Shown piece by piece: positions 1 through 64,000 of a DNA stretch of 64,000 nucleotides; the first letter of the stretch is position 1, and each line of letters starts with the position of its first letter. The notes under the pieces were generated by a model. It had not been told where the DNA came from and made no database searches. It saw only the letters and a list, made by a program, of their open reading frames with translations. This DNA is from an uncultured Tolumonas sp. (GTDB taxonomy: Bacteria; Pseudomonadota; Gammaproteobacteria; Enterobacterales; Aeromonadaceae): the NCBI RefSeq assembly GCF_963678185.1, contig NZ_OY782757.1, positions 3,800,501 to 3,864,500 on the forward strand, read 5' to 3'. Both the position numbers and the translations under genes were made by a program.

Positions 1-153
1 CAACCAAGGCACGATGATCCAAGAGAATAATCCGGCGAAAGCCCACGTGGTTTCCCACGACCATTTTTTTACTTTACTGATCGGTGCGTAAAAAGAAGCG
101 GCTGATGCAGCACCCACTAAGTGCCAACCGATACCCGATACAATTGCTGACAT
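1..153 (-). CDS. rhaT: L-rhamnose/H+ symporter RhaT (N-terminal part, cut by window edge)
   Basis: Reading the minus strand from the ATG at 153-151 gives 51 uninterrupted codons that run off the window start. The peptide begins [19 protein letters not shown] and continues through [17 protein letters not shown], closely resembling the start of E. coli RhaT, an inner-membrane sugar-proton symporter that imports L-rhamnose. A hydrophobic segment begins within the visible part. It lies downstream of rhaB and rhaA on the same strand, as expected for the transporter of this pathway. Only the first 51 residues are visible, so integrity of the rest cannot be judged. The family call is confident because of the near-identical charged loop KVKKWSWET. 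Confidence 0.85.
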
Positions 154-220
154 AGATATACTTCCAATTTAATTACTAGCTACAACGAATCTTAGAAGGG
201 GCTCTCTACATGAAAGCCCT

Positions 221-282
221 TCATCCCTTCCCACTTGAAGTTGCAGCGGTGTTGGCTGCAACTCCAAGTTGTTTGGGCATAA
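221..282. repeat. Short ERIC-derived hairpin between rhaA and rhaT
   Basis: This stretch keeps both ends of the ERIC-type repeat found three times elsewhere in the window but lacks roughly 65-70 internal bases. The arms ACTTGAAGTTGCAGC (233-247) and GCTGCAACTCCAAGT (255-269) pair with one mismatch around a 7-base loop, giving a strong hairpin. It sits in the 153-bp gap between the rhaA stop and the rhaT start, where it could attenuate or stabilise the rha transcript. That role is inferred. Confidence 0.75.
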
Positions 283-306
283 GATCAGCGTTTACACTGC
301 ATTGGC

Positions 307-1566
307 TTATTTGCGGGCAGATAACACTTCTGTTTCGTAGTTCTTCACGCTGGCCAGCCAATCGGCACCCACTGCAACACCATTCTTCGCACAGACGTAA
401 TCCCACACGGCTTGCCAAGGCAGGCTCTTGGTCTCTTCCATCAGAGCCAGACGGCTAGAGAAATCCCAGTTGTCTTCGGCATCACGCAGCGCTTGAGTTG
501 GCTCCAGCAATGCACGTAGCAGGGCTTTTTTCATGTTGCGAGTGCCAATGACCCACGCAGCAATACGGTTAATTGACGCATCAAAGAAATCGAGGCCGAT
601 GTGCACACGTTCCAGCAGATCATTGCGGATGATTTCAGTGGCGATAGCTTGTGTTTCATCATCCAGCAACACGACGTGGTCGCTGTCCCAACGCACAGGG
701 CGGCTGACGTGCAGCAGCAGGTGTTTGACATATAAAGAAGCCGCAGAGATCTTGTCGCTGATCACTTCTGTCGGGTGGAAGTGGCCGGCATCGAGACACA
801 GCGCCACGTTACGTGAGGCGGCGTAGCCCATGTAAAACTCGTTCGAACCAACGGTGTAAGATTCCGCACCGATACCGAACAATTTGCTTTCTACGGCATC
901 GATGTGATGTGCTTCATCGAATTTTTCGCTGATCACATCATCGAGTGCCGCCAATAGACGTTGACGTGGTGCTAGACGATCAGCCGGCAGATCTTTCATG
1001 CCATCTGGGATCCAGATATTCATGACCGACGCGGTGCCCAACTCTTTACCGAAATAGGCAGAAATACGACGGCTGGCTTTGCAGTGGTCGATCCAGAACT
1101 GACGCACTTTGGCATCCGGGTGCGACAAGGTCAGGCCGTCCGCACTCAGTGGGTGTGAGAAGCAGCTTGGGTTGAAATCCAGACCAATGCGCATTTTCTT
1201 GGCCCATTTCACCCAGTTTTCAAAATGCTCTGGTTTGATCTGGTCACGCGCAACAGGCTGTTCTGATTCCAAATAGATAGCATGCAGATTCAGACGTTTG
1301 GCGCCTGGAATTAACGACATCGCCAATTCCAAATCTTGGCGCAGTTCTTCGGCATTACGCGCTTTACCTGGGTAGTTACCGGTAGCCTGAATACCGCCGG
1401 TCAAAGCACCCGCACTGGCTTCAAAACCAGCAACATCATCGCCTTGCCAGCAGTGCATGGAGACAGGAATATTGTCCAGTGCACTGATGGCGGCATCGAC
1501 ATCAACACCGAGTTCAGCGAATTGTTGTTTAGCCAATACAAATGCGGCTTCAATATTTGGGTTCAT
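307..1566 (-). CDS. rhaA: L-rhamnose isomerase
   Basis: RhaA converts L-rhamnose to L-rhamnulose in the cytoplasm, the first step of rhamnose catabolism, as a metal-dependent TIM-barrel enzyme. The 419-residue product has the same length as E. coli RhaA and matches it over its whole length from memory, for example [12 protein letters not shown] near residue 33, [14 protein letters not shown], the metal-site region [14 protein letters not shown] and [17 protein letters not shown]. The frame is open further upstream, but the ATG at 1566 overlaps the rhaB stop as ATGA and starts at the conserved N-terminus, so this start was chosen. Translational coupling to rhaB is likely. An ERIC-derived hairpin follows the stop codon before rhaT. 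Confidence 0.96.
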
Positions 1567-3053
1567 GCTACTTCCTTTGTTTTTGCAGATTGTGATTGCG
1601 TTTTGGTGGAGCAAAGTTTCAAAAAACGCTGCCAATGAGTTTCTAATTGCGGAATGGAATTCGGTGTCAGGTGCTCACCGATAAAGTTGTGTTTGATCAC
1701 CGAGCGAATGGCTTTTAAATCAGCCAACACGCCCAGCCCTTTCAGTTGATAGGTGATGTTGCCCAGCGCTGATGCTTCAATCGGGCCGGTCACGATGTCG
1801 CGCTGGCAAATGTCGGCACATAAGCGATTGAGTAGTTGGTTTTTAGAGCCGCCACCCACGATATGAATGGTGTCGATAGGGCGACCAGAGACCTCTTCCA
1901 ACTCATCGATCACCACGCGGTAGAACAGCGCCAAACTGTCAAAAATGCAGCGGGCAATTTCGCTGGGCAGGGTCGGGCAGCCTTGGCGAGTCTCCAAGCA
2001 GAATGCTTGGATCTCTTTCTGCATTGAGGCTGGATTTAAGAAGCGTTCATCATTCGGGTTGATCAAATATTGGAATGGCGCGGCATCTTCGGCCAGTGTC
2101 GTCAGGTCGGCAAAACTCAAGTTGCTGAGCTCTTTTTGCAAACCTTGCAGCAACCATAGACCCATGACATTTTTTAAGATGCGGTAAGTGCGTTCAACAC
2201 CGCCTTCGTTGGTCAGGTTAGCGGCCAATGCCTCTTTCGAGGTCACTGGGTAGTGGCTTTCAATGCCCACCAACGACCAAGTGCCAGAGCTGATATACGC
2301 TGATTTTGAGCTGGTCAGTGGTGTCGCCACAATGGCCGAGCCGGTGTCGTGCGTTGCGGGTGGAATCACCGGCACGGCATGACCTGACGGGCTGATCCAT
2401 TTACCGATCACCGTGCCAGGTGGCGTGATGGGTTGCAGCCAATGGCGGGCTTGTTCAATGGCCGCGGTAATTTCAGCATCCCATTCTTTATTTTTCGCAT
2501 TCAGCATCTGCGTGGTGCTGGCATTGGTATATTCACAGCTGGTTTGGCCACACAAACGATAATGTAAATAATCTGGGATCAGTAATAATTTATCGACTTG
2601 TGGTAACCACGCAGGGTTTTCATTAATTAACGCCTGAATTTGATACAGCGTATTGAATTTTTGAAATTGAATGCCAGTGCGTTGATAAATTTCAGCACGG
2701 CTTACTTTTTTCATTACCTGTTCAGGTACATTATCAGTGCGACTATCACGATAGGCGACAGGTAAACCAAGCATTTCACCTTGCTTATCTAATAAAACAA
2801 AATCAACGCCCCATGAATCAATACCAATCGAGTTTAATTTAATACCGTCAGCGTCTATTTGATTTAAACCAAATAAAATATTCTGATAAATCGCTTCAAT
2901 ATCCCAGCAATCATGACCCTCTTTTTTAATCATGTTGTTCGGGAAGCGATGGATCTCTTTTAATTTAAGTAACTTTGCATCTTCCGTGTATTTGGCGAGC
3001 ATCACTCGACCGCTGGAAGCGCCGAGATCGATAGCTGCAATATTAATTGTCAT
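1563..3053 (-). CDS. rhaB: L-rhamnulokinase
   Basis: RhaB phosphorylates L-rhamnulose at O-1 with ATP, the second step of the pathway. The 496-residue protein is an FGGY-family sugar kinase: the N-terminal phosphate loop [14 protein letters not shown] (about residues 6-19), the substrate-domain segment [11 protein letters not shown] in the middle and the C-terminal ATP site [13 protein letters not shown]. coli RhaB is 489 residues. It is the first gene of the minus-strand rha transcript (rhaB-rhaA-rhaT), with a roughly 300-bp divergent control region shared with the AraC-type regulator. The rhamnulose-1-phosphate aldolase gene rhaD is not within the visible part and may lie beyond rhaT. Confidence 0.95.
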
Positions 3054-3120
3054 CGTGGCAACTCCATTAAATTAGATGCTGCCACTCTAAGTTTTCGACT
3101 GTCGAGAGACCTTTTTTTCT

Positions 3121-3147
3121 ATGCCACGATTAATTAATTCATGGCAT
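3121..3147. promoter_or_regulatory. Inverted repeat, candidate RhaS-type operator
   Basis: ATGCCA (3121-3126) and TGGCAT (3142-3147) form perfect 6-bp arms around an AT-rich, partly symmetric 15-bp centre. The centre lies about 80 bp upstream of the rhaB start, where an AraC-family activator would be expected to bind. Assignment to the neighbouring regulator is inference from position. A second small palindrome, TCGACTGTCGA at 3095-3105, lies in the rhaB leader. Confidence 0.4.
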
Positions 3148-3180
3148 AAAAATCAAGAAACCCTATACAGAGAATGGATT

Positions 3181-3196
3181 TGTGAACTAGGTCATA
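3181..3196. promoter_or_regulatory. Candidate CRP site in the rha control region
   Basis: TGTGA-N6-TCATA matches the cAMP-CRP consensus TGTGA-N6-TCACA at 9 of 10 defined bases. It lies between the divergent rhaB and regulator genes, consistent with catabolite control of rhamnose use. Confidence 0.45.
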
Positions 3197-3246
3197 TTTA
3201 TTTCTATAAATCTTAAAAACTGCCAAAAATTGGAGCAAAAATTTTT

Positions 3247-3262
3247 AGTGAAAATGATCACA
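3247..3262. promoter_or_regulatory. Second candidate CRP site in the rha control region
   Basis: AGTGA-N6-TCACA matches the CRP consensus at 9 of 10 defined bases. It lies about 90 bp upstream of the regulator start and 194 bp upstream of rhaB. Two sites in one divergent region resemble the CRP dependence known for E. coli rha promoters. Confidence 0.5.
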
Positions 3263-3350
3263 GCATTCTCTTTAGTCGTTTGACATTATAAGAAAATCTA
3301 ACCAATTTAACGCCTTGCGCCACGAGATAGCCACGTGGGCCGGAGGGAGC

Positions 3351-4178
3351 ATGCAAAAACTAAATCATTCAGAATTCTTCATTAATGATAGAATTATCAA
3401 TGTCTTGCCAAGAATTCCTCAAGAGCCATTTCCTGAGCATAGCCATGATTTTCATGAATTGGTGCTGGTAAAATCAGGCTGCGGTATTCATATCTGTGAT
3501 GGCAAGGCAACGCACGTTAGCAAAGGCAGTGTGCTTTATCTGAAAGATGAAGATGAATCACATTATTTTGATCAACTCGATAATCTTTGCCTGACCAATG
3601 TTTTGTTCATGCCTTCGGAATTAAATTCAAAAACATTACTCGAGCTATTAAATGAGTCATGTAGTTCTCAAACAGGACAGTTTGTTGTTCGCAATCAGAT
3701 CCAATGCCAAGCAGAGGCATTGCTTGAACAAATTAGTGCAGAGAATGAACGGAAAGACCAATATTCAAGATTAATGATAGAGACGTTACTATCACAACTG
3801 GCGATAACCTTTTCTCGCTCTAGAAAATTGAGTCAGTATGAAGAAAAAGAGGATATTGATAATCTGCATGCGTTAGTTAATTACATTAATGAACACTATC
3901 AATATGAAATTAATTGGTCGGACATGTCTGATAAATTTCGCATTCCATTACGAACCATGAATCGTAAGTTACAGGAATATACTGGTTTAACCCCGAATAA
4001 CTATTTGGGTCGTGTTCGTTTATGTCAGGCATCCTATTTTTTAAGTCACACGCAAGATGCTGTGACAGATATTGCATTTTCATGTGGATTTAACGACAGT
4101 AATTATTTCTCCAGTAAATTCCATCAGGCATTTAATGTCACACCAATGCAATATCGTAAACGTTATAAATTATCTTGA
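3351..4178 (+). CDS. rhaS: AraC-family rhamnose regulator, RhaS-like
   Basis: Transcriptional activator predicted to bind L-rhamnose and switch on the rha genes. The 275-residue protein has an N-terminal cupin-type sensor region (PFPEHSHDFHELVLVKSG near residues 25-42, LCLTNVLF further on) and a C-terminal AraC double helix-turn-helix (about 180-275) with CGFNDSNYFSSKF and GLTPNNYLGRVRL. The pattern is nearer to E. coli RhaS (PEHHHDFHE, LCLTNVL) than to RhaR. E. coli has both regulators; only one is seen here. The frame opens 12 codons earlier, but the ATG at 3351 has a strong GGAGGGAG ribosome site and aligns with the family N-terminus. Divergent from rhaB; the alcohol dehydrogenase gene follows on the same strand. 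Confidence 0.85.
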   Translation: MQKLNHSEFFINDRIINVLPRIPQEPFPEHSHDFHELVLVKSGCGIHICDGKATHVSKGSVLYLKDEDESHYFDQLDNLCLTNVLFMPSELNSKTLLELLNESCSSQTGQFVVRNQIQCQAEALLEQISAENERKDQYSRLMIETLLSQLAITFSRSRKLSQYEEKEDIDNLHALVNYINEHYQYEINWSDMSDKFRIPLRTMNRKLQEYTGLTPNNYLGRVRLCQASYFLSHTQDAVTDIAFSCGFNDSNYFSSKFHQAFNVTPMQYRKRYKLS

Positions 4179-4282
4179 AAAAATAGCCATAAAAATTTTT
4201 TGAATGGCTAATTAATTAAGGTCTACCAGAGTTTTAAATTTTAGCATATCCCTATTAAACACATGGAAATAGGAACTCTGCT

Positions 4283-5434
4283 ATGGCCTTTGCACTTTGT
4301 TTACCTCAAATCAGCCTCTCTGGTGAAAATGCGTTACTTGATCTCGTGTCTCACTTGGTCAATAAATCGATCCGTCGTCCTCTGATCGTCACCGAGCAAG
4401 CCCTGCTCAAAATCGGTCTGTTAGATGGTTTAATCAGCTCATTGCGTGATGCGGGTTTTTCCCCTGTTCTGTTTGATGGTGTGTTGGCAAACCCAACGGA
4501 TAAAGTCGCAGATGCTGCTTTTGCTGCTTATCAACAGGAAAAATGTGATTTTCTGATTGGTTTTGGTGGTGGCAGTGCGATGGATACCGCGAAAGCGGTG
4601 CGTGCAATGGTCGCCAACCCTGATAAAGCCATTTATGACTTTGAAGGTATCGGTAAAGTCAGCAAAGTAGGGCCATTCTTGGTCTGTGTCAGCACCACCT
4701 CGGGTACCGCTGCCGAAGTCACCAGCAATGCGGTGATCACCGACACGCGTCGTAAAGTGAAAATGGTCATCATCGATAGCGCTTTGATCCCTGATATTGC
4801 GGTGAATGATCCATTGCTGATGTTGGGTTTACCTGCGGCAGTCACCGCGGCAACCGGCATGGATGCATTGACGCACGCAGTTGAAGCTTATGTTTCTATC
4901 GGCGCACATCCATTGACTGATCACTCAGCGTTAGCGGCTATCAGCTTGATCAGCGAATATCTGCCTCGTGCCGTAGCCAATGGTAAAGACATTAAAGCAC
5001 GTGAAATGATGGCGCATGGCCAGTTCCTGGCTGGTATGGCGTTCAACAGTGCAGGCTTGGGTTATGTGCATTCGCTGGCGCATCAGCCGGGCGCTACGCA
5101 CAATTTGCCACACGGTGTCTGTAATGCGATCATTCTGCCTGTCGTGTGTGAATTTAATTTAGAAGTAAAAGAAGCACGCTTTGCAGAAATTGCTGCTGCG
5201 ATGGGTGTTGACACACATAACATGACTGTTCCTGCAGCCGCGAAAGCAGCGATTGGTGCGATCCGTGCACTCTCTGAAACGGTAGGTATTCCAGCTGGTT
5301 TGAGTGCACTCGGTATTCAACAATCAGATTTAGCGGGCTGGGTTGATGCTGCACAAGCTGATCCATGTTCCGGCTGTGCACCGCGTATTGCGTCTAAAGA
5401 AGAGTTGCTGGCGTTATATCAGGCGGCTTTCTAA
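4283..5434 (+). CDS. fucO: Iron-containing alcohol dehydrogenase, probable lactaldehyde reductase
   Basis: Group III (iron-dependent) alcohol dehydrogenase, 383 residues. In this setting it probably reduces L-lactaldehyde, the product of rhamnulose-1-phosphate cleavage, to 1,2-propanediol with NADH. NAD-binding GFGGGSAMD is at about 93-101. The metal ligands are Asp194 and His198 (TGMDALTHAVEAY) plus His263 and His277 (YVHSLAHQPG...LPHGVCN), with His267 at the catalytic position. From memory the sequence is at least as close to YiaY / AdhB-type enzymes as to FucO, so the substrate is inferred from the rhamnose context. It is separated by 104 bp from the regulator gene. A strong terminator follows. 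Confidence 0.75.
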   Translation: MAFALCLPQISLSGENALLDLVSHLVNKSIRRPLIVTEQALLKIGLLDGLISSLRDAGFSPVLFDGVLANPTDKVADAAFAAYQQEKCDFLIGFGGGSAMDTAKAVRAMVANPDKAIYDFEGIGKVSKVGPFLVCVSTTSGTAAEVTSNAVITDTRRKVKMVIIDSALIPDIAVNDPLLMLGLPAAVTAATGMDALTHAVEAYVSIGAHPLTDHSALAAISLISEYLPRAVANGKDIKAREMMAHGQFLAGMAFNSAGLGYVHSLAHQPGATHNLPHGVCNAIILPVVCEFNLEVKEARFAEIAAAMGVDTHNMTVPAAAKAAIGAIRALSETVGIPAGLSALGIQQSDLAGWVDAAQADPCSGCAPRIASKEELLALYQAAF

Positions 5435-5478
5435 TTTAAGCGTTATTCCCATTTGCTGTTCACCCCAAATGACAGACA

Positions 5479-5514
5479 CCAGACAGTAAGATTTACTGTC
5501 TGGTTTTTTATTTT
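5479..5514 (+). terminator. Rho-independent terminator after the alcohol dehydrogenase
   Basis: The perfect 11-bp stem CCAGACAGTAA / TTACTGTCTGG with a 3-base loop is followed by TTTTTTATTTT, 45 bp after the stop codon. Confidence 0.9.
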
Positions 5515-5520
5515 GCGCAA

Positions 5521-5543
5521 TAAAAAGCCCGCGATTGCGGGCT
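5521..5543 (-). terminator. Rho-independent terminator for the small minus-strand gene
   Basis: A 7-bp stem AGCCCGC / GCGGGCT with loop AATC is followed on the minus strand by TTTTTA, 40 bp after the stop of the 63-residue gene. Together with the plus-strand terminator it insulates two convergent genes. Confidence 0.8.
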
Positions 5544-5582
5544 GAAGAAATGTTGTAATCCGGCTCTGGATTTAAGGCAGTT

Positions 5583-5774
5583 TTAGATTTCAGGTAAACT
5601 GTCACGCCAGCCGTGAAATTCACTGATGGCGTTAGATACCATCTGCTCTTCCCTTACACCAAACGGATAGCCACTTTGTACGCACATCTTTTTGGCTTCT
5701 TGGTAAGGTGAGTTGTAGCCCTCGAGGGTGTCGAATACGTGGGATTTGATCCGGGTATAGTCAACTCTTTGCAT
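5583..5774 (-). CDS. Small protein of unknown function (63 aa)
   Basis: I do not recognise this protein. It starts MQRVDYTRIKSHVFDTLEGY and ends HGWRDSLPEI. It is soluble-looking, with no signal peptide or membrane segment, one Cys and several aromatic residues. The frame extends 14 codons further upstream to 5816, but the ATG at 5774 has an AGAGGAAG ribosome site at good spacing and is preferred. A strong dedicated terminator on its 3' side and a repeat-rich 230-bp upstream region support it being a real, separately regulated gene. Upstream on the same strand lies the second lon gene, with its own hairpin between them. Confidence 0.6.
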   Translation of the reverse strand: MQRVDYTRIKSHVFDTLEGYNSPYQEAKKMCVQSGYPFGVREEQMVSNAISEFHGWRDSLPEI

Positions 5775-5832
5775 GGCCGCTCTTCCTCTTGCAGTAAGTA
5801 CCGTTAAATTTGACAATACTTGAAATAAAAAA

Positions 5833-5935
5833 GTTCATTGAACAAACAGAAAAAACGCCCCAATAGGGTACTAATGAACAACTCTAGAGAAAAAACAGAG
5901 CTATATGGGAAATACTTGTTCATTTTGTGAACAAG
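5833..5935. promoter_or_regulatory. Cluster of GTTCA/TGAAC inverted repeats
   Basis: Three elements share the pentamer GTTCA or its complement: GTTCA-T-TGAAC (5833-5843), a lone TGAAC (5875-5879) and the 8-bp-armed CTTGTTCA-N5-TGAACAAG (5915-5935). They lie 60-160 bp upstream of the 63-residue gene. This looks like a set of operator sites for an unidentified dimeric regulator. Confidence 0.4.
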
Positions 5936-5971
5936 ATCGTTGCTGAATCGAGACACATTGTTTAAGGCGAA

Positions 5972-5997
5972 AGAGCAGCGATAACGATCGCTGCTCT
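5972..5997 (-). terminator. Hairpin after the second lon gene
   Basis: The perfect 11-bp stem AGAGCAGCGAT / ATCGCTGCTCT with a 4-base loop begins 7 bp after the lon-like stop codon. The following minus-strand bases (TTCGCCTT) are only weakly T-rich, so it may act partly as a processing barrier. Confidence 0.6.
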
Positions 5998-6003
5998 GGT
6001 CGA

Positions 6004-8394
6004 TTATTGCACAGGAAAAAGCAGTTTTGCGACGTCACGGAACTGACTGGCAAAGTGGAATGTGACGCCTTCTTTCACATATTCCGGTAGTTCTTCCACA
6101 TCCCCCTGATTGGCTTCCGGCACGATGATTTGGTGAATACCGAGTCGTTTGGCGGCAATGACTTTTTCGCGAACCCCGCCAATGGCCAGAACATGCCCCG
6201 TCAACGTTAATTCACCGGTGATGGCAAAGCCCTTCACTGGCGCCCGGTTTAACGCCAAAGAGAGCAGGGCGCTGGCCATTGTGATACCTGCACTGGGCCC
6301 ATCTTTGGGCGTTGCCCCTTCTGGCACATGCAGGTGAATGGCGGCGCGGTCATAAAACTGCGGATCAGCTCCCAGCTCGCGTAAATGGCTGCTGATAAAG
6401 CTATAGGCCAGCTCTGCGGACTCTCTCATCACATCGCCTAACTGGCCGGTTAGTTTAAAACTCCGGCCTTGTTGGTGAACAACACTGGCTTCTATCGGCA
6501 AGGTGGCACCACCGAGAGATGTCCATGCCAAGCCGGTGATAATGCCCACACCGCTCAGATTTTTCTCTTTACGGAATACTGGGCTGCCCAAATAATGTTC
6601 TAGTCCGCTGGCTTTGACATTGATCTCTTTGGCATCTTCGTTTAGCAGTTCAACGACAGATTTACGCACAATTTTCGCCAGCTGTTTTTCCAAATTACGT
6701 ACACCGGCTTCACGGGCATACCCATTGATGATGCCTTTTATGGCCGCATCGGTGATCTTTAGTTTGCCGTTAGGAACTCCCGCATGTTCCAACTGGCGTG
6801 GCCAGAGATGATGACGGGCAATAGCCAGTTTTTCTTCTGCCAAATAACCGGATAGGCGGATGGTATCCATACGGTCTAATAGCGGTGTCGGGATCGAATC
6901 GAGCGTATTTGCTGTGCAGATAAACAAGCATTTTGACAGATCCAGACGCAAATCAAGATAGTGGTCGAGGAAGTTAATGTTTTGCTCAGGGTCGAGTGTT
7001 TCCAGCAATGCAGAGGCCGGATCGCCCTGATGGCTGATGCCGATCTTATCGATTTCATCCAGCATAATGACTGGGTTCATCACCTGACACTCTTTTAATG
7101 CCTGCACAATTTTGCCCGGCATTGCACCAATATAGGTGCGGCGATGGCCTTTGATCTCGGCTTCATCGCGCATACCACCCACACTAAAGCGGAAGAACGG
7201 GCGATCTAAGCTGTTGGCAATCGAATGACCAATCGAGGTTTTACCCACACCAGGTGGGCCAACCAGCAGCATAATGGCGCCACTGATGGCATTTTTATAC
7301 GCACCCACCGCCAGAAATTCGATGATGCGATCTTTCACATCATTCAGGCCATCATGGTCTTGGTCTAAGATTTTACGCGCCTTTTTCAAATCGATGCGCT
7401 GCTCTTTTTCAACGCCCCACGGTACTTGGCTGATCCAGTCGAGATAGTTTCGCGTTACCGCATATTCCGGCGATCCGGTTTCTAGAATTTGCAGTTTTTT
7501 CAGCTCTTCATCAAAACGACTCTGTACGGTTGGTGGTATTTTTTTATCTTTCATCCGGGCATGAAAACTTTCCACTTCCGCCGTTTTATCGTCTTTTTCT
7601 AAGCCTAATTCTTTTTGGATCACTTTTAGTTGTTCATGCAAAAAGAATTCGCGTTGTCGTTCACTGATGGTTTTGTTTACTTCCTCACGGATCTGCGTTT
7701 GCAGCTTGGCAACCTCAATCTCTTTTTTCAGGATCGCCAGCGACTTTTTCATGCGTGGGATCAACAGCGAGGTGTCCAGCACCTCTTGTAATTCTTCGGC
7801 ACTGGCTGTGGTGATGGCAGCAGCTAAATCAGCCAGAGGGGAAGGATCATTCGGGCTGAAACGGTTCATATAGTGCTTCAGCTCTTCGCTGTATAGCGGG
7901 TTGATCGGCAGCAGTTCTTTCAAAGCGCCGATCAGTGCCATGGCATAGGCTTTGATTTCAGTTTCTGATTCAGATTGGTCATTTTCCATATAGCGGACTT
8001 CGACCAGATAGGGTGGTTTGTCTGTAAGCCAATTAACAATTTCAACTCGTTGAACCCCTTCTGCCACGAATTGGATCTCGCCTTCACCACTGCTGGCTTG
8101 CAAAATGCGCACGGCACAGCCGGTTTTAGGAACGATATCTTTTAGCGGAATGGCATCGCTGACGTCGTCGCCAATTCTGAACAATGCGACCATTTTATGG
8201 GCTGTTCGGGCGACACGTTCAATAGTTTTGCCCCAAGGGTTAGCCTGAATTTGTACCGGTAAAACTTGTGCCGGCAGGAAAGGGCGACCTTGAATGGGAA
8301 GAATGTAAAGCTGAGCTGGTCGTTCCTGACCAGGGACGATCAGTCCGGTTTTAGGATGTTCTTCTATCACTGGTGATTCTTTTTCAATGCTCAT
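6004..8394 (-). CDS. Second ATP-dependent Lon protease (LonA-type paralogue)
   Basis: Cytoplasmic AAA+ serine protease, about 796 residues, with the complete LonA order: N-terminal substrate-binding domain (about 25-215), coiled linker with ISERQREFFLHEQLK, AAA+ module with Walker [10 protein letters not shown] (about 380) and Walker B VIMLDEIDK (about 442-450), and protease domain with catalytic Ser in PKDGPSAGI (about 701) and Lys in VREKVIAAK (about 744). It is clearly different from the classical lon at 31803 in the same window, so the organism has two LonA enzymes. The frame also opens at a GTG three codons earlier (8403); the ATG at 8394 is preferred. It lies next to the ycgB-yeaH-yeaG operon but is separated from it by a terminator. 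Confidence 0.92.
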   Translation of the reverse strand: MSIEKESPVIEEHPKTGLIVPGQERPAQLYILPIQGRPFLPAQVLPVQIQANPWGKTIERVARTAHKMVALFRIGDDVSDAIPLKDIVPKTGCAVRILQASSGEGEIQFVAEGVQRVEIVNWLTDKPPYLVEVRYMENDQSESETEIKAYAMALIGALKELLPINPLYSEELKHYMNRFSPNDPSPLADLAAAITTASAEELQEVLDTSLLIPRMKKSLAILKKEIEVAKLQTQIREEVNKTISERQREFFLHEQLKVIQKELGLEKDDKTAEVESFHARMKDKKIPPTVQSRFDEELKKLQILETGSPEYAVTRNYLDWISQVPWGVEKEQRIDLKKARKILDQDHDGLNDVKDRIIEFLAVGAYKNAISGAIMLLVGPPGVGKTSIGHSIANSLDRPFFRFSVGGMRDEAEIKGHRRTYIGAMPGKIVQALKECQVMNPVIMLDEIDKIGISHQGDPASALLETLDPEQNINFLDHYLDLRLDLSKCLFICTANTLDSIPTPLLDRMDTIRLSGYLAEEKLAIARHHLWPRQLEHAGVPNGKLKITDAAIKGIINGYAREAGVRNLEKQLAKIVRKSVVELLNEDAKEINVKASGLEHYLGSPVFRKEKNLSGVGIITGLAWTSLGGATLPIEASVVHQQGRSFKLTGQLGDVMRESAELAYSFISSHLRELGADPQFYDRAAIHLHVPEGATPKDGPSAGITMASALLSLALNRAPVKGFAITGELTLTGHVLAIGGVREKVIAAKRLGIHQIIVPEANQGDVEELPEYVKEGVTFHFASQFRDVAKLLFPVQ

Positions 8395-8545
8395 ATCACG
8401 CACCTGTTACAGTAAATGATGATGTTAAAATAAGGTCAGGAATGCGGTTTTCAATATAAGCATAGTCAAAAAACGTAATATAAATGCTGGGTTAGCTCAG
8501 ACTGTGACGTAATGCGAAACTTGCGCTGGCGGAAATTAAAAGAAA

Positions 8546-8584
8546 AAACCGCTTATAGCGCAGTTTAAACGCTATAAACGGTTT
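8546..8584 (-). terminator. Rho-independent terminator of the yeaG-yeaH-ycgB operon
   Basis: A 15-bp stem (one G-T pair) with arms AAACCGTTTATAGCG and CGCTATAAGCGGTTT on the minus strand is followed by a T-rich run. It lies 12 bp after the ycgB stop and separates the operon from the second lon gene. Confidence 0.85.
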
Positions 8585-8596
8585 GGGTTGCAGGTG

Positions 8597-10135
8597 TCAG
8601 ATGTGAGCCGCTTTTTTGGTGGTGGCAATTTGCAACACTTGCCCATCTGGGTTTTCTTGCTCTAAAACAACATCAAATTTCCAGATGTGATGCAGGTGTT
8701 TCATCACCTCCTGTGCAGAATCAGCCAACGGAATGCGGTTGTTGGCGTAATAGCGCAAGGTAAGGGTGCGATCGCCACGCAGATCGACGTTATACACCTG
8801 AATATTGGGTTCATGTTCACCAAGGTTATATTGCGCTGACAGCTTGTGTCGTAGCTTGCGATAACCTTCTTCATTGTGAATTGCTGCAACTTCAATGAAG
8901 TCTTTCTGATCGTCATCTTCGATGGCAAACAGATGGAAATCACGCATCACTTTCGGACTTAAAAACTGGCTGATAAAACTCTCGTCTTTAAAGTTTTCCA
9001 TAGCATAGTGCAAGGTATCTAACCAGTTACTCCCCGCGTAATCAGGGAACCAAGCCCGATCTTCTTCGGTCGGGTTTTCGCAAATCCGGCGTAGATCCTG
9101 AAACATGGCAAAGCCCAGCGCATACGGGTTGATGCCGGAATAATAAGGGCTGTTATAGGGCGGTTGCGCAACGACGTTGGTGTGGTTATGCAGAAACTCC
9201 AACATAAACCGGTCACTCAGTTTTCCCTCGTCATACAAGTGATTGAGAATGGTGTAATGCCAGAAGGTTGCCCAACCTTCATTCATCACCTGCGTTTGTT
9301 TTTGCGGGTAAAAATACTGGCTGATTTTACGCACGATGCGAATGATTTCCCGCTGCCACAGCTCTAGCAAAGGGGAATTTTTTTCCAGAAAATAGAGAAT
9401 ATTTTCTTCTGGTTCGGTCGGGTAGCGTTGCCCTAATAATGCATCATCTTCCTGCTGCCGGCGTTTCGGTAATGTACGCCATAGTTCATTGACCTGACTT
9501 TGCAGATATTCCTCACGGCGTTTTTGCCGGCGACGCTCTTCAGATAATGACAATTTTTGTGGTCGTTTATAGCGATCGACGCCGTAACTCATCAAGGCAT
9601 GACAGGCATCTAACAGGCTTTCGACCTCATCAATGCCATATTTTTCTTCACACTGAGTGATGTAATTGCGGGCAAACACCAGATAATCGATGATGGAACT
9701 GGCGTCGGTCCAAGTCTTAAATAGGTAGTTATTTTTGAAGAACGAGTTGTGTCCATAGCTGGCATGGGCGATCACCAACGCTTGCATGGTGATGCTGTTT
9801 TCTTCCATTAAATAGGCGATGCAAGGGTCGGAGTTGATGACAATTTCATAGGCCAACCCCATCTGGCCACGTTTGTAATGTTGTTCGGTGGAGATAAATT
9901 TTTTACCAAAAGACCAGTGGTGATAACCAATCGGCATACCGACACTGGAGTAAGCATCCATCATCTGTTCTGCGGTAATGACTTCAATTTGGTTGGGGTA
10001 AGCGCTGAGTCGGTAATGTTTGGCGACGCGCGCTATCTCTTTCTGGTAAATATCCAGTAATTCAAAGGTCCAGTCTGGCCCATCGGGCAGGGTTACTCTG
10101 CTGGCCTCTTTAACCATGGCTTCGGCTTCGCTCAT
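8597..10135 (-). CDS. ycgB: SpoVR family protein YcgB
   Basis: A 512-residue cytoplasmic protein of the SpoVR family, matching E. coli YcgB (510 residues) in length and in remembered segments such as GPDWTFELLDIYQKEIARVA, YHHWSFGKKF, AHASYGHNSFFKNN, QVMNEGWATFWHYTI and NPYALGFAMF. The biochemical role of the family is not established; it is named after a Bacillus gene needed for spore cortex formation. The frame is open 40 codons further upstream inside yeaH, but the ATG at 10135 has a GGAGGGAG ribosome site and the conserved N-terminus. It follows yeaH by 13 bp in an operon. Together YeaG (kinase), YeaH and YcgB form a conserved stress-linked trio. Confidence 0.93.
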   Translation of the reverse strand: MSEAEAMVKEASRVTLPDGPDWTFELLDIYQKEIARVAKHYRLSAYPNQIEVITAEQMMDAYSSVGMPIGYHHWSFGKKFISTEQHYKRGQMGLAYEIVINSDPCIAYLMEENSITMQALVIAHASYGHNSFFKNNYLFKTWTDASSIIDYLVFARNYITQCEEKYGIDEVESLLDACHALMSYGVDRYKRPQKLSLSEERRRQKRREEYLQSQVNELWRTLPKRRQQEDDALLGQRYPTEPEENILYFLEKNSPLLELWQREIIRIVRKISQYFYPQKQTQVMNEGWATFWHYTILNHLYDEGKLSDRFMLEFLHNHTNVVAQPPYNSPYYSGINPYALGFAMFQDLRRICENPTEEDRAWFPDYAGSNWLDTLHYAMENFKDESFISQFLSPKVMRDFHLFAIEDDDQKDFIEVAAIHNEEGYRKLRHKLSAQYNLGEHEPNIQVYNVDLRGDRTLTLRYYANNRIPLADSAQEVMKHLHHIWKFDVVLEQENPDGQVLQIATTKKAAHI

Positions 10136-10148
10136 GCTCCCTCCTGCT

Positions 10149-11417
10149 CTAGGCGGCTTGTTTTTTAAATAGTTCGCGGAACACCGGATAGATATCTTCC
10201 TGTTTGCGAATATTCTCCATAGCAAAATGAGGGAACTGTTTAGCCAGCTCTTCATATTGGAACCACAGGCTTTGATGTGCCCGAGTGGTTATTTCGATGT
10301 AAGAGAAATAACGAACCCACGGCATGATTTGATCTTCCAATAACTTGCGACAATGCGGTGAGTCATCTGCCCAGTTATCACCATCAGAAGCCTGTGCTGC
10401 GTAGATATTCCATTCACTGGCCGGATAACGGCTATGCATGATCTCGCTCATCAATTCCAGCGCGCTGGAAACAATAGTGCCGCCGGTTTCCTGTGAATAG
10501 AAGAAGTCGTGTTCGTTCACTTCTTTCGCTTGCGTGTGGTGGCGAATAAAGACCACCTCAACGTTTTTATAAGTTCGGGTTAAGAACAGATAGAGCAGGA
10601 TATAAAAGCGTTTTGCCATATCCTTGGTTGGTTGATCCATGGAGCCGGAGACGTCCATCAGACAGAACATCACCGCCTGACTGGACGGCACTGGCCGCTT
10701 CACGAAATTATTAAAGCGCAGATCGAAGGTATCGATGAAAGGAACTGCCTCGATCCGGCGTTTCAATTCAGCAATTTCTTTTTCCAGTAACAGCCGTTCG
10801 CTGGCATCTTCTTCGGTGTTACCCAATGCAGCTAACTGTTCTTCCAATTCGGCTAACTGGCGTTTTTTACCGGTCTGCAAAGCCACGCGACGGGCCAGTG
10901 AGTTTTGTAATGAGCGCACAATGTTGATGTTAGTCGGCACACCATTGGCGGTGTAACCGGCGCGCACATTTTTTGTTTCTACCAGTTTGGTGATCTGGTT
11001 TTTCTCCATATTCGGGAGTTCCAGATCGTCAAACAGCAGATCAAGATATTCATCTTTCGAAATTTCAAAGGTAAATTCATCGGCACCTTCGCCGCTGTCA
11101 CTGGCATCACCGCTGCCGCCGCCACCTTTACCGCCACCACCTTCCGGGCGATCGATATGTTCTCCGGTCACAAATCGGTCATTACCCGGATGTACCATTT
11201 CACGGTGTCCACCTTTCCCTTGATGAAAAGTGGGTTCAGTAATGTCTTTGGTCGGAATGCGAATGTTCTCGCCGCTTTCAATATCTTGAATGCTGCGTTT
11301 CGCCACCGCATCAGATACGGCCTTTTTTATCTGCGATTTATAGCGGCGGATGAACCGTTGCCGGTTCACCGCACTTTTGTTTTTACCATTCAATCGTCTG
11401 TCGATGAAATGGACCAT
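10149..11417 (-). CDS. yeaH: YeaH family protein (VWA-like, DUF444)
   Basis: A 422-residue cytoplasmic protein (E. coli YeaH is 427). The N-terminal region [20 protein letters not shown] and the block [19 protein letters not shown] match YeaH. A glycine-rich linker (about 95-115) is followed by a von Willebrand A-like part with the metal-site signature [20 protein letters not shown] (near 255) and ASDGDNW. It is the usual partner of the YeaG kinase; its molecular function is not established. The frame opens 17 codons earlier, but the ATG at 11417 aligns with the family and has a GAGGAG ribosome site. It lies 20 bp after yeaG and 13 bp before ycgB, so the three are cotranscribed. Confidence 0.94.
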
Positions 11418-11437
11418 AGCTTTGATCTCCTCATCCA

Positions 11438-13363
11438 CTAAGTGGATTTGCGTACACGCAGATACCACTCGGAGAGCAGGCGAACTTGCTTGCGGGTGTA
11501 ACCTTTTTCCATCATCCGTTCGACGAAGTTTTCATGTTTCTTCATCTCATCGGCCGATGTTTTGGTGTTGAACGAGATCACCGGCAACAAGTCTTCGGTG
11601 TTAGAGAACATTTTCTTCTCGATCACAGCACGCAGTTTTTCATAGCTGGTCCAGTTCGGATTCCGACCGGCATTGTTCGCACGTGCACGCAGCACGAAGT
11701 TGACAATCTCGTTACGGAAATCTTTTGGATTGCTGATGCCGGCTGGTTTCTCGATTTTTTCCAGCTCGCTGTTTAATGAACTGCGATCAAACAGCTGGCC
11801 GGTTTCAGGGTCACGATATTCCTGATCCTGGATCCAGAAATCAGCATACGTTACGTAGCGATCGAAAATGTTCTGACCATATTCTGAGTAAGACTCCAGA
11901 TACGCGGTCTGTATTTCTTTACCGATAAATTCCACATACCGAGGCACAAGGAAGCCTTTAATGAATTCCAGATAACGATCGTGCAACTCTTGTGGGAATT
12001 GTTCACGCTCGATCTGTTGCTCCAGCACGTAGAACAGATGTACCGGATTCGCGGCTACTTCAGTGTGGTCGAAGTTAAATACCCGCGACAAGATCTTAAA
12101 GGCAAAACGAGTCGACAGGCCGGACATGCCTTCATCAATACCGGCATAATCGCGGTATTCCTGATAAGACTTCGCCTTCGGATCAGTGTCTTTCAGGCTT
12201 TCGCCGTTATACACCCGCATCTTCGAGTAGATGCTGGAGTTTTCTGGCTCTTTGAGGCGAGACAGAATGCTGAACTGTGCCAGATATTCCAGCGTGCCTG
12301 GGGCGCATTTGGCTTGTGTCAGTTCGCTGTGCATCAGCAGTTTTTCGTAAATGTGCATCTCTTCCGAAACGCGCAAGCAATAAGGCACTTTGACGATATA
12401 AACACGGTCAAGGAAGGCTTCATTGTTTTTGTTGTTACGGAATTGCTGCCATTCTGATTCGTTGGAATGCGCCAAAATAATGCCATCAAAGGGCAGGGCG
12501 GAAAGCCCTTCGGTGCCGTTATAGTTGCCTTCCTGAGTAGCAGTTAGTAACGGATGCAGCACTTTGATCGGTGCTTTGAACATTTCCACAAATTCCATTA
12601 AGCCTTGATTGGCAAGGCATAAGGAGCCGGAGTAAGCGTAAGCATCGGCATCGTTCTGGGCATAATGCTCCAGTTTACGAATATCGACTTTACCGACCAG
12701 CGCAGAAATATCCTGATTGTTTTCATCGCCAGGTTCTGTTTTGGCAATCGCAATCTGATCCAGAATGGATGGGTAAACTTTTTCTACTTTGAATTTGCTG
12801 ATGTCACCACCAAATTCATGCAGACGTTTAGCAACCCAAGGCGACATGATATTTTTCAGGTAGCGTTTTGGAATGCCATATTCCTGCTCAAGAATTTTGC
12901 CGTCTTCATTGACATCAAACAGGCAAAATGGGTGATCGTTCACCGGAGAACCCTTGATGCGATAAATTGGTATCCGTTGCATCAATGCTTTTAATTTTTC
13001 CGCCAGCGATGATTTACCGCCCCCGACCGGACCTAACAGATACAGGATCTGTTTCTTCTCTTCCAGCCCTTGAGCCGAATGTTTCAGATAGGCCACGATC
13101 TGCTCGATGGCTTCTTCCATACCGTAGAAGTCATCTTTGAACGCTGGATAACGTGACAATATGCGGTTAGAAAAAATCCGGCTGAGACGCGGTTCCAGTG
13201 CGGTATCGACCATTTCTGGTTCACCAATAGCCAGCAACAGGCGCTCTGCAGCGGAGACATAGCAAGAACGGTCATTACGGCACAACTCCAGAAATTCCTG
13301 AAGTGTGTATTCTTCTTCTCTGGCAGCTTCGTAACGGCGCTGATAATGATCAAAAATACCCAT
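11438..13363 (-). CDS. yeaG: PrkA-family serine protein kinase YeaG
   Basis: A 641-residue cytoplasmic protein (E. coli YeaG is 644), starting [20 protein letters not shown]. The N-terminal half is an AAA-like ATPase with Walker [11 protein letters not shown] (near residue 105); the C-terminal part is the PrkA kinase-like domain, with long matches to YeaG such as [20 protein letters not shown] and [13 protein letters not shown]. In E. coli YeaG is needed for adaptation to prolonged nitrogen starvation. A short deletion relative to YeaG follows PIYRIKG. The frame opens 27 codons earlier, but the ATG at 13363 has a ribosome site (GGGGGAGAA) and the family N-terminus. It heads the yeaG-yeaH-ycgB operon, with a candidate sigma-54 promoter upstream. 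Confidence 0.95.
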
Positions 13364-13540
13364 AGCTTCTCCCCCAATACTGAGATGAGTCCCATTTGTG
13401 ATGGGGCTACATGCATCTGTTTCATTTGTAAGCCTAGACGACATTTTGCCAATGGTGTCAGAAAGTCTTCATAAATCCTGTAGTTGCCGACCATTAAGCA
13501 GTGCCATCTGGTACAAAAAAACACATTCCGAATATTCTGT

Positions 13541-13556
13541 AGCTATTGTTGTGCCA
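13541..13556 (-). promoter_or_regulatory. Candidate sigma-54 promoter of yeaG
   Basis: The minus strand reads TGGCACAACAATAGCT, matching TGGCACGNNNNTTGCW except at two positions, with the essential GG and GC spaced 10 bases apart. It lies about 180 bp upstream of the yeaG start. In E. coli the yeaGH operon is NtrC-dependent, which supports the call. The 370-bp gap between yeaG and glgP otherwise holds the glgP terminator and one NtrC-like half-site, GGTGCAA, near 13727-13733. Confidence 0.55.
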
Positions 13557-13665
13557 CTCCGGCTCCTGAATGTCAAAAAATAAACAAACATTTAACGATT
13601 AATAGCTATTTACGTAACGAGGAGAAAAACAGGTCAAATAATCTGCTGATTTTTGATAGGAAAAG

Positions 13666-13696
13666 ATAAAAAAAGCCACCGCAGAGGGCGATGGCT
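13666..13696 (-). terminator. Rho-independent terminator after glgP
   Basis: On the minus strand, AGCCATCGC and GCGGTGGCT form a 9-bp stem with one G-T pair and a 5-base loop, followed by TTTTTTTATC. It lies 37 bp after the glgP stop. Confidence 0.88.
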
Positions 13697-13733
13697 TAGG
13701 CAATCATGAGGTTTGATTACGCTTATGGTGCAA

Positions 13734-16202
13734 TCAAGCGATGTTACATGGCTCCAGATGCCAGATTTGACGAACATAATCCTGAATCGAGCGGTCAGAG
13801 TTAAATTTGCCCACTGATGCAGCATTAATGATCGCCATTTTGGCCCAGCCTGCTTTATCACGATACAGTGTGTCGATACGCTTATGGGCTGCATCGTAAG
13901 AAGCAAAATCGGCGAGTGTCAGATAAGTGTCGCCCCAATCGAGCAGTGATTTTTTGATCGATTGCAGCTCACCCGGGTGACCCGGTGTGAAGTAGTCGGT
14001 GTCCAGCCAATCCAGAGCGGATTTGATTTCTGGGTTCGCATAGTAATAATCCCAAGGGTTATAACCTTGCGCTTTCAGGCTTTTCACTTCTTCAACATCT
14101 AAACCGAAGATCACACAATTATCTTCGCCCACCTCTTCAGCGATCTCGATGTTGGCACCATCCAATGTACCGATCGTGATAGCACCGTTCATCGCCAGTT
14201 TCATGTTACCAGTCCCAGACGCTTCATAACCGGCGGTTGAGATCTGTTCCGAAACATCGGCTGCCGGGATCAGTTTTTCTGCCAGACTGACGCGATAGTT
14301 TGGCATAAACACGACTTTCAGTTTGCCGTTGATCCGCTGATCAGCATTAATGCGTTCACCAATTTTATTGATGGCATAAATGATGTCTTTGGCCACCCGA
14401 TAACCCGGTGCTGCTTTTGAACCGAAGAGGAATACACGTGGGTGCATGTCATATTCTGGGTTCAGCAACAGACGACGGTAGAGCACTAAAATGTGCAGCA
14501 GGTTTAACTGTTGACGTTTGTACTCATGCAGACGTTTGATTTGAATATCAAAAATAGCCTCAGCACTCACTTCAATACCGGTTTCTGCCTTAATGACTTT
14601 AACCAGTTTTTCTTTGTTGTGGCGTTTGATATCCATGAATTTCTTCTGGAATGCTGCATCATCCGCATGTTGGGTTAGCTTTTGCAGCGCATCCAGATTT
14701 AATGGCCATTCGGTACCGACAGTGTCGGTAAACAGATCAGCCAGCTCCTGATTACAAGAAAGCAACCAGCGACGCGGGGTGACACCGTTGGTGACGTTGC
14801 AGAATTTATCTGGCCAAAGCGCATTAAATTCTGGGAACAGATCTTCTTTCACCAGCTTGGAATGGATTTCCGCCACGCCATTTACTTTGTGTGAAGTCAC
14901 AACACAAAGGTTCGCCATACGCACACGACGTGGGTTACCTTCGTCAATGATAGAAAGTTTACGTTTCACATCATTGTCACCTGGCCATTTCACTTCAACT
15001 TCATTTTTCAGGAAGTAAGCGTTGATTTCATAAATGATCTCAAGATGACGTGGTAATACCTTTTCAAACAGGTAAACCGGCCAGGTTTCAAGGGCTTCCG
15101 GCAACAAGGTATGGTTGGTGTAAGAGAATACTTGCTTACAAATACTCCATGCCGCTTCCCATTCCAGACCTTCATCGTCGATCAGTTGGCGCATCAGTTC
15201 AGGAATGGCGATCGTCGGATGCGTATCGTTCAGCTGCACCGCAATTTGCGCAGCAAAGTCTTTGAAGTCGGTATGCGTACGTTTGTATCGACGCATAATG
15301 TCTTTCAAGGAACAGGCGCAGAAGAAATATTGCTGCACCAGGCGCAGCTCTTTACCCGCTTCGGTTTCATCATTCGGATAAAGTACTTTGGAAATAGTTT
15401 CTGCTTCGGCTTTTTCTTTCTGCGAGTCGATATAACCACCGTGGTTAAAGACATCCCAATCAAAGAATTCAGAAGCGCGAGATTCCCACAAACGCAGAAT
15501 GTTGACGGTCTGAGCACCAAAGCCCACGATCGGAATATCCCAAGGTACACCTTTGATCACGCGGCCTGGGTGCCATACTTTACGTACTTTGCAATCTTCG
15601 CCAAACACAGTTTCGACATAACCGTAGAGTGGAATTTCCTGCACCGATTCCGGGCGGCAAATTTCCCACGGGTTGCCATATTCACGCCATGAATCAGGAC
15701 GTTCAACCTGACGGCCATCGCGGATCTCCTGACGGAACAAGCCATGCTCATAATGCAGGCCATAACCTAGTGCGGGATAACCCAGCGTTGCCAGTGAATC
15801 AATAAAACAGGCAGCCAAACGACCCAAACCGCCGTTACCGAGCGCCATATCCGGTTCGTGTTCGCACAGGTCAGTTAACTCCAGATCTAAGTCTTTCAGC
15901 GCATCTTCACAAACTTTATACAGACCCAAATTATGCAAGTTATTGGCGGTCAGTCGTCCCATCAGGAATTCGGCTGAAAAGTAGTGCACGGCACGCGTGT
16001 CTTTCTTGAAGTGAGTCTGTTGTGTGCTGGTCAGTCGGTCGAACAGCATCTGATTGATAGTGGCGCAGGTTGCCATCCACCATGCTTGTTTGCTTGCTTT
16101 CTTTTCACTGGTGCCCAGTGTGGTGCGAAGATGGTGAACGATCTCTTGCTTAAACTCATCCTTGTCCAGTGCAAACAGTTGTTGCTCCAAAGGATTCACC
16201 AT
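13734..16202 (-). CDS. glgP: Glycogen/maltodextrin phosphorylase
   Basis: Pyridoxal-phosphate-dependent phosphorylase that releases glucose-1-phosphate from glycogen or maltodextrins; 822 residues, typical for GT35. The hallmarks are FSAEFLMGRL (about 75-84), NGGLGRLAACF, GYGLHYEHGLF, QLNDTHPTIAIPE, CNVTNGVTPRRWL and the PLP-lysine signature EASGTGNMKLAMNG near residue 665. GlgP and MalP are hard to separate from sequence alone. No other glycogen-synthesis or mal genes are visible next to it, so GlgP is the default. It is monocistronic by appearance, with its own terminator and a divergent yoaA. Confidence 0.9.
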   Translation of the reverse strand: MVNPLEQQLFALDKDEFKQEIVHHLRTTLGTSEKKASKQAWWMATCATINQMLFDRLTSTQQTHFKKDTRAVHYFSAEFLMGRLTANNLHNLGLYKVCEDALKDLDLELTDLCEHEPDMALGNGGLGRLAACFIDSLATLGYPALGYGLHYEHGLFRQEIRDGRQVERPDSWREYGNPWEICRPESVQEIPLYGYVETVFGEDCKVRKVWHPGRVIKGVPWDIPIVGFGAQTVNILRLWESRASEFFDWDVFNHGGYIDSQKEKAEAETISKVLYPNDETEAGKELRLVQQYFFCACSLKDIMRRYKRTHTDFKDFAAQIAVQLNDTHPTIAIPELMRQLIDDEGLEWEAAWSICKQVFSYTNHTLLPEALETWPVYLFEKVLPRHLEIIYEINAYFLKNEVEVKWPGDNDVKRKLSIIDEGNPRRVRMANLCVVTSHKVNGVAEIHSKLVKEDLFPEFNALWPDKFCNVTNGVTPRRWLLSCNQELADLFTDTVGTEWPLNLDALQKLTQHADDAAFQKKFMDIKRHNKEKLVKVIKAETGIEVSAEAIFDIQIKRLHEYKRQQLNLLHILVLYRRLLLNPEYDMHPRVFLFGSKAAPGYRVAKDIIYAINKIGERINADQRINGKLKVVFMPNYRVSLAEKLIPAADVSEQISTAGYEASGTGNMKLAMNGAITIGTLDGANIEIAEEVGEDNCVIFGLDVEEVKSLKAQGYNPWDYYYANPEIKSALDWLDTDYFTPGHPGELQSIKKSLLDWGDTYLTLADFASYDAAHKRIDTLYRDKAGWAKMAIINAASVGKFNSDRSIQDYVRQIWHLEPCNIA

Positions 16203-16425
16203 AGCGATTACCTCTTTTTAAAACCAGTTAAGTCTTGGCCACAAAATATACAGTAAACTACATTAGCTCATTTTTTGTGTCGTGTATCGCGCGCGCCATT
16301 AGAGATTCGCATGATGTTGACCGAATGTCCTCTGTAGAATCTTCTGTATTGTTCGAGTTGTTATTCCTGTCACATATGTAATTCCCATATAATTGTTACA
16401 TCACTATTTCGTATCAGGATTCCCG

Positions 16426-18414
16426 TTGGATATCGATTATTTTGCTGAAAACGGTCTGCTTGCAAAGACAATACCTGGTTTTGCGCCGCGCCAAGCTCAG
16501 GTTCATATGGCAGATGCGGTCAGTAAAACGATAAAGAGTGCAGGTCGTTTGCTGGTGGAAGCCGGAACCGGCACTGGAAAAACATTTGCCTATCTGGTGC
16601 CTGCCTTAGACAGTGGTAAGCGCGTCATCATCAGTACCGGTTCTAAAGCCCTGCAAGATCAGCTTTACGAGCGCGATCTGCCGACCCTGCTATTAGCTAT
16701 GCAATACGGTAAACCGGTCGCTCAGTTGAAGGGGCGTTCAAACTATCTTTGTACCTATCGTTTAGCGTTGCTGGAGCAGGAAATGCACTTTCTGGCTGCA
16801 GACGTGTTTGCCGATTTGCCGAAGGTGCGTAATTTTAAGGCGCGAACCCTCAGTGGTGATGTCGCTGATATTCCGGGGTTACAGGAACAAGCCCCCATTT
16901 TACCGTTTGTTACCAGCACTAATGACAACTGTTTAGGTCGCGAATGCCCCGATTATGAAACCTGTTTTCTGGTCAAAGCACGACGTAAAGCGCTTGATGC
17001 TCAGGTGGTGGTGATCAATCATCATCTGTTTTTTGCTGATATGTCGGTCAAAGACACGGGGTTTGGTGAATTGCTGCCCGATGCTGATGTGTATATCTTC
17101 GACGAAGCGCATCAATTACCTGATATTGCCAGCCAGTATTTTGGGGAATCACTTTCCAGCCGCCAACTGTCTGATGTCGCTGAAGAATTACGTCTGGCTT
17201 ACCGCTTGGAAGCCAAAGATATGGCGCAACTGGGCAAAGCGGCGGATCGTTTGATTCAAGATTGTCAGGCAATGCGCTTGTCGTTTGGCGTGGAGCCTTC
17301 CCGTGGCAATCTGCGTGATATTCTGGCGCAACCGGCCATGCAGCGTGATTTACAACGCCTGAAAGAAACCATCAAATTTTGCTACGACGTTTGTAAATTG
17401 GCACTCGGGCGTGGTGAGCAGATCAATAATTGTTTTGAACGGTTAACCGGCTTTCTGACCGCAGTCGATCATGTCACGGCGATCTCGGAAGTTGGGGCCG
17501 CGTATTGGTATGAAACCACCAAACGCCATTTCACTTTAAACGTAACACCACTTTCCATCGCGGAACGTTTTGCGCAAGAGGTGATGCGGGTCGGTTGTAG
17601 CTGGATTTTCACTTCCGCGACGCTCACCGTCGGGGAGGAATTTAATTATTTCTCACAGCGCATGGGCGTGGAAGATGCCGATACCTGTCTGTTAGATAGC
17701 CCGTTTGATTACAAGCATCAGTCATTGCTGTGTGTGCCGCGAAATTTACCGGATACGTCAAATTATCAGCGTGCCACGCAACTGGCGGAGCGTTTATTAC
17801 CGGTGATTGAACAAGTACCGGGCGGCTGTTTTTTTCTGTGTACCAGCTACAACAGCGTCAATCAGATTGCACAGGTATTACGCGATAAACTCGACCGTAC
17901 AGTGCTGGTGCAAGGTGATGATAATAAACAGCGCATTTTGGCCGATTTTGTGGCAGATGGACATGCTGTGTTGGTGGCGACTTCGTCTTTCTGGGAAGGG
18001 GTCGATGTGCGCGGCGCCGCGTTATCGTGTGTCATCATAGATAAGTTACCGTTTACTTCGCCGGATGAACCATTACTGAAAGCGCGCATGGAAGATTGCC
18101 GTCTGCAAGGCGGCGATCCGTTCCAGCAATTGCAATTACCCGAAGCCGTCATTGTGTTAAAGCAAGGAGTTGGGCGATTGATCCGCGATTATCAGGATCG
18201 TGGTATCCTGATCCTCTGTGACCCGCGATTGGTCAATAAACCCTATGGCGCGGCATTCCTGAAAAGTTTGCCGCCGATCCCGCGTTGTCGGGATCTAACA
18301 CGTTTAAGTGAATTCTGGACAATACCGGACATGCTGGTGGTTGAGCCGGCTGCCTTATTACAACCGGCCTTATTACAAGAAGAGACGATTACTGATGAAA
18401 ATTCTGGCGATTGA
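16426..18414 (+). CDS. yoaA: DinG-family ATP-dependent DNA helicase YoaA
   Basis: A 662-residue XPD/DinG-like superfamily 2 helicase. In E. coli YoaA acts with the Pol III subunit HolC in repair of damaged forks. Walker A EAGTGTGKT lies near residue 47. Four cysteines fit the iron-sulfur cluster, in GRSNYLC and DNCLGRECPDYETC. The DEAH box is IFDEAHQLPD, and C-terminal helicase motifs are SSFWEGVDV and QGVGRLIRD. The open frame starts at a TTG at 16393. The TTG at 16426 is preferred because it follows an AGGA ribosome site and gives the family-like N-terminus LDIDYFAENGLLAKTIPGF. It overlaps tsaB by 20 bp, as yoaA and tsaB are also adjacent in E. coli. Confidence 0.9.
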   Translation: MDIDYFAENGLLAKTIPGFAPRQAQVHMADAVSKTIKSAGRLLVEAGTGTGKTFAYLVPALDSGKRVIISTGSKALQDQLYERDLPTLLLAMQYGKPVAQLKGRSNYLCTYRLALLEQEMHFLAADVFADLPKVRNFKARTLSGDVADIPGLQEQAPILPFVTSTNDNCLGRECPDYETCFLVKARRKALDAQVVVINHHLFFADMSVKDTGFGELLPDADVYIFDEAHQLPDIASQYFGESLSSRQLSDVAEELRLAYRLEAKDMAQLGKAADRLIQDCQAMRLSFGVEPSRGNLRDILAQPAMQRDLQRLKETIKFCYDVCKLALGRGEQINNCFERLTGFLTAVDHVTAISEVGAAYWYETTKRHFTLNVTPLSIAERFAQEVMRVGCSWIFTSATLTVGEEFNYFSQRMGVEDADTCLLDSPFDYKHQSLLCVPRNLPDTSNYQRATQLAERLLPVIEQVPGGCFFLCTSYNSVNQIAQVLRDKLDRTVLVQGDDNKQRILADFVADGHAVLVATSSFWEGVDVRGAALSCVIIDKLPFTSPDEPLLKARMEDCRLQGGDPFQQLQLPEAVIVLKQGVGRLIRDYQDRGILILCDPRLVNKPYGAAFLKSLPPIPRCRDLTRLSEFWTIPDMLVVEPAALLQPALLQEETITDENSGD

Positions 18415-19102
18415 TACAGCCACCGAAGCTTGTTCTGCAGCCTTATTATGGAACGATGCTGTATTGACCCGCGAACAAGTCGCACCACAAGGGCATACCC
18501 GATTAATTCTTCCGATGGTGAGTGAATTAATGGCAGAAGCGGGCGCATCATTACAAGGGTTGGATGCCATTGCGTTTGGCCGCGGCCCTGGTTCTTTTAC
18601 CGGTGTGCGTATCGGTATTGGTGCGGCACAAGGTTTGGCGTATGGTGCTAATGTGCCACTGATTGGCATTTCAACGCTGCAGATGCTGGCTCAAGGCGCT
18701 TTCCGTCGGCAGCAGGCGGAAAAGGTCATTGCCGCAATAGATGCGCGTATGAATGAAATCTATCTTGGCGCGTTTACGTTGCAAGATGGGCGCATGCAGT
18801 CGGTGCTTGAGGAAGCAGTTATTCTACCGGAACAAGCAGCCGAACTTCTGCACGCGGTGACAGCAAAAATAGCGGGCGGTGTTGCCGTAGGCACCGGATT
18901 CACCAGCTATACTGAATTAGCGACGAAATTGAGCCTGTTACCAGCTGAGAATCAGGTCGAATTAAATCTGCCATGGGCTCAGGATATGCTGCCACAAGCG
19001 GTTGCCGCGTATCGGGCAGGTGAGTATTGTGATCCATCTCTGGCTACACCCGTATATTTACGTGATAAGGTGACTTGGAAAAAGCTGCCGGGTCGTGAAT
19101 AA
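18395..19102 (+). CDS. tsaB: tRNA threonylcarbamoyladenosine biosynthesis protein TsaB
   Basis: TsaB (YeaZ) is the 235-residue ASKHA-fold partner that dimerises with TsaD to transfer threonylcarbamoyl to A37 of ANN-decoding tRNAs. The start MKILAIDTATEACSAALL, the motif GHTRLILPM and the signature FGRGPGSFTGVRIG (about 65-78) are typical. The ATG at 18395 lies inside the end of yoaA and matches the family N-terminus; the frame extends upstream without conservation. Translational coupling with yoaA is likely. Confidence 0.94.
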   Translation: MKILAIDTATEACSAALLWNDAVLTREQVAPQGHTRLILPMVSELMAEAGASLQGLDAIAFGRGPGSFTGVRIGIGAAQGLAYGANVPLIGISTLQMLAQGAFRRQQAEKVIAAIDARMNEIYLGAFTLQDGRMQSVLEEAVILPEQAAELLHAVTAKIAGGVAVGTGFTSYTELATKLSLLPAENQVELNLPWAQDMLPQAVAAYRAGEYCDPSLATPVYLRDKVTWKKLPGRE

Positions 19103-19133
19103 TTAGTGAACAGGATAAGTTAACCCGTTTTCT

Positions 19134-19415
19134 ATGAATATAGCTGCTAGCAATCTTTCGATCACAGGTTTAAGCCGACCGGATGGTTACCTCTATCCGG
19201 GGAAAGATCGTGCCAGTGAGGAAACTGCTGAACAGAGCAGTACCAAGTCTGAATCCGTGGTTTTTGCTGCCGGTGCGGAAGAGGCGGCAGAAAAATTAAC
19301 TTACGACCAACCTAGCCCGAAACAAAGTCGGGCTATCTATGCTTATAAAGATGTTGCCCTTCAAGATCGCCGCAGTCAGCTTGAACAAATGCTGCGTGTC
19401 GATATGTACGCATGA
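19134..19415 (+). CDS. Small conserved-looking protein of unknown function (93 aa)
   Basis: I cannot assign this protein. The first half is Ser/Glu/Ala-rich and probably disordered; the C-terminus (AIYAYKDVALQDRRSQLEQM, then LRVDMYA) is more ordered and resembles a short tail I associate with unnamed proteins in other gammaproteobacteria. There is no signal peptide and no Cys. It begins 31 bp after tsaB and its stop overlaps the ATG of the lipoprotein gene (ATGA at 19412-19415), so it is probably cotranscribed and coupled to it. The ribosome site is weak. Confidence 0.65.
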   Translation: MNIAASNLSITGLSRPDGYLYPGKDRASEETAEQSSTKSESVVFAAGAEEAAEKLTYDQPSPKQSRAIYAYKDVALQDRRSQLEQMLRVDMYA

Positions 19416-19948
19416 AACTCCTTTCTGAGAACAACAAAATGAAGTGGATCTCGCTGTTTTTCCTCTTATTTGTCACTGCCTGCGCCAATAACAATACCGG
19501 CTATTATGCTGATGACTCTGTACTGATCCGCCAGCAATTCTCCCAAATGGCGCAGCCCAATAATCCGCAAGGTTGGTTGGTGAAATGGAGTGGGGTGATT
19601 GCGCAAACCCGTAATCTGGCCACCGGTACAGAAGTAGAAGTGGTTTATTTACCACTAAGCTATAACGGTACACCGCAACAATCAGAACAATCACCGGGTC
19701 GCTTTATTGCGGTCTTCCCGCAGTTGCTTGATCCGGTGCTGTATGCCAAAGGGCGTAGCATTACCGTCTCTGGTGCAACAGCGCCATCTCGCGAAGGCAA
19801 AATTGGTGAGATGCCATATCGGTTTGCGGTCATGAACGCGACCGAGCACAAGCTGTGGCCGATCGTGAAAGAAGTCGAAGTTCGTTACGAACGCCCGCTG
19901 TTTGATGACGGATTTTATTATCATCATCGCGTGATCGTTCCGCGCTAA
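19412..19948 (+). CDS. slp: Slp-family outer membrane lipoprotein
   Basis: A 178-residue predicted lipoprotein. A basic N-terminus, the hydrophobic segment WISLFFLLF and the lipobox FVTAC place the acylated Cys at about residue 24. The mature part follows the Slp/YeaY pattern: a run ending in GRFIAV...LLDPVLY, then MPYRFAVMNATEHKLWP and a Tyr-rich end (DDGFYYHH). E. coli Slp is a starvation-induced outer-membrane lipoprotein of unclear function. A second in-frame ATG at 19439 gives a more compact signal peptide and is an equally plausible start. The first ATG overlaps the stop of the preceding small gene. Confidence 0.85.
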   Translation: MKLLSENNKMKWISLFFLLFVTACANNNTGYYADDSVLIRQQFSQMAQPNNPQGWLVKWSGVIAQTRNLATGTEVEVVYLPLSYNGTPQQSEQSPGRFIAVFPQLLDPVLYAKGRSITVSGATAPSREGKIGEMPYRFAVMNATEHKLWPIVKEVEVRYERPLFDDGFYYHHRVIVPR

Positions 19949-19966
19949 TTCATAGTTATTAATAGT

Positions 19967-20094
19967 TATACCCAAAGTAATTGGAATTGCGGCTAGGCGA
20001 CAAGTGAACGAATCCCCATGAGCATAGATAAACTATGTGATTGGGGTGAGTGAGCGTAGTCAACAACGCCGCAACTTCAAGTACAAAGGGTATA
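19967..20094. repeat. ERIC (intergenic repeat unit), full-length copy
   Basis: A 128-bp imperfect palindrome beginning TATACCCAAAGTAATTGGAA and ending GTACAAAGGGTATA, with the central core of CCCCATGAGCATAGAT and ATGTGATTGGGGTGAG. This matches the ERIC/IRU family of enteric bacteria and vibrios. It lies between the slp stop and the thiC promoter and is inverted relative to the copies at 45940 and 61121. Confidence 0.9.
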
Positions 20095-20115
20095 TCAGCA
20101 ATTGTTATCTGATTG

Positions 20116-20144
20116 TTGCCAAACTCGCGCCATCGTTTCATACT
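20116..20144 (+). promoter_or_regulatory. Candidate sigma-70 promoter of the thiamin operon
   Basis: TTGCCA and CATACT are separated by exactly 17 bp. Transcription would start near 20151, just before the TPP aptamer. Confidence 0.5.
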
Positions 20145-20149
20145 AACCA

Positions 20150-20240
20150 CCACTTGTCGGAGTGCCCTTTGGGCTGAGACCGTTAATTCGGGATCCGTTG
20201 AACCTGATCAGGCTAGAACCTGCGAAGGGAAACAAGAGTT
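20150..20240 (+). ncRNA. TPP riboswitch (THI box)
   Basis: The conserved aptamer parts are all present: the 5' stem CTTGTCGGAGTGCC, GGGCTGAGACCG, and the CCTGATCAGGCTAGAACC block followed by TGCGAAGGGAAACAAG, which closes the first stem. It lies 125 bp upstream of thiC and should reduce expression of the operon when thiamin pyrophosphate is abundant. The leader after it holds a short AGATCT-CTTA-AGATCT hairpin with a T-run at 20280-20298, a possible weak terminator. The ribosome site AAGGTGAGC just before the thiC ATG could alternatively be the regulated element. Confidence 0.96.
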
Positions 20241-20352
20241 GCGCTCAGGAATCGTTCTTCATCAGAGTGTTTCCTCGCCAGATCTCTTAAGATCTTTTGC
20301 TGCAAAACTCCTCTCAACGCCACTTCCGGCAAGCCATCCGAATTCTATTTAA

Positions 20353-22220
<1,868 letters not shown>

Positions 22221-22221
<1 letters not shown>

Positions 22222-23789
22222 TGGATGGCGATTCCTTACGCACTCAGGCATCTCGCCCGATTGTCTGGAGCATCGCTGGCAATGACTGTGGCGGCGGAGC
22301 AGGGCTCGCCGCAGATCTGCTGACCATTCACGATTTGGGTGGTCATGCTTGCCCGGTGGTAAGCTCCGTAACAGCACAAAACTCGCTCACGTTACGTAGT
22401 GCCGAGGCGGTTTCCGCCAAAATGCTGCGAGATCAACTGGATGTATTGGCGGCTGATTTACAGCCGGTGGCTATCAAAATTGGTCTGCTGCCAACCATTG
22501 AACATGTCGCGTTATTGGCCGATTGGCTGGCGGATTTTAAAACCAAACAAGCCTGTTTTGTGGTGCTCGATCCAGTGGTTATCACCAGTCAGGGCGGTAA
22601 TATGGCCGAGCAGGACATCCGCGAGGCGTTGCTGACGAAATTGTTACCGCAGCTGGATCTGATCACACCGAACCTGAATGAATTGGTGTGGCTACTGCAA
22701 TTGCCAACCGATCATTTTTCATCTGCTGATTATCCGTTGTCATTACTTGAAGCGGCCAGCACGCAGCTACGTGAATTGGGTGTCAGTGCTGTGCTTTGCA
22801 AGGGCGGCCATTTCAACGATGCAATCACCCGCGATTATTTTTCGAACGGTACGCAGCGCTTTGTAATGGAATCAGAGCGAGTCATGACTCGTCATGGACA
22901 TGGCACGGGTTGCACATTGGCATCTGCAGTTGCCGCGTTGGTGGCACAAAGTTATGACATCACCGATGCGTTAGCCGTGGCGAAAGCTTGTGTGCAGCAA
23001 GGTTTGCGACAAGCGCAAGGCATTGGGCAAGGTCCGGGACCGGTCGCGCATGTCGGCTGGCCAGAGCAGGCAATTGATTTTCCGCAACCACGCTGGGTAA
23101 CGCAGAATAATGGTGTTTGGCAGTTAGAAACGTCGCTGGCAGTCGCTGCTTTTCCGGCGACCGATCACCAATTAGGGTTATATCCGGTTGTGGACTCGGT
23201 GCAGTGGATTGAAAAATTACTGCAATGGGGTGTCAGAACACTGCAATTGCGGGTGAAAGATCCGGGCACACCCGATCTGGAACAGCAGATAGAAAAAGCT
23301 ATAAAACTGGGTCAACAGTATCAGGCGCGATTGTTCATCAACGATTACTGGCAATTGGCGGTCAAGCATGGCGCCTACGGCGTGCATCTTGGGCAGGAAG
23401 ATCTGCAAATCGCCGATCTGAATGCGATCCGTGATGCTGGGTTACGACTGGGTATTTCTACGCATGGCTTTTTTGAATTAGCCCGCGCGTTTGCCTTACA
23501 ACCTTCTTATATTGCGTTAGGTCATATATTCCCAACGCAAACCAAAGAGATGCCATCGCAACCGCAAGGTTTACAACGGTTAGATCGCTATGTGGCGCTT
23601 GCTAGTGATTTTCCAACTGTTGCGATCGGTGGTATTTCTGAAGAACGCGTTCCAGAAGTACAAGTTTCTGGTGTTGGCAGTATTGCTTTGGTGAGCGCCA
23701 TTACTAAAGCCTCTGATCCACAAGTGGCGACTGAGCGTCTGTTACGACTGGTGGAAGGGAATATACCAGAGGCGGTTGCTTATGACTGA
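22221..23789 (+). CDS. thiDE: Bifunctional HMP-P kinase / thiamin phosphate synthase (ThiD-ThiE fusion)
   Basis: A 522-residue fusion of two normally separate enzymes. Residues about 10-275 are ThiD (HMP and HMP-P kinase): [36 protein letters not shown] and the C-terminal [12 protein letters not shown] signature. Residues about 315-515 are ThiE, which joins the pyrimidine and thiazole halves: [45 protein letters not shown] and AIGGISEE. The linker of about 40 residues is not conserved to my eye. The enzyme should catalyse consecutive steps of thiamin phosphate assembly. It overlaps thiC by one base and thiF by 8 bp. Confidence 0.95.
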
Positions 23790-24576
23790 TATGCTCTCTG
23801 ATGACGAATTTCTACGTTACGGACGACAGATATTACTGCAAGAAATCGGCGAAGCAGGTCAGCTCAAACTGAAACAAAGCAAAGCGCTGATTGTCGGCCT
23901 AGGTGGGTTGGGCTCTCCGGCTTCACTTTATCTGGCGGCAACCGGTGTCGGTGAATTATGGTTGGCCGATGGTGACACCATTGATAGCAGTAATCTGCAG
24001 CGGCAAGTTTTGTATCGCACAGCCGATCGCCATCAACCGAAAACCAAAGCGGCTTGTGCTCATCTAACTGCGTTGAATCCCGCCGTTAAATACCAAAGTC
24101 TACCTGCGGTGGATGAAGCTTTATTGGCGGAAATCGTCCCGCAAATGGATGTAGTGCTCGATTGTTCAGACAACATGATTACTCGTCAGCGTGTGAATGC
24201 GGCCTGTATTCGTGCACAAAAACCGCTGATCACCGCCGCGGCAACAGGCTGGGAAGGGCAGCTATTATTGATTGAACCGGCGCAACAAACTGCCTGTTAT
24301 CACTGCCTGTTTCCACTTAATGAAGAGACCGGATTGAGCTGCCGCGAAGCGGGTATTGTCGGTCCAGTGGTCGGTATGTTGGGCACGGCACAAGCGCTAT
24401 TGGCGATGCAATTGCTATGTGATTTACCGCGACCAACCGGTATTTTACAGCGCTTTGATGGCCGAACTCTGCAGTGGCAACGCCTGAAAACGCAGGCTGA
24501 TCCGACTTGCCCAGTTTGTCATTCTTCTGCTTCATCTTCTGTTTCGCTGGAGTTTCCGACATGCAAATCCGCTTAA
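23782..24576 (+). CDS. thiF: ThiS adenylyltransferase ThiF
   Basis: E1-like enzyme that adenylates the C-terminus of ThiS so that sulfur can be loaded for thiazole synthesis. It is about 264 residues. The nucleotide-binding loop is [17 protein letters not shown] (near 38-54), with [13 protein letters not shown] and the conserved Cys in [14 protein letters not shown]. Two CxxC pairs, CYHC and CPVC, form the structural zinc site. The frame opens at a TTG at 23776; the ATG at 23782, overlapping the thiDE stop, is preferred, and an ATG at 23791 is also possible. It overlaps thiS by 16 bp. Confidence 0.93.
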
Positions 24577-24761
24577 ATGGCGAGTCGCTGCAACTCGAAT
24601 CATCTTGCAGTCTCGAAGCGCTGTTATCCGCGCAAAATCAGCTGAAAGCCGGTGTTGCAGTGGCGATAAACCAACAGGTTATCCCACGCAGCCAGTGGAG
24701 CCACACTTATCTTTCTGAACACGACGACGTGGATCTGTTTCGCGCCATCGCTGGAGGTTAA
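24561..24761 (+). CDS. thiS: Sulfur carrier protein ThiS
   Basis: A 66-residue ubiquitin-like sulfur carrier. It starts [12 protein letters not shown] and ends with the required Gly-Gly (FRAIAGG), which is adenylated by ThiF and converted to a thiocarboxylate. The frame extends upstream, but the ATG at 24561 has a GGAG ribosome site and the normal N-terminus. It lies inside the end of thiF and 2 bp before thiG. Confidence 0.95.
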
Positions 24762-24763
24762 CC

Positions 24764-25543
24764 ATGACGTTACCATTACAGATCGCCGATAAAACCTTTA
24801 ACTCTCGTTTACTCACCGGTACCGGCAAATTTGCCTCGGCTCAGATCATGCAACAGGCCTTAACGGCCAGTGAAACGCAAATTGTCACATTGGCACTGAA
24901 ACGTGTGCGATTAGATGAACCCGACCTGCAAATTCTGGCGCCGTTGCGGGCTATGGGCGTGCAATTGCTGCCGAACACATCCGGAGCCCGTAATGCAAAA
25001 GAAGCGATTTTCGCCGCACAACTGGCGCGCGAAGCGCTCGGCACGAACTGGCTGAAGTTAGAAATTCATCCTGATCCGCGTTACCTGATGCCTGATCCGA
25101 TAGAAACCTTTAAAGCGGCAGAAGAACTTTGCAAGCAGGGTTTTGTTGTGCTGCCTTACTGCGGTGCTGATCCTCTGTTGTGTAAGCGTCTGGAAGAAGT
25201 CGGTTGTGCCGCCGTCATGCCACTTGGTGCGGCGATTGGTTCGAATCAAGGGCTTTCCACCAAGGCAATGCTGGAAATAATCATTGAGCAAGCCAACGTA
25301 CCAGTAATTGTGGATGCAGGCATTGGTGCGCCATCACATGCAGCAGCAGCGCTAGAAATGGGGGCTGATGCCGTGTTGGTAAATACTGCGATTGCCGTGG
25401 CAGGCGACCCGATTGCAATGGCGCGGGCGTTCAAAATAGCAGTGGAAGCTGGCCGTATTGCTTACGAAAGTGGCCTGGGTGCAGTGAACCAGCAAGCCAT
25501 TGCCTCCAGCCCATTAGCGGCATTTTTGGAGACACTGGCATGA
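24764..25543 (+). CDS. thiG: Thiazole synthase ThiG
   Basis: A 259-residue TIM-barrel enzyme that condenses 1-deoxyxylulose 5-phosphate, dehydroglycine and ThiS-thiocarboxylate to form the thiazole phosphate. Family segments are [12 protein letters not shown] (about 12-23), the Lys-containing strand [34 protein letters not shown] and [20 protein letters not shown]. The start has a strong GGAGG site. Its last four bases form an ATGA overlap with thiH, its partner in the ThiGH complex. Confidence 0.97.
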
Positions 25544-26682
25544 GTTTCTACGATGAATGGGCCAAGCTCGATTGGGGAGAACAACAGGCGTGGGTGTTGG
25601 CGCAAACCGACGCTGATGTGGAGCGTGCACTGGCCCGCTTAGCCCGCAGCGGTAAACGAGAACTTGCCGATTTTGCCGCACTTATCTCACCAGCGGCAGA
25701 AAAATACCTGCTACCCATGACCGAACTATCGCAAAAACTGACCCGCCAGCGATTCGGTAACACCATCAATATGTATTTGCCGCTCTATCTGGCCAATCTC
25801 TGCGCCAATGACTGTACCTATTGCGGTTTTTCGATGAGCAACAAGATCAAACGCAAAGTGTTGTCACTAGAAGAGATTGATCGCGAATGTCAGGTCATTC
25901 GTCAGATGGGTTTCAAGTCGCTGTTGTTGGTGACCGGTGAACATGAACGCAAATCGGGCATGGACTATTTCCGGCAGGTTTTCCCCGTCATCAAACCGTA
26001 TGTCTCTTATCTGATGATGGAAGTACAACCACTATCCACTGATGATTATCGAGAGCTGGTTAGCATGGGGCTCGATGGCGTGATGGTCTATCAGGAAACC
26101 TATCATGAACCGACCTATGACGAGCATCATCTGCGTGGTAAGAAGAAAGATTTCCGCTGGCGGCTGGAAACGCCAGATCGGCTTGGTGAGGCGGGGGTAG
26201 ATAAAATCGGGCTGGGTGCGTTGCTCGGCTTAGGGGATTGGCGTACCGATAGCCTGATGGTGGCGCGTCATTTGCAATACCTGCGTAAAACCCACTGGCA
26301 GAGTCGTTACTCGATATCGTTTCCACGTTTACGCCCCTGCACGGGCGGCTTCCAGCCGGAAAACCCGATGAGTGATCGTCAGTTACTACAACTGATCTGC
26401 GCTTATCGGTTATTCGATCCCGAAGTGGAATTATCGCTGTCTACACGGGAAGGACCTGAGTTCCGTGACTTCCTGATGCAGGTAGGCATTACGACTATGA
26501 GTGCAGGCTCGAAAACCCAGCCGGGAGGCTACGCCGAAGATCATCCAGAACTGGAACAATTTGCAGTGAGTGATGAACGCAGCCCGGTTCAGGTGGCGTC
26601 TGTTATTCAAAAACAGGGCATGGAAGTGATCTGGCAAGAGTCCAGTCCACAGCATTGGCATAACACGCCAATTTCTCAGTAA
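25540..26682 (+). CDS. thiH: 2-iminoacetate synthase ThiH
   Basis: Radical-SAM tyrosine lyase that makes dehydroglycine from tyrosine for the thiazole ring, used by anaerobic and facultative bacteria instead of ThiO. It has 380 residues, with the cluster motif CANDCTYC at Cys88, Cys92 and Cys95. Later family segments include [27 protein letters not shown] and [13 protein letters not shown]. It is the last gene of the thiamin operon. No clear T-tailed terminator follows; the inverted repeat at 26697-26744 is the only structure close to the stop codon. Confidence 0.97.
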
Positions 26683-26696
26683 AATCATTAAGCAGA

Positions 26697-26744
26697 GACT
26701 GCAAAATGCGAAAAAATAGGAAAAGTATTTTGCATTTTGCAGTC
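26697..26744. repeat. Long inverted repeat downstream of thiH
   Basis: Perfect 13-bp arms GACTGCAAAATGC (26697-26709) and GCATTTTGCAGTC (26732-26744) are extended inside by AAAATA (26713-26718) and TATTTT (26726-26731). Together they make a near-perfect 48-base hairpin 14 bp after the thiH stop. No T-run follows, so it is not a standard terminator; it may be a transcript-stabilising hairpin or an operator. The rest of the 234-bp gap up to the STAS gene is AT-rich with no clear gene. Confidence 0.6.
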
Positions 26745-26916
26745 ATATGCGTCTGATTGGTGCGAAACCTCAATTTGTATTGAACAAACTCATTTAATAT
26801 CAATGGATTAAATAATTTCATTTATGTGTAAAAAGTTGGCATTAAAAGTGGATTAGATATCGAAGAAAAGACCAACTTCGCCAGATGTGATCGGCTGAAA
26901 CTATTTCGGAGCAAAT

Positions 26917-27297
26917 ATGCCAGTCATTACTTACACAATGAATCACACCCTTGTGCTGACAGTGGATGGCGAACTCAATAATGACATGGTTGAAGAAATT
27001 CGGCCGATCATTGATGCGTTAATCCAAAAACATACCGATGTATTAGTTGATATCAGTGCGGTAGGTTTTATTGATGCCGCTGGTATTGGCTCTTTGATCT
27101 ATCTCTACAAGCAACTGCAAAATAATGGTCGGCGGATGCGTTTGATCTGCAAACAAGGCCAGCCACGTGATTTACTTTCAATCCTGCATATTGATCGAAC
27201 CATCACCTGTTACTCCAGTATTCGTGATTTTTTAGCCGATATCTCAGCGGAAAAATCAGTATCCGAGCAGCGTTCCCACGTTTCATTGGCTATCTAG
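26917..27297 (+). CDS. STAS-domain protein (anti-sigma factor antagonist-like)
   Basis: A 126-residue single STAS domain. The strand-helix pattern (ALIQKHTDVLVDISAVGFID, then AAGIGSLIYLYKQL) is that of SpoIIAA/RsbV-type proteins, which normally release a sigma factor by binding its anti-sigma kinase. The phosphorylatable serine that usually follows D-S in the DSSG loop is replaced: the loop reads D53-A54-A55-G56. It may therefore be locked in the unphosphorylated state or act as a scaffold. A short variable tail follows residue 110. The ribosome site CGGAG is good. No RsbW-like kinase or PP2C phosphatase gene is next to it, so its partner is unknown. Confidence 0.85.
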   Translation: MPVITYTMNHTLVLTVDGELNNDMVEEIRPIIDALIQKHTDVLVDISAVGFIDAAGIGSLIYLYKQLQNNGRRMRLICKQGQPRDLLSILHIDRTITCYSSIRDFLADISAEKSVSEQRSHVSLAI

Positions 27298-27368
27298 TGC
27301 ACTGCAGACTCGTCAGACATTTCTGATTTGGTTAAACTGTGTGTTTTAGGATCACCTGAATTCTGTTT

Positions 27369-28103
27369 ATGCTGGCTGTCTGTCGTAATTTCCTGAGCTT
27401 TAATAATATGTCTTGGACTATGTGGCTGAAAAAGTTGCTGGTCTTATGGCTGCTCTGGTTTTGCGTTGGGCACCTCGCTATCTTCTTACGTATTGTCAGT
27501 TATATCTGGTATGACCCATCTTCTACGTCCTTCATGGATGAACAATTAGCCATGTTGCAGTTGGAAAACTCAACCATAAAAAAACAGCAAACGTGGATAC
27601 CCTATACCTCTGTATCAAAATCATTAAAACGTGCCTTAATTGCAGCAGAAGACGCCAAATTTCTCGACCACGATGGTTTTGATTGGGACGGCATTGAAAA
27701 TGCGTGGGAGAAAAACCTGGCTAAGGGCAAAATTGTTGCGGGTGGTTCCACCATCAGCCAGCAATTGGCAAAAAATCTGTTTCTTAGCGCGAATAAGACA
27801 CCATGGCGTAAATTGGATGAAGCTCTTATTACCGTCATGTTGGAAACCATTCTGGATAAGCAGCGGATCTATGAAATTTATCTGAATGTGATCGAATGGG
27901 GCGAGGGCATATATGGTGCGGAGGCGGCGGCCCGGAATTACTACGGGATCTCTGCAAAACAGCTTAGTCCGTCGCAATCTGCGTATTTAGCTGCGATGGT
28001 GACGAACCCGCGTTATTACCAAACGCACAGACGATCAGCGCATTTGCTGCATAAATCAGCAGTTATTCTCCGAAGAATGAGTCAATCTGATATTCCTGAT
28101 TGA
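27369..28103 (+). CDS. mtgA: Monofunctional peptidoglycan glycosyltransferase MtgA
   Basis: Inner-membrane enzyme polymerising lipid II into glycan strands, without a transpeptidase domain. It is 244 residues (E. coli MtgA is 242). One membrane anchor (WLKKLLVLWLLWFCVGHLAIF, about 19-39) is followed by the GT51 domain with catalytic Glu in AAEDAKFLDHDGFDW, the signature GGSTISQQLAKNLFL and ILEIYLN-like KQRIYEIYLNVIEWG. Internal ATGs at 27408 and 27420 are alternative starts that keep the anchor intact, and the ribosome site does not decide between them. Confidence 0.92.
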   Translation: MLAVCRNFLSFNNMSWTMWLKKLLVLWLLWFCVGHLAIFLRIVSYIWYDPSSTSFMDEQLAMLQLENSTIKKQQTWIPYTSVSKSLKRALIAAEDAKFLDHDGFDWDGIENAWEKNLAKGKIVAGGSTISQQLAKNLFLSANKTPWRKLDEALITVMLETILDKQRIYEIYLNVIEWGEGIYGAEAAARNYYGISAKQLSPSQSAYLAAMVTNPRYYQTHRRSAHLLHKSAVILRRMSQSDIPD

Positions 28104-28150
28104 TTAATTTGGCCTGGGTCAGAAAAAACGTCAGCTAGCGCACACCTCCC

Positions 28151-28179
28151 TCGACTCGCTGAAACTCCACCGCTATAAT
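28151..28179 (+). promoter_or_regulatory. Candidate sigma-70 promoter of tig
   Basis: TCGACT and a perfect TATAAT are separated by 17 bp, about 110 bp upstream of the tig start. Confidence 0.6.
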
Positions 28180-28287
28180 GGCGCGTCATTTTGTAACCGT
28201 CGCAATTTGCGTATCATTTTTAGTGGCGGTCAACCGACCACCAACAATAGCAACAGCACTAGGTGCTGAGTTTTACGAGGTAATGCA

Positions 28288-29598
28288 ATGCAAGTTTCTG
28301 TAGAGACGACCCAAGGTCTGGAACGCCGTCTTACCATCACCGTACCAGCTGATAAAATCGAAAAAGAATATAACAGCCGTCTGAATCAGGTTGCTAAAAC
28401 CCGTCGTATCGATGGTTTCCGTCCTGGTAAAGCGCCAAAAGCACTGATCCAGAAAATGTACGGTGAAGCGATTGTTGCTGATGTGGCTGATGCAGTTATG
28501 CAACGTCACTTTGTTGAAGCATTGGTAGCTGAAAAACTGAATCCAGTTGGCGCACCGACTCTGGAGCCAAACCAACTGACTCCTGGTTCTGATTTCACTT
28601 TCACTGTTTCTTTTGAAGTCTACCCAGAATTCAAAGTACAGAATCTGGATGCCGTTAAAGTAGAAAAACAAGTCGCTACTGTTACCGATGCAGATCTGGA
28701 CAAAATGCTGACCACGCTGCGTAAGCAACATGCTGCATGGGTTGACGCTGACGAAGCGGCTGCCAATGAACTACGCGTGAACATGGATTTCGTGGGTTCA
28801 GTTGATGGTGAAGAATTCGACGGCGGTAAAGCTGAAGGTTTCGCACTGGTACTGGGCGCTGGCCGTATGATCCCAGGATTTGAAGACGGTATCATTGGTA
28901 AAAAAGCCGGTGAGTCTTTCGATATCGAAGTGACCTTCCCAGAAGATTACCAAGCTGAACACCTGAAAGGTAAAGCAGCTAAATTTGCTATCAAACTGAA
29001 CAAAGTTGAGAAGCAAGAACTGCCAGAGCTGGATGCTGAATTCATCAAACGTTTCGGCGTTGAAGATGGTTCTATCGACAGCCTGAAAGCTGAAATCCGT
29101 AAAAATATGGAACGCGAACTGAACCAGGCGCTGAAAAACCAGGTTAAAGAACAGATCCTGTCTGGTCTGCTGGAACAGAACCAAATCGACGTACCAAAAG
29201 CTGCGGTAACTCGCGAAATCGAGGCTCTGCGTCAACAAGCTATGCAACGTTTCGGCGCGGCAAACAGCAAAAACGTACCACAGCTGCCAGACGAATTGTT
29301 CCAAGAACAAGCTGAACGCCGTGTTCGTGTAGGTCTGCTGTTAGGCGAAGTGATCCGTGAACAAGACATCAAAGCTGATGACGCTCGTGTTAAAACACTG
29401 ATCGAATCACTGGCTACTGCTTACGAAGATCCATCAGAAGTGGTTGATTACTACTTCCAAAATGAACGTCTGCTGAGCAACATGCGTGATCTGGCTGTAG
29501 AAGATCAAGCTATCGAGTTCCTGCTGAGCAAAGCACAGGTAACTGAAAAAGCGACCTCATTTGATGAAGTGATCAACAAACCTGGCGCTGCTGCGTAA
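28288..29598 (+). CDS. tig: Trigger factor
   Basis: Ribosome-associated chaperone and peptidyl-prolyl isomerase that meets nascent chains at the tunnel exit. It has 436 residues: N-terminal ribosome-binding domain with the signature [18 protein letters not shown] (about 38-55, including the FRK-like loop), central FKBP-type domain (about 150-240, with [18 protein letters not shown]) and C-terminal helical substrate-binding arms. It has its own promoter and terminator. It precedes clpP-clpX-lon in the order common to gammaproteobacteria. A tight CTG/GGT-type codon preference suggests high expression. Confidence 0.97.
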
Positions 29599-29605
29599 TC
29601 AGAAA

Positions 29606-29636
29606 TTGACTGAACACACAATCTAATGCGTATAAT
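29606..29636 (+). promoter_or_regulatory. Candidate clpP promoter overlapping the tig terminator
   Basis: A perfect TTGACT/TATAAT pair lies just after the tig stop with a slightly long 19-bp spacer. Its -10 box ends at the first base of the tig terminator stem. Confidence 0.4.
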
Positions 29637-29670
29637 GGCCCGAAAGCGAAAGAATTCGGGCCATTTTTTT
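29636..29670 (+). terminator. Rho-independent terminator of tig
   Basis: A 9-bp stem TGGCCCGAA / TTCGGGCCA with a 10-base loop is followed by seven T, in the 85-bp tig-clpP gap. Confidence 0.9.
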
Positions 29671-29683
29671 AGGTATTCTGACT

Positions 29684-30307
29684 ATGACCAATTTGTTCAA
29701 TGATCAAACCTCATCTCCGTTGAATTCTCTGGTGCCGATTGTTGTAGAACAAACAGCACGGGGCGAGCGTTCTTATGATATCTATTCTCGCCTGTTAAAA
29801 GAACGAGTGATCTTTTTGACTGGTCAGGTTGAAGACCAGATGGCTAACCTGATTGTGGCACAGCTGCTGTTTCTGGAATCAGAAAGTCCGGACAAAGATA
29901 TCTATATTTATATCAACTCTCCGGGCGGTTCGGTGACTGCAGGTATGGCGATTTATGACACGCTGAAATTCATCAAACCAGACGTGAGCACGGTTTGTAT
30001 GGGACAAGCATGTTCCATGGGCGCATTCCTGCTGTCGGCAGGCACAAAAGGCAAACGTTTCTGCTTGCCAAGCGCTCGCGTTATGATCCATCAGCCGTTA
30101 GGCGGTTTCCAGGGGCAAGCATCTGATATTCAGATCCATGCCATGGAGATTTTAAAAATTAAAAATCGTTTAAACGATTTACTGGCAGAGCATACAGGTC
30201 AGCCACTGGAGCGAATTGAGCGTGACACTGACCGTGATAACTTCATGTCAGCCGATCAAGCCGTAGAATATGGTTTGGTTGATGCCATCCTGAATAAACG
30301 CGCCTGA
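29684..30307 (+). CDS. clpP: ATP-dependent Clp protease proteolytic subunit
   Basis: Serine protease subunit of the ClpXP/ClpAP barrel. It is 207 residues, with catalytic triad Ser111 ([12 protein letters not shown]), His136 ([12 protein letters not shown]) and Asp185 ([10 protein letters not shown]), and the oxyanion segment [16 protein letters not shown]. The roughly 14-residue N-terminal part before VPIVVEQ is the usual processed propeptide. It is followed 75 bp later by its unfoldase partner clpX. Confidence 0.98.
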
Positions 30308-30382
30308 CATATTAGTCATTCTGCGCTACATTCAAAGGATGTGTAGTCATGAGCACGGAATCGTAAGTACAAGAGGTTTTGA

Positions 30383-31663
30383 ATGACAGATAAACGCAAA
30401 GACAGTGACCATAGCAAACTGTTGTATTGCTCATTTTGCGGCAAAAGTCAGCATGAGGTCCGTAAACTGATTGCTGGTCCATCAGTTTATATTTGCGATG
30501 AGTGCGTCGATCTGTGTAACGATATTATTCGTGAAGAGATCCGTGACATCAGTGGTGCACGTCCTCATACAACTGAATTACCAACGCCACACAAAATCCG
30601 CGCGCACCTCGACGATTATGTTATCGGACAGGATCTGGCCAAAAAAGTGCTGGCAGTAGCGGTATATAACCACTACAAACGTTTGCGCAGTGGTAACACA
30701 TCTGACGGTGTTGAACTGGGTAAATCAAACATCCTGCTGATCGGCCCTACCGGTAGTGGTAAAACATTGCTGGCAGAAACATTGGCTCGCCTGCTGGATG
30801 TGCCATTTACGATGGCTGACGCGACCACACTGACTGAAGCTGGTTATGTGGGTGAAGATGTTGAAAATATCATCCAGAAGTTGCTGCAGAAATGTGATTA
30901 TGATGTCGAGAAAGCACAACGTGGTATCGTCTACATTGACGAAATCGATAAAATTTCTCGTAAATCTGATAACCCATCTATCACTCGCGATGTATCCGGT
31001 GAAGGTGTTCAGCAAGCATTGCTGAAACTGATCGAAGGCACTATCGCAGCAGTACCACCGCAAGGTGGACGTAAGCATCCACAACAGGAATTTTTGCAGG
31101 TTGATACCTCTAAGATCCTGTTTATCTGCGGCGGTGCATTTGCAGGTCTGGATAAAGTGGTTGAACAACGTACTGCACAGGGTGCTGGCATCGGCTTCAA
31201 TGCAGAAGTGAAATCGAAAGATCAAAAAGTAACGTTAAGTGAATCATTCGCCAAAGTTGAACCGGAAGATTTGGTTAAGTACGGCTTGATCCCTGAGTTT
31301 ATTGGCCGTCTGCCTGTTCTTGCCACGTTGACCGAACTCGATGAAGACGCATTAATTCAGATCTTGGTTGAACCGAAAAATGCACTGACGAAACAATATC
31401 AGGCATTATTCAAACTGGAAGGTGCAGAGCTAGAGTTCCGTGACGATGCACTGAAGGCGATAGCTCGTAAGGCCATGGAGCGTAAAACCGGTGCTCGTGG
31501 TTTGCGTTCTATCGTAGAAGGCGTATTGCTGGATACGATGTATGATCTGCCATCTGTTGAGCATGTCAGCAAAGTTGTTGTCGATGAGCATGTCATTAAA
31601 GGCGAAACACAGCCAATTCTGATCTATGACAATCCAGAGAAACAGGCTGCATCAGCTGAGTAA
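30383..31663 (+). CDS. clpX: ATP-dependent Clp protease ATP-binding subunit ClpX
   Basis: AAA+ unfoldase that delivers substrates to ClpP. It has 426 residues. The N-terminal zinc domain has four Cys in CSFCGKSQ and [10 protein letters not shown]; Walker A is [14 protein letters not shown], Walker [12 protein letters not shown], and the ClpP-docking IGF loop is in [12 protein letters not shown]. Substrate-pore residues GYVGEDVE are present. It is in an operon-like order with clpP, with its own terminator before lon. Confidence 0.98.
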
Positions 31664-31684
31664 TTGACTGAAAAATGAACAAAA

Positions 31685-31716
31685 GAAAGGGGCTTTGGCC
31701 CCTTTCTCATTTTTTG
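31685..31716 (+). terminator. Rho-independent terminator after clpX
   Basis: A 9-bp stem GAAAGGGGC / GCCCCTTTC with loop TTTG is followed by CATTTTTT. Confidence 0.92.
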
Positions 31717-31727
31717 AAGGTAATGAG

Positions 31728-31755
31728 ATTGAATAACAGTGAAATAGCCCCATAT
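31728..31755 (+). promoter_or_regulatory. Candidate sigma-32 (heat-shock) promoter of lon
   Basis: ATTGAAT and CCCCATAT are separated by 13 bp, against the consensus CTTGAAA-N11-16-CCCCATNT. It lies about 50 bp upstream of the lon start. E. coli lon is a known member of the heat-shock regulon. Confidence 0.7.
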
Positions 31756-31802
31756 ACTGATCCTATGCTCAGCTTTCAGGCATAAGCCAAGAGAATAATT
31801 CT

Positions 31803-34151
31803 ATGAATTTACAGCGCTCAGATCGTATCGTGCTACCTGTTCTGCCGCTCCGGGATGTAGTGGTATATCCCCACATGGTTATCCCGTTGTTTGTCGGCCG
31901 TGAAAAATCAATCCGTTGTCTGGAAGTGGCAATGGAACAGGATAAAAAAATTCTGTTAGTGGCGCAGAAAGATGCAGCCACTGATAATCCGGAAAAATCG
32001 GATCTCTATCCTGTTGGTACTATTGCTAATATTCTGCAATTACTGAAGTTACCTGATGGCACAGTTAAAGTGTTGGTCGAAGGTGCAGAACGTGTATTGC
32101 TGGAAGAGCTAACTGACGAAGAAACCTATTATGTGGGTATCGTTTGTCCACTGGAGTGTGTCGACATTCCAGATGCCGAAAGCGATGTCCTGATCCGCTC
32201 TGCAATTACTCAGTTTGAAGGCTATATCAAACTGAATAAGAAGATCCCGCCTGAAGTACTAACTTCTATCGCAGCCATTGATGATCCCGTTCGTCTGGCC
32301 GATACGATGGCTGCGCATATGCCATTGAAACTGGAAGATAAGCAACGTGTGCTTGAAATTCAGGAAGTGTCAGAACGCCTGATGTTTTTGATGGCGAAAA
32401 TGGAATCGGAAATTGACCTGCTGCAGGTTGAAAAACGGATCCGTTCTCGTGTTAAAAAGCAGATGGAAAAAAGCCAACGTGAGTATTATCTGAATGAGCA
32501 GATGAAGGCGATTCAGAAAGAGCTGGGTGAGTTGGATGAAAATACGCCCGACGAATTCGAGACGCTGCATAAAAAGATTGTTGATGCAGGAATGACGCTG
32601 GAAGCAAAAGACAAGGCGTTGGCGGAATTGACCAAACTGAAAATGATGTCGCCAATGTCTGCTGAAGCGACAGTAGTGCGTAGCTACATTGATTGGTTGA
32701 TTGCTGTACCTTGGAAAACCCGCACCAAAGTGAAGAAAAATCTGCAATTGGCGGAAACAGTGCTGAATGAAGATCACTATGGTCTGGAAAAAGTAAAAGA
32801 ACGTATTCTGGAATATTTAGCGGTACAAAGCCGGATCAACCAATTAAAAGGCCCGATTTTGTGCCTGGTTGGCCCACCAGGGGTAGGTAAAACCAGTTTA
32901 GGCCAATCCATTGCTAAAGCTACCGGACGTAAATACGTACGTATGGCTCTGGGTGGCGTGAGAGATGAAGCTGAGATCCGCGGTCACCGTCGGACGTATA
33001 TCGGCTCGCTGCCTGGCAAACTGATTCAGAAAATGGCAAAAATCGGGGTAAAAAACCCCCTGTTCTTGTTAGATGAAATCGATAAGATGTCTTCGGACAT
33101 GCGTGGCGACCCAGCTTCTGCTTTATTGGAAGTTCTTGATCCAGAACAAAATAATAGTTTCAGCGATCATTATCTGGAAGTTGATTACGACTTGTCAGAT
33201 GTTATGTTTGTCGCAACCTCTAATTCGATGAACATTCCAGGCCCATTACTGGATCGTATGGAAGTTATTCGTTTGTCTGGTTATACAGAAGATGAAAAAC
33301 TGAATATTGCCAAAAGTCATTTATTGCAAAAACAAATTGAACGTAATGGACTGAAAGCTACCGAAATTACTATCGAAGATTCTGCGATCATCGATATTAT
33401 TCGTTACTACACCCGAGAAGCGGGTGTCCGTAGTCTTGAGCGTGAAATTTCAAAGATTTGTCGTAAAGCAGTAAAAGCAATTCTGCTGAATAAAGATCTC
33501 AAGCATGTGACTGTGAATGCCGATAATCTGAAAGATTATTTAGGCGTTCAGCGGTTTGATTTCGGTAAGGCGGAAGATCATAACCAAGTTGGGCAGGTTG
33601 TTGGTCTGGCATGGACTGAAGTCGGTGGTGATCTGTTAACGATTGAAGCGACGAATGTGCCAGGTAAAGGTAAACTGACCTACACCGGTTCGCTGGGTGA
33701 TGTGATGCAAGAGTCTATTCAGGCGGCGATGACGGTGGTCAGAGCCCGTGCCGAGGCTTTGCGTATCAACGCCGATTTCTACGAGAAACGCGACATCCAT
33801 GTGCATGTTCCGGAAGGCGCCACACCGAAAGATGGCCCAAGTGCTGGTATAGCGATGTGTACGGCGCTGGTGTCCAGTCTGACGGGGAACCCTGTTCGCG
33901 CTGATGTGGCGATGACCGGTGAAATTACGCTACGCGGTGAAGTGCTACCTATCGGTGGTCTGAAAGAAAAACTGCTTGCGGCGCATCGTGGTGGAATTAA
34001 GCGTGTTGTCATTCCATTTGAGAACACAAAAGATTTGGAAGAAATTCCGGATAATGTAAAACAGGATCTTGAAATTCATCCTGTTCGCTGGATTGATCAA
34101 GTGCTTGCGCTGGCACTACAAGAACCTGTTGATCGGGTAAGCGTGTCATAA
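31803..34151 (+). CDS. lon: ATP-dependent protease Lon
   Basis: The classical LonA protease of the clpX-lon-hupB locus, 782 residues (E. coli 784). Order: N-terminal substrate domain starting with [21 protein letters not shown], coiled coil with [23 protein letters not shown]+ module with Walker [10 protein letters not shown] and Walker [12 protein letters not shown], then the protease domain with catalytic Ser in [12 protein letters not shown] and Lys in [14 protein letters not shown]. It degrades misfolded and short-lived regulatory proteins and binds DNA. A sigma-32-like promoter precedes it. Compare the divergent second Lon at 6004-8394. Confidence 0.98.
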
Positions 34152-34198
34152 TCAGATGTTTTTTGCGCGAAAGCGTGAATCCTGACGACTACTGATAT

Positions 34199-34228
34199 AA
34201 AGCCGGTTGCAAACCGCAACCGGCTTTT
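34199..34228 (+). terminator. Rho-independent terminator after lon
   Basis: A stem of at least 10 bp, AGCCGGTTGC / GCAACCGGCT, with a 5-base loop ends in TTTT, 48 bp after the lon stop. Confidence 0.88.
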
Positions 34229-34289
34229 GTATAACCGAGAGCTGTTTTCTAACGGAATAACCAGCCACAAAAATCATAAGGGGAAAGAA

Positions 34290-34562
34290 GTGAACAAATC
34301 ACAGTTGGTTGATAAAATTTCCGAAAGCGCGGATATCTCCAAAGCGGCTGCAGGTCGCGCTCTGGATGCTTTCATTGACGCAGTGGGCGACGCATTAAAA
34401 GAAGGTGATCAGGTTTCTCTGGTCGGTTTTGGTACCTTTGCAGTGCGTGAGCGTGCGTCTCGTTCTGGTCGTAATCCTCAGACTGGCGCAACCATTGAAA
34501 TTGCTGCATGCAAGCAACCTGCATTCAAAGCAGGAAAAGCATTAAAGGACTCTGTTAATTAA
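34290..34562 (+). CDS. hupB: DNA-binding protein HU-beta
   Basis: A 90-residue histone-like nucleoid protein, with the DNA-bending arm signature [21 protein letters not shown]. It starts at a GTG (34290) with a GGGGAAAG site, giving [13 protein letters not shown]. coli hupB also starts with GTG. The longer open frame upstream has no conservation. A Cys replaces the usual Ala/Lys region in [13 protein letters not shown], a minor variation. Confidence 0.96.
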
Positions 34563-34633
34563 TTTGTCTGCGATGAATTTGATTAATTGTTCTTCTCGAT
34601 TGGAGTGCCTATTCGATATCCAATCGACCATAG

Positions 34634-34657
34634 AGCGCATCCTCTGATGCGCTTTTT
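34634..34657 (+). terminator. Rho-independent terminator after hupB
   Basis: An 8-bp stem AGCGCATC / GATGCGCT with loop CTCT is followed by TTTTTG. Confidence 0.9.
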
Positions 34658-34692
34658 GTGTTTATATCCACTGCATTAGGAGCATTAGATAC

Positions 34693-36609
34693 ATGCTGAT
34701 GGATAAGCTGCGCGATGGTGCCCAGGGCCGTATCGCGAAAACTATTTTTTGGTTAATTATTCTGTCATTCGCATTGGCAGGTGTTGGTAGTTATCTTAAC
34801 CGTCCGGCTAGCAATGATCCGGCTGTGGTTGATGATGAGGTTATTTCTGCTCAGACATTAGAAAAAAGCTATCAGAATGAGCGGGCAAACATGCAAGCTC
34901 AATATGGCGAAGCTGCTTCTCAATTGCTCGATAATCCTCAATATTTAGCACAGCTGAAAAAATCGGTATTAGATAAACTGATCAATCAGGCTTTGTTAAA
35001 TCATAAAGCTCTGAAAGCAGGAATCCACCTGAGCAATGAGCAAGTAAAAGATGCCATTCGCCAGATGCCTGAATTTCAAGTCGATAACAAATTCAGTAAT
35101 GAGAAGTTCATCACTACTTTATCGCGAGTTGGTTATACACCTGAATCATTTGGTAACTCCATGCGTCAGGATCTGGCTCGCCAATTCTGGTTAGATGGTG
35201 TTTTGACTACCGAATTCACTCTGCCGGCAGAAGTCACTCAGTTGGAAGCACTGTATCAGCAAAAACGTGATGTAAAAATGATCACAATTCCTGCCGATAC
35301 ATTTCGCCAACAAGTTAAAGTCAGTGATGATGAAATCAATGAATTTTACAAAACTCATAGCAAAGATTTCATGCAGACGGAACAGGTTAAGCTGAATTAC
35401 GTTCTGTTGAGTGCGGCTGAATTGGCTAAATCTATTCAACCAACTGATAGTGATTTGAAAGCGTATTATCAGCAACATACAGACTTATTTACTGAGCCCG
35501 CTCGTCGCAAAGTGTCACATATTCTGATCACTAACAAAGATGACAAAGCAGCACAAAATAAAGCCAATGACGTGCTGGCTAAATTGAAGTCTGGCAGTGA
35601 TTTTGCTCAATTAGCAAAAACTGAATCTGCAGACACGTTGTCAGCTCGGCAAGGTGGTGAATTAGACTGGTTTGAAAAAGGGGTAATGGATCCTGCCTTT
35701 GAAAAAGCAGCATTTGCCTTAAATCAGAAAAATGAACTGTCTGCTGTCGTGAAATCCGCTTTTGGTTATCACATTATCAAATTGCTGGATAAACAAGATG
35801 CGACTGTGTTGCCTTATGATAAAGCGCAACAAGTGATCCGTCAGAAGTTCATTGATGAAAAATCACGTGAATTGTATGCGGAACAGCAACAGAAATTGTC
35901 CGATCTTGGTTTTGAAAACCCCGATTCTCTGGATTCAGTCGCTGAAACGTTAAAATCACCACTGCAAAAAACAGATTTCATTACCTCCAAGCAGTTACCT
36001 GCTGTGATTAATGTTCCTGCAGTCGTCACTCAGGCATTTGCTGAAAAATTGCGTGATGAAAACACTAACTCAGAAGTCATTACTGTTTCTGATTCGGCTG
36101 TCGTGATGTTGCATGTGGTTGATTATAAACCGAGTGCAGTGAAGCCATTAGCAGACGTAAAAGCGTTGGTAATTGCAAAACTACAAGCAGTTAAGGCAGC
36201 AGATAAAGCTCGGGATGCGGCGGCAACATTGCTTGAAAAAGTAAAAGCCAATCAGCCTGTTGATGATTTAGTTGCTAAATTGAATGCTAAAGTTGAAGAA
36301 AAGGCTGGCTTGACACGGTTTGCTGGTAATGTTCCGGCCCAATTCTCTCAAGCGGTATTCAAACTGGCGAAACCTGCAGATAAAGTAATCAGTGCTGATT
36401 TGTATGCCGATGAGCAAGGCAATCAGTCTGTATTAATATTGCAGAAAATCACAGCAACACCAGAAGCCAAAGATGCACAACTTAAGCAAGGCTTGACTCA
36501 ACAGCTGGTCAAATTGAGACAAGAACAGCTTTACGGTGCGTTGATTGAATTGTTGCGACAGAAAGCAAGCATCAAATATGCACCTGTCAGCACGCAGGCT
36601 GCAGAATAA
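34693..36609 (+). CDS. ppiD: Periplasmic folding chaperone PpiD
   Basis: A 638-residue inner-membrane protein anchored by one N-terminal segment (TIFWLIILSFALAGVGSYL, about 17-35) with the rest in the periplasm, where it helps newly translocated proteins at the Sec translocon. It contains a SurA-like helical region and a central parvulin domain (about 265-360, with RRKVSHILI, GSDFAQLAK and FGYHIIKLL). E. coli PpiD is 623 residues and has little isomerase activity. An ATG two codons downstream (34699) would also fit. It follows hupB, as in E. coli. Confidence 0.95.
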   Translation: MLMDKLRDGAQGRIAKTIFWLIILSFALAGVGSYLNRPASNDPAVVDDEVISAQTLEKSYQNERANMQAQYGEAASQLLDNPQYLAQLKKSVLDKLINQALLNHKALKAGIHLSNEQVKDAIRQMPEFQVDNKFSNEKFITTLSRVGYTPESFGNSMRQDLARQFWLDGVLTTEFTLPAEVTQLEALYQQKRDVKMITIPADTFRQQVKVSDDEINEFYKTHSKDFMQTEQVKLNYVLLSAAELAKSIQPTDSDLKAYYQQHTDLFTEPARRKVSHILITNKDDKAAQNKANDVLAKLKSGSDFAQLAKTESADTLSARQGGELDWFEKGVMDPAFEKAAFALNQKNELSAVVKSAFGYHIIKLLDKQDATVLPYDKAQQVIRQKFIDEKSRELYAEQQQKLSDLGFENPDSLDSVAETLKSPLQKTDFITSKQLPAVINVPAVVTQAFAEKLRDENTNSEVITVSDSAVVMLHVVDYKPSAVKPLADVKALVIAKLQAVKAADKARDAAATLLEKVKANQPVDDLVAKLNAKVEEKAGLTRFAGNVPAQFSQAVFKLAKPADKVISADLYADEQGNQSVLILQKITATPEAKDAQLKQGLTQQLVKLRQEQLYGALIELLRQKASIKYAPVSTQAAE

Positions 36610-36620
36610 TAAGTATATGA

Positions 36621-36653
36621 CAAGGCAGAAATTTCTTTTCTGCCTTGTTTTTT
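36621..36653 (+). terminator. Rho-independent terminator after ppiD
   Basis: An 11-bp stem CAAGGCAGAAA / TTTCTGCCTTG with a 5-base loop is followed by TTTTTT. Confidence 0.9.
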
Positions 36654-36722
36654 ACCTCATGAGTTTAATTGTAATATACCGTACGGATTCGTCAGAACTC
36701 GTAGGTGAAAGAGGGTCAGACA

Positions 36723-36751
36723 TTGAAAAGAGTGAATAAGCACAGTATAAC
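36723..36751 (+). promoter_or_regulatory. Candidate sigma-70 promoter of proQ-prc
   Basis: TTGAAA and TATAAC are separated by 17 bp, 70 bp upstream of proQ. Confidence 0.55.
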
Positions 36752-36820
36752 GTGCATATACTTTACAATGGCTGGTGCTTGAGTGGCTGGTACAACCATC
36801 TTTATTAGTTAAGGTCGTAA

Positions 36821-37363
36821 ATGGAAAACAACGAAAAAATCAATAACAGCAAAGAATTGATCGCATACCTTTCTGAACTGTTTCCTACTTGTTTTATCGC
36901 TACAGGCGAAGCTCGTCCGCTGAAAATCGGTATTTTCCAGGATCTTGCTGCCCGCTTGGCTGACGACCCACGAGTATCTAAAACCGTACTACGTTCAGCG
37001 CTTCGTCAATACACCTCTAGCTGGCGTTATCTGCACGGCTTGCGTCCTGGCATGATTCGTGTTGATTTAGATGGTAACCCTGCTGGTGAACTGACTGAAG
37101 AACATGTGACTCATGCTAAAACTGCGTTGAAAGAGAGCAAAGATAAGATCTTCTCTTCTCGTCGCAAAGGTGGTAATAAACCAGCTAAACAGAAAAAACT
37201 TGTGGTTGATCTTTCCACTCTTAAAACCGGACAACAGATCCAAGTGATGGTAGGCAAATCACCTATCACCGGTAATATCAAAGAAATTACTCGTGATGAT
37301 GTTCAGGTTGAACTGGCTACGGGTATGCAGGTGCGCGTAAAAGCGGAACACCTGGTTCCTTAA
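36821..37363 (+). CDS. proQ: RNA chaperone ProQ
   Basis: RNA-binding protein that stabilises small RNAs and mRNA 3' ends. It is 180 residues. The N-terminal FinO-type domain (about 8-115) has [20 protein letters not shown] and [22 protein letters not shown] Lys-rich linker (about 125-140) is much shorter than in E. coli ProQ (232 residues), and the C-terminal Tudor-like domain covers about 140-180. It lies 11 bp upstream of prc with a shared promoter, as in enteric bacteria. Confidence 0.96.
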
Positions 37364-37374
37364 GGAGCACTATT

Positions 37375-39384
37375 TTGAGAGTAAATTTGTTCAAGAGCAC
37401 TGCAGTTGCACTTGGCGTTTTCTATGCGGGGCTATCTTATGCGGTAGCTCCTCCTATATCCGAAGATTCAATACCTACGTTGGCGCAAGAAGATCAACAC
37501 GCGATCGCTAGCAAACGTATTGCCGCACTATTTACTCGTAGTCACTACAAACATTTTGTTCTTGATGATCAGATGTCTGAAAAGATTTTTGATCTCTATC
37601 TGCAAGCCTTAGATTATAACCGTAGTGTTTTACTCGCTTCTGATATTGCAAATTTTCAGGCATTCAGTCATCAATTTGATGATGCATTGCAAAATGGCGA
37701 TTTAAAAAATGCCTATGCAATGTATAACCTGAGTACAAAACGTCGTTTTGAACGCTATGCATATGCGCTCTCTTTACTTGATGAACCAATGTCATTTGAT
37801 GTGACAGATAAATATGAGTTTGATCGTAGTAAAAGTGCCTGGGCTAAAGACGACACCGAAATAAATGAAATTTGGCGCCAACGGGTTAAATACGATGCGC
37901 TGAATTTAAAATTGGCTGGTAAAAAACCGGCTGAAATTAAAGAGTTACTGACTAAACGCTACAGCAATGCAATTAAACGTCTTAAGCAGGATGAAAGCGA
38001 AGATATTTTTCAGGCAGTCATGAATGCATTTGCCCGTTCTATCGACCCGCATACCAGCTATTTATCTCCGAGGAATGCTGATCGTTTTAACTCAGAGATG
38101 AATCTTTCTCTAGAAGGGATTGGGGCAGTTCTGCAGGCTGATGATGATTTCACCATCGTTCGTTCTTTAATTCCCGGTGGTCCGGCGGATAAAACAAAAC
38201 TGCTGCGACCAGATGATCGTATTACTGGTGTTGCACAAGAAAGCGGTAAAATCATTGATGTTATTGGCTGGCGTCTCGACGATGTTGTCGATCTGATCAA
38301 AGGCCGTAAAGGCACTAAAGTCCGTCTGGAAATTCAACGCGGTAAAGGCGCTACTCATCAAACTCAGTTAATTGAATTAGTTCGTGACAAAGTACGCCTT
38401 GAAGATCGAGCCGCTAAATCGCAAGTCATTAAATCAGAAGGCAAAAAAATCGGTGTGATCGAAGTGCCGAGTTTTTATGTCAATCTGCATTTAGATGTAC
38501 AAAAAGAATTGGCTAAGCTCAAAACTCAGAAAATTGATGGCTTACTGATTGATTTACGTAATGACGGTGGTGGTGCTTTAACTGAAGCAACAGAGTTAAC
38601 CGGTTTGTTTATGAAACAGGGACCAGTTGTTCAGATCCGTGACACCATGGGACGAGTTGCTGTCAACGAAGATACAGATGGAAAATCATATTATGATGGC
38701 CCAATGACTGTCTTGATTGACCGTTACAGTGCTTCAGCTTCAGAGATATTTGCTGCAGCCATGAATGATTACGGTCGTGCATTAATTATCGGAGAAAATA
38801 GTTTTGGTAAAGGCACGGTGCAGCAGCATCGGGCTTTAGGCAAAATTTATGACTTCTTTGATAATGAATTAGGTCATGTTCAGTACACTATTGCTAAATT
38901 TTATCGTATCAATGGTGGCAGCACCCAGAATAAAGGTGTGCAGCCCGATATCGATTTCCCTCCGCTGATTGATCCTAATGAAACAGGTGAGAGTGTGGAA
39001 TTGAATGCATTGCAATGGGATAAGATTGAACCAGCGCAATACACTAAATTAGGTGATTTCACGACTCTGTTACCGAAACTGAAAGAGTTTCATCAACAGC
39101 GCGTGAAGAGTGATCCTGAGTTTAAATACGCAGAAGAAGACATTGCCTGGTATCAGGCAGAGAAGAGTAAGAAATATATCTCTCTCAATGAGGCTGAGCG
39201 TATTAAAACCCGTGATGAACAGGATAAAAAAGCGCTGCAACGTGCTAATGAACGCCTGACTCGTATGGGTAAACCAATGGTCAAATCACTCTCGGATATC
39301 CCTACGGATATTAAATTTCCAGATGGTTATCTTAAAGAGGCGGCTAATATTACAGCCGATTTAGTCCAGCTGAATAAATCCTGA
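37375..39384 (+). CDS. prc: Tail-specific carboxy-terminal protease Prc (Tsp)
   Basis: Periplasmic S41 serine protease that trims or destroys proteins with nonpolar C-termini. It is 669 residues. An N-terminal signal peptide ends near ALGVFYAGLSYA. A central PDZ domain (about 240-330, GAVLQADDDFTIVRSLIPGGPADK) precedes the catalytic core, with Ser in DRYSASASEIFAAAM and Lys in GENSFGKGTVQQ. It starts with TTG (37375), preceded by AAGGAG, 11 bp after proQ. No ATG gives a complete signal peptide. Confidence 0.96.
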   Translation: MRVNLFKSTAVALGVFYAGLSYAVAPPISEDSIPTLAQEDQHAIASKRIAALFTRSHYKHFVLDDQMSEKIFDLYLQALDYNRSVLLASDIANFQAFSHQFDDALQNGDLKNAYAMYNLSTKRRFERYAYALSLLDEPMSFDVTDKYEFDRSKSAWAKDDTEINEIWRQRVKYDALNLKLAGKKPAEIKELLTKRYSNAIKRLKQDESEDIFQAVMNAFARSIDPHTSYLSPRNADRFNSEMNLSLEGIGAVLQADDDFTIVRSLIPGGPADKTKLLRPDDRITGVAQESGKIIDVIGWRLDDVVDLIKGRKGTKVRLEIQRGKGATHQTQLIELVRDKVRLEDRAAKSQVIKSEGKKIGVIEVPSFYVNLHLDVQKELAKLKTQKIDGLLIDLRNDGGGALTEATELTGLFMKQGPVVQIRDTMGRVAVNEDTDGKSYYDGPMTVLIDRYSASASEIFAAAMNDYGRALIIGENSFGKGTVQQHRALGKIYDFFDNELGHVQYTIAKFYRINGGSTQNKGVQPDIDFPPLIDPNETGESVELNALQWDKIEPAQYTKLGDFTTLLPKLKEFHQQRVKSDPEFKYAEEDIAWYQAEKSKKYISLNEAERIKTRDEQDKKALQRANERLTRMGKPMVKSLSDIPTDIKFPDGYLKEAANITADLVQLNKS

Positions 39385-39393
39385 TAGACCAAT

Positions 39394-39426
39394 AAGGGGG
39401 TGAGAAGTCATCCCCTTTCTTTTTTC
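39394..39426 (+). terminator. Rho-independent terminator after prc
   Basis: A 10-bp stem AAGGGGGTGA / TCATCCCCTT with one G-T pair is followed by TCTTTTTTCT. Confidence 0.85.
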
Positions 39427-39517
39427 TGCATCTTTTCTGCTTCCAGTTGCTCTGTTGCCAGATACTTGTATGATCGGTGGGTCAAAATTCCGATATTTCA
39501 CTCAGGGAACAGAGATT

Positions 39518-40702
39518 ATGTCTTTTTTAGGAACTCCATACTCTAATGGTGCGACTCGCGCTATGTTGCTTGGCTCGGGTGAGCTGGGTAAAGAAGTGGC
39601 GATTGAATTACAGCGATTAGGCGTGGAAGTAATTGCGGTTGATCGTTACGCCAATGCACCTGCTATGCAGGTTGCTCACCGCAGTCATGTGATCTCTATG
39701 TTGGATGGTGTGGCACTACGCCAACTGGTGCAACAAGAACAGCCGCATTTTATCATTCCTGAAATTGAAGCGATTGCTACTGAAACGCTGCAAGAGTTGG
39801 AACAAAGTGGTTTCAATGTAATTCCAACGGCTTTAGCGACGAGACTCACGATGGATCGTGAAGGTATCCGTCGTTTAGCGGCAGAAACATTAAACTTGCC
39901 TACTTCACCGTACTTCTTTGCAGAAACAGAAGCTGATTACCAACAGGCTGTAGAGAAGATTGGTTTTCCTTGTGTGGTAAAACCGGTAATGAGTTCCTCT
40001 GGTAAAGGCCAGAGTGTAGTGCGCAAACCTGAGCAAGTAGCCACAGCTTGGCAGTATGCACAAGAAGGTGGCCGTGCTGGACGTGGTCGCGTGATCGTTG
40101 AAGGTTTTGTTCCTTTTGACTATGAAATCACGTTACTGACCATCAGCGCTGTCGATGGTATTCATTTCTGTGCACCTATCGGTCATCGTCAAGAAGATGG
40201 TGATTATCGTGAATCATGGCAGCCACAGATCATGAGCGATGAATTACTGGTTAAGTCGCAGCATGTTGCTCGTGAAGTGGTAAAAGCGCTGGGTGGTTAT
40301 GGCTTGTTCGGTGTTGAATTGTTTATCAAAGGGGATGAGGTTTATTTCAGTGAAGTCTCTCCACGCCCTCATGACACCGGTATGGTTACTCTGATCTCTC
40401 AGGATTTATCTGAGTTTGCTTTGCATGTTCGCGCAATTCTGGGATTACCAATTGGCAAGATCACGCAATATGGGCCTGCAGCCTCTGCCGTTGTATTACG
40501 TGAAGGTAATTCTACCGATATTGGTTATGGTAACTTATCTTCGGCTCTGGCTTTGATCCCTGGTGCACAGTTGCGTTTGTTCGGTAAACCTGAAATTGCT
40601 GGCCGCCGTCGTTTGGGCGTGGCGTTAGTACGCGCAGAGAATGTTGAACTGGCGATTGAACAAGCGAAACAAGTTGCCGCAGCTGTCGATGTAAAATTCT
40701 AA
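39518..40702 (+). CDS. purT: Formate-dependent phosphoribosylglycinamide formyltransferase PurT
   Basis: ATP-grasp enzyme using formate and ATP to formylate GAR in purine synthesis, the alternative to folate-dependent PurN. It is 394 residues (E. coli 392). Features are [18 protein letters not shown] (about 18-35), the ATP-grasp lid segment [13 protein letters not shown], the metal-binding [14 protein letters not shown] and a C-terminal [10 protein letters not shown]. The frame opens 21 codons earlier; the ATG at 39518 has a GGGAACAGAG site and the normal N-terminus. No PurR box was recognised. ogt follows 17 bp downstream. Confidence 0.96.
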
Positions 40703-40719
40703 TTCAGAGGTATTCGATA

Positions 40720-41190
40720 ATGACCACAATCAGTTATTTTCTTTCTCCAGTCGGATATTTTCGTTTAGAGGCTGATAATGATGGATTGCAGTCACTGCTG
40801 TTAAATTGCCCGCCAGCTGATGAGTTGGCGGTGCTTGCTCCTTCGCATCCAGTTCTTATCTTAGCGCATCAGCAATTACAGGAATATTTTTCTGGTTCTC
40901 GTCATGACTTCACTGTGCCATTAGCAATGACCGGCACGGAGTTTCAATTAGCCGCCTGGCATGCATTACAAACTATCCCTTATGGTCAAACGCTCAGTTA
41001 TAAAGCAGTTGCTGAGCAGATAGGCAGACCAAAAGCGATGCGGGCTGTGGGAATGGCAAATAATAGGAACCCAATTGCTATCATCGTTCCATGTCATCGC
41101 GTGATTGGTGCTAATGGCCAATTAGTCGGTTTTGGCGGCGGCTTGGGTATGAAGCAATGGTTGCTTGAGCATGAAAAAACTCATCGTTAA
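40720..41190 (+). CDS. ogt: Methylated-DNA--protein-cysteine methyltransferase
   Basis: A 156-residue suicide repair protein that transfers the methyl group from O6-methylguanine (and O4-methylthymine) in DNA to its own cysteine. The acceptor Cys125 lies in IIVPCHRVIG; the DNA-binding helix-turn-helix region with the Arg finger is RPKAMRAVGMANNRNP. The N-terminal half is the short Ogt-like domain and lacks the Ada regulatory zinc domain. It lies 17 bp after purT, so cotranscription is likely. Confidence 0.93.
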   Translation: MTTISYFLSPVGYFRLEADNDGLQSLLLNCPPADELAVLAPSHPVLILAHQQLQEYFSGSRHDFTVPLAMTGTEFQLAAWHALQTIPYGQTLSYKAVAEQIGRPKAMRAVGMANNRNPIAIIVPCHRVIGANGQLVGFGGGLGMKQWLLEHEKTHR

Positions 41191-41348
41191 AGCCTGAATC
41201 TGCCTTCCTTGTTACGTTTATTTTCACTTCTTCTTGCGCGTCCCTGCTAATTCATTTGTGTTGCTTGATGGTTAAATATCAGTGGCATAAATGTTTCAAG
41301 TTCTTTACAACTTGTCAGTTATATAATTAACTAAATAGATAATAGTAT

Positions 41349-41378
41349 CCAACCGGGATAGTTATATCCCTCGGTTGG
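41349..41378. repeat. Inverted repeat upstream of the chemoreceptor gene
   Basis: CCAACCG-GGATA and TATCC-CTCGGTTGG form a stem with a small bulge around GTTA, 29 bp before the chemoreceptor start, followed by a good GGGAGAG site. It may be a leader hairpin or an operator. The rest of the 216-bp gap after ogt shows no gene and no clear promoter. Confidence 0.45.
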
Positions 41379-41406
41379 TTAATAGCTATACAGGGAGAGT
41401 ACTGGG

Positions 41407-43386
41407 ATGTTCAACCATTTGAAGTTGAAAATAAAGCTTATTGCTTTATTGATACCGTTATTACTCGGTTTGCTGATTTATTCAATGGTTTTGCTCAATG
41501 ACCGTTGGCATCAACAGCATGATGCGGCGTTGGTTGTTGAACGAATGCATTTATTGAAAGAAGCCAGCAGTCTGGTGCATGAACTACAAAAAGAACGAGG
41601 GATGACCTCAGGGTTTCTTGCATCGAAAGGGTTGCAGTTTGGTGATGCGCTAAAAGTGCAACGCGAAAAAAGTGAGGCACAACTCAAACAATACATGAAT
41701 TATCTAGCGCAGCATAAAACAAAAATGTCGGCGGTAGACCTTATTGGTCGGGATGTGGCAACAGCACAAAGTCGATTAGATATGTTGCCTTCTCAGCGTC
41801 AACAAGTAGATAGTCAAAGTATTAAACCTACGGAAGCGATCGTCTTCTATTCTGACTTGATAAAAACACTTTTAGCAATAACGTCATCTATCAATATCGA
41901 TAATACCAATGCCGCTATTTCTCCTGATTTATCGGCTTATTATTACTTCTTGCAGGCTAAAGAGCGGGCAGGTATTGAACGGGCTTTGGTTAATGGGGCG
42001 TTCTCTGCTGGCCAGGTATCCGCAGATGTTTTCCAGCGCATCATCCGTATTATTTCTGAACAGACGTTATTTTTCGATCTGTTTAAGGTTTATGCAACGC
42101 CACAACAGCAAAACTTATTCAGTCAGACAGAACAATCAGCTGTATTTGGACAAGTTCAGCAATTTCGTAATTATGTTTATGCCAATGATTATCAGCATAA
42201 TGCGGCAGAATGGTTCCAGATATCCACTAAGCGAATTGATGAGTTAAAGACACTCGAAAATAAACTTAATGCGTTAATTATTGATATATCACAGTCTGAT
42301 TATCAGCGGAATCTACAGTCGTTTTATTTCATTTTGATTGCCACAATTATATTGATTATCAGTGGTGTAGGTTTCACATTTTTGGTTATCCGAAATATTG
42401 ACAGCAAAGTTCAGGCCTTAATGACGGCAATGAATAATGCATCGAAAAACCGCGAATTATCGGTTCGGATACCCGTTACCAGTAGAGATGAGCTGGGCTC
42501 TGTTGCTGATGCGTTCAATCTTATGCTGGATGCATTCCAGCAGGCGGTGAATGATATTCGTAATGCCAGCACGACATTGTCAGATGTTTCTCAGAACACA
42601 TCTGACACAGTGAATCAAAATGCCAAGTTATTAGATATGCAAAAACAAGAAGTTTTACAGGTGGTTTCTGCTATTGAGGAGATGAGTGCATCGATTAATG
42701 AAGTTGCTCATAACATTAATCTCACTTCTCAGGCTGCTAATGAAACTGACACGAAAGTCAGTCATATCGCAGAACAGATCGATTTATCAGATAAAACCAT
42801 TGCTGATGTGGCACAAAGTTTGACCGATATGGGGCTTGATGTAAAAGCACTGCATGAGAATAGTGGGCATATTGGTGAGGTGATCAATGTGATTAAAAAC
42901 ATTGCTGAACAGACCAATTTATTAGCCTTAAATGCGGCCATTGAGGCAGCGAGAGCTGGGGAAATGGGGAGAGGTTTTGCCGTGGTTGCTGATGAAGTTC
43001 GTTCTTTAGCATCTCGTACTCAGCAGTCGACCGGTGAAATAGAAAAGATGGTGACGCAATTTCAGCAAAATGCGGCATCTGTTTATGATGCAATGAATGT
43101 CAGCCAAAACCGTGCAGTTAAAAGCGTAGAGCAATCGGGAATGGTGCAGGCTTCATTACAACAGATCTTGTTGGCGATTCGCGACATCAAGGATAGAGCA
43201 ACTCAAATTGCTACTGCGGCTGAGGAACAGGCTGCCGTTTCGAATGAAATAACAAAAAGTGTTTCCAGTATTGGGGACAGTGCTCAGCAATCTGCAGAAG
43301 GTAGCCATGAAATGGCAAAAGCGGGTGAACATCAGGCTAAATTAGCCAGAGACTTGAGCGATATTGCGCGGAGTTTCAGAACCTGA
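41407..43386 (+). CDS. Methyl-accepting chemotaxis protein with NIT-type sensor domain
   Basis: A 659-residue transmembrane chemoreceptor. The order is: TM1 (about 10-28), periplasmic helical sensor (about 35-295) with the nitrate/nitrite-sensor (NIT) signature [22 protein letters not shown]2 (about 305-327), HAMP (about 328-385) and a cytoplasmic signalling coiled coil. The conserved hairpin tip [19 protein letters not shown] is near residue 500. No CheR/CheB-binding pentapeptide is seen at the C-terminus, which ends IARSFRT. The NIT domain suggests, but does not prove, response to nitrate or nitrite. It is monocistronic, converging on asnS across a shared terminator. Confidence 0.9.
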
Positions 43387-43389
43387 AGA

Positions 43390-43415
43390 AATGGCCGGGA
43401 GACCGGCCATTTTTA
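43390..43415. terminator. Bidirectional terminator between the chemoreceptor gene and asnS
   Basis: A perfect 8-bp stem ATGGCCGG / CCGGCCAT with a 4-base loop lies between two convergent genes. The plus side has a TTTTTAT tail. The minus side has TTCTTC. Confidence 0.85.
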
Positions 43416-43445
43416 TCGAGAGTTTACTGTTACTGACAGTAAATC

Positions 43446-44846
43446 TTAGTATTCAGCGTTACGTGGCGTACGTGGGAATGGGATTACGTCACGCACGTTG
43501 CCCATACCGGTAACATACACAACCAAACGCTCAAAGCCCAGACCGAAACCAGAGTGTGGTACGGTGCCATAACGACGCAGATCACGATACCACCAGTAAT
43601 CTTCTTTATTCAGATCCATTTCCGCTAAGCGGGCATCCAGCACGTCTAAACGCTCTTCACGTTGTGAGCCACCGATGATTTCACCGATGCCTGGTGCCAG
43701 AACGTCCATGGCAGCAACGGTTTTACCGTCGTCGTTTAGGCGCATGTAGAATGCTTTGATATCTTTCGGATAGTTTTTAACAACCACTGGTGCTTTGAAG
43801 TGTTCTTCGGCCAGATAACGTTCATGTTCAGAAGACATGTCGATACCCCATTCCACTGGGAATTCAAAGGTACGACCACTGTTTTTCAGAATTTCGATGG
43901 CATCGGTGTAATCAACCTGAGCAAAATCAGCGCTGATAAACTGTTCCAAACGGGTGATGGCTTCTTTATCGACGCGTTCGGCGAAGAATTCCAGATCATC
44001 ACGACGTTCATCTAACACGGCTTTGAATACATATTTCAGTAGTTTCTCAGCTAATGCGGCGTTGTCATCCAGATTAGCGAACGCGATTTCTGGTTCAACC
44101 ATCCAGAATTCAGCCAAATGACGGCTGGTGTTCGAGTTTTCTGCGCGGAATGTTGGGCCAAAGGTATATACCTTAGACATCGCACATGCATAGGTTTCCA
44201 AGTTCAGCTGACCAGATACAGTCAGGAAGGCTTCTTTACCGAAGAAATCCTGGTTGTAATCGATGGCGCCTTTATCGGTACGTGGCAGGTTTTCCATATC
44301 CAGTGTTGATACACGGAACATTTCACCAGCACCTTCACAGTCAGAAGCCGTGATCAGCGGGGTTGCGATCCACATAAAGCCTTCATCATGGAAGAAGCGA
44401 TGGATGGCTTGCGCGATACAGTTACGCACACGGGTCACGGCGCCCATCATGTTAGTGCGCACGCGTAAGTGAGCATGTTCACGCAGGTATTCAACAGAAT
44501 GGCGTTTTGGTGCCATTGGGTAGGTGTCTGGATCTTCAACAAAACCTAATACGGTGACACTGTCAGCCAGAATTTCAAATTGCTGGCCGGTGCCGGCAGA
44601 AGACTGAATAACACCTGTTACTTCAACAGAGCAGGAGGTGGTCAGACGCAACACATCATTTTCGTAATTAGACAAGGTATTTGGTACTACGGCCTGAACT
44701 GGAGCGAAACAAGAGCCATCGTGGATAGCCAGAAACGAAATACCAGCTTTAGAATCGCGACGGGTGCGGATCCAGCCTTTTACTGTCAGAGTCGTGCCAA
44801 CGGCATGTTTACCCTGCAGCAAGTCAACTACGGGAACGTGAGTCAT
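43446..44846 (-). CDS. asnS: Asparaginyl-tRNA synthetase
   Basis: Class II aminoacyl-tRNA synthetase charging tRNA-Asn. It has 466 residues, the same as E. coli AsnRS. The N-terminal OB-fold anticodon-binding domain (about 15-100, [20 protein letters not shown]) is followed by the catalytic core with motif 2 ([20 protein letters not shown]) and C-terminal motif 3 ([15 protein letters not shown]). An AsnRS-specific long insertion is present. It is monocistronic, with a 180-bp upstream gap that carries no other gene. Confidence 0.98.
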
Positions 44847-45027
44847 CTGAATTACTTCTCCATTTAATACTTATATTTGGCTTAGCCAAGCTGAAAATAC
44901 TCTCATCTTACCTTCGTCGGAAAATGTCTCAAGGCTAATGTAGGACTGAGAGAGTATTTTGTGTCAAAGAGGTGCTTTTTAGCTCAGTTAGCTGTGATTT
45001 TGCGTTTAATTTATCTGAAATGATGGT

Positions 45028-45774
45028 CTATTTGTTGTCGGGTAATTTCACCGACAAATGGGTCATTAGCTGATTAAAGCTTTCATTAACCTGATCGATT
45101 TCGTCATTATGAACGACTGGAAGACGAGTTGAGATATCATCGAAATCGACGACATCATCAATCGCCTGACGTAAATTCTGTAGCCTTAACACAATATGTT
45201 TACGCGTGATCGACAACGTCATCAGTAATACACCACTGAAAATGGTTGAAAGCATGATGGCGGAAATCAAAATGTGCTGTTCTACCAGATCCAGCTGTTT
45301 ATCGAGCGAGTATTCCATGCGGATCGCTGCGACTGGTTTCGCGTCAGAAATGGATTGCGTTGGCAAATAATAGGGGATAATGGTGACTATCTGAGTTTTG
45401 CCGTTATGGCTTGTCGTCAGTTGCGTTGTTTGCCCTTGTAATGCCAGCTTTTCTTGTTGATCTGAGGGCAGGTTATCGGCAGCGATAGCACCAAAAACAT
45501 CATTACCTTGTGTTCGGATCCATTTCACGTGCAGTACATTTTTCTGCTCTGACAGTGTTTGCTGATAATGAGTTAGTTGTTCCGGCTGATGGCTGTTGCT
45601 GATCAGATCTAAACCATTACGGTAATTCTGCAGTAAGGCAGAGACATGCTCTGTGCCCAGTTTCAGCACTAATTCACGTTCACGAAACGCTTGATATAGC
45701 GTTGTACTGATCAGTACCAGTGAAAAGATGACCAACAGAATGAAGCAGATTTTTCCGGTAATGGAAATACGCAT
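45028..45774 (-). CDS. Membrane HAMP sensor protein without an output domain
   Basis: A 248-residue protein: TM1 (about 8-27), periplasmic sensor region (about 30-165), TM2 (about 167-189) and a HAMP-like linker (about 190-241, ending DEIDQVNESFNQLMTHL). It then stops after six further residues. Histidine kinases, chemoreceptors and cyclases normally continue after HAMP; here there is nothing, and no kinase or methyl-accepting reading frame follows on the same strand. It may partner another protein in trans, or be the remnant of a longer sensor. The family is not recognised beyond HAMP. Confidence 0.75.
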   Translation of the reverse strand: MRISITGKICFILLVIFSLVLISTTLYQAFRERELVLKLGTEHVSALLQNYRNGLDLISNSHQPEQLTHYQQTLSEQKNVLHVKWIRTQGNDVFGAIAADNLPSDQQEKLALQGQTTQLTTSHNGKTQIVTIIPYYLPTQSISDAKPVAAIRMEYSLDKQLDLVEQHILISAIMLSTIFSGVLLMTLSITRKHIVLRLQNLRQAIDDVVDFDDISTRLPVVHNDEIDQVNESFNQLMTHLSVKLPDNK

Positions 45775-45861
45775 TACAGACTCTCGTTGCCAGAAACTTA
45801 GTTAGTCTATCAGAGGGCACTTTTCTGTTCGATGTTTTATTCAGTTGTTGTTTGTCAAAAA

Positions 45862-45890
45862 GAAAACCGGAAATGTTGGCCATTTCCGGT
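45862..45890 (-). terminator. Rho-independent terminator on the minus strand
   Basis: A 10-bp stem ACCGGAAATG / CATTTCCGGT with a 5-base loop is followed on the minus strand by TTTCTTTTT. It would end transcripts coming from the glycosidase gene after they pass through the ERIC repeat. It lies 90 bp upstream of the HAMP gene. Confidence 0.8.
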
Positions 45891-45939
45891 AAAAACGCAT
45901 CCTGCGATTAACACACACGGGTTACAACTCAGCATCACC

Positions 45940-46064
45940 ATACCCTTCGTACTTGAAGTTACAGCATCGTTGACGGTGTTCTCTCACCCCAATCACATAG
46001 CTATCTATGCTCATGGGGATTCGCTCACTTGTCGCCTTGCTGCAATTCCAATTACTTTGGGTAT
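45940..46064. repeat. ERIC (intergenic repeat unit), full-length copy
   Basis: A 125-bp imperfect palindrome from ATACCCTTCGTACTTGAAGT to ATTACTTTGGGTAT with the ERIC core (CTCACCCCAATCACATAG, then CATGGGGATTCGCTCACTTG). It lies between the glycosidase stop and the minus-strand terminator, so it is probably transcribed as the 3' tail of that mRNA. Confidence 0.9.
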
Positions 46065-46097
46065 AAACAGGACGGCATTGCGCCGCCCTTGGAGCAA

Positions 46098-47432
46098 TTA
46101 TTTCAGGTTAGTTTCGTAGTAATCCTGAAATTGTGGCATATATTTGATGTTTTCACGGATGGTTTCATCCAACGCCGCTTCCAGAACCTTACCCGTTTTG
46201 ACCAGTGGGTTCAGCGTCAGGGCGCGCAGCGCACTTTGATAATCGCCATTGACTGCGGCATCAATGGTGAAACGCTCGAAAGTTTTCATTGTTTGCAGCA
46301 TCGCCAGTGTATCCGGTTCAAATGGTGCAACATTCAGCGGCATCGGGCCGGATTTAGTGATCACAGAGGTGACTTCAACAGAGCAATCATCTGGCAGGCC
46401 AGCAATGGTGCCGTTGTTGCGGGTGTTGACGTGCATCAGGGTACGTTTGTCATTAAAAATCGCACTCATCAGATCACAGGCGGCGTCAGAGTAATATTGA
46501 CCACCACGGCCTTCTAGCTCTTTCGGTTTTTCATATAGCGATGGGTTGCTGTAGATGGCAAATAGTTTTTCTTCCAGAGCTTTTACGACTTCGCCACGGG
46601 TACCTTCGGTTTCTGCTTCGTGTACTGATTTTTGATAAGTATCGTCAGCACTGAAGTAGTAACGCAGATACGGGCATGGGATCTGATGGCGATTTGCCAG
46701 CAACTTACGTGGCCATTTCAGTGATGGAATATTTTTCGGGTTGAATGCCTGGTTATCGTCGAGGAATTCTTCCAACACGAAATCCATTTGATCTTTACCC
46801 TGATAATTCACTTGGCGGGCAAAAATGAAGTGGTTCAAACCAGCAACTTGTACGAATACGTCTTTTTCTTCTGCGTTCAACACTTGTGCGATGCCTTTTT
46901 GCATCAGCACTGGCACGTTACACAGGCCAACTACTTTGACTTTGGTATGACGCAATACGGCTTCAGTCACGATACCTGACGGATTGGTGAAGTTCAGTAA
47001 CCAGGCGTCCGGGCTGTATTTTTCAATATCACGGCAGATGTCTAAGGTAGCAGGAATAGAACGCTGCGCTTTAGCAAAACCACCTAAACCGTTAGTTTCC
47101 TGACCCAACATGCCGTGTTTCAGGGAGATGCGTTCATCGCGAATACGCGCATCTAAACAGCCAACACGGAATTGTGAGCACACAAAATCAACATCGGTTA
47201 ACGCTTCTTTACGATCTTGCGTCAGAATAACTTTTACTGGCAGACCGGCATGTTCAAACATACGACGGGTCAGAGACAGAATGATTTCTGCTTTATGCCA
47301 ACCTTCATCGATATCGACCAAACGAACTTCAGTGATTGGCAGTTGGCTGCTGCGGGCAATTAAACCGTCAATCAATTCTGGGGTATAGCTGGAACCGGCA
47401 CCGATAATGGCAATTTTCAGATCTTTTTTCAT
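46098..47432 (-). CDS. GH4-family 6-phospho-beta-glucosidase
   Basis: A 444-residue glycosidase of family GH4, which cleaves 6-phospho-glycosides by an NAD+- and Mn2+-dependent elimination mechanism. The NAD-binding start KIAIIGAGSSYTPELIDGL is at about 6-24; the metal ligands fit Cys171 (GLCNVPVLMQKG) and His201 (AGLNHF), with NFTNPSGIVTEAV upstream. GLGGFAKAQRSIP is typical of the beta-glucosidase branch (CelF/BglT-like). The frame opens 25 codons earlier, but the ATG at 47432 matches the family. No PTS transporter gene is adjacent. It is divergent from a LysR regulator, with a LacI-type operator-like site upstream. Confidence 0.9.
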   Translation of the reverse strand: MKKDLKIAIIGAGSSYTPELIDGLIARSSQLPITEVRLVDIDEGWHKAEIILSLTRRMFEHAGLPVKVILTQDRKEALTDVDFVCSQFRVGCLDARIRDERISLKHGMLGQETNGLGGFAKAQRSIPATLDICRDIEKYSPDAWLLNFTNPSGIVTEAVLRHTKVKVVGLCNVPVLMQKGIAQVLNAEEKDVFVQVAGLNHFIFARQVNYQGKDQMDFVLEEFLDDNQAFNPKNIPSLKWPRKLLANRHQIPCPYLRYYFSADDTYQKSVHEAETEGTRGEVVKALEEKLFAIYSNPSLYEKPKELEGRGGQYYSDAACDLMSAIFNDKRTLMHVNTRNNGTIAGLPDDCSVEVTSVITKSGPMPLNVAPFEPDTLAMLQTMKTFERFTIDAAVNGDYQSALRALTLNPLVKTGKVLEAALDETIRENIKYMPQFQDYYETNLK

Positions 47433-47467
47433 GACTAGGTTGTCCTTGGTTGGGTCTATGAAATAAG

Positions 47468-47481
47468 TGTAACCGGTTTCA
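47468..47481. promoter_or_regulatory. LacI-family operator-like site upstream of the GH4 glycosidase
   Basis: TGTAACCGGTTTCA is a near-perfect palindrome centred on CG, 36-49 bp upstream of the glycosidase ATG. It differs at one base from TGAAACCGGTTTCA, which I recall as the AscG (beta-glucoside) operator. No LacI-type gene is visible in the window. Confidence 0.45.
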
Positions 47482-47508
47482 TTTTGACTAAAAGCGAAAT
47501 AAATCACA

Positions 47509-47535
47509 TTATGGATTAAATTGGCTAATCCATAA
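47509..47535. promoter_or_regulatory. Perfect inverted repeat in front of the LysR gene
   Basis: TTATGGATTA and TAATCCATAA form perfect 10-bp arms with a 7-bp centre, ending 14 bp before the LysR start codon. The position fits autoregulation, though the classic LysR T-N11-A motif is not evident. Confidence 0.5.
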
Positions 47536-47549
47536 AAAGGGGATAAAAA

Positions 47550-48557
47550 GTGTTAGTTGAACAAAGCATGTTGGCGTTGTTGCATACCTTTGAAGTCTCG
47601 GCGCGTCACTTAAGTTTTACTAAAGCTGCGGAAGAGCTTTACCTAACACAAGGTGCTATCAGCCAGCGTATTCGACGTTTGGAAGAGTTGCTGAAATTCA
47701 AACTGTTTATTCGCCTGACGCGCAAGTTAGTCCTAACGCCGGAAGGGGAACAGTTACTACTGGCATTGACCAGCTCACTGCAACAGATCACGGAAGTGAT
47801 AGAAGATATCCGCTTTAATGAATTGCGCGGCATGCTGTGTATTGGCTTGCCTCCCGCATTTGGCCAGTTATGGCTGATGCCTCGATTAACCAGCTTTAAA
47901 ACGGCTTTTCGTTCGTTAGATCTACTGTTTTATGGTCAGCATGGTTTACCCAACTTTGAGGCCGAGCCGGTCGATATGGCGGTCTATTACGGCAATGCCA
48001 GTCTGCCGCATTTACATTCCTGGACGTTGTTGGAAGAGTGGTTGGTGCCAGTCTGTAGCCCGGAATATGCTGCCAGCCATGGCTTACTTAGCAAAGATAA
48101 GACGGATTTACGCCAATGCTCGCTGTTGCACTGCACTGAATCTCTGGAACAATTTGAATTTGGTTATGAATGGCAACACTGGAGCCAATCTACCGGGGTG
48201 GTATTACCGCACAGTAATCGGAAATATGTTTTTAACCAGCATGCGATGGCACTTGAAGCGGCTAAACACGGCATGGGTCTGGCGATGGGGCGCTGGTTTC
48301 TGGTAATGCCGGCGGTGTTGCGGGGTGAGTTGGTGATACCGGTAGATTACAAGATCCCGTCCGGTATGGGGTATCAGTTGTATTGTTCACGGGAACATGT
48401 GCAACGCCCGCGTTATCAGGCGTTTGCACAATGGTTACAACGGACTATTGATGAATGGCAGGAAATAAAAGAAGCGTCGTTGTCAGCAGAGCACCCTTTT
48501 ATTTATTCAGGCCATGCTATCGAGCCCGACGCCGATTGCTTTTGTGAGCCGACTTAA
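47550..48557 (+). CDS. LysR-family transcriptional regulator (GcvA/DsdC-like)
   Basis: A 335-residue regulator with an N-terminal winged helix-turn-helix (about 8-67: [20 protein letters not shown], then [16 protein letters not shown]) and a C-terminal periplasmic-binding-like effector domain (about 95-300). The helix pattern is that of the GcvA/DsdC branch. It starts at a GTG with AGGGGA at good spacing; an ATG at 47568 is an alternative. It is divergent from the GH4 gene, a possible target. It is about 30 residues longer than usual, and the tail runs 51 bp into the 3' end of convergent bioA. Confidence 0.88.
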
Positions 48558-49778
48558 CTCAGCTGTTGGCATTACAAATGGCGGCATGATGTAGATCAGT
48601 CGCCCGAATGGGCGGATCCAAACCCCTTGCTCAACAAAGAGGGCTTGTAGTTGCGCCATGTTCACCGGGGTTTTGGTTTCCACTACACCGATAGCACCGA
48701 GCACTCGCACATCAGCGACTGCCGGATGCTGACGATAGACTGACAGTTCTTCGTTAAGTTGTTGTTCGAGCTGCTTGATGCGCTGTTGCCACGGGGAACT
48801 CAGTAGCAGATCAAGTGACGCATTCGCTACGGCACAGGCCAGCGGATTACCCATAAACGTCGGGCCGTGCATCAATACACCGGCTTTGCCTGCACAAATG
48901 GTGGCGGCCACTTTTTCGGTGGTTAAGGTTGCGGATAATGTCATATAACCGCCGGTCAGGGCTTTGCCGATGCACATAATGTCGGGCGTAATTTCTGCCC
49001 ATTCGCAGGCAAACATTTTACCAGTGCGGCCAAAACCGGTGGCGATCTCATCGGCAATCAGCAAGATCTCATACTTATCACACAACTCTCTAACGCGGCG
49101 CAGATACTGCGGATGATAAAAACGCATACCACCAGCACCCTGCACAATAGGTTCCAGAATAACGGCAGCGATTTCATGCTGATGTGCTGCTAACTGGCGG
49201 GCAAAATCAGCGATATCCTCTTCCTGCCACTCATCTTGTGGTTGGCATTGTGGTGCGTCAGCAAATAAATGTTCTGGTAAAAAGCCTTGATACAACTCAT
49301 GCATACCACCTTGCGGATCGCAAACACTCATCGCACCAAACGTATCGCCATGATATCCCTTGCGGATGGTCAGGAAGCGATTTCTAGGCGTGCCTTTACT
49401 GTGCCAATATTGAATAGCCATTTTCAGTGCGACTTCAACTGCCACTGAGCCAGAATCGGCCAGAAAAACGCGATCTAAACCCGCTGGCGTGATCTCAACC
49501 AATTTACGGCACAGCTCAATGGCGGGTTGATGCGTGATACCACCAAACATCACATGTGCCATATCTTGCAGCTGATTTTGCGCGGCAGCGTTGAGTTCCG
49601 GCACGTTATAGCCATGGATACACGCCCACCATGACGACATGCCATCGACTAAGCGGCGACCATCTTCCAATTCAAGATAAACGCCTTCTGCCCGTTTGAC
49701 TGGATAAACCGGTAATGGCTGACTTAACGAGGTATAGGGGTGCCAGATATGCTGACTATCAAACTCTGAATTGTTCAT
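48507..49778 (-). CDS. bioA: Adenosylmethionine--8-amino-7-oxononanoate aminotransferase BioA
   Basis: PLP-dependent transaminase converting KAPA to DAPA with SAM as amino donor. It has 423 residues. It starts with the family segment [13 protein letters not shown]; later come [28 protein letters not shown], the PLP-region [16 protein letters not shown] and the PLP lysine in [15 protein letters not shown]. It is divergent from bioB across a 100-bp gap with a BirA-like operator. Its 3' end overlaps the LysR gene by 51 bp in opposite orientation. Confidence 0.97.
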
Positions 49779-49789
49779 TATTCATCCTG

Positions 49790-49822
49790 ATGTAAATATC
49801 AGATTTCATTTTTAATTGACAG
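49790..49822. promoter_or_regulatory. Candidate BirA (biotin repressor) operator
   Basis: TGTAAAT (49791-49797) and ATTGACA (49815-49821) are inverted half-sites matching at 6 of 7 bases, with the 17-bp gap that separates the same elements in the E. coli bio operator (TTGTAAACC-N15-GGTTTACAA). It lies exactly between divergent bioA and bioB. Confidence 0.65.
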
Positions 49823-49880
49823 TTTAACGGGCAGACATAGACTATCCAAATAAATTCCGTCATTGAGTGCAGAGAACCCC

Positions 49881-50948
49881 ATGTCAGCCAGCATCCGTCA
49901 TAACTGGACAGTTTCCGAAGTAGAAGCTTTGTTTGCTTTACCATTCAACGATCTGCTATTTCAGGCGCAACTGGTACACCGTGAAAACTTCAACCCGAAT
50001 GAAGTGCAGGTGAGCACTTTACTGTCGATTAAAACGGGTGCTTGCCCAGAAGACTGTAAATATTGCCCGCAAAGCGCGCGCTACAATACCGGCTTGGAAA
50101 AAGAAACGCTGCTGGAAGTAGAAAAAGTATTGCAACGAGCTCAGGAAGCCAAAGAAGCCGGTTCTTCGCGTTTCTGTATGGGCGCTGCTTGGCGTAATCC
50201 ACGTGACCGCGATATGCCGTACATCATCCGTATGATCCAAGAAGTGAAAGGCCTAGGCATGGAAACTTGTATGACGCTGGGTATGCTGACTGAAGATCAG
50301 GCACAGCAACTGGCGGAAGCGGGCTTAGATTATTACAACCACAATCTGGACACGTCACCTGAATTTTATAACGCCATCATTACGACCCGCACTTATCAGG
50401 AACGTCTGGACACGCTGCAACACGTGCGTGATGCGGGCATGAAAATCTGTTCTGGCGGTATCGTCGGCATGGGCGAACAGGTGGAAGATCGTGCCGGTTT
50501 GCTGGTGCAATTGGCTAACCTACCCGTGCAGCCGGAAAGTGTGCCAATCAATATGCTGGTGAAGGTAAAAGGCACGCCGATGGAGAATCAGGCTGATCTT
50601 GATCCGTTTGATTTCATTCGAACCATCGCTGTTGCGCGTATTCTGATGCCAAAATCACATGTGCGTCTGTCTGCTGGCCGTGAAAAAATGAACGATCAGA
50701 TGCAGGCGCTCTGTTTTATGGCCGGTGCAAATTCGATTTTCTACGGCTGTAAGTTGCTGACGACTCCGAATGCCGATGCTAACGAAGACATGCAATTGTT
50801 TGCTCGTTTAGGTCTTAAACCAGAAGCGCGCGCACAGAAACCAGATATGGTGGAAGAGCATGCCTTGCTGGAAGCCATTGCTGATCAGGCCGAAGGCGCA
50901 TTGTTTTATGATGCCAGCAAACCAAAGGCACCGGCTAATGCCGTTTGA
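49881..50948 (+). CDS. bioB: Biotin synthase BioB
   Basis: Radical-SAM enzyme inserting sulfur into dethiobiotin. It has 355 residues. The 4Fe-4S motif CPEDCKYC has Cys55, Cys59 and Cys62; the 2Fe-2S region includes [10 protein letters not shown] and METCMTLG, with [13 protein letters not shown] and the conserved Arg in VRLSAGRE. The frame also opens at a TTG at 49863, but the ATG at 49881 gives the usual N-terminus. It is first in bioB-F-C-D. Its stop lies 11 bp inside bioF. Confidence 0.97.
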
Positions 50949-52089
50949 TCTGCAAACCGAGCTAAATGAGCGGGCCCAACAGGGCCTGCTTCGTCAGCGG
51001 CAGATTTTGCAATCAGGGCAAGGGCGTTATATCACGCTGAATGATCGGCGCTATCTCAATTTTTCCAGTAATGATTATTTGGGCTTAGCGGCACAACCTT
51101 TTTTAATCAAAGCCTGGCAGGAAGGGTTGGATCGCTGGGGCGTTGGTTCTGGTGCATCGCCATTAGTTACGGGTTATACCGACGCGCATGCCCAACTTGA
51201 GCAGACATTGGCGGAATGGTTGCAAGTAGAATCGGTGCTGCTGTTTTCTACCGGTTTTGGGGCTAATCAGGCAGTAATAAAAGCATTATTGCAGAAAGAG
51301 CATATCCAGTATCAAGATCGTCTCAATCATGCTTCGTTACAGGAAGCGGGTGCGCAATCACCGGCGAAAATGCTGCGTTTTCGGCATAATGATATGGCTC
51401 ATCTGGCCTCATTACTACAACCTCGTTCCGGTTTGATCATGAGCGAAGGTGTGTTCAGCATGGATGGCGATCAGGCGCCTTGCCAACAGCTAGCAGAACT
51501 TGCTGCGCAGAGCGGTAACTGGCTGATGCTCGACGACGCGCATGGTATCGGCGTGCTGGGTGAACAGGGGCGTGGCACCTTATCGCAGCAGGGCGTCGCT
51601 CCCGACCGCGTGCATATCCGCATGGCAACATTTGGTAAGGCGTTGGGTGTGGCCGGCGCATTTATTGGCGGTAGCCGACAGATCACTGATTATCTGGTTA
51701 ATTTCGCGCGTGATTATGTCTACAGCACTCATATGCCGCCCGCACAGGCGCATGCTATCAGTGCTGCTGTGGTATGGGTAAGACAAGCTGATGCGGAACG
51801 CGCGCATTTGCAGGCGTTGATCCGGCAATTTAAAGCAGGTATTGCCGAATTAGGCTTGGTTGCTGGAGAATCCTCAACGGCGATCCAACCGCTAATAATC
51901 GGTGATGCCGATAAAGCCGTAGCGGTGGCGAATAAATTACGTGAACGCGGATTGTGGGTAACGGCTATTCGCCCGCCAACGGTACCAAAAGGCACGGCCC
52001 GGTTGCGTATTACGCTAACTGCCGCACATCAGCCATCGGATATATCCCTTCTGCTTAACGAGTTAAAAGAGTGTGTGACAGATGCTTGA
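50938..52089 (+). CDS. bioF: 8-amino-7-oxononanoate synthase BioF
   Basis: PLP-dependent alpha-oxoamine synthase joining pimeloyl thioester and alanine to give KAPA. It has 383 residues. Family segments include [10 protein letters not shown] (about 40-49), [28 protein letters not shown] and the PLP lysine in [14 protein letters not shown]. The ATG at 50938 lies inside the end of bioB, so coupling is likely; the longer upstream frame is bioB sequence read out of frame. It overlaps bioC by 8 bp. Confidence 0.96.
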
Positions 52090-52855
52090 ACCGGTAGATA
52101 AACAGGCGGTGGCACAGCGTTTTAGCAAAGCAGCGCAATCGTATGATCAATATGCCTTGTTACAAAAAGAAGTTGGTCGTAATCTATTGAGTCTTATTCC
52201 TGATAAAAAATATGGGAATGGTCTCGATCTGGGATGTGGCTCCGGCTTTTTTTTGCCTGATTTGCAACAATTATGTAACTACCTGCTGGCGTTAGATATT
52301 TCACCCGGCATGCTGAAACAGGCTTCCTTGCGTGATAGAGCTCAAGGCTATGTTTGTGGTGACGCAGAAGCCTTACCGCTGCGCAGTGAGTCGTTAGATC
52401 TGGTGTTTTCCAGTTTGGCGTTACAGTGGTGCCATGATCCAGCGCAAGCTTTCAGGGAAATAAAAAGGGTATTAACGTCACAGGGTTACGCGCTGTTTGC
52501 TACGCTTAATTCGGGAAGTTTATTTGAGCTACGGGAAGCATGGATGGCAGTGGATGACCATGAGCATGTTAATCAGTTCATGGAGGAGCTGGAGCTTCGT
52601 TCAGTGTTACAGCAAGCGGAAATACAATGTAAAAGCTGGCAGGTACAACGCCATGTTATGTATTACGCAGATGTGAATGCCATCTTGCAGAGTTTGAAGC
52701 GGATTGGTGCGAGTCAGGTTAATGGTCAGCGCAGTCAGGGATTATTAACCAGACAGAAATTGCAGTGCTTGCAGCAGGCATATGAACGATACCGGTTACC
52801 CACGGGACTGCTTCCAGTCACCTATAACGTGTGTTACGGAGTTTTACATCGATGA
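52082..52855 (+). CDS. bioC: Malonyl-ACP O-methyltransferase BioC
   Basis: SAM-dependent methyltransferase that methylates malonyl-ACP to start pimelate synthesis on the fatty acid machinery. It has 257 residues, with SAM motif I LDLGCGSGFFLPDL (about 49-62), motif II region VCGDAEALPL and the segment FSSLALQWCHDP typical of BioC. It starts inside the bioF stop (ATGCTTGA). No bioH is in the window. Confidence 0.94.
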   Translation: MLEPVDKQAVAQRFSKAAQSYDQYALLQKEVGRNLLSLIPDKKYGNGLDLGCGSGFFLPDLQQLCNYLLALDISPGMLKQASLRDRAQGYVCGDAEALPLRSESLDLVFSSLALQWCHDPAQAFREIKRVLTSQGYALFATLNSGSLFELREAWMAVDDHEHVNQFMEELELRSVLQQAEIQCKSWQVQRHVMYYADVNAILQSLKRIGASQVNGQRSQGLLTRQKLQCLQQAYERYRLPTGLLPVTYNVCYGVLHR

Positions 52856-53535
52856 GCAAAACTTTTTTTGTTACCGGCACTGATACCGATGTAGGTAAAA
52901 CAACGAGTACATTGGCTTTATTACATGCGGCAGCCGCTCAGGGTTTAAAAGCCGTTGCGTACAAGCCGGTCGCCGCCGGTTGTGAGATCATGGAAGATGG
53001 CCTGTGCAATCAGGATGTCTTGTTATTGCAAAAGAACAGCTCTTTGCAATTAAGTTATGATCAGGTGGTGGGTTATTCTTTCGAAGCGTTTTCTTCCCCT
53101 CACATTGCTGCAGAAGAGTCAGGTACGACCATTAAGTTAGATGTGTTGTCGGAAGGGCTTGCTTATCTGCAACAAAAAACCAACGCGGATATTATTTTTG
53201 TCGAAGGTGCAGGCGGCTGGCGTGTTCCGATCGGTCATGGGCATTTTCTTTCTGACTGGGTTAAATATGAAAACCTGCCAGTGATCATGGTGGTTGGTGC
53301 ACGGTTAGGTTGTATTAACCATGCTGTGTTAACACAAGAAGCGATCCATCATGACATGTTGTCACTAGCAGGTTGGTGCATGAATCGTATTAATCCGGCC
53401 ATGAGCCACTACCAATCTAATCTCGAAACATTAAAGAGCTTATTACCAGCGCCGTTTCTGGGCGAAATTCCTTACATCAATAAGCCTTATGAGCATAATC
53501 TCGGGCAGTACCTCGATATCTCTTCTCTTTTGTGA
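52852..53535 (+). CDS. bioD: Dethiobiotin synthetase BioD
   Basis: ATP-dependent carboxylase closing the ureido ring of dethiobiotin. It has 227 residues, with P-loop FVTGTDTDVGKTTSTL (about 6-21), YKPVAAGC and the acidic EGAGGWRVPI. The ATG at 52852 overlaps the bioC stop as ATGA. It is the last gene of the biotin operon. Confidence 0.96.
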   Translation: MSKTFFVTGTDTDVGKTTSTLALLHAAAAQGLKAVAYKPVAAGCEIMEDGLCNQDVLLLQKNSSLQLSYDQVVGYSFEAFSSPHIAAEESGTTIKLDVLSEGLAYLQQKTNADIIFVEGAGGWRVPIGHGHFLSDWVKYENLPVIMVVGARLGCINHAVLTQEAIHHDMLSLAGWCMNRINPAMSHYQSNLETLKSLLPAPFLGEIPYINKPYEHNLGQYLDISSLL

Positions 53536-53547
53536 TCTTATGCGTAT

Positions 53548-53577
53548 AACCGAGGTGTTTTTATAAATACCTCGGTT
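53548..53577 (+). terminator. Hairpin after bioD
   Basis: A 9-bp stem AACCGAGGT / ACCTCGGTT encloses an AT-rich 12-base loop, 13 bp after the bioD stop. The T-run is short (TTTAT), so efficiency is uncertain. Confidence 0.55.
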
Positions 53578-53617
53578 TATCCGAAAAATACGCATTGTAT
53601 TTCTTACATTTCATTTA

Positions 53618-53645
53618 CTTGAAATTCCTGTTGGCACCCCTATGA
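53618..53645 (+). promoter_or_regulatory. Candidate sigma-32 (heat-shock) promoter of htpX
   Basis: A perfect CTTGAAA is separated by 12 bp from CCCCTATG, against the consensus CTTGAAA-N11-16-CCCCATNT. It lies about 50 bp upstream of the htpX start. HtpX is known as a heat-induced protein in E. coli. Confidence 0.7.
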
Positions 53646-53692
53646 TCAGGTTGTGTGCGTATGCACATTAACGCACGTTGAAAGGAGCTGAA

Positions 53693-54568
53693 ATGAAACG
53701 CATTGTGCTGTTTCTTGCGACAAACCTGGCAGTGATGCTGGTACTGTCAATTGTATTGAGTCTGTTGAGTAGTTTTTTTGGTATCAACACCCGCGGTTCA
53801 TCCGGTTTATTGCTGATGGCGATGGTGTTTGGTTTCGGCGGCTCAATTATTTCTCTGCTGATGTCAAAATGGATGGCCAAACGCGCCTATGGTATTCAGC
53901 CTATTGAACAACCACGCAATGAAGTTGAATACTGGTTGGTGAATACAGTTAAACGTCAGGCGGAACAAGCCGGTATCGGTATGCCGGAGGTGGGTATTTA
54001 TGACGCACCAGATATGAATGCATTCGCGACGGGCGCTAACCGTAATGAAGCCTTAGTAGCGGTCAGCTCTGGTTTACTTTACAGCATGAGCCGTGACGAA
54101 GCTGAAGCCGTTTTGGCGCATGAAATTAGCCACGTTGCAAATGGCGACATGGTCACACTGACGTTAATTCAGGGGGTAGTAAACACCTTCGTTATTTATC
54201 TGTCGCGTTTGCTGGCTGGTCTTATCAGTAATGTATCCCGCTCGGATAATGAAGAGTCCAGTTTCGGCGGTGGTATGGCTTATTTTGCTATCTCCATGGT
54301 GCTGGAGCTGGTGTTCGGTATGTTGGCATCCGTCATTGTGATGTGGTTCTCTCGTCAACGTGAGTTCCGTGCCGATGCCGGTTCAGCAAAATTAGTCGGT
54401 AAAGAAAAGATGATTGCCGCCTTGGAACGACTGGCGCGAGGTCATGAATCGCAACTGGATGGCACTATGATGGCATTTGGTATCAATGGTAAAACGGCAA
54501 TGACTGAGTTATTCATGAGCCATCCACCATTGGAAAAACGTATTCAGGCATTACGTGACATGCGTTAA
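53693..54568 (+). CDS. htpX: Heat shock membrane metalloprotease HtpX
   Basis: Inner-membrane zinc protease that cooperates with FtsH in removing damaged membrane proteins. It has 291 residues. Four hydrophobic segments are visible: two N-terminal (about 4-29 and 36-57) and two near 155-180 and 190-215. The zinc site is HEISH (143-147), with the third ligand in the [12 protein letters not shown] region. The frame opens 5 codons earlier; the ATG at 53693 has an AAGGAG site and matches the family start MKRIVLFL. Confidence 0.96.
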
Positions 54569-54595
54569 TCATCAATAGTTAATAGCCAATAAATG

Positions 54596-54630
54596 AAAAA
54601 AGGCCGCTGTGTTATGAGCGACCTTTTTTA
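54596..54630. terminator. Bidirectional terminator between htpX and ribB
   Basis: An A-rich/T-rich flanked stem AAAAAAGG-C-CGC / GCG-A-CCTTTTTT with one internal mismatch lies between the convergent genes. It offers T-runs in both directions. Confidence 0.8.
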
Positions 54631-54662
54631 TTTCCATCGATTACTCTTTCAGCAAAAAACGA

Positions 54663-55316
54663 TTAACCCGCTTCTTTTGCGTTTTCAGTCAGATAAGCGA
54701 CCAAATCTTCGATACACAACACTGGCATATCGTGTTTATTGGCAAATTTTACAATCTCTGGTAAACGCGCCATTGAACCGTCTTCATTCTGTAACTCGCA
54801 CAAAACCCCATACGGTTTTAAGCCCGCAAGTTTCATCAAATCGACAGTCGCTTCGGTATGACCACGGCGGGTTAAGACACCGCCAGCACGGGCACGCAGA
54901 GGGAAGACATGCCCAGGGCGATGCAAATCAGCTGCAACGGCACCATCGGCAGTAGCGGCTCGAATGGTCGTGATGCGATCTTGGGCTGAAACACCGGTAG
55001 TGACACCGCGAGCTGCTTCAATAGTGACGGTGAAACCTGTTTGATAAGCGCTGGTGTTATGTTCCACCATCATTGGCAAGGCTAGCTGGCGCACACGCTC
55101 TTCCGTCAGACATAAACACACAATGCCGGAACATTCGCGGATCATCAGTGCCATCTGTTGCGGGGTCATTTTTTCAGCGGAAAAGATCAGATCGCCTTCA
55201 TTTTCACGATCTTCGTCATCAACGACTAATACGCCATGGCCTTGCTGCAATGCAGTCAAAGCGCGTTCTACGCGTTGAAACGGGTTGCCAAACGGGGTCA
55301 GTAAAGACTGATTCAT
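54663..55316 (-). CDS. ribB: 3,4-dihydroxy-2-butanone 4-phosphate synthase RibB
   Basis: Converts ribulose 5-phosphate to the four-carbon precursor of riboflavin. It has 217 residues, a stand-alone DHBP synthase without a RibA domain. Active-site and metal residues are visible in [17 protein letters not shown] (about 33-49), the phosphate-site TGVSAQDR and the [12 protein letters not shown] segment. It lies downstream of an FMN riboswitch, so expression should fall when flavin is plentiful. Confidence 0.97.
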
Positions 55317-55364
55317 GGTAATACTCCTATGTATTGTTACCAGAATCAGGGCATGGAATAACAG

Positions 55365-55387
55365 AGCCTCCGCGAGACGCGGAGGCT
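55365..55387 (-). terminator. Stable hairpin between the FMN aptamer and ribB
   Basis: A perfect 9-bp stem AGCCTCCGC / GCGGAGGCT with a 5-base loop lies directly after the aptamer and 49 bp before the ribB ATG. The tail CTGTTATT is only weakly T-rich. It is the likely expression platform: a terminator, or a structure affecting translation. Confidence 0.6.
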
Positions 55388-55390
55388 TGT

Positions 55391-55548
55391 ATTCTCTTTC
55401 ATCCGGACTATAACCGTCGGCTCCAGAATTACACTGGATCTGCTGACATCAAAACGACATGTCGTTTTAACCGCTCGCGGGCTTTCAGTCGAGAACCATT
55501 CCTGACTGTATACCGCCGGTGGGGACTTTCACCCCGCCCTGAGAATAT
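55391..55548 (-). ncRNA. FMN riboswitch (RFN element) of ribB
   Basis: The minus strand shows all conserved blocks: CTCAGGGCGGGGTGAAAGTC, CCCACCGGCGGTA, the CCCGCGAGCGGTT region, the block GATCCAGTG...CTGGAGCCGACGG and the closing TATAGTCCGGATGAAAGAGA. A perfect 18-bp palindrome, AAAACGACATGTCGTTTT (55451-55468), forms the variable arm. The 130 bp between this element and tamA contain no other gene. Confidence 0.97.
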
Positions 55549-55693
55549 GCTCTGCTAGGTTAGTCCCAAATTTCATAAAATCCAAGTAATAGAATTGAAA
55601 CATATGCCTTTTTCTGACTCATCCGAAGCAGTGCTGTGATAGGATTGAAGGTGTTACAGTGTATTAACAAATCTACCCTTATGGTGCACGGGA

Positions 55694-57433
55694 ATGAGTG
55701 GAGATTCGTTTAAATATAAAAAATACCGAAATTACCTGATTGCTGGCAGTCTGTTTTTGGGCTGTATTTCGGCTGCGTTGGCGAAGCCCGTTGTCTATGA
55801 TATTCGCGGCGTTAAAGGCGAATCACTGAATAATGTGCGTTATTATCTTGCGGCATTACCCGCCATTGATAGCCAGAAAGCCGAAGGCCGGGCTAAGAAA
55901 ATTGAGCTGGCAGTCCGACAAGCTATGCAGGCAATTGGTTATTATTCCCCGCGGATCAATTTCACTTACCCGTCAGAAAAAAGTAATAGCCTTCAAATAC
56001 AAATTGAAGCAGGCAAGCCGGTGTTAGTTCGTCAACTTCAGGTCGAATTAGAAGGTGATGCTCAGAAAGATGCTGACTTCCTGAAGATTTTATCGTCGAT
56101 GGATTTAAGTATTGGCGATGCGATGCATCACGGTAAATATGAAAATATCAAACGTCGGTTAAAAACACTGGCGGCTACCCACGGCTATTTTGATGCCAAG
56201 ATGGAAAAAGCTGACGTTCAACTCTATCCCAATGATCGGGCGGCTGATATTCATATCATTTTCAACAGCGGCCACCGCTATCGTTTTGGTGCGATTACGG
56301 TGGATGGTATTGCACAAACGAGTGTGATCCAGCCGTTGTTTCATTTTAAACAAGGCGATTTTTACGATACGCGGAAATTGGCCGAACTCAGCCAAGCATT
56401 ATCGCAAACCCGCTATTTTCAGGTGGTCGATGTTCACCCGCAAATGACAGACAGCAGCGATTTTGTGATCCCGGTAATCGTGCATTTAGAGAAGAAAAAG
56501 CCGAATCAAATGGAAACGGGTATCGGCTTTTCGACCGATGAAGGCCCTCGGGTACAGTGGAACTGGGAACGTCCGTGGGTAAATGATGACGGGCACCGTT
56601 TTTCCTCACAGATCAAGGTGGCACAAACCACACAAACTGTTGATTTCAGCTACCGCATTCCCAATAAAAATCCGATTGATGATTATTATCAGCTGCAGAC
56701 CACCTATGCCAATGTGGATCAGGCAGATACTCGCTCGCAGAAAATTGAGACGGGGTTACATTACTGGACAACGTTGCTGGGACGATGGCAACGAGATTAT
56801 TTTTTTAAGACGGCGTATGAAAAATATGAACAAGGTGAAGATACCGGCAATAGTTTGTTATTCATGCCCGGCGCTTCCATTACCCGCGTCCGCAGTCAGG
56901 GCGGGATAGATCCGTATTGGGGCGATCAGCAGACTGTTTCTGTGATGTTTTCTGATCCTACCTGGGGTTCAGATACGCGTTTTGTGAAAGTGTGGGGGCG
57001 CACCAAATGGCTACGGACTTATGCCAGTAAACATCGCTTCATCTTCCGCGCTGAACAAGGTGCTTTGTTATGGGGAAACCTGAATGAGATCCCGGCATCG
57101 CAGCGTTTTTTTACGGGGGGGGATCAAACGGTACGTGGTTTTGGTTATGACAGTATCTCGCCATTGGACTCTTCCGGTAAGCTTTCCGGTGCGTTGAATG
57201 TCAGTGCGGGGAGTCTGGAATATAACTATCAGATCGCACCGAAGTGGCGAATAGCGACTTTTGTTGATGCGGGTACCGCAACGAATGACTACAAAGATCC
57301 TTGGAAAATTGGGACTGGTGTGGGTGGACGTTGGTTAACTCCGGTTGGACAATTACGATTTGATTTAGCTTTTGGTGTATCAGAGCAACAGGTGCCATTC
57401 CGGTTACATTTTGCATTGGGGCCTGAGTTATGA
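55694..57433 (+). CDS. tamA: Outer membrane translocation and assembly protein TamA
   Basis: Omp85-family outer-membrane protein that works with TamB in assembly or lipid transport at the outer membrane. It has 579 residues (E. coli 577). A signal peptide runs to about residue 30 (GCISAALAKP), followed by three POTRA domains (about 32-270) and a C-terminal 16-strand barrel. The Omp85 signature includes RFFTGGDQTVRGFGYDSISP near residue 480 and GVGGRWLTPVGQLRFDLAF at the end. Its stop overlaps the tamB start as ATGA, the normal tamA-tamB arrangement. Confidence 0.95.
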   Translation: MSGDSFKYKKYRNYLIAGSLFLGCISAALAKPVVYDIRGVKGESLNNVRYYLAALPAIDSQKAEGRAKKIELAVRQAMQAIGYYSPRINFTYPSEKSNSLQIQIEAGKPVLVRQLQVELEGDAQKDADFLKILSSMDLSIGDAMHHGKYENIKRRLKTLAATHGYFDAKMEKADVQLYPNDRAADIHIIFNSGHRYRFGAITVDGIAQTSVIQPLFHFKQGDFYDTRKLAELSQALSQTRYFQVVDVHPQMTDSSDFVIPVIVHLEKKKPNQMETGIGFSTDEGPRVQWNWERPWVNDDGHRFSSQIKVAQTTQTVDFSYRIPNKNPIDDYYQLQTTYANVDQADTRSQKIETGLHYWTTLLGRWQRDYFFKTAYEKYEQGEDTGNSLLFMPGASITRVRSQGGIDPYWGDQQTVSVMFSDPTWGSDTRFVKVWGRTKWLRTYASKHRFIFRAEQGALLWGNLNEIPASQRFFTGGDQTVRGFGYDSISPLDSSGKLSGALNVSAGSLEYNYQIAPKWRIATFVDAGTATNDYKDPWKIGTGVGGRWLTPVGQLRFDLAFGVSEQQVPFRLHFALGPEL

Positions 57434-57723
57434 GTCTGAGAAGTCGACGCTGGGTTGCTTCTTCCATCTTGTTGATGGCCTTCTTAGTAGCGATCGTATT
57501 TTTTCTGCTTTTCTCTGCATTTGGCAGCCAATTGGTATGGAATCAGTTAGTCCGAGTCGTACCGGGTCTGAAAGGCGAGTTAGTTGCAGGTTCTCTGGCT
57601 GATGGTTGGCAAGTGCATGATTTGCAATGGCAAAACAAAGAAGTCACCGTTTCGCTAAAACAAGGTCAGCACAATGGAAACTGGCCTCTTTGCTGGCCGG
57701 CGAGGTTGAGATTAATTCACTGA
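57430..57723 (+). pseudogene. tamB: tamB, 5' fragment upstream of an apparent frameshift
   Basis: The true TamB start: ATG overlapping the tamA stop, a basic N-terminus, one membrane anchor (SSILLMAFLVAIVFFLLFSAF, about 11-31), then the family-like ELVAGSLADGWQVHDLQWQN. The frame stays TamB-like to about codon 80 (VTVSLKQGQ) and then turns into an unrelated 16-residue tail ending at 57723. The expected continuation, QWKLASLLAGEVEINSLIVD, is present in another frame starting at 57671. Adding one base between 57670 and 57671 would restore a single frame of about 1229 residues. Confidence 0.85.
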
Positions 57724-60700
57724 TAGTCGATGGTTTGACTGTTACTCGTCGGGATGTTGTTGAGCCTGCGGCAACACCAACAGTTGTGGCTCCCAATGCC
57801 TATATTGCAACGCAGCTGCCTATTGTATTACATCAACTGCAATTATCAGATTTTACCTATGATGATCCGGTGGTTAGAGTCAAACTTCAACAGTTGGCGA
57901 CTGCGGCGGAATGGCAGGCGCATCGCATTACTATTAACTCTTCGCAATCAGAAACTGTCGATGTGTGGTTAAAACCAAGCGTACCTGCAAAGCCGTCTGC
58001 TAAAACAGAAAAAACTAAAGCGACAGGCTCAGAATTACCGGAAGTGTTTGTGCCATTTGATATTAATTTGGCGCAATTAGACTTAAAAAATGGGCGCTAC
58101 CACCAGCAAGATTTTGATACTGGTCTGTTAGATATCGGCTTGCAGGCACGTTTTGATGGTACCGCGCTGACAGTGCAGAAACTAGCAGTTAAACAAGAAA
58201 AGCGTAGCGTTGAACTATCCGGCAAGATGACTTTTATTCAACACTATTTGTTGGACGCCACCTTAAAAGCGCAGGCTGCTTTACCCGTTATATCGCCGGA
58301 AACAGCACGAGTGCTTACTCTTGCAATAAAAGGTGATTTGCAGCAATTAACGTTTAATGCTGGGCTGGACGGAAAAGAAAAGCTCCAGTTACAAGGCAAA
58401 CTGAAACCACTGACGGACCATTTACCCTTTGAGCTGACGGGCGACTGGTTACAATTGCCATTACCCGCATCATTAGCTGGCTTATCGGTAGAAAAAGGCA
58501 AACTTGATTTACATGGGTCATTAACGAACTACCAGTTCAATCTGGAAAGTAAGGGTAAATGGCTTGATTTACCGTCAACCCGTTTGCAGTTAGCGTTGCG
58601 AGGCACAACCGAAAAACTGGAATTGCAGCGGCTGCAACTGGGTGATGGTGTGAATCAACTGGAAGTGGCGGGTCAGTTAAGTTGGCAAAAAGGATTGCAC
58701 TGGCAGGGACAATCGCAGCTGCAATTACCGGAAGTCAACCGCTGGTTACCAGATACCAAAGCGAGTGTTTCAGGTGGACTAAAACAGGAATTGCATTGGC
58801 AGGATGATCATTGGCAAGGCAATGTATCGAATATCGATTTGAAAGGTAAATGGAATGGTTTTCCATTAACAACTCAAGGTGCTATTCGTGGTGATGAGCA
58901 GGGCAATTGGCAATTCCAACAAATAGCGATTGAAAATGGCCCAAATACTTTGACGCTAAACGGTAAATTAGACAAACAGTGGTCATTAGCCGGTAAACTG
59001 CGTGCGCAAAAACTATCCGCGATTAACTCACAATGGGATGGCGGTGTCGATGGTGATTTTCGTCTGAATGGCCCAGCGAAAGCGCCCGTCTTAGCGTTGC
59101 GATTGGCTGCGGCACGGATGGTCATGCCGGGGCAACTTATCCGTGATCTTGAAGTAACGGGGCATGCCACACTCAACCAAAGTCTACCGGGGCAACTACA
59201 GCTACACGCCAATCGCTGGAATATTAATGGTACACGCTTACAAAATGTCGCGCTTTCCGTGAATGGCGATGTTCGGCAACATCAGCTAAAACTAGCTGCC
59301 AGTGGTAAACAGCTAAATGGCAGTGTTTTTCTGACCGGCGGTTGGCAAAAAAATAGCTGGCAAGGGCAATTTAAAGAGGGTGTCATCGGCGGCTTATTGG
59401 GCGAATGGACGCTTCGTTCTCCCGTTGCTTTGCAGTGGAAAAATAGTTCCTTCAGCTTCAAATCGCATTGCTGGAGTTCGTCGTCGTCGCAACTTTGTTT
59501 TGCCGACTCAACGATGTCAGCATCTCGCGGCAAAATCCCATTTACGCTGGCCGAGTTTGATACGCAACGCCTTAAGCCTTGGTTTCCTGATGCGTTAGAC
59601 TGGCAGAGTGCTTTACAAGCCAATGGTGTTTTAGGGTGGAACGCTCATTCTCCGGATCTGTCGGTAACCTTGCACAGCCAACAAGGTGAATTGATCACTG
59701 ATCAAATCCACACACCCTATCGGGATCTGTTGCTGCAAGTTGATGTGACGTCAAAATCAGCGCAAATGAAGTTTGTGCTCGATTCTGAAATGCTTGGAAA
59801 TATTAACGTGACAGCTCAAGTAGCTGATCCGTTAAAACGCCGGCAACTCAGTGGCACTGTGAATCTGACAAATTTGCAGTTGTATGGTGTGGCTCCGCTG
59901 ATCGATGCCTTGCACAGCACAAAAGGCACCGTCGATATCGACGGCCGACTGGCCGGTACACTCGATGCACCATTATTTTACGGTCAGGCTCGGCTGAAAG
60001 ATGGTGAAGTGGATACGGAAACGGAAATGCTAAGCCTACGCCAGATCAATGGCACATTAGCGATTAATGGCGATCAAGCTGAATTGAATGCCAGCCTGCT
60101 CGCTGGCAAGGGATCTGCCACCTTGACAGGCCATACCCGCTGGCCCGGTGGTGTGCCTTCAGGCGTGTTGTCCTTACGTGGTAAGGAAATGGAACTGGCT
60201 TTTGCCGGTTATGGTAACGGCAGAGTCGATTCTGATCTGCAATTACAATTTGATGCAGAGCAAGTCTCACTAAATGGCAATATTGTTGTGCCATGGGCCC
60301 GAATTGATATCAAAAGCCTGCCCGAAAATGGCATTGAACTATCAGATGATGTGCATGTCGTTCGGCCGCTGCAACAACAAGATCGCCCTGCACCATTTCC
60401 TTTTTTTATGAATGTTGATCTTAGCTTAGGCTCCGATGTTCAGTTTAGTGCGATGGGCCTGAAAACGGCGCTGGGCGGCGGCTTACGTTTTCGCCAGAAA
60501 CCAAGGCAGAACCTGATGACGCAAGGTGAAATTCGTCTGGTCAACGGCCGCTTTAAGGCTTATGGGCAGAATCTGGTGATCCGCAGCGGTAAGCTAATGT
60601 TTAATGGTGATGTAACGGAGCCTTATGTTATGGCGGAAGCTATTCGTGATCCATCGACGATGGAAGACAGCAGTGTCACCGTTGGGGTGAAAATTAACTC

Positions 60701-61118
60701 GCCGATCAATGCTATCAGTGCGCAGGTTTTCTCTGAGCCGGAATTACCCGACACCGATAAATTGTCTTACCTGTTGCGTGGACGCAGCTCTACTGCAACC
60801 ACCAATGGTTCGACGGAAGAAGCGATGGCGGCAATGATGATTGGCGCAGGGTTAGGGCAGACCAACGGTGTCGTGTCGGATGTAGCATCAACCTTTGGCC
60901 TGAAAGATGCGGCGTTTGATACCAGCGGCAGTGGAACAGACACCAAAGTGAATTTATCTGCTTACCTGTTAAAAGATTTACAACTGCAATATGGCGTGGG
61001 CGTTTACAGTGCTGTCAGTGAAGTGAAATTGAAATATTTCCTGTTGCCACAGCTGTATTTACAGGCGGTGAGCAGCCTGGATCAGGCGGTTGATCTGTTC
61101 TACAAATTTGAGTTTTAG
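57627..61118 (+). CDS. tamB: TamB, main body (out of frame with its N-terminus)
   Basis: An open frame of 1163 codons encoding nearly all of TamB, the long periplasmic beta-helical partner of TamA that spans to the outer membrane. The first roughly 15 codons (to RSAQ) are out-of-frame sequence and not true TamB. The C-terminal DUF490 domain is complete: VPWARIDIKSLPENGIELSDD, INGRFKAYGQNLVIRSGKLMF-like sequence, PELPDTDKLSYLLRGRS and the final AVSSLDQAVDLFYKFEF, matching E. coli TamB. If the frameshift is real, this product lacks its membrane anchor and a ribosome site. If it is a sequencing error, tamB is intact. Confidence 0.88.
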   Translation: MAKQRSHRFAKTRSAQWKLASLLAGEVEINSLIVDGLTVTRRDVVEPAATPTVVAPNAYIATQLPIVLHQLQLSDFTYDDPVVRVKLQQLATAAEWQAHRITINSSQSETVDVWLKPSVPAKPSAKTEKTKATGSELPEVFVPFDINLAQLDLKNGRYHQQDFDTGLLDIGLQARFDGTALTVQKLAVKQEKRSVELSGKMTFIQHYLLDATLKAQAALPVISPETARVLTLAIKGDLQQLTFNAGLDGKEKLQLQGKLKPLTDHLPFELTGDWLQLPLPASLAGLSVEKGKLDLHGSLTNYQFNLESKGKWLDLPSTRLQLALRGTTEKLELQRLQLGDGVNQLEVAGQLSWQKGLHWQGQSQLQLPEVNRWLPDTKASVSGGLKQELHWQDDHWQGNVSNIDLKGKWNGFPLTTQGAIRGDEQGNWQFQQIAIENGPNTLTLNGKLDKQWSLAGKLRAQKLSAINSQWDGGVDGDFRLNGPAKAPVLALRLAAARMVMPGQLIRDLEVTGHATLNQSLPGQLQLHANRWNINGTRLQNVALSVNGDVRQHQLKLAASGKQLNGSVFLTGGWQKNSWQGQFKEGVIGGLLGEWTLRSPVALQWKNSSFSFKSHCWSSSSSQLCFADSTMSASRGKIPFTLAEFDTQRLKPWFPDALDWQSALQANGVLGWNAHSPDLSVTLHSQQGELITDQIHTPYRDLLLQVDVTSKSAQMKFVLDSEMLGNINVTAQVADPLKRRQLSGTVNLTNLQLYGVAPLIDALHSTKGTVDIDGRLAGTLDAPLFYGQARLKDGEVDTETEMLSLRQINGTLAINGDQAELNASLLAGKGSATLTGHTRWPGGVPSGVLSLRGKEMELAFAGYGNGRVDSDLQLQFDAEQVSLNGNIVVPWARIDIKSLPENGIELSDDVHVVRPLQQQDRPAPFPFFMNVDLSLGSDVQFSAMGLKTALGGGLRFRQKPRQNLMTQGEIRLVNGRFKAYGQNLVIRSGKLMFNGDVTEPYVMAEAIRDPSTMEDSSVTVGVKINSPINAISAQVFSEPELPDTDKLSYLLRGRSSTATTNGSTEEAMAAMMIGAGLGQTNGVVSDVASTFGLKDAAFDTSGSGTDTKVNLSAYLLKDLQLQYGVGVYSAVSEVKLKYFLLPQLYLQAVSSLDQAVDLFYKFEF

Positions 61119-61120
61119 AG

Positions 61121-61250
61121 ATATACCCTTCGTACTTGAAGTTGCAGCGTCGTTGACGGCGTTCTCTCACCCCAATCACATAGCCTATCTATGCTCATGG
61201 GGATTCGTTCACTTGTCGCCTTGCTGTAACTCCAATTACTTTGGGTATAG
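61121..61250. repeat. ERIC (intergenic repeat unit), full-length copy
   Basis: About 130 bp from ATATACCCTTCGTACTTGAA to TTACTTTGGGTATAG with the ERIC core. It begins 3 bp after the tamB stop and ends 10 bp before the stop of the convergent PAS-GGDEF-EAL gene, filling the whole gap. No other terminator is visible there, so it may end both transcripts. Confidence 0.9.
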
Positions 61251-61259
61251 GAGTTTAGA

Positions 61260-64000
61260 TTACAGTTGCGTTTGTTTAAGCTGTTCCAGCAATCGGGTAA
61301 ATTCCTGCTGTGGTAATGGCTTGTTACGCAGATAACCTTGGAAAAAATCACAGTTCAGAGTGCGTAACACATCCAGTTGTTGCTCGGTTTCAACCCCTTC
61401 CGCCAATACCCGAAAGCCTAAAACGGTGGCCAGATTAACCACACAAGAAACCAATGCCTGATCTTTATAGTCTTCCGCCAGCCGGTTGATAAATGAGCGA
61501 TCTAACTTCACTTCATTGACGGGCAAGGTTTTCAGATAGGCCAGTGAAGAATAGCCGGTGCCAAAATCATCAATCGATAAACTAACCCCTAACTGGCGCA
61601 GTTGCTGCATTTTATCGATGGTGTCTTGCAGATTTTCCAGCACGACGGACTCGGTAATTTCCAGCATCAGTTTTTCCGCTGGCATATTGGTATTTTTCAG
61701 CAGCCATTCCACTTGGGTTACGAAGTCATGGCAATGATATTGGCGGGCACTGACGTTGACGGATACGCCCGGCAAATGAAGCCCGTTATCTTGCCAGTAA
61801 ACAAATTGTTCGCAGGCCTGTTTCAGCACCCACCAGCCGATATCGTTGATAAGGCTGGTTTCTTCGGCGACCGGAATAAACTCACCGGGGGGGATCAGTT
61901 TTCCCTGATGTTCCCAACGGATCAAAGCTTCTGCACCAATCAGCTTGCCAGTCGCGGTTTCATATTGTGGCTGATAGTGCAGACGGAATTCACCGGAGGT
62001 GAGGGCGCTGCGTAATTTGATATTCAACTCAAGCCGCTTTCTGATTTCATCGGCCATGTCTTCCGTAAAAAAGGCAAACTGGCCACGGTTATGCTGTTTG
62101 GCGGTATGCGAGGCGGTTTCCACCTGCTTTAATAATTCGAGGGGCTCTGATTCTGAACCGAACAAGGTAATGCCTAACGTACAAGTGACATGTAAAGAGA
62201 TGCCATTAAGTATGTAAGGTGTTTGGAATATACCGAGTAATTGATTGGCGATAAATTCGCAATGAATGCGTGCGGTAACATCGCTTTGCCCAAGTGATGC
62301 GGCAATTAACAACAACTGGTCGGACGATATGCGAGTCAGATAATAATTTGGGAATTGCTGCTGCAGGCGCTGAACCATTTTAATCAGCAGTAAATCGCCA
62401 TAAGCATGGCCAAGCGAGTCGTTGATGTTTTTGAAGTTATCAACATCAATCAGCAATAAGCCATTGATCTCTTGGCTTTGTTGCGCACTTTCCACCGTTT
62501 CGGCGAGTTTTTCCAATAACGATCTGCGGTTCGGTAAACCGGTTAAATCATCGGAATAAGCCAGTCGCTCAATTTGTGCTTCGGTACTGCGTTGTTCGGC
62601 CAAATCTTCAAAGGCACAGACATAGTGGCGAACCACGCCATATTCCATAATGGCATTGACTCTGAGGTGCACTGGGAAATAAAAGCCACTGCTGCGAACC
62701 AGCCGCTCTTCGCCTTGCCAGCAATTATCTTGTTCCAGTGCCGTCAGTAATGTATCGAAGAAATCATCGCCGTAATAACGTGGCCGAAGTAGCCGGAAGT
62801 GTTTGTTTAACACCTGTGCTTCGTTATAACCGGTAATACTGCAAAAGGCTGAGTTGACCCGCTCGATAATGCCACGATGGTTGATGATCAACATTGCCAG
62901 CCGGTTATCAAAGGCCGCTTCAGCTGTTTTCAGTTGGCTCGTTAATGACTGATGGTGTAACTCTGCTTGTATTCGCACCTGAACTAGTGCCAGCACCTGC
63001 ATGATGTTGGTCCAGTGTTCCGGCAAATCACGGAAAAACAGCAGAATTATCCCAGAGAGATTGTTTTTGTTATCCTTCAAGGCCAGCGCAAAACACCATT
63101 GTTCATGTTGCATCAGCTGGTGGGGCAGCGATTCCTGATCCCAGATCATATGCCCGGACTGCAATAATTGCTGACGCAAGCTGTGGCTGAATTCCAGCAC
63201 GGGTGGCAGATGACCATCACTGGTCGGGCAAGGCTGGATGTAGCCGGGTAAATCAGCGCATTGCACAGCGAGCAGACAACGTGTGGCTCCGGTTTTTTGT
63301 TGCAACAGCCCCTGAACTTCGGCAAAGAAATCCGCACCATGCAATGCAGCTATTTCCGTATTAAATTGGTGTAGCCAATCAGATGTTTGTTGGGTAATTG
63401 CTTTGGGGGCTGGAGAGGTTTGTGGCGCTGGAAACTCATTTATCATGAGCAACGTTGCTGCAGTTTGCGCCAGCTGGAATAACTCAGGAGCAAAGCTGTC
63501 TTGCAACTGTCGATATTCTAACGTCAGTACACCACAAAGTTGCCGTTCTACCCGAATCGCCGTATCCAAACGTGCCAAAATGCCGCTTTCTTTGTAATAA
63601 TTCTGGCCTACAAGCAAAGGCTGATGATGCACATCGGAAAAGCCCAGCTGCTGGCGGATATCCAGCGCACGCTGATAGCGCCGATCGACAGGTTGGCTTC
63701 GTGGTAGAGCTTCATTACTACTGCTATAAATCGGCGATAGTGTTTGTTGCTGTAATTGCCAGACAATCAGGCGGTCGCAGCCGGAATAATATTGAATGGT
63801 TTCCAGTAACTGACGGTTACGTTCAGGGCCGGAGAGCCCTTGCACTGATTTTTCCAGTTCAAGAACGGCTAACCCTTGTGTCGAGGCGACTTTGCGCATC
63901 GGTTTGGCAAAAATAAGCCAATGTGAAGATTCAGTTGGCGTAACATTAAGTTGCCAGCAAACGTTATCCAGTTCTATGTTGATGGTTTGTGGCTGATTTT
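61260..64000 (-). CDS. PAS-GGDEF-EAL signalling protein, 5' end beyond the window
   Basis: A cyclic-di-GMP protein with at least 913 visible residues. An ATG lies at 63899, but the frame stays open to the window edge ([18 protein letters not shown]...), so the real start is probably outside. Two GAF-like regions come first, then a PAS domain ([20 protein letters not shown]). The GGDEF domain keeps [12 protein letters not shown] and [14 protein letters not shown], but its active loop reads [10 protein letters not shown] instead of GGDEF and is probably inactive as a cyclase. The EAL domain looks intact: [29 protein letters not shown] and LAEGVET. It is a predicted phosphodiesterase. Confidence 0.9.

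Follow-up and report, generated by a model that had tools for sequence, protein, structure and literature searches.

TamB of the translocation and assembly module sits in the inner membrane by means of an N-terminal signal anchor (PMC5719984, PMC4494059), and its function requires TamA (PMC8593681). E. coli can grow with YhdP, TamB or YdbH as the only one of the three, and cells without both TamB and YdbH grow while YhdP is expressed (PMC8593681). In Deinococcus radiodurans BAA-816, the annotated DR_1460, DR1461 and DR_1462 have been merged into one TamB homologue of 4,002 amino acids (PMC11219805). Between the sequences of BAA-816 and 13939K the same paper reports five insertions of one base, which may be errors or differences between strains. 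In the accessible portion of PMC13274458, TamB appears only in a proteome table and the frameshifts concern other genes.

The window analysed here, a stretch of 64,000 nucleotides from a Tolumonas genome (G000), carries tamB in two open reading frames, ORF1 and ORF2 (see the table). ORF1 encodes 97 amino acids and closes with a stop codon at 57721-57723, and ORF2 opens with an ATG at 57627 and runs for 1163 codons in a frame that differs from that of ORF1. Against the NCBIfam profile NF047952 (TamB, 1240 positions), ORF1 scores 39.5 bits, far below the whole-protein cut-off, and ORF2 scores 954.6 bits (cut-off 825); jointly they cover positions 2 to 1240. Because the match to this profile splits into 2-76 and 76-1240, ORF1 and ORF2 are one tamB gene cut near profile position 76. 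Two collinear parts of one family profile in direct succession are far more than chance would give, and the division of the profile between different frames bears out the sequence-only reading, which had called tamB frame-split. Pfam TamB (PF04357) is matched only at the C-terminus of ORF2, and the maximum of the 19-residue Kyte-Doolittle hydropathy is 2.99 in ORF1 vs 1.24 in ORF2; the N-terminal signal anchor (ORF1) and the C-terminal domain (ORF2) thus lie on separate polypeptides. In 8 of the 10 other same-genus (Tolumonas-like) genomes tamB is a single open frame of 1229-1262 amino acids, and by that length anchor and C-terminal domain share one polypeptide. The adjoining tamA is intact and the frame downstream of the break is clean, with no stop over its 1163 codons, both as previously claimed.

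Features of the tamB locus, in positions of the window.
Feature	Start	End	Strand	Basis
tamA, intact; stop codon overlaps the tamB ATG at 57430	55694	57433	+	NF047950, 662.9 bits
ORF1: TamB N-terminus with hydrophobic signal anchor (about residues 13-31), short out-of-frame tail, stop	57430	57723	+	Frame, profile 2-76, hydropathy
Stretch open in both frames, sole possible ribosome crossing from ORF1 to ORF2	57621	57720	+	Longest homopolymer 4, no slippery heptamer
ORF2: rest of TamB, first 14 codons out of the TamB frame, without membrane anchor	57627	61118	+	Frame, PF04357, profile 76-1240, hydropathy
Zone of one missing base vs intact relatives, exact place ambiguous	57668	57674	+	Alignments

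Multiple alignment shows that the window is one base shorter than all six usable same-genus relatives (seven were entered, and L008, on the wrong strand, was left out), confirming the earlier suggestion of one missing base. Pairwise blastn places the gap at 57668/57669 (G005), 57669/57670 (G009) or 57673/57674 (G007), a spread within which the previously proposed site, 57670/57671, falls. Across the family, 68 of 75 genomes have tamB in a single frame over the whole length of the profile. The seven exceptions are the window's genome, four genomes in which tamB lies on different contigs or runs into a contig end (G003, G008, G058 and G076) and two split records, G012 and G020. G003 and G008, with tamB in contig fragments, are also the remaining two of the ten genus genomes. 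The complete-looking G012 has tamB in three frames or pieces on one contig (G012:C1:1386588-1390254; L029, L156, L157), and G020, a genome that is 65% complete, has it in two pieces on one contig. Both break elsewhere in the gene, neither near profile position 76. Furthermore, a search of 60 kb of G012 matched 15 queries, and 2 of these, both of them other genes, likewise fall in two frames, which suggests that G012 is an indel-rich assembly and its record suspect. A tamB break that recurs in the family was rejected on these grounds. Relatives sharing the two-frame arrangement at a conserved site, which the sequence-only reading had named as evidence against its view, were sought in the 75 family genomes, and none of the other 74 has a frame split at the window's tamB site.

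ORF1 and ORF2 are both open over 57621-57720 and their frames could be joined by a -1 shift. Programmed -1 frameshifting, by ribosomal or transcriptional slippage, would then yield full-length TamB. However, a scan of the ORF1 frame over 57612-57720 revealed no X_XXY_YYZ slippery heptamer, in agreement with the first reading of the site, and no homopolymer longer than 4 is present in the overlap. Relatives with near-identical surroundings read straight through in one frame, the two other one-contig split records break elsewhere, and the 68 single-frame genomes of the family speak against a conserved two-frame arrangement. Programmed frameshifting at tamB has no support; we reject it and regard it as very improbable.

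Likewise, the ATG at the start of ORF2 might point to a functional split, in which ORF1 would give a separate anchor peptide and ORF2 a separate bridge protein. Yet ORF2 has no hydrophobic anchor, TamB is held by its N-terminal signal anchor (PMC5719984, PMC4494059), and a split in the same place is absent from the other 74 family genomes. This scheme we consider the most improbable of all, and even taken jointly, recoding and functional split retain little more than a trace of probability.

We compared changes private to the window's ORF2 with those of four sister copies, excluding a more distant fifth (G006). Over 1148 codons the window has 10 codons that differ non-synonymously, set against 43 synonymous changes; the corresponding ratios in the sisters are 6:49 (G005), 5:16 (G001), 5:25 (G009) and 19:85 (G010). 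For the 80 codons of the ORF1 part, the window's private changes number 1:4. No decay of ORF2 was seen in the form of further stops, indels or relaxed selection, its ratios being like those of the sisters; tamB here does not have the makeup of a decayed pseudogene. As no relaxed selection is visible, a real deletion would have to be very recent. Together with the intact relatives and the lack of a recoding signal, this supports the earlier proposal of an error or a very recent mutation: the window's tamB is otherwise healthy, and the one base missing from it is a single, non-programmed loss.

As the most likely origin of the deletion we favour, with slightly better than even confidence, an indel error left in the deposited sequence, so that TamB would be normal in the living strain. 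The record would have lost one base at about 57668-57674, and the cell's tamB would stay in one frame. Consistent with an error, ORF2 evolves like an intact gene, tamB is intact in 8 of the 10 other genus genomes, and D. radiodurans offers a precedent of a tamB homologue split across ORFs in one record (PMC11219805). The neighbouring genes of the window are also whole: 39 of 43 G009 ORFs were matched and tamB alone was frame-split, in a comparison confined to the parts of the window with a counterpart in the fetched G009 DNA (outside it lie, for example, 1-6011 and 41178-43445). Two further indels, near ORF ends of the window, proved to do it no harm. At 49880 a single inserted base sits immediately ahead of an ATG, and at 48506 the 13 bases by which G009 differs affect just the terminal residues in G009, the window's 335 residues of that ORF being matched in full by G005.

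The quality of the record was assessed in a wider sample, in which about 1.06 Mb of G000, a stretch that takes in the window, was compared with about 1.16 Mb of the relative G005, using ORFs of at least 100 amino acids. From G005 to G000, 202 of 1030 ORFs were matched (69,472 amino acids), with 2 frame splits and 6 internal stops; from G000 to G005, 202 of 852 were matched, with 1 split and 7 internal-stop cases. We put the low share of matches down to incomplete overlap between the regions sampled in the two genomes. The second split in G000 lies just upstream of a likely start codon, and the split in G005 concerns an ORF of 103 amino acids whose match, at 87%, is in a distant position. Among the 8 internal-stop cases inspected out of 13, 6 fall in the first 25 codons, 1 at codon 50 of 270 and 1 (in G005) 5 codons from the C-terminus; we judge the first 7 of these to be ORFs whose start was set too far upstream. 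On that view, no gene-body split other than tamB was found in G000 among the 202 matched ORFs of a sample compared with one relative. An error-rich record is thus unsupported in the sample, which weighs against record error, and one split in 202 matched ORFs fits an isolated error and an isolated mutation alike.

The site itself also counts against an error. Indel errors of long reads usually fall in long homopolymers, and this site lies outside any. Counts of the words around the site in the same G000 and G005 samples gave ratios of 0.88-1.24 (5- to 7-mers) and 0.68-1.42 (8-mers). A sequence-specific error motif was rejected, as intact site words of 5 to 8 letters show no clear depletion in G000, and no systematic motif error is visible from these counts. 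Moreover, an isolated indel in a probably dispensable gene is also typical of a real mutation.

That the deletion is real and very recent, having arisen in nature or during laboratory passage with loss of the TamA-TamB bridge, is a substantial possibility, which we put somewhat short of even. ORF1 would then give a 97-residue anchored stub, ORF2, if translated, an anchorless cytosolic protein, and lipid transport would be left to YhdP alone. Since TamB is held in the membrane by an anchor that lies in ORF1 only, the ORF2 product would lack the portion required for entering and bridging the periplasm. The isolation of the break in a record that is clean in its sampled part is in keeping with a real loss, and so is the intact yhdP of the window's genome (1272 amino acids), given that E. 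coli grows with any one of the three bridges (PMC8593681). The single-frame TamB kept by 68 of the 75 family genomes, and the absence of visible relaxation of selection on ORF2, argue against it.

Profile searches detected YhdP in all 11 genus genomes. In the 70%-complete G008, of the same genus, yhdP was seen as two adjoining frames, matching profile 6-1018 and 1019-1224 (G008:C311:22129-25865). YdbH (PF11739), in contrast, was found in none of the 11 genus genomes, 7 of which reach 90% completeness with no more than 5% contamination, and the E. coli positive control was matched. In the family YdbH is patchy, occurring in 24 of 75 genomes and 2 of 5 genera: all 23 genomes of g2 and the single g3, with 0 of 37 in g4, 0 of 11 in g1 and 0 of 3 in g5. 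AsmA-type proteins are present, with two matches above the cut-off. Because YhdP is intact and one of the three bridges suffices in E. coli, the strain should survive a loss of TamB, if real, by relying on YhdP, but would have no third bridge to fall back on. We hold it possible, if rather unlikely, that the loss is real and that an isolate of a genus in which no YdbH was found is also without TamB, leaving YhdP as the sole long phospholipid bridge of the three known from E. coli. In that case yhdP is predicted to be essential in the window's strain, and the strain would be a natural test of TamB/YhdP/YdbH redundancy outside enterics, in a genus apparently endowed with two of the three.

Repeats and variable stretches were also observed in the window. 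A dispersed repeat of about 128 bases, predicted to form a long hairpin, lies directly after the tamB stop (61122-61249), and further copies are found in the window at 45940-46065 and, on the minus strand, at 19967-20096. Including the copy at the tamB end, the sampled stretch of G000 contains 6 full and 1 partial copies, and that of G005 contains 11 full and 1 partial. At the end of tamB, alignment to either G005 or G009 stops over the repeat, and the spacing is shorter in both. We presume it to be a small mobile repeat of MITE-like kind. Elsewhere in the window, about 2.3 kb at 41178-43445 with one long open frame is absent from the matching place in G009 and G007. About 180 bases of it have further matches at 70-80% in several parts of G000 and G005, a pattern like that of the signalling domains of chemotaxis receptors.

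The finding is an ordinary one, and its main import is a correction note for one record, in which tamB as deposited would be annotated as broken. The locus resembles programmed -1 frameshift genes in its overlapping ORFs at a -1 offset, but differs in having neither a slippery heptamer nor conservation of the two frames in relatives. It is closer to two other kinds, the single-base frameshift pseudogene and the residual assembly indel, with which it shares a one-base loss, two collinear frames, intact sisters and the lack of a recoding signal; here, however, there is no further decay and no long homopolymer. With TamB of the translocation and assembly module (NF047952, PF04357) it has in common the coverage of profile positions 2 to 1240 and a tamA that adjoins and overlaps, although its frame is broken after about codon 80. 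The TamB homologue of D. radiodurans is likewise spread over several ORFs in one record through one-base differences; several such differences affect that gene of 4,002 amino acids, whereas a single one affects the gene of about 1229 codons described here (PMC11219805).
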